18,629 nucleotides of DNA from Candidatus Zixiibacteriota bacterium (GCA_030613505.1 JAUWLW010000049.1:1-18629); one strand, 5' to 3'. Counted from the stretch's first letter, positions 1 to 18,629 are shown. The notes: generated from the sequence alone by a model not told the origin. A program made the numbers and translations.

Positions 1-83
1 TCGCGCAGCGCCAGCGCCAGCTCCGAGCCGATCTGGCCCACCGAGCCGGTGACGAGGATCTTTTTGATGGGGGCTTTCGCCAT
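1..83 (-). CDS. tdh: L-threonine 3-dehydrogenase, SDR/epimerase type (N-terminus only)
   Basis: Only the first 27 codons are present; the gene runs off the left edge. The ATG at 83-81 has an AGAGGT-like ribosome site about 8 nt upstream. The peptide contains VTGSVGQIGSELALALR, a Rossmann dinucleotide-binding loop (GxxGQIG). In extended short-chain dehydrogenases the GQIGSEL form is typical of epimerase-like L-threonine 3-dehydrogenases, which oxidise threonine to 2-amino-3-oxobutyrate with NAD+. The nearby kbl gene (4048-5295) encodes the next enzyme of that pathway, which supports the call. Another NAD-dependent epimerase/dehydratase cannot be excluded from 27 residues. Confidence 0.7.
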   Translation of the reverse strand, partial: MAKAPIKKILVTGSVGQIGSELALALR

Positions 84-142
84 GGCAAACGACCTCTCTT
101 GGGGGAGTTTAAAGAGTGTTGCGTCGCGTTATTCGGGCCGCA

Positions 143-171
143 AATATACAACGCCTCGGCGCCGAAGGCAA
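143..171 (-). promoter_or_regulatory. Promoter for the threonine dehydrogenase gene
   Basis: On the minus strand TTGCCT (171-166) and TATATT (148-143) are separated by exactly 17 nt. Transcription would start near 136 and give a leader of about 50 nt before the ATG at 83. This is a match to the sigma70 consensus seen by eye. Confidence 0.6.
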
Positions 172-206
172 GGGGGAATATCGGCTCGGCCGCTTACGGC
201 GCGACG

Positions 207-233
207 AAAAACGCCCCTCCGGGGAGGGGCGTT
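207..233 (-). terminator. Intrinsic terminator of secreted paralogue A
   Basis: The GC-rich hairpin ACGCCCCTCC/GGGGAGGGGCGT is followed on the minus strand by a run of five T (211-207). It lies 24 nt past the stop of the gene at 257-904. Confidence 0.85.
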
Positions 234-256
234 TATAGGGCGAAGGTTAGGGGCTG

Positions 257-904
257 TTACCGAAAGAGGGTCTTGACGCGGCCCAGGCTCGTCGGCGCAA
301 CCGCGACCATGGTGCCTATGTGTAACCTTATGCGCTGGGCTTGGCCGTAGACCGTTCCCGTGGACGACGTATGGCTATAGGAGTAGCACCGCCTTGCAAC
401 CCCGCTGGCCCGGTAGCAGTAGACGTCCCGGCCGGTGTCGCCGTTCCAGACGACCTCCATCAACAGGTTATCTTTGTTATTGTAGTTGAATTTATTAGGT
501 GTGATGTGGGTGTCAACCCAGCCGGTCCCGCTGATAGTTTCGGTTCCGGTAAAGACTTCGACCGGCGTATTCCCCGTGTAGTTGTTGGCGAAGGTAGCCT
601 CTAGTGCGGTTTTAGTAGAGTGGCAAAGCAGGATTTTGCAGTTATTGAACGAGCCGCTCTCGCCTCTGTAATTATCGAACTCGATCATGTTGATGTAACC
701 GGCGTAGTTTATGCCGCTCTGGAACCACAGGCACTGGAACCTCATGGCGTTACCGCCGCCGCCCCTCCAGGGGGCGCGATTGCCGGCAGCCCGCGTTTCG
801 AGGATGATTGCCTTCCCGGAATCCTCCGCCGTCGCGGGTGCTATCTCGGGCCCTAACGTAGCGACTACCGCGAGCGCCGTGACTATTAATACTACTTTTT
901 TCAT
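257..904 (-). CDS. Secreted protein A of the 'SLGRVK-tail' paralogue family
   Basis: A 215-aa exported protein of unknown function. A signal peptide (about residues 1-26, Lys-Lys start, hydrophobic core, ATA|ED cleavage) leads into a beta-rich body. Blocks shared with the five paralogues here are MRFQCLW near residue 53, I-N-Y-A-G, a LCHS/T block, NNYTGxTPV, a G-T-G-W strand, FNYNNxxNLLMEVxW, and the tail APTSLGRVKTLFR ending at the stop. The body resembles jelly-roll-like secreted domains that I recall only generically. Six Cys in the mature part could form disulphides. AGGAGG lies 5-8 nt before the ATG. It is monocistronic, with its own promoter and terminator. No enzymatic motif was seen. 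Confidence 0.85.
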   Translation of the reverse strand: MKKVVLIVTALAVVATLGPEIAPATAEDSGKAIILETRAAGNRAPWRGGGGNAMRFQCLWFQSGINYAGYINMIEFDNYRGESGSFNNCKILLCHSTKTALEATFANNYTGNTPVEVFTGTETISGTGWVDTHITPNKFNYNNKDNLLMEVVWNGDTGRDVYCYRASGVARRCYSYSHTSSTGTVYGQAQRIRLHIGTMVAVAPTSLGRVKTLFR

Positions 905-949
905 ATCAGCTCCTCCTTTTCAAATGACCTCTTAGATTTTATTCGTATT

Positions 950-978
950 TTTATAACACGAAAATAATAGTTTCGCAA
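950..978 (-). promoter_or_regulatory. Promoter of secreted paralogue A
   Basis: Minus strand: TTGCGA (978-973), 17-nt spacer, TATAAA (955-950), with an extended -10 (TGT before TATAAA). The same GTGTTATAA string occurs in the promoters of paralogue B and of the lipoprotein gene at 6542-6949. Confidence 0.7.
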
Positions 979-997
979 TAAAAAAGTTTACCGAAAA

Positions 998-1020
998 AAC
1001 ATTACCTAAATAGTAATGTT
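998..1020. promoter_or_regulatory. Inverted repeat upstream of the paralogue A promoter (operator-like)
   Basis: AACATTAC (998-1005) and GTAATGTT (1013-1020) form a perfect 8-bp inverted repeat with a 7-bp spacer. It ends about 20 bp upstream of the -35 element of gene A. It is AT-rich and lacks a T tract on the minus strand, so a regulator site fits better than a terminator. The rest of 1021-1078 holds nothing I recognise. Confidence 0.35.
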
Positions 1021-1078
1021 AATTTCGGGATACCGTTTCTGCCGGGTCTTGCTCGGCAACTAGCTTTTTCTAATAAGT

Positions 1079-1105
1079 AAAACGCCCCTCACGCGAGGGG
1101 CGTTT
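1079..1105 (-). terminator. Intrinsic terminator of secreted paralogue B
   Basis: The stem ACGCCCCTC/GAGGGGCGT has a short loop and is followed on the minus strand by four T (1082-1079). It lies 23 nt past the stop of the gene at 1128-1763 and is nearly the same as the terminators of A and F. Confidence 0.85.
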
Positions 1106-1127
1106 GTAGGTCGAAGTTGGGCGGTCC

Positions 1128-1763
1128 TTACCTGAAGAGGGTCTTGACGCGGCCCAGGCTCGTGGGCTCGAGGCCTATCATCGTCGCGATGGTCAACCGG
1201 ATGCGCTGGCCGTTGTTATACACCGTCCCCTGCGAGGCGTTGTGGTTGAACGCGTAGCAGCGGCTGTACGACTGGTTCGAGCGCCAGCAGCGGACGTCGT
1301 GGCCGTCGTCGGTGTCCCACCGGATCTCCATCAGCAAGTTGTTGCGGTTGTTGTAGTTGAATCGATTAGCGGTGATGCGGAGGTCGAACCACCCGGTCCC
1401 GCTGACCGCTACGCTCCGCATATTGAGGACCTGTACCGGCGTGAAACCGGTGTAGTTGTTCGCGAAGGTGCTCTCTAGCGCGGTCTTCCGGGTATGACAC
1501 AGCCAGGCGCGGACGCTGTTGAACCTGCCGCCGTCGGCGTACACTTTATCGAACTCCACGCGGTTGACGTTGCCGGCGTAGTTGATGTTTTGTTGGAACC
1601 ACAGGCATTGGAACCGCATGGAATTGCCGGACGCCCCGCGCCACGGCGCGACGGGGCGGGCCGCGCGGGCCCCGACGACGACCACTTTGCCGGAGGCGTG
1701 TGCGGCGGGCGCCAGCGCCGAGGCCGCGACCAGCGCGGCCGTTACCATTATGACCTTTTTCAT
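1128..1763 (-). CDS. Secreted protein B of the 'SLGRVK-tail' paralogue family
   Basis: A 211-aa exported protein, the closest relative of A in the window. The signal peptide is about residues 1-23 (PAAHA|SG cleavage). It shares MRFQCLWFQ, INYAG, an LCHT block, FANNYTGxTPV, SGTGWF, FNYNNxxNLLMEI and the tail EPTSLGRVKTLFR at the very C-terminus. The DNA encoding the tail is nearly identical to A. AGGAGAGG lies about 7 nt before the ATG. It is GC-richer than A, especially in the signal peptide, so the pair has diverged beyond a fresh duplication. Function unknown; a surface or matrix structural role is only a guess. Confidence 0.85.
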   Translation of the reverse strand: MKKVIMVTAALVAASALAPAAHASGKVVVVGARAARPVAPWRGASGNSMRFQCLWFQQNINYAGNVNRVEFDKVYADGGRFNSVRAWLCHTRKTALESTFANNYTGFTPVQVLNMRSVAVSGTGWFDLRITANRFNYNNRNNLLMEIRWDTDDGHDVRCWRSNQSYSRCYAFNHNASQGTVYNNGQRIRLTIATMIGLEPTSLGRVKTLFR

Positions 1764-1812
1764 AACAATACCTCTCCTTTTTTAATCAACGCGGCCTCTA
1801 CTTCCCGTAAAC

Positions 1813-1841
1813 TTTATAACACCGCCATCCCGAGTTTGCAA
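1813..1841 (-). promoter_or_regulatory. Promoter of secreted paralogue B
   Basis: Minus strand: TTGCAA (1841-1836), 17-nt spacer, TATAAA (1818-1813), with the GTGTTATAAA extended -10 shared with paralogue A. The leader to the ATG at 1763 would be about 45 nt. Confidence 0.7.
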
Positions 1842-1910
1842 TAAAAATTTAACGCGAAGTCTCGTCGGGCCGAGGGTTCCGCCGTCGGCGCGCCTTCGGT
1901 AAAATCGCCC

Positions 1911-1939
1911 TTGACCTCGCGGCGCAGGCGTTGTAAAAT
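1911..1939 (+). promoter_or_regulatory. Promoter of the ligase-ACP-kbl operon
   Basis: TTGACC (1911-1916), 17-nt spacer, TAAAAT (1934-1939). This gives a leader of roughly 75 nt before the ATG at 2021. It diverges from the paralogue B promoter about 70 bp away. Confidence 0.65.
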
Positions 1940-2020
1940 ACGCGCCCGGCCGAGACGTCCCGCGAACGGCATCGCCGTATTTCTGAAAATACCCCCCAGC
2001 TCAAGGAGAACGCGACGGCT

Positions 2021-3721
2021 ATGAGCAACATCGGCTCTTACGACGAACGACGCAAGGATTTCGACTGGGGCCAGGCCCGCGAGGAGCTGGCCTACGACGA
2101 CGCGCCCACCAAGAACATCGCCTACTTTCTCGCCGAGCGCAACTGCGAGCGCGGCCTGGGCGACAAGGTCGCCCTCATCTGGGAGAACGCCGCCGGCGAC
2201 GCCACGGAGAGGTTTACCTTCGACGAGCTGAGGCGATACAGCAACGCCTACGCCAAGCTCCTGCGCGGCCTCGGCGTCGAGCCCGGCGAGCGCGTGTGCA
2301 TCTTCATGGACAAGATTCCGGACCTGTACTTCTCGTTCGTGGGGATACTCAAGGCCGGCGCCATAGCCCAGCCGTTGTTCTCGGCCTTCCGCGAGGATTC
2401 GCTCTTCACCCGTCTGGAGAACGCCGAGACCACGGCGGTCCTCACGACGAAGAGGCTCGCCGGCCGCGTCCGCCACATCCGCGATAAGCTCCCCGCGCTC
2501 AAGCACCTCATAATCGTCGACGCCGGCGACGCCGAGCCGCGCGAGGGCGAGACCCACTTCGACGTCCACGCCGTCGGGCCGGTGGAGGAGTTCGACATCT
2601 ACCCCGCCGACGAGGAGACGCCGTCGGTCTTGCACTACACCTCCGGGACCACCGGCGCCCCCAAGGGCGCGCTCCACGTCCACGGCTCGTTGGTCGCGCA
2701 ATATATCACCGCCAAGTGGGTCCTCGACATCCGCGACGACGACGTCTACTGGTGCACCGCCGACCCGGGGTGGGTTACCGGGACGTCGTACGGCATAATC
2801 GGGCCGTGGGCGCTGGGCGCGACGCAGCTCGTCCTCGAGCTCGGCTTCATGCCCGAGCGGTGGTACGCCGCCATCGAGAAGTACAAGGTAACGGTGTGGT
2901 ACTCCGCCCCCACCGCCATACGGCTCCTTATGAAGGAGGGCGCCGATATAGTCGGACGCCACGACCTCAGCTCGCTGCGCCACCTGGTCAGCGTGGGCGA
3001 GCCGCTCAACCCGGAGGCCGTCATCTGGTCGGAGGAGGTCTACGGCCTCCCGTTCCACGACAGCTTCTGGCAGACCGAGACCGGCTCCATCGTCATCTCC
3101 AACTACCCGGGGATGCGGATTAAGCCCGGCTCGATGGGGAAACCGTTCCCGGGGATGGAGGCCGCGGTGCTGAACCCCAAGGACTTCCAGCCGGTGAAGG
3201 CCGGGACCGCGGGCCTCCTCGCGCTACGCCCCGGGTGGCCGGCGATGTTCCGCCAGTATTGGAGGAACGAGGAGACGTACAATAGCAAGTTCGTCGACGG
3301 TTGGTACATCTGCGGCGACCGCGCCACCGTGGACGAGGACGGCTACTACTGGTTCGTGGGGCGCGACGACGACGTCATCAACACGGGGGGCCACCTCGTG
3401 GGGCCGTTCGAGATCGAGTCCGCGCTGCTCGAGCACCCGGCGGTGGCGGAGTCGGCCGCGGTGGGGAAGCCGGACCCGGTGAACCTGGAGGTCGTCAAGG
3501 CCTTCGTCGCGCTCAAGCCCGGCTACGAGCCGAGCGACAAGACCAAGCTGGACATCATCAATTTCGTGCGCAAGAAGCTGTCGCCCATCGCCATGCCCCA
3601 GGAAATCGAGTTCATGGACGGCATGCCCAAGACCCGCAGCGGCAAGATTATGCGGCGGCTGCTGAAGGCCCGCGAGACGGGCGAGGAGATAGGCGATACG
3701 TCGACGCTGGAAGACGATTAG
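2021..3721 (+). CDS. AMP-forming acyl-CoA synthetase, acetyl-CoA synthetase type
   Basis: A 566-aa adenylate-forming enzyme that activates a carboxylate with ATP and transfers it to CoA (or to a carrier). The adenylation motif YTSGTTGAPKG is at residues 206-216, and WQTETG follows with Trp350 in the position that restricts the pocket to acetate or propionate in Acs enzymes. The hinge/CoA region includes DDDVINTGGHLVGPFEIE. The C-terminal catalytic Lys is Lys542 in TRSGKIMRR, the usual site of acetylation control. Length matches the short AcsA class (~570) rather than the ~650-aa E. coli form. AAGGAG lies 12 nt before the ATG. It is first in an operon, with the ACP 29 nt downstream. A ligase charging that ACP is an alternative role. 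Confidence 0.88.
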   Translation: MSNIGSYDERRKDFDWGQAREELAYDDAPTKNIAYFLAERNCERGLGDKVALIWENAAGDATERFTFDELRRYSNAYAKLLRGLGVEPGERVCIFMDKIPDLYFSFVGILKAGAIAQPLFSAFREDSLFTRLENAETTAVLTTKRLAGRVRHIRDKLPALKHLIIVDAGDAEPREGETHFDVHAVGPVEEFDIYPADEETPSVLHYTSGTTGAPKGALHVHGSLVAQYITAKWVLDIRDDDVYWCTADPGWVTGTSYGIIGPWALGATQLVLELGFMPERWYAAIEKYKVTVWYSAPTAIRLLMKEGADIVGRHDLSSLRHLVSVGEPLNPEAVIWSEEVYGLPFHDSFWQTETGSIVISNYPGMRIKPGSMGKPFPGMEAAVLNPKDFQPVKAGTAGLLALRPGWPAMFRQYWRNEETYNSKFVDGWYICGDRATVDEDGYYWFVGRDDDVINTGGHLVGPFEIESALLEHPAVAESAAVGKPDPVNLEVVKAFVALKPGYEPSDKTKLDIINFVRKKLSPIAMPQEIEFMDGMPKTRSGKIMRRLLKARETGEEIGDTSTLEDD

Positions 3722-3750
3722 TTAATAATTCATAACTAAAGGAGCAGCGT

Positions 3751-4005
3751 ATGGCCGACGAGATCAAGGACAAGATCCGCGAATACGTCGTCGACGAGTA
3801 CGTCGAGGAAGGGGAAGAAATAGAGGTCAAGGACGATACCCCCCTCATCACGGGCGGCCTGGTGGACTCGTTCTCGATGGTTTCGCTCAAGCTCTTCCTC
3901 GAGACCGAGTACAATATTAAGATCCCGGACGAGAGGGCGACGGCCGAGGCTTTCGACACCTTGAACGCCATAGCCGCGCTGGTCCGCGAGTACAAGGACG
4001 CGTAA
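3751..4005 (+). CDS. Free-standing acyl carrier protein (phosphopantetheine-binding)
   Basis: An 84-aa acidic protein with the phosphopantetheine attachment motif LVDSFSMVSL, where Ser40 is the expected prosthetic site. Helical segments on both sides and the IKIPDERAT-x-E-x-F block are typical of the carrier fold. The DSF (not DSL) motif is more like dedicated carriers paired with adenylating enzymes than like the fatty-acid AcpP. AAAGGAG precedes the ATG by 6 nt. It sits between an AMP-forming ligase and an alpha-oxoamine synthase, 42 nt before kbl, so those two enzymes are its likely partners. What it carries cannot be read from the sequence. Confidence 0.9.
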   Translation: MADEIKDKIREYVVDEYVEEGEEIEVKDDTPLITGGLVDSFSMVSLKLFLETEYNIKIPDERATAEAFDTLNAIAALVREYKDA

Positions 4006-4047
4006 AGAATCGGCGCCGCCGCGAATTTTTTAGCTTAGGAGGATGCG

Positions 4048-5295
4048 ATGGCTTACGGAACCGCCGCCCGCGAGTTCTACCAGAACGAGCTGGTCGGGAT
4101 TCGCAACGACGGCCTCTTCAAGGAAGAACGCTACATCATAACTCCCCAGGGAGCGGACATCGAGGTGGAGTTCCCCGAGGGCGCCCCGGTCAAGAAGGTC
4201 GTCAACATGTGCGCCAACAACTACCTCGGCCTCTCCAGTCACCCGGACGTGGTGGCCGCCGCCCACGACGGCCTGAACGCCAAGGGCTACGGCATGTCGT
4301 CGGTGCGCTTCATCTGCGGCACCCAGGACACCCACCGCGAGCTCGAGCGCAAGTTGTCGGATTTCCTCGGCACCGAGGACACGCTGCTGTTCGCGTCCTG
4401 CATGGACGCCAACGCCGCGCTGTTCGAGGTCACGCTGACGCCGGAGGACGTCGTCATCGCCGACCGGCTGGTCCACGCCTCCGTCATCGACGGCATCAAG
4501 CTGTGCGACGCCCAGTACGACTCCTACAAGCACATGGACATGAAGCACCTGGAGAAGAAGCTGGAGCAGTTCGCCGACAAGCGCCTCCGCATGGTCGCCA
4601 CCGACGGCGTCTTCTCCATGGACGGCGACGTCGCGCCGCTGGGCGAGATATGCGACCTGGCCGACAAGTACGACGCCATGGTGATGGTGGACGACTCGCA
4701 CTCCTCGGGCTTTATGGGCAAGACCGGCCGCGGCACCCACGAGCACTGCGGCGTGGTGGGCCGCGTAGACGTCATCACCACCACCATGGGCAAGGCGCTG
4801 GGCGGCGCCTCCGGCGGCTGTATCTCGGGGCCCAAGGAGCTCGTCGAGCTCTGCCGCCAGCGCGCCCGGCCCTACCTCTTCTCCAATACCCTCGCGCCGG
4901 TGGTCGTCTCCGCCTCGCTCAAGGTGATGGACATCATCTCGGCGACCACCGAACGCCGCGATAAGCTGGAGGAGAACACGCTCTACTTCCGCGAGCAGAT
5001 AACCGCCGCCGGCTTCGACATCCGCCCCGGCGTACATCCCATCGTCCCCATCATGCTCTACAACGCCAAGCTGGCCCAGGACGTCGCCCGCGAACTCTAC
5101 GAGGAGGGCATCTACGTCGTCGGCTTCTTCTTCCCGGTCGTCCCCAAGGGCCAGGCCCGCATCCGCGTCCAGCTCTCCGCCGCCCACGAGAGGGAACACA
5201 TCGACGCCGCCATCGCCGCCTTCAAGAAGATCGGCGAGAAGTACGGCATCCTGGGCCTCGGTAAGAAGGAGATTATAGACAAGTACGGGATGTAG
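4048..5295 (+). CDS. kbl: Glycine C-acetyltransferase (2-amino-3-ketobutyrate CoA ligase)
   Basis: A 415-aa PLP-dependent alpha-oxoamine synthase. It cleaves 2-amino-3-oxobutyrate with CoA to glycine and acetyl-CoA, the second step of threonine breakdown after Tdh. From memory it closely follows E. coli Kbl throughout: CANNYLGL, SVRFICGTQDTH, FASCMDAN, VHASVIDG, ATDGVFSMDG, DDSHSSGF, the Schiff-base Lys249 in TTTMGKALGG, RPYLFSNTLAP and ARIRVQLSAAH. The C-terminus carries an extra ~15 residues (GLGKKEIIDKYGM) compared with E. coli. AGGAGG is 5 nt before the ATG. It is last in the operon with ligase and ACP and is followed by a terminator. A degraded copy of its 3' end occurs at 6372-6461. Confidence 0.95.
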   Translation: MAYGTAAREFYQNELVGIRNDGLFKEERYIITPQGADIEVEFPEGAPVKKVVNMCANNYLGLSSHPDVVAAAHDGLNAKGYGMSSVRFICGTQDTHRELERKLSDFLGTEDTLLFASCMDANAALFEVTLTPEDVVIADRLVHASVIDGIKLCDAQYDSYKHMDMKHLEKKLEQFADKRLRMVATDGVFSMDGDVAPLGEICDLADKYDAMVMVDDSHSSGFMGKTGRGTHEHCGVVGRVDVITTTMGKALGGASGGCISGPKELVELCRQRARPYLFSNTLAPVVVSASLKVMDIISATTERRDKLEENTLYFREQITAAGFDIRPGVHPIVPIMLYNAKLAQDVARELYEEGIYVVGFFFPVVPKGQARIRVQLSAAHEREHIDAAIAAFKKIGEKYGILGLGKKEIIDKYGM

Positions 5296-5316
5296 GGTAA
5301 AACCCCTTACGAAACG

Positions 5317-5345
5317 AAAGGCGGCCCCGCGAGGCCGCCTTTTTA
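5317..5345 (+). terminator. Intrinsic terminator of the ligase-ACP-kbl operon
   Basis: The perfect stem AGGCGGCC/GGCCGCCT with a short loop is followed by TTTTT. It lies 22 nt past the kbl stop. Confidence 0.9.
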
Positions 5346-5409
5346 AGTCGTCTCCGGTTTATTCGGCGAGAAAAGAAACCGCGCCGGCTCGAGCGCCGCC
5401 GGCTGCCCC

Positions 5410-5452
5410 TATAATAAAAAGCTTGACAATACGCTTCCGTTAATACTACTTT
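5410..5452 (+). promoter_or_regulatory. Probable promoter region of secreted paralogue C
   Basis: There is a perfect TATAAT at 5410-5415 without a convincing -35. There is also a perfect TTGACA at 5423-5428 with only TACTTT at 18 nt (5447-5452) as a -10. Either could serve, and I cannot decide between them. The other ~150 bases between the kbl terminator and gene C hold nothing else I recognise. Confidence 0.4.
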
Positions 5453-5525
5453 ACGACGTATCTGTGCTCGCAAGAGGTTGGGGAACGAAGTTAATAAGCC
5501 TTTTAACCACAAGGAGGCGTGAATG

Positions 5526-6167
5526 ATGAAACGGTGGGGAATGCTTATCTTAATCGTCGCGCTGACGCTGGGCGTCGCGGCCTCGGCGTTGGCGAGCGGC
5601 AGGCGGATAAACTGCTATTCGCCGCAGTCGAACCACCTCTGTCCGTTCTGGGGTGCCTCTTACAGCGGCATGCGGTTCCAGACCAACATCGAGCAGTCCC
5701 GCATACGATACGCCGGTTCCATCAACGAGGTGGAATACTACAATTTCAACGGCGCCTTGGGCCGGTACAATAACTACCGCGTCTACCTGTGCCACACCAC
5801 CAGGACGAACCTCTCCACGATTTTCGGCGTCAACTACTACGCGGCGCCGGTGCTGGTCGCTTCCCGCAGCGCCTTCACCATCCCGGGCGCTCGCGGTTGG
5901 TTCGGCCTCAAGATGACGCGTAAATACGCGTACGACAACGTACGGCACCTGCTCATCGAGATCCGCTGGGAGGGCGACAACGCCGTGAGCGTACCCATTT
6001 ACATCAACAACCCGTTGTCGGGCAACCGCCGCGTTTGGGCCGTCAACGACCCGAACGCCCCCAGCGGCCGCGGCGACGGCCACCCCTACTACACCCGCCT
6101 GAACTTCGTCTACTATACCGCCGTGGAACCGACGAGCTTGGGCCGCGTCAAGGCCATGTACGAATAG
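5526..6167 (+). CDS. Secreted protein C of the 'SLGRVK-tail' paralogue family
   Basis: A 213-aa exported protein. The signal peptide is about residues 1-23 (ASALA|SG). Family blocks are visible: G-A-S-Y-S-G-M-R-F-Q, IRYAGSINEVEYYNFNG, YLCHTTRTNL, FGVNYYAAPVLV, GWFGLKM, YDNVRHLLIEIRWEGDN, and the tail EPTSLGRVKAMYE. The tail ends in Tyr-Glu, as in D, not Phe-Arg. Two ATG codons abut (5523, 5526); I chose the second because the paralogues begin M-K-[KR] and it lies 8 nt from AAGGAGG, though the first is possible. Gene and terminator resemble D over the whole unit, including the bases between stop and hairpin, so C and D share a duplication. Function unknown. Confidence 0.85.
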   Translation: MKRWGMLILIVALTLGVAASALASGRRINCYSPQSNHLCPFWGASYSGMRFQTNIEQSRIRYAGSINEVEYYNFNGALGRYNNYRVYLCHTTRTNLSTIFGVNYYAAPVLVASRSAFTIPGARGWFGLKMTRKYAYDNVRHLLIEIRWEGDNAVSVPIYINNPLSGNRRVWAVNDPNAPSGRGDGHPYYTRLNFVYYTAVEPTSLGRVKAMYE

Positions 6168-6187
6168 TTTAACTTGACCCTCTCGAA

Positions 6188-6214
6188 AACCCCGCCCCCC
6201 GGCGGGGTTTTTTC
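6188..6214 (+). terminator. Intrinsic terminator of secreted paralogue C
   Basis: The stem ACCCCGCC/GGCGGGGT is followed by T6. It is very similar to the terminator after paralogue D at 8109-8135. Confidence 0.9.
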
Positions 6215-6289
6215 ATTTTGCCTTAAATTAGCAGTAATAAAAATCCGCTTCTAGCGCGAGAGGGGCGTTTCGCGTCTCCGTATAGGCCG

Positions 6290-6325
6290 TTACTTGAAGA
6301 CCGGTTTTACGCGGCCCGGGCCGGT
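6290..6325 (-). pseudogene. Decayed 3' stub of an SLGRVK-tail paralogue
   Basis: The minus strand reads TGPGRVKPVFK-stop, matching PTSLGRVKSIFK-stop of paralogue E. The bases after the stop (…GGGGCGTTTCG on the plus strand) also align with the region between the stop and the terminator of E. No matching body lies upstream. Confidence 0.65.
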
Positions 6326-6350
6326 TTCCCCGGACCGTAGTCAGCGCCGC

Positions 6351-6381
6351 AGCCGCCACGCGGGGAAGCCCTCGGCCGTCG
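6351..6381 (-). pseudogene. Fragment of the 3' end of the GT-C glycosyltransferase gene
   Basis: 28 of 31 bases match the end of the gene at 9826-11295 (aligned from 9830). On the minus strand it would read T-A-E-G-F-P-A-W-R-L, against M-A-E-G-F-A-V-W-R-L in the intact protein. The intact gene's stop codon is not conserved here. Confidence 0.6.
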
Positions 6382-6461
6382 CGGCCTTCGCCGAGGCATA
6401 CGAAAAGTACGACATCCTCGCCAAGTCTATGTACGACATTGCCGAGAAATACGGCCTTTAA
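6372..6461 (+). pseudogene. Decayed 3' stub of a kbl-like gene
   Basis: The frame ending at the TAA at 6459-6461 aligns without gaps to the last 29 residues of Kbl. It reads A-A-F-x4-E-K-Y-x-I-L-x6-I-x2-K-Y-G-[LM]-stop, with about 13 of 29 identical and further conservative changes. It includes the C-terminal extension that E. coli Kbl lacks. A GC-rich terminator follows, as after kbl. There is no start codon or body, so it is a remnant and not a gene. Confidence 0.6.
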
Positions 6462-6479
6462 CCGCAGATGATTATTTCG

Positions 6480-6505
6480 GAGGGCGGCCGCAAGGCCGCC
6501 CTTTT
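6480..6505 (+). terminator. Terminator after the kbl-like stub
   Basis: The stem AGGGCGGCC/GGCCGCCCT with loop GCAA is followed by TTTT. It resembles the terminator after intact kbl (5317-5345). No intact plus-strand gene now precedes it. Confidence 0.75.
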
Positions 6506-6541
6506 CCAGTTTTAAACGGTTAAAAGGTAATTTAATTTACC

Positions 6542-6949
6542 TTATTGATACTTCCATACCGTAATATGGGTCCTAAAAGGAGGTGTCCACCCGAACCCGG
6601 CTGACTCGCCCCAAGGTTGGCCGTTCTTACGGCCTTTTACTATGAGGGCAGCCCCTTCGGGCGGGTCGCTACCTGTCGAGGTACAATTGTAAAAACCGTT
6701 GCCTTGGACCGGATCCCAATGCGAAATAGCCGTATTGAATACTTGTTCTCCGGCGTAGTAAACTTTGCAGGTTACGTCGTTTTCTGGGTTCATCGGGTCC
6801 ATGCAAAAACCCGACACGCCTCCAGGTGGTATGTCGTCGTTTAAAGTTACCGGGCCAGTAACGTCGTCGTCCATCTGGCAGCCCAGGAAACCGGATAAGG
6901 CGATAACAGCGATCCCGCATAAACTTGCGTTACGAATTCCTTTCTTCAT
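6542..6949 (-). CDS. Small lipoprotein of unknown function
   Basis: A 135-aa protein with an N-terminal signal ending in a lipobox-like F-L-G-C. Cys24 would be lipidated, followed by an acidic stretch (QMDDDVTG) as a flexible tether. Phe at -3 is less usual than Leu. The mature part has three more Cys, a VYYAGEQVFN segment and a C-terminal VWKYQ; I recognise no family. The ATG has AGGAGG 7 nt upstream. It stands alone, with no clear terminator right after the stop, and has an operator-like palindrome in its promoter. GC content is lower than that of the neighbouring operons, a possible sign of separate origin. Confidence 0.75.
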   Translation of the reverse strand: MKKGIRNASLCGIAVIALSGFLGCQMDDDVTGPVTLNDDIPPGGVSGFCMDPMNPENDVTCKVYYAGEQVFNTAISHWDPVQGNGFYNCTSTGSDPPEGAALIVKGRKNGQPWGESAGFGWTPPFRTHITVWKYQ

Positions 6950-6983
6950 TTGTTAACCTCCTTTTTTAGGTTAAAATCGCTTT

Positions 6984-6989
6984 CTTATA
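6984..6989 (-). promoter_or_regulatory. Extended -10 element of the lipoprotein gene
   Basis: The minus strand reads TGTGTTATAAG: TATAAG preceded by TGT, the same GTGTTATAA string found at paralogues A and B. The -35 position (7012-7007, CAGATT) is poor and lies inside the palindrome at 7000-7016, so the promoter may depend on a regulator. Confidence 0.5.
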
Positions 6990-6999
6990 ACACAAACCC

Positions 7000-7016
7000 C
7001 TGACAGAATCTGTCAG
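7000..7016. promoter_or_regulatory. Operator-like perfect palindrome over the lipoprotein promoter
   Basis: CTGACAGAATCTGTCAG is a perfect 8-bp inverted repeat around one central base. It starts 10 bp upstream of the -10 element and covers the -35 position, the classic placement for a dimeric repressor or activator. Confidence 0.6.
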
Positions 7017-7223
7017 TTTTAGGGCCGCGGGAACGATAATTCTTTACCTCCTGGAAACGTGGTTTTAGAAGAATATTTTTAGTATTATAGTACGCCCGTC
7101 GTTTTGAGGATTTCCCTCCTTTTAACTAAAACGTTGATTAACCCTCGGTAACGTCGCGAATCAAACCGGACAACCGACTCGCAAAGGCCACTTATTTGGG
7201 TTTATCTCGAGCCGTAAGCAAAC
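7017..7223. other. Gene-free stretch upstream of the lipoprotein gene
   Basis: No coding signal. On the minus strand there are two ribosome-site-like strings (AGGAGG at 7052-7047, AGGAGGG at 7120-7114) with no open frame after them, and an isolated TATAAT (7089-7084) without a -35. They may be worn 5' ends of lost family members, but this is only a guess. Confidence 0.3.
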
Positions 7224-7305
7224 AAACGCCCCCCTTCCGGGGGGCGTTTCGTGCTTCGGTAGGTGCGGTTTACTTGAAGATGGACTTTACGCGGCCCAGG
7301 CTCGT
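7224..7305. repeat. Direct repeat, left copy (3' end plus terminator of paralogue E)
   Basis: 80 of 82 bases are identical to 8165-8246, in the same orientation, 941 bp apart. It contains a full copy of E's terminator hairpin (7224-7249, minus) and the codons for the last residues of the family tail. Confidence 0.95.
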
Positions 7306-7314
7306 GGGCCGTAT
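7270..7314 (-). pseudogene. Stub of a second paralogue-E copy (tail only)
   Basis: The minus strand reads IRPTSLGRVKSIFK-stop, identical in the tail to paralogue E, but an in-frame TAG lies directly upstream and no body is present. The tail is undamaged, so the truncation is recent compared with the stub at 6290. Confidence 0.85.
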
Positions 7315-7347
7315 CTACGGCATCGCAAAATTCGCCCCCGAAAAACG

Positions 7348-7376
7348 TTGACTAACTTTCCGGCATAGCGTAAAAT
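7348..7376 (+). promoter_or_regulatory. Promoter of secreted paralogue D
   Basis: TTGACT (7348-7353), 17-nt spacer, TAAAAT (7371-7376). The leader to the ATG at 7457 would be about 75 nt. Confidence 0.7.
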
Positions 7377-7456
7377 GGGTTAATAAAAGAGTCGGCGGTT
7401 CCGTCGGCTCAGTTAGGGATGGTTCCTTACGTTAGACCCATAGTAGGAGGTAAGTG

Positions 7457-8092
7457 ATGAAACGTTCCGTAGTTTTTATCTTGGCTGTCGCCCTTACGTT
7501 GGGCGTCGCCTCGCTGGTTTTTGCCCACGGTAAGCAGGTTACCGTTACCATCGGTTCCGGGGGAAACGTAATCCCGTGGTGGCCTTCCTTTTTCCCTACC
7601 GGCACCCGCGTACAGATGCTCTACGACCAGAGTAGGATTAATTACGCCGGCACCATCAACGAGTTTGAGCTCGAAAAAACCTCGACGGCCACGGGTACTT
7701 TCACCAACGTTAAGTTCTACCTGTGCCATACCAAATTATCCGCGTTGACTACGAACTTCAGTAATAACTACAGCGGCACCCCCGTACTGGTAGCCTCGTC
7801 CGCTTCCTACGTCGTCCCGGCCCGAACCGGGTTTTACCCGATACCGATGACTACGACCTTCAAATACAATAATACGGACAACCTAATCTTAGAAATAAGC
7901 TGGGTACGGGGTTCGGGGTCCTCTTGTGCCCTCCGATGCGGTAGCCTTACCGCGCACCGGTTGTGGGCCCGAAGCCCGACGGCGTCGACGGGGAGCGTGG
8001 ATGGCGTAGGCTACAACGGCCGGATTTCGTTCTCTTATTACACGGCGGTATCGCCAACCAGCTTAGGCCGCGTCAAGGCCATGTACGAATAG
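7457..8092 (+). CDS. Secreted protein D of the 'SLGRVK-tail' paralogue family
   Basis: A 211-aa exported protein. The signal peptide is about residues 1-24 (VFA|HG). Family blocks are IPWWPSFFPTGTRVQMLYDQ, INYAGTINEFELEK, FYLCHTKLSAL, FSNNYSGTPVLV, FKYNNTDNLILEISW and the tail SPTSLGRVKAMYE. I start it at the ATG at 7457, 6 nt after AGGAGG, rather than the adjoining GTG at 7454, which would be only 3 nt away. It has its own promoter and terminator. It lies between the two copies of an 82-bp direct repeat, so the whole transcription unit could be lost by recombination. It is AT-richer than B. Function unknown. Confidence 0.85.
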   Translation: MKRSVVFILAVALTLGVASLVFAHGKQVTVTIGSGGNVIPWWPSFFPTGTRVQMLYDQSRINYAGTINEFELEKTSTATGTFTNVKFYLCHTKLSALTTNFSNNYSGTPVLVASSASYVVPARTGFYPIPMTTTFKYNNTDNLILEISWVRGSGSSCALRCGSLTAHRLWARSPTASTGSVDGVGYNGRISFSYYTAVSPTSLGRVKAMYE

Positions 8093-8108
8093 CTTAATAT
8101 AGCCCTCG

Positions 8109-8135
8109 AAAACCCCGCCGCCCGGCGGGGTTTTT
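8109..8135 (+). terminator. Intrinsic terminator of secreted paralogue D
   Basis: The stem AACCCCGCC/GGCGGGGTT is followed by T5. It is nearly the same as the terminator of paralogue C. Confidence 0.9.
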
Positions 8136-8162
8136 ATTTGTACCGAAAGGGGAGCCGCAAAT

Positions 8163-8190
8163 AAAAACGCCCCCCTTCCGGGGGGCGTTT
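8163..8190 (-). terminator. Intrinsic terminator of secreted paralogue E
   Basis: The stem AACGCCCCCC/GGGGGGCGTT with loop TTCC is followed on the minus strand by five T (8167-8163). It is convergent with the terminator of D about 30 bp away. Confidence 0.9.
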
Positions 8191-8246
8191 CGTGCTTCGG
8201 TAGGTGCGGTTTACTTGAAGATGGACTTCACGCGGCCCAGGCTTGT
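8165..8246. repeat. Direct repeat, right copy (in situ 3' end of paralogue E)
   Basis: This is the functional copy of the repeat at 7224-7305 (80/82 identical). It covers E's terminator, the gap and the last 12 codons of gene E. Confidence 0.95.
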
Positions 8247-8849
8247 CGGCGCGACGCCGACGTAGCCGATGGTGATGCGGCCGCGCTGGTCGTAGTTGGT
8301 GGTAACGGACCCGCTCGAGGCGGTCGCGTTATACGCCCATATACGGCCGTGCGAGCCGCGCGAGTTGATCTGGAAGTCGGAGCGGCTGCCGGAACCGCTG
8401 GTCCAGGAAACCTCTATGAGGAGGTTGTAGGTCCGGTTATAAGTGAAGTTCGTCGGCTCAACTATCGTGAACCAGGTACTTCCGCCCATCGCCGGGATTA
8501 CTTTAGTACCGCTGAATACGGTTACGGGTGTTTGGCCGCCGTAGTTGGCCACGAAGTTCGTGGTGACGTGCGTAAGGGTCGTATGGCTGAGCAGGATTTT
8601 ACACCCAGTGAAGGTGCTCGGCGTTCTAATCCCGCCTGTATAGGATATGAGCTCAACCTTGGATACCGCGCCCGCTTCCGTAATATTGCTCTTGTCCCAG
8701 ATCGTCTGCCACCTCATCGCGGCCTGGGCCGCCCAGAACGGAATGGTGTTCCCGCCTGTGTTCCCGCCGCCGACGAGGAACACGCCGGCGCTGGCTGCGG
8801 TGGCCGTCGCGACGACGAGCGCCAGCGTTAACAACGCGTACTTTTTCAT
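8211..8849 (-). CDS. Secreted protein E of the 'SLGRVK-tail' paralogue family
   Basis: A 212-aa exported protein. The signal peptide is about residues 1-21 (ASA|GV). Family blocks are NTIPFWAAQAAMRWQTIW, an LLSHTTLTHV block in place of LCHT, FVANYGGQTPVTVF, FTYNRTYNLLIEVSW and the tail APTSLGRVKSIFK. It has only one Cys, unlike A, B and F, so the Cys pattern is not conserved. I start it at the ATG at 8849 (GGAGG 6 nt upstream) and not at the adjoining TTG. It is the source of, or sister to, the truncated copies at 7270 and probably 6290. Function unknown. Confidence 0.85.
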   Translation of the reverse strand: MKKYALLTLALVVATATAASAGVFLVGGGNTGGNTIPFWAAQAAMRWQTIWDKSNITEAGAVSKVELISYTGGIRTPSTFTGCKILLSHTTLTHVTTNFVANYGGQTPVTVFSGTKVIPAMGGSTWFTIVEPTNFTYNRTYNLLIEVSWTSGSGSRSDFQINSRGSHGRIWAYNATASSGSVTTNYDQRGRITIGYVGVAPTSLGRVKSIFK

Positions 8850-8901
8850 CAAATTCCTCCTTTAGTAACAAACGCTTTTGCGTGTAGTCTATAGGTTTTG
8901 G

Positions 8902-8930
8902 AGTTAAACATAGTTATTTTAGAATTGCAA
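8902..8930 (-). promoter_or_regulatory. Weak candidate promoter of secreted paralogue E
   Basis: Minus strand TTGCAA (8930-8925) then 17 nt then TTAACT (8907-8902). The -35 is like that of paralogue B but the -10 matches at only three positions. Confidence 0.3.
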
Positions 8931-8954
8931 CAAAAAAATAAAGGCCCCGGGGCC
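8931..8954 (-). terminator. Possible second minus-strand terminator between E and F
   Basis: GGCCCCGGGGCC (8943-8954) is self-complementary and is followed on the minus strand by TTTATTTTTTT. Gene F already has a terminator at 9013-9044, so this may be the leftover of another lost 3' end. The loop would be very tight. Confidence 0.35.
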
Positions 8955-9012
8955 GGGTAATTTGATGGGCGGACCCTTACGTGACCGCCGCCGCCGCCCC
9001 GCGTCGGCTACG

Positions 9013-9044
9013 AAAAAACGCCCCTCCCAAGCGAGAGGGGCGTT
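9013..9044 (-). terminator. Intrinsic terminator of secreted paralogue F
   Basis: The stem AACGCCCCTC/GAGGGGCGTT is followed on the minus strand by six T (9018-9013). Confidence 0.9.
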
Positions 9045-9069
9045 CTCAAATTGAGGCGTTTTACCGGTA

Positions 9070-9708
9070 CTACCGGAAAAGCGTTTTTACGCGGCCCAGG
9101 CTCGAAGGCGTAACGCCGGTCATGGTCCCGATGTGGAGGCGGATGCATTGGCCCGACCTTTGGACGGAGCCCGAGGAAGCGGTATGGCTCCACGCGTAAA
9201 CGCGGCCGGTACTGGCGGCCGACCGCCAGCAGGCGATATTGGTCCGGCTACTGCCATTCCACCGGACCTCCATAAGTAAGTTATCGGAGTTATTATAGTT
9301 GAACTTGTCGGGTGTTATGCCTATGTCGAAATAGCCGGAGCCGGTAAAAGCGAGGTCGCCGCCGGTACGGACCTGGACCGGCGTTTTGCCGGTATAATTG
9401 TTATTAAACGTGCTTTCTAACTGGGTCTTGGTGGAGTGGCATAGCCAGACGCGGACGTCGTTGTACGTGCCGGAAAGCGTGCTGCTCTTCTCGAACTCAA
9501 CGACGTTTATGTAACCGGCGGTGTTAATGTCGCTTTTTAACCATAGGCACTGAAACCGGCACGAACTGTAGGAGGCTCCCCACCAGGGTATAACATTGCC
9601 CGCGGCGTGGGTCCCGATGGTTACTACCTTGCCGTGGTCCTCGGCCGCCGCCGGCGCGAAGCTCAACGCGACGGCTAGAGCCGTAGTTACGAGTAACGCT
9701 TTCTTCAT
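9070..9708 (-). CDS. Secreted protein F of the 'SLGRVK-tail' paralogue family
   Basis: A 212-aa exported protein closest to A and B. The signal peptide is about residues 1-22 (PAAA|ED). It shares NVIPWWGASYSSCRFQCLW, INTAGYINVVEFEKS, VWLCHSTKTQLESTF, NNYTGKTPVQV, GSGYFDIGIT, FNYNNSDNLLMEVRW and HIGTM with A. The tail is TPSSLGRVKTLFR, the only member with Ser in place of Thr at the second position. GGAGG with a T-free spacer lies 7 nt before the ATG. It is monocistronic, with its own promoter and terminator. Function unknown. Confidence 0.85.
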   Translation of the reverse strand: MKKALLVTTALAVALSFAPAAAEDHGKVVTIGTHAAGNVIPWWGASYSSCRFQCLWLKSDINTAGYINVVEFEKSSTLSGTYNDVRVWLCHSTKTQLESTFNNNYTGKTPVQVRTGGDLAFTGSGYFDIGITPDKFNYNNSDNLLMEVRWNGSSRTNIACWRSAASTGRVYAWSHTASSGSVQRSGQCIRLHIGTMTGVTPSSLGRVKTLFR

Positions 9709-9767
9709 CGTTTTTCCTCCTTGTTCGGATTTTGTGTCGAGATTACTTTTAAAATACTACGCTCGTG

Positions 9768-9796
9768 ATTCTAATTTAATTCACTCTTTTAAGCAA
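9768..9796 (-). promoter_or_regulatory. Promoter of secreted paralogue F
   Basis: Minus strand: TTGCTT (9796-9791), 17-nt spacer, TAGAAT (9773-9768). The -35 abuts the T tract of the terminator of the upstream glycosyltransferase gene. Confidence 0.65.
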
Positions 9797-9797
9797 C

Positions 9798-9821
9798 AAA
9801 AAAATCACGGCCCCCCGGCCG
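9798..9821 (-). terminator. Intrinsic terminator of the glycosyltransferase gene
   Basis: The short stem CGGCC/GGCCG (9808-9821) has a C4 loop and is followed on the minus strand by GTGA and seven T (9804-9798). Confidence 0.65.
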
Positions 9822-9825
9822 CGCG

Positions 9826-11295
9826 TCATAGCCGCCACACGGCGAAGCCCTCGGCCATCGTCAGCCTTTCGTGGGCGTCGTCGATGTACCTCTGGACGTC
9901 GTTCGACATCAGGCCGTGGAACCGCATATCCACCACCAGGTACCGCGCGCCGGCGGCCTCGTACTTCTCCACCAAGCTCGCGAACAGCGCCGCGTCCTTC
10001 GCCAGCGGCCCCTTGGGCGACAATATCCACCCTTTGCGGTTGCAGTAGTACAGCCACTGCGGGCCGCCGTTGTTGAAGGTGATTATGGGCGCGGCCGTCG
10101 CGTCGATAGAATTGAGATAAGCACCCGCCTGCACCGCGGCGTCGTTCACCCGCACGAACGAGCGGAACTTCCCCGTGAACGACGGCGCCGCCGCGGCCAG
10201 GAGCAGCGCCGTCGCTACCGCTACCGCTTTACCCAAGGAGTTACGCCCCAAGAGCTTAATCCCCTCCGCGGCGGCGTAACCGCCCGCCAGCGCCGCCGGC
10301 GCCGCCAGCGGCAGCGAGTAGTAGTCGTGGTCGTACGCGCCGCGCGCCAGCACCACCAGGTAGAAGACGACGACGCCCAGCCACGTCAAGATCTTGTATC
10401 GGAAGTCGGTCCGCCGCGCGACGAGCAGCGCCGCGCCGGCCAGCGCCAAGATGATTCCCGGCCAGGTGAGGACGTTCGCGGCTATGTTCTCGACGAGCAT
10501 CTTGCGGTAGAAGTCGCTCGAGGCGAGCGTCGACAGCGTGGCCCACTTGTCGCCCGCGACCCAGATGCCGAAGGTGAGCCCCGTCTTCAAGTAGAGTTGG
10601 TGCGCGTGGTAGTACCACATCGCCGCCGGCACGAACGCCCCCGCCAGCACGAGCCACGGCGCCGGCGAGCGCAGCTCCCCCCGCCGGTAGCGCAGCGCCA
10701 ATACGACGAATAAGATGAGCAGGTGGAACGCGGTGAGCTTGAGCGCGCCCGCCAGCGCCAGCAAGGCCGCGGCGTCGAAGAAGTCGCCCGTCCGGCCCTC
10801 GTCCAGCCAGCGCAGGAAGAAGAACGCCGAGCCCAGCGACGCCGCCAACACCCAGCTCTCCGGCATGAACGCCCGCCCCATAAAGCCCGCGACCGGGGAG
10901 ACGGCGAAGAGGAACGTCGCCGCCAATGCCGCGCCGGGCGTTATCAATCGACGTCCGATTTTATAGACGAAGAATAACTGGAGGGCGTAGGCCGCGAGCG
11001 CGAGCAGCCGCCCCAGCCACTCGCGGACGCCGGCGACGTGGTAGAGGGCGGCGACCGCGTACGAGTAAAGCGGGAACTCCGTCTCGCAGTAGTTCGGGCC
11101 CGGGCCGCCCCAGTCGCCGGCGGGGTAGAAGAAGTTCATGCCGTCGGCGGCGAAGTTGCGCGCGATGGCCGCGGTGTCGGCCTGGCGCCAGGCGTGATGC
11201 CCCAAAAGCGGCCGGTCGAAGCCGTAGAGCTTTTGCCCCAGCGCGAGCGCTATCAGCGCCGCCGCCCAGAACGCCGTTCTCTTGTAGAAGGCCAT
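9826..11295 (-). CDS. GT-C membrane glycosyltransferase, family 39 (ArnT/PMT)-like
   Basis: A 489-aa polytopic membrane protein. One N-terminal membrane segment (about residues 7-20) is followed by a periplasmic loop with HHAWRQADT, where Asp40 is the likely catalytic base of GT-C enzymes. A second acidic motif, ETEFPLYSY, is near residue 90. Many hydrophobic segments follow up to about residue 370, then a ~110-residue soluble C-terminal domain. Such enzymes move a sugar from a polyprenyl-phosphate carrier to lipid or protein outside the inner membrane; donor and acceptor are unknown here. There is no Shine-Dalgarno: seven T directly precede the ATG. It has its own promoter and terminator. 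A 31-bp relic of its 3' end lies at 6351-6381. Confidence 0.8.
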   Translation of the reverse strand: MAFYKRTAFWAAALIALALGQKLYGFDRPLLGHHAWRQADTAAIARNFAADGMNFFYPAGDWGGPGPNYCETEFPLYSYAVAALYHVAGVREWLGRLLALAAYALQLFFVYKIGRRLITPGAALAATFLFAVSPVAGFMGRAFMPESWVLAASLGSAFFFLRWLDEGRTGDFFDAAALLALAGALKLTAFHLLILFVVLALRYRRGELRSPAPWLVLAGAFVPAAMWYYHAHQLYLKTGLTFGIWVAGDKWATLSTLASSDFYRKMLVENIAANVLTWPGIILALAGAALLVARRTDFRYKILTWLGVVVFYLVVLARGAYDHDYYSLPLAAPAALAGGYAAAEGIKLLGRNSLGKAVAVATALLLAAAAPSFTGKFRSFVRVNDAAVQAGAYLNSIDATAAPIITFNNGGPQWLYYCNRKGWILSPKGPLAKDAALFASLVEKYEAAGARYLVVDMRFHGLMSNDVQRYIDDAHERLTMAEGFAVWRL

Positions 11296-11321
11296 AAAAA
11301 AACCGCCCGCGTATCGGCGGC

Positions 11322-11350
11322 ATCATAGCACGGGCGCGGGCGGCGGTCAA
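11322..11350 (-). promoter_or_regulatory. Promoter of the glycosyltransferase gene
   Basis: Minus strand: TTGACC (11350-11345), 17-nt spacer, TATGAT (11327-11322) with an extended -10 (TGC). The predicted start near 11315 leaves a leader of only about 20 nt without a ribosome site. Confidence 0.7.
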
Positions 11351-11359
11351 TTACGGCAC

Positions 11360-11384
11360 AAAAAAACCCGGCCGCCGGGCCGGG
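11360..11384 (-). terminator. Intrinsic terminator of the RelB/DinJ-like gene
   Basis: The stem CCCGGC/GCCGGG is followed on the minus strand by seven T (11366-11360). It starts 3 nt past the stop of the gene at 11387. Confidence 0.8.
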
Positions 11385-11386
11385 CC

Positions 11387-11626
11387 TTACTTGAAGTGCT
11401 CTTGCTCCACCTCGATTACTATCTCCGACGGGCGCGGCGGCGCCACGCCGCCTTCGGCCAGAAGTTCGCGAAACGGCGCCGCGCCCTTGGCGCGCAGGCA
11501 ATACCGAAGCGCGAGCAGGATGAGGTCCGCGACGGAGATACCGGCCTTTTCGGCGAGCTCCTTCGCCGTCTTCTCGTCGTCCGGCAGGATCTGGAGCATT
11601 ACGAGATTGCTTTCGTCCTTCGGCAT
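11387..11626 (-). CDS. Small RelB/DinJ-like (ribbon-helix-helix) protein, no toxin beside it
   Basis: A 79-aa protein from the ATG at 11626, or 84 aa from the ATG at 11641. I prefer the inner start because GGGTGA lies 7 nt upstream, while the outer ATG has no ribosome site and is only about 8 nt from the predicted transcript start. The layout of a short beta strand (VMLQILPDD), a helix (KTAKELAEKAG), then ISVADLILLALRYCLRAKGAAPF recalls RelB/DinJ antitoxins, where G-[IL]-S-x-x-x-A/D-I is followed by a hydrophobic helix and G-x-x-P-F. If so it would bind DNA as a dimer. There is no toxin gene on either side. The match is by pattern only; a plain hypothetical protein remains possible. Confidence 0.6.
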   Translation of the reverse strand: MPKDESNLVMLQILPDDEKTAKELAEKAGISVADLILLALRYCLRAKGAAPFRELLAEGGVAPPRPSEIVIEVEQEHFK

Positions 11627-11655
11627 GTTGTCGTCACCCATATATTAGGGCTAAG

Positions 11656-11684
11656 ATTATAATAACCAGCGCGAGTTTTTTCAA
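11656..11684 (-). promoter_or_regulatory. Promoter of the RelB/DinJ-like gene
   Basis: Minus strand: TTGAAA (11684-11679), 17-nt spacer, perfect TATAAT (11661-11656). This is one of the strongest promoters in the window. Confidence 0.75.
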
Positions 11685-11702
11685 CCCTAAAAGCGGCGCG
11701 GC

Positions 11703-12305
11703 TTACAGATAAACGCCGATTCCGGCCGTAATTTCGACCACGTCCGGGTGGCCGTCGCGGTAGTAGAAGCCGTCGTTCATGTCCCAAAAAGCTAGTTGGT
11801 CGCCCGCGATCGTCACGTACCGGGGGGAAAACTCGGCGTAAACTTTATCGGTAACTCGGGCCCGGACCCCCGCTCCCCACAGGGCGAGAACGTGTACCGT
11901 GTTCGGATAATCTAGCTCCCGCCACAAAACGCCGGCCTTATTAATTTCGTACATTACGCCGACGCCCGCCACCGCGTACGTATACAGGCGCCAAATCCGA
12001 GTTCCTACGGTCAGCGCCGCGGTAGTCGGTATTTGGATCCGCTCGTCGGGCGGGAAATATTCCGGGATCCAGATTCCGTCCCTGTCGCTTTCCGCGCTCG
12101 CCGCGACGGCGAACTCCGCGGCGAACGGCTCCCGGAAGTGCCACGCCAATTTTGCGCCGCCGCCGTGGCTCACCCCGCCGAATCCGTCGAAGTAATCGTA
12201 ATCCGGGGAGGTGTTGAGCCGGTAGTAGCCGGCTACGCCGACGTCCCCGCCCGAGGCCGCGGCCGCGAACGCGAGCAGGAGGAATAATATGTTTATTTTT
12301 TTCAT
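11703..12305 (-). CDS. Outer-membrane beta-barrel-like protein 3 of the operon
   Basis: A 200-aa exported protein. The signal peptide is about residues 1-18 (K-K start, LLLAFAAAASG). The mature part alternates polar and hydrophobic residues and is rich in Gly, Tyr and Trp, as in small eight-stranded barrels. It ends in VEITAGIGVYL, a final strand suited to barrel insertion. It is clearly paralogous to the next gene upstream: both have GGGAxxxWxFxxPxxAEFAVAASA, a F[FP]P-x6-[QL]-[IL]P[TV]TAALT block, ALWGAG/GIWGAGxR, EFSPRY and a DGHxD near the end. AAGGGGA lies 9 nt before the ATG. It starts 16 nt after the preceding gene. Function unknown. Confidence 0.75.
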   Translation of the reverse strand: MKKINILFLLLAFAAAASGGDVGVAGYYRLNTSPDYDYFDGFGGVSHGGGAKLAWHFREPFAAEFAVAASAESDRDGIWIPEYFPPDERIQIPTTAALTVGTRIWRLYTYAVAGVGVMYEINKAGVLWRELDYPNTVHVLALWGAGVRARVTDKVYAEFSPRYVTIAGDQLAFWDMNDGFYYRDGHPDVVEITAGIGVYL

Positions 12306-12321
12306 GTCCGTCCCCTTAGCG

Positions 12322-12918
12322 TTAGAGGGTAAAACCCGCTCCCAAGAACAACGTTATTTTGTCCGCATGCCCGTCGCTGTAATGGCGGTCGTCGCCGGCC
12401 TCCGTCGATAGGAGTTCTTTCCCTCCGAGGTGGAAGTAGCGGGGCGAGAATTCGACGTAGAACCTGCCCGGCAGCTGTACGCGAATCCCCGCGCCCCATA
12501 TCCCCAGCGGGCCCGTTTCCAGTACGGGTTCGACTTCCGCCTCGGCGAAGCGGTATCGCTCTACGTATAAGCCGCCGCCGGCCAGCGCGTAAAAGGTTAC
12601 CGGCCCGAGGTCCGCGGCGCTGGTGAGGGCCGCGGTGACCGGAAGCTGGAGTCGGTGCGCGGGGAAAAAGTGGCTCGGCGGGACCCGTAGGTAGGGTTTA
12701 CGGTCCGTGGCGCTCGCCGCGACGGCGAACTCCGCGCCTAGGGGGCCGAAGAAGTCCCACGTTATTATCGCCCCGCCGCCCTGCGCCGCCCGCTCGAAGT
12801 CGTAGTAGCGATTTACGAGGGCGACGTCGCCTTGATAAAACGCGCCGATGCGGAAGTTCCGCGCTTCCGCGCCTAACGCCGCGGGCACGAGCAAAAGTAA
12901 AAGAAACGCCCTGGGCAA
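12322..12918 (-). CDS. Outer-membrane beta-barrel-like protein 2 of the operon
   Basis: A 198-aa exported protein and tandem paralogue of the 11703-12305 product (shared GGGAIITWDFFGPLGAEF, IWGAGIRVQ, FYVEFSPRY). The signal peptide is about residues 1-17 (LLLLLVPAALGA). I start it at TTG 12918, 8 nt after AGGAGG. The in-frame GTG at 12927 overlaps the ribosome site and is unlikely. The C-terminal strand KITLFLGAGFTL fits an outer-membrane protein. The ribosome site lies in the 18-nt gap after the stop of the gene before it, which indicates an operon. No catalytic motif. Size and strand pattern fit an eight-stranded barrel, but no named family was recognised. Confidence 0.72.
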   Translation of the reverse strand: MPRAFLLLLLVPAALGAEARNFRIGAFYQGDVALVNRYYDFERAAQGGGAIITWDFFGPLGAEFAVAASATDRKPYLRVPPSHFFPAHRLQLPVTAALTSAADLGPVTFYALAGGGLYVERYRFAEAEVEPVLETGPLGIWGAGIRVQLPGRFYVEFSPRYFHLGGKELLSTEAGDDRHYSDGHADKITLFLGAGFTL

Positions 12919-12936
12919 TTCCGACACCTCCTCTCT

Positions 12937-13554
12937 TTAGAAAAAGAACGCCACGCCGGCCTTGACGCCGAAATAGACCGCCGCGCCGTCGTCGTACCGG
13001 TATTCGTTGGCGGCTACTTCGTACGCGGCGACGCGTTTGCCGAACAGCGCCACCAGCTCCGGCCCCGCGTCCACCGTCAGCGGCCCCACGAGCGGTACGT
13101 TCGTCCCCGCCTCGACGTAGAACCCCGGATGGTAGAGGGCCTTCGGCTCCAGCCGGCCGTGCCGGAAATAGGTCTTCTCGCGCGCCAGCGCCAGGCCGCC
13201 GCCCACGTACGGGTAAAGGAGCCCTAAGGGTAAGTCGTATATTACGCCGCCGCGGAAGGACAACAGCTGGCGTTCGACGGCCTCGCCGGGGTCAACGCTG
13301 TCCGCGAGGGATTCAAGGAATTCATACCGGTCGTACGCGAACGCGGCCGAGAAGGCCAGCGCCCCCGGTAGGCCGTACCGCAAGCGCGTGGCGCCGCCCC
13401 CCCACGACGATTTCGCGTCCTCGCCCGCGATGGGTACGGATAACTTGTAGTACACGCCGGCGGCGACGTCGGCCGGGCGCTGGCGCGACGCCGCGGCGTC
13501 CGCGGCCCGCCCCGCGGCGAGCAAGATAACGACTGTTGCGAGTATTCTTCCCAT
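12937..13554 (-). CDS. Outer-membrane beta-barrel-like protein 1 of the operon
   Basis: A 205-aa exported protein starting at the ATG at 13554 (GAGGT 7 nt upstream). An open frame continues far upstream of this ATG, but only as a shadow of the neighbouring gene. The signal peptide is about residues 1-20 (ATVVILLAAGRAADA). The mature part has alternating strands (LAFSAAFAYDRYEF, GGVIYDLPLGLLYPYVGGGLAL, GFYVEAGTNVPLVG) and ends in VYFGVKAGVAFFF, a strong C-terminal Phe signature of barrel proteins. It is a distant relative of the two following genes, with similar size and topology but little motif identity. It starts 29 nt after the beta-propeller gene. Function unknown. Confidence 0.75.
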   Translation of the reverse strand: MGRILATVVILLAAGRAADAAASRQRPADVAAGVYYKLSVPIAGEDAKSSWGGGATRLRYGLPGALAFSAAFAYDRYEFLESLADSVDPGEAVERQLLSFRGGVIYDLPLGLLYPYVGGGLALAREKTYFRHGRLEPKALYHPGFYVEAGTNVPLVGPLTVDAGPELVALFGKRVAAYEVAANEYRYDDGAAVYFGVKAGVAFFF

Positions 13555-13583
13555 ATTTCTACCTCGATTCGGGCGTTTAGGCG

Positions 13584-15281
13584 TCAACGCGTCACTACGA
13601 ACATCGTGCTGAGGCCCTGACCGCCGGCCGTCAACGCCGCGACGTAGCACCCCGGCGCGAGACGGCTTGTCTCGAGCACTAAAGCGTTCGAGCCGGCGGC
13701 GGCAGGAGCCGTAGCGGAGGCAACGCGCCGGCCCGTAATGTCGTACGTGTCGACCGCCGCGGCCGCCGGCGCTTTCTGCCGCCACGCCACCCGCAGCGAG
13801 CCGCGGCACGGGTTGGGCGAAACGCTCAGGCTCGAGATGAATCGCCTCGCCTCGCCGACGGCGGCGCGGGCCGTCCCCAGCGCCAGCGCGTAACCGGTGC
13901 CGGTCCGGCCCTCCAGCTTGTACGCGTAATCCCCCGGCAGCGGCGTCTCGTCGCAATATTCGAAGGGGCGGCGGCCTACGATGGGGGCGTCGTTTACGCG
14001 CCGCCAGCTCGTTTCCGCCGGCGACCGCCGGTAGAGGTCGAAGTGGTCGAACCCGCCGACGGCTTCGCCGTCCCACCACAACTTCACGGCCCCGGGCGCC
14101 GACCGGGCGACGAAGGTCACGCCTCCCACCGGCACCTCGCTCAACGGCAGCCGTTGGACGCACACTTTGCCCGGGCTTTGGGCGTAGGCCACCGCGACTT
14201 CGCGGCTTGTGACCGCCGGCGACGCCAGCGTGGAGTCGGCCTCGGGCGTTCGGCTCACGCGCCCCGCCGCGCTCCACGCGCCGCCGAACAGCGAGCCGAA
14301 GTAAATTTCGTGACGGGAGGTCTCCCGGTTGTCCTCCCAAAAGGTCAACAGCTGGCCGGTGGGGGCCAGCGCGACGTTGGGGTGGTAGGCCCGGCCGCCG
14401 CCGTCGTAGAGGATGTGTTCCGGCCCCCAACCGCCGCCGCGGTCCGCCATCTCCCAGATGGCCGGGTTGCCGGTGCGCTTGTCCATAAACAGCAGGCGAA
14501 GCACGCCGTCGCCGTCGACGGCCAGGCGGGGGTGGAACGTCGGCGCCGGGTCGTACGTCAGGCGGCGCGTCGGCGTCCAGCGCGAGCCGTCGTGCGTGCG
14601 CTCGTAGACCTCGAACTCGCCGGTGCTGTCGTCCCGCCACACCAGCCGGATCCGGCCCTGGAAGTAGGCCATCGACGGCATCCAGCTTCCGTTCTCGCCG
14701 GTGGTTTCGGAAAGACGGACCGGCGGCTCGAGACCCTGCGTGGCCCGGCGCCAGACGGTGAACCAGATGTGCGCCGGCCGGCCGGTTACGCGCTCGCCCA
14801 CCATGGCCAACGCCACGTCGCCCGAGGGCAGCGCCAAGGGCGACGGCTGCCCGAACCGCCACCCCTGTTCGACGACGTATTCGGGCAGGCCCCATCGGCC
14901 GGCATCGTCCCCCACGCGGTGGCATATCGCGCTGCCGGCCTTGAAGAAGGCGTGCAGCTCGCCGCGGGTGTCGGCGATTATGGCGGCGTCCCGGCCTCCC
15001 TGCTCGTCCAGGCGATACGACGGCCCCCACCGCCCCGCGGCGCGGTCGTAGCGGCGGTAGAAGGCCGCTGCCCCTTCGGTTTCGAAGAAGACGGCGTGGA
15101 GGTTCCCGGAGCGGTCGGCGACGAGGGCCCGGGCGAAGTTGTAGCACGTACGCCACTCGCCCGCCGGCGGCGATATCGTCTCCGGCGGCGACCACCCGGC
15201 GAACGCGGGAAGCGCGGCCGCCGCTCCGGCGAAGGCCCGAAGAACGTATCCGGCCACCTTCGTGTGCCGGCTGGGACGCAT
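13584..15281 (-). CDS. Secreted beta-propeller protein with Fn3-like and T9SS-like C-terminal domains
   Basis: A 565-aa exported protein. The signal peptide is about residues 1-28 (AAAALPAFAG). Residues ~30-380 hold repeated strands of the D-x-x-G-x-L-H-x-x-F type (ADRSGNLHAVFFE, ADTRGELHAFFK, VDGDGVLRLLFMDKR, LAPTGQLLTFWEDNR), as in sialidase/BNR-like propellers. Residues ~385-470 look like a fibronectin-III domain (FDHFDLYRRS, YAYKLEGRTGTGYA). Residues 485-565 match the type IX secretion / FlgD-like C-terminal domain: SVSPNPCRGSLRVAW, VDTYDITGRRVAS, L-APGCYVAALTAGG. No sialidase catalytic set was identified, so an adhesin or binding role is as likely as an enzyme. It is first in the operon with three barrel proteins. 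The predicted mRNA is leaderless. Confidence 0.8.
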   Translation of the reverse strand: MRPSRHTKVAGYVLRAFAGAAAALPAFAGWSPPETISPPAGEWRTCYNFARALVADRSGNLHAVFFETEGAAAFYRRYDRAAGRWGPSYRLDEQGGRDAAIIADTRGELHAFFKAGSAICHRVGDDAGRWGLPEYVVEQGWRFGQPSPLALPSGDVALAMVGERVTGRPAHIWFTVWRRATQGLEPPVRLSETTGENGSWMPSMAYFQGRIRLVWRDDSTGEFEVYERTHDGSRWTPTRRLTYDPAPTFHPRLAVDGDGVLRLLFMDKRTGNPAIWEMADRGGGWGPEHILYDGGGRAYHPNVALAPTGQLLTFWEDNRETSRHEIYFGSLFGGAWSAAGRVSRTPEADSTLASPAVTSREVAVAYAQSPGKVCVQRLPLSEVPVGGVTFVARSAPGAVKLWWDGEAVGGFDHFDLYRRSPAETSWRRVNDAPIVGRRPFEYCDETPLPGDYAYKLEGRTGTGYALALGTARAAVGEARRFISSLSVSPNPCRGSLRVAWRQKAPAAAAVDTYDITGRRVASATAPAAAGSNALVLETSRLAPGCYVAALTAGGQGLSTMFVVTR

Positions 15282-15288
15282 AAGGTAT

Positions 15289-15316
15289 ATTTTACCTTGC
15301 CGGCCCGTATAATCAA
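15289..15316 (-). promoter_or_regulatory. Promoter of the propeller/barrel operon
   Basis: Minus strand: TTGATT (15316-15311), 16-nt spacer, TAAAAT (15294-15289). The transcript should begin at about 15282, next to the ATG at 15281. The -10 lies inside the inverted repeat AAGGTATATTTTACCTT (15282-15298). Confidence 0.55.
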
Positions 15317-15321
15317 TCTAA

Positions 15322-17067
<1,746 letters not shown>

Positions 17068-17163
17068 GACGTTCCGCAACCGGCGTTCGGTCCCCCGGGG
17101 TACGGCGCCGGCCTTCGTCGTCGCACGGCGCCCGGCGGAAGGATTATTAGGAGGAAAAACTGA

Positions 17164-18629
17164 ATGGCGAAAGTCGACATCGAAAAAATTCGTAACATAG
17201 CGTTGGTGGGGCACGGCGACGCGGGTAAAACGGCCTTGGCCGAGGACCTGCTCTTCCGAGCCGGCGCGCTGAAGAGACGGGGCCGGGTGGAGGAGGGCAA
17301 TACCGCCGCCGACTTCGACGACGAGGAGATAAAACGCGGCTTCTCCGTGAACACGGCGCTGCTGGCCGTGGACTATGAGGGGCACCGCATCAACTTGCTG
17401 GATATTCCCGGCTCGGCCGATTTCATATACGAGCTCATCGCCGGCGTGCGGGTGGCGGACGTGGCCGTCGTCGTCGTGAACGCGGTGGCCGGCGTGGAGG
17501 TGGGCACCGAGCGCGCGTGGCAGGAGGCGGAGGAGAACCGCGTCGCCCGGGCGGTGGTCGTCAACAAAATGGACCGGGAGCGCGCGGACTTCGACGGCGC
17601 GCTGCGCCAGCTGCGCGAGGCCTTCGGGGGAATTAACTTCGTCGTGATGTCGTACCCGGTGGGTGCCGAGGGCGCTTTCAAAGGCTACGTCGACGTGGCG
17701 CGCGAGGCGGCCGTTCTGTGGGAAGGGGGATTGGCGGGCGAGCCGACGGAGGGGGAGGTCCCCGAAGAGCTGGCCCGGAAGTCGGCCTCGCTCAAAACGG
17801 CGTTGGTGGAAGCCGCGGCGGAGCAGGAAGACGAGCTGATGGAGAAGTACTTCGACGCGGGCGAGCTTTCGGCCGACGAGATCGCCCGCGGCCTCTCGCG
17901 GGGCATCGCGAGCCGCAAGGTGGTGCCGGTGTTCTGCGCCGACGCGTACGACGGCGTCGGCGGCCGCGCCATACTCGAGGCCGTGTTGAAAATTTTTCCC
18001 TCCCCCGCGGACGTCCCGGCCCGCATCGGCGTCGAGCCCGGCGGCACCAAGGAGCTCGAGCGCCCCGCCGCCGGCGCGGCGCCCATGAGCGGCTTCATCT
18101 TCAAGACCGTCAACGACCCGTTCGCGGGAAAGCTCTCGTACGTTCGAGTGTATTCCGGGAAAGTGAAGGTCGACGATCAGGTCCTGGACGTGAACGCCGG
18201 CGGCAAGTTCAAGGTCTCCTCGCTCGTCGAAATAGACGGCAAGAACCAGAAGGCGGTTACGGAACTGGCCGCGGGCGAGCTCGGCGCCTTCGTGAAGGCC
18301 GAGCCTCTTAAAACGGGCGACACCGTGACCGCGCCCGGCGACCCGGTCCAGTACCCGGAACTCGTCGTCCCCGAGCCGGTGATGCCGTACGCCATATCGC
18401 CCCGCTCCAAGGGCGACGAGGACAAGCTGACGTCGTCGCTGGCCAAGCTGACCGAGGAGGACCCGACGTTCCACGTCGAGCGCAACGTCGAGACCAAAGA
18501 GCTGGTCGCCTCCGGGATGGGGGAGCAGCACCTGCAGGTGATGTTCTCCAAGCTCGAATCCCGCTTCGGCGTGGCCGTCGAGACGAAGCTGCCGCGCGTC
18601 GCCTACCGCGAGACCATCCGCAAGAAGGC
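17164..18629 (+). CDS. EF-G-like translational GTPase (incomplete)
   Basis: At least 488 residues; the gene continues past the right edge. AGGAGG lies 9 nt before the ATG. The GTPase domain has P-loop GHGDAGKT (16-23), the switch-I region EEIKRGFSVNTAL (54-66), DIPGSADF (80-87) and NKMD (134-137). A domain-II block follows (SGFIFKTVNDPFAGKLSYVRVYSGKV), then a domain-III block (EEDPTFHVERNVETKELVASGMGEQHLQVM). It belongs to the EF-G paralogue class (EF-G-2 / FusA-like), not to the main EF-G: the switch-II DTPGH motif is DIPGS, lacking the catalytic His, and switch I departs from RGITI. The class is ribosome-associated, but its role is poorly defined. Confidence 0.88.
   Translation, partial: MAKVDIEKIRNIALVGHGDAGKTALAEDLLFRAGALKRRGRVEEGNTAADFDDEEIKRGFSVNTALLAVDYEGHRINLLDIPGSADFIYELIAGVRVADVAVVVVNAVAGVEVGTERAWQEAEENRVARAVVVNKMDRERADFDGALRQLREAFGGINFVVMSYPVGAEGAFKGYVDVAREAAVLWEGGLAGEPTEGEVPEELARKSASLKTALVEAAAEQEDELMEKYFDAGELSADEIARGLSRGIASRKVVPVFCADAYDGVGGRAILEAVLKIFPSPADVPARIGVEPGGTKELERPAAGAAPMSGFIFKTVNDPFAGKLSYVRVYSGKVKVDDQVLDVNAGGKFKVSSLVEIDGKNQKAVTELAAGELGAFVKAEPLKTGDTVTAPGDPVQYPELVVPEPVMPYAISPRSKGDEDKLTSSLAKLTEEDPTFHVERNVETKELVASGMGEQHLQVMFSKLESRFGVAVETKLPRVAYRETIRKK

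Follow-up and report, generated by a model that had tools for sequence, protein, structure and literature searches.

A short C-terminal tail as a candidate sorting signal of exported proteins in Candidatus Zixiibacteriota and other uncultured phyla

The window, an 18,629-nucleotide stretch of DNA from a Candidatus Zixiibacteriota bacterium (GCA_030613505.1, JAUWLW010000049.1), carries six paralogous genes, A to F, within 9.5 kb on both strands (Table 1). As the preliminary description held, the ORFs are present at these places and all six begin with signal peptides; the start codon lies at 5523 or 5526 in gene C and at 7454 or 7457 in gene D. All of the proteins end in the pattern P-[ST]-S-L-G-R-V-K-x-[LMI]-[FY]-[REK]-stop. 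This tail had been described as more conserved than the body, and the alignments bear this out: the bodies are 34–56% identical to that of gene A, whereas the last 12 residues are 58–100% identical in pairwise comparisons among the six genes. Among 48 members of the window's family, collected from several genomes, only P40, R50, N103, S202 and G204 are invariant, and two of these five lie in the tail. A Pfam scan of the family gave no credible match, and an Rfam search of the window gave no matches. Three tail subtypes (A/B/F, C/D and E) can be distinguished within one genome-wide consensus, A-L-[FY]-[RK]. The subtypes track the paralogue lineages, and the earlier suggestion that they mark different partners found no support.

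Table 1. Tail-bearing genes, tail remnants and a type A-like protein in the window (nucleotide positions from its first letter).
Feature	Position	Strand	Tail and its position	Remarks
Gene A	257..904	-	PTSLGRVKTLFR, codons 257-295 including stop	signal peptide, beta-sandwich body, tail
Gene B	1128..1763	-	PTSLGRVKTLFR, 1128-1166	layout as gene A; protein modelled
Gene C	5526..6167	+	PTSLGRVKAMYE, 6129-6167	
Gene D	7457..8092	+	PTSLGRVKAMYE, 8054-8092	
Gene E	8211..8849	-	PTSLGRVKSIFK, 8211-8249	
Gene F	9070..9708	-	PSSLGRVKTLFR, 9070-9108	
Seventh tail copy	7270..7314	-	IRPTSLGRVKSIFK-stop, stop at 7270	with terminator, no body; decayed remnant
Possible older tail remnant	6293..6325	-	TGPGRVKPVFK	lies behind gene C on the other strand; weak tblastn match (E 0.22)
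Large exported protein	13584..15281	-		type A-like CTD (residues ~487-562); sub-threshold profile matches

A G+C hairpin begins 16–25 nt past the stop codon in each of the six genes, in agreement with the proposal that every gene has its own terminator. A terminator specific to the tail was considered and dropped, because the terminators are diverse and ordinary. Promoters had been ascribed to most of the genes; consensus matches are somewhat more frequent than chance (9 observed versus 3.3 ± 2.0 expected), and in this form the claim is a weak one. The seventh copy of the tail is a decayed remnant without a gene: positions 7209–7309 are 92% identical over 101 bp to positions 8152–8250 at the 3' end of gene E, through both tail and terminator.

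A separate observation concerns the wider family to which the six genes belong. Eleven full-length copies in the host genome contain one in-frame UGA, as do copies from ten further genomes of its phylum. Where the copies are aligned, the UGA falls in the same column, within a C-G-x-U or C-U motif, and is followed by conserved protein. In 34 distinct genes, the UGA precedes a hairpin that spans the residues R-x-Q-[loop]-L-x-L and has at most 9 bp, and its pairing (7.47 of 9, as compared to 7.06 ± 0.09 in synonymous shuffles) was reached by none of 2000 shuffles. A tRNA-SeC with the UCA anticodon is present in genomes G000–G003. The six window copies have neither Sec nor its Cys, and no selenoprotein model was seen in an NCBIfam scan of the UGA-bearing proteins. 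Given the conserved UGA, the covarying hairpin and the tRNA, a part of the window's family apparently constitutes an undescribed family of secreted selenoproteins.

In an AlphaFold model of the gene B protein, based on the 48-sequence alignment, residues 24–194 form a CBM-like sandwich with pLDDT mostly above 94, and residues 195–211 (pLDDT 44–69) are flexible with a short helix; the tail itself lies at pLDDT 44–52. A structure search with the body gave as best matches the polymer-binding parts of carbohydrate esterases (7tog, Z ~11, 3.4 Å over 154 residues), and the best Foldseek matches had E values of ~4e-4. The modelled body thus points only to a common sandwich or CBM-like arrangement. 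A second tail family, with 41 members, was modelled as an all-beta, propeller-like fold, with a pLDDT of 45–47 over its last 14 residues. The low pLDDT of the tail behind two different modelled folds suggests that it is a flexible peptide carried by different folds, and no folded Ig-like C-terminal domain was found at the tail end in the models of the two families.

A degenerate DNA pattern of the tail, anchored at the stop codon, matched the 2.86-Mb host genome 158 times, as compared to once for a reversed control, and a stricter pattern gave 155 matches versus none. From stretches fetched from this genome, we recovered 144 tail ends. A crude signal-peptide test was passed by 102 of the 132 full-length ORFs, many of the failures being short, split, recoded or wrongly started. 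In 400 kb away from the matches, chosen to be tail-poor, the 307 called genes included one further tail, again on an exported protein; the periplasmic TPR proteins, lipoproteins and barrels of this sample had no tail, and the C-terminal segments of a few large exported proteins resemble type A CTDs by eye. The tail is used by small one-domain modules of 160–370 residues, and several of the larger proteins seen bear a conventional type A CTD. Beyond the window, the tail thus marks some 150 exported proteins of this genome, and the same kind of tail is also found in other phyla.

Stripped of signal peptides and tails, the bodies fall into 17 clusters (41, 34, 22, 12, 4 and 3 members, with singletons, some of them fragments). 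Pfam assigned NHL/SGL propellers, YCF48-like, MAM, CBM96 and Beta_helix domains, and other bodies were unassigned. A dozen or more mutually unrelated bodies carry the tail; among them are CBM-like sandwiches, proteins with MAM or CBM96 domains, NHL propellers and a second family of propellers. No model of the tail was present among the families that the Pfam and NCBIfam scans listed for the tail proteins, and a literature search with the tail motif strings returned no matching paper.

The consensus of the tail is [AG]-V-x-P-[AT]-S-[LVF]-G-[RK]-[VI]-[KR]-A-L-[FY]-[RK]-COOH. Conservation jumps at position -14 (V) and continues to the final residue at the stop. The invariance of S, G and K in the recovered set arises because the search pattern itself fixes these residues; in the unforced alignment of the window's family, S and G are invariant and position -5 is K or R. 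Near the C-terminus, position -5 is thus basic, and the last residue is basic in most tails. The last 25 residues of the tail proteins contain no hydrophobic stretch of the membrane-helix type.

The strict pattern occurred at least five times in 25 of 386 genomes, in which the controls gave no match. Ten of these tail-rich genomes belong to the host's phylum (5–163 matches) and 15 to eight families elsewhere (11–52). Outside the phylum, the tail mostly takes the form [ST]-W-G-x-[IV]-K-x-[LM]-[FY]-R and is borne by exported propellers, beta-helices and sandwich-like bodies; within the phylum, the SLGRVK and SWGxIK forms are both found on the window's family. SprA (TIGR04189) was detected in all 25 tail-rich genomes, against a background of 124 of 372 genomes (about one third) outside the phylum. 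For the 15 of 15 SprA-positive tail-rich genomes outside the phylum, the hypergeometric probability is 4e-8, or ~1.5e-4 when they are taken as eight independent families (8 of 8), and both figures, per genome or per family, leave shared ancestry in. The PorV family was present in 11 of 11 tail-rich genomes tested, with 10 copies in the host genome. The host SprA is divergent, scoring 313 bits with TIGR04189 and yet giving no Pfam match at 0.01. Many SprA-positive genomes, such as G016, G019 and G074, are without the tail, and G116 and G227 each have a single tail-like end and no SprA match.

The genomic context and one protein family further suggest a link between the tail and the T9SS. Next to sprA, in divergent orientation, lies an NHL tail gene in both G000 and G003; in G000, sprA is followed by MotA/TolQ-like and ExbD-like genes. 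An exported FN3-like protein, present in single copy, has the ending TWGSIKAMFR or the corresponding ALFR form in G014, G020, G064 and G087, all of which are SprA-positive, and the DNA encoding this ending is also present in further SprA-positive genomes. Behind a related FN3-like domain in G087 lies, as judged by eye, a type A-like CTD instead of the tail. The occurrence of FN3-like bodies with either ending suggests that the two signals swap. The window itself encodes a large exported protein with such a CTD, which scores 24.1 bits with PF18962 (cut-off 27) and 18.1 with TIGR04183 (cut-off 23), both under the curated cut-offs; another protein of the host genome scores over the type A cut-off.

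We consider the tail to be a proteome-wide C-terminal sorting signal, with a probability of about 0.93. The sorting, anchoring or docking role suggested in the preliminary description is thereby supported, and both of the refutations that it named fail. One of these was that synonymous sites in the tail would be as conserved as protein sites, as under pure gene conversion. In a wider form of this reading, the likeness would be functionless and produced by gene conversion or by the copying of a 3' cassette of tail and terminator. The geneless copy that is 92% identical to the end of gene E favors such copying, as does a tendency, over few codons, for the tails of the six window genes to show less synonymous change than their bodies. 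However, 24 identical SLGRVKALFR tails are encoded by 22 DNA sequences, with serine specified by both TCN and AGY and with codon use near that of the bodies, indicating that the tail is maintained by selection on the protein and not by gene conversion; moreover, the terminators differ and the tails recur in other phyla. As a general explanation, copying is thus refuted and retains very little probability, but the tail-plus-terminator copy seen in the window leaves it a small local role, in which it may spread tails. The other refutation was that the tail is just the final strand of a single known domain. It does come after a beta-rich body, but NHL propellers share it with sandwiches and with MAM and CBM96 proteins, and it is disordered in both models; the chance that this reading is correct is practically nil. 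It is also quite improbable that the tail serves envelope quality control as a C-terminal degron or protease tag. Periplasmic proteases read hydrophobic C-termini, but the constant basic residues and the S-x-G core do not suit such a role, nor does the presence of the tail across large arrays of paralogous exported proteins that are otherwise ordinary, or its lack in the sampled periplasmic TPR proteins and lipoproteins.

A possible, though rather doubtful, alternative is that the tail docks or anchors its proteins independently of the T9SS: an outer-membrane or periplasmic receptor would bind the free C-terminus and hold the proteins on a shared scaffold (coat, fibre or peptidoglycan), with SprA present by ancestry. 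The exact C-terminal position, the basic-hydrophobic free end and the flexible linker would suit a peptide-receptor pair, and with a type A-like CTD in the same genome the T9SS has no obvious need for a second signal. The absence of the tail from many SprA-positive genomes fits an optional class of signals, and equally an unrelated receptor. On the other hand, every tail-rich genome has SprA, FN3-like bodies bear either signal, and tail genes adjoin sprA in two genomes. On balance we lean towards the T9SS as the reader of the tail. We base this on co-occurrence and synteny, on a single instance of swapped signals, and on the analogy to motif E. This link is correlative, and we infer the recognition of the tail, its receptor and the surface location of its bearers. 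With somewhat greater confidence, we regard the tail as a likely undescribed minimal sorting code of ~14 unfolded residues with its own receptor in several uncultured phyla, representing either a fourth class of T9SS signals or a separate surface-assembly pathway.

In the mechanism that we propose, Sec would export the tail proteins, whose bodies would fold on the periplasmic side. At the SprA channel of the T9SS, a shuttle of the PorV family would recognise the flexible tail and its free C-terminus, and the protein would then be moved to the cell surface and probably kept there. The tail would thus stand in for motif E of the known T9SS CTDs, their final strand that bears the lysine, without an Ig-like fold.

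Since a sorting signal predicts the destination of a protein, the tail would inform on ~150 proteins of one genome, most of which have no known role. It would label roughly 5% of the proteome in the host's genus and 11–52 proteins per tail-rich genome outside the phylum, and would in this way delimit, in a single step, the surface proteome of several uncultured phyla. If the T9SS reads it, the tail would be the smallest known T9SS signal and a probe of what the channel and shuttles recognise, and the system would work with a different code outside Bacteroidota.

The tail invites comparison with several known C-terminal signals. The resemblance of SLGxxK to an encapsulin cargo peptide was ruled out as an explanation because the tail proteins are exported. 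PEP-CTERM and LPXTG are, like the tail, short C-terminal motifs found by genome-wide pattern on many unrelated exported proteins. In those signals, however, the motif is joined by a transmembrane helix and a basic terminus, and a membrane enzyme cleaves them; a tripartite reading of this kind was rejected because the tail has no hydrophobic helix. Type B (TIGR04131) and type C CTDs are alternative signals for the T9SS channel, as the tail may be. Those of type B use their own PorP/SprF shuttles (PMC12618676); both types comprise ~100 residues with several motifs, and no sequence match to the tail was seen.

The closest counterpart is the type A CTD (PF18962/TIGR04183). Both signals are C-terminal on Sec-exported proteins of many folds, occur in genomes with SprA and the PorV family, and come after a similar FN3-like domain, in one genome in the case of the type A CTD. 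They differ in build, the type A CTD being an Ig-like sandwich of 70–80 residues and the tail ~14 residues, unfolded in the models, with an S-x-G core. For 81 tail proteins, neither PF18962 nor TIGR04183 was among the 25 families listed per library, any others matching at most one member each. Known CTDs of ~70–100 residues are described as restricted to Bacteroidota (PMC10202324, PMC10994853, PMC11285876, PMC11969387), and the shortest T9SS signals described, in Prevotella intermedia, have 40–55 residues and three strands (PMC11969387). Motif B, which RgpB needs (PMC11969387), is absent from the tail. In the type A CTD, the last 13 residues and the motif-E lysines are required, and in HBP35 the last 22 residues are sufficient (PMC10202324); a lysine near the C-terminus is almost invariant in T9SS CTDs (PMC10994853), and it is this last, lysine-bearing part of the CTD that the tail may correspond to.

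Elsewhere in the source genome, the family of the six exported window genes is apparently an undescribed family of secreted selenoproteins. These copies carry a single in-frame UGA at a fixed column, within a C-G-x-U or C-U motif, with a covarying hairpin directly 3' of it, and the same genome encodes a tRNA-Sec. Selenocysteine is absent from the window copies. Among the scanned tail proteins, the Omp28-related selenoprotein model NF045500 matched one protein weakly, possibly the 534-residue protein listed below.

Coordinates of the features (G000, source genome; other G-numbers, further genomes; C, contigs; L, stretches examined)
Feature	Location	Remark
Selenoprotein-family copies	G000:C56:28021-33239; C56:11729, 17404, 18053; C38:3877; C7:37379	
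Selenoprotein-family copies, further loci	L064-L070, L090-L094	
534-residue tail protein	L140:320-1924 (G000:C60)	no UGA of its own
Tail-plus-terminator remnants	window 7209-7314, 6293-6325	gene-less
Barrel-like proteins	window 11703-12927	two, small, outer-membrane type, adjacent
FN3-like tail protein	L197-L200	G014, G020, G064, G087
PorV-family matches, examples	G000:C95:10912-11739; C83:1533; others	
sprA locus	L160:2312-10762 (G000:C76)	

The two remnants in the window look as if the 3' end had been copied as a cassette. The barrel-like proteins lack the tail and adjoin the window's large exported protein, whose C-terminal domain resembles the conventional T9SS type A.

Unrelated SprA-positive genomes each have one copy of an exported FN3-like protein, some 140 residues long, that ends in TWGSIKAMFR or ALFR; in G064, a PorV-family gene lies near it. 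The source genome has ten PorV-family matches, several within larger ORFs, and these proteins are possible dedicated shuttles. After its sprA come two MotA/TolQ-like genes, one ExbD/TolR-like gene and an additional short gene, perhaps encoding a T9SS motor built differently from GldL/GldM.
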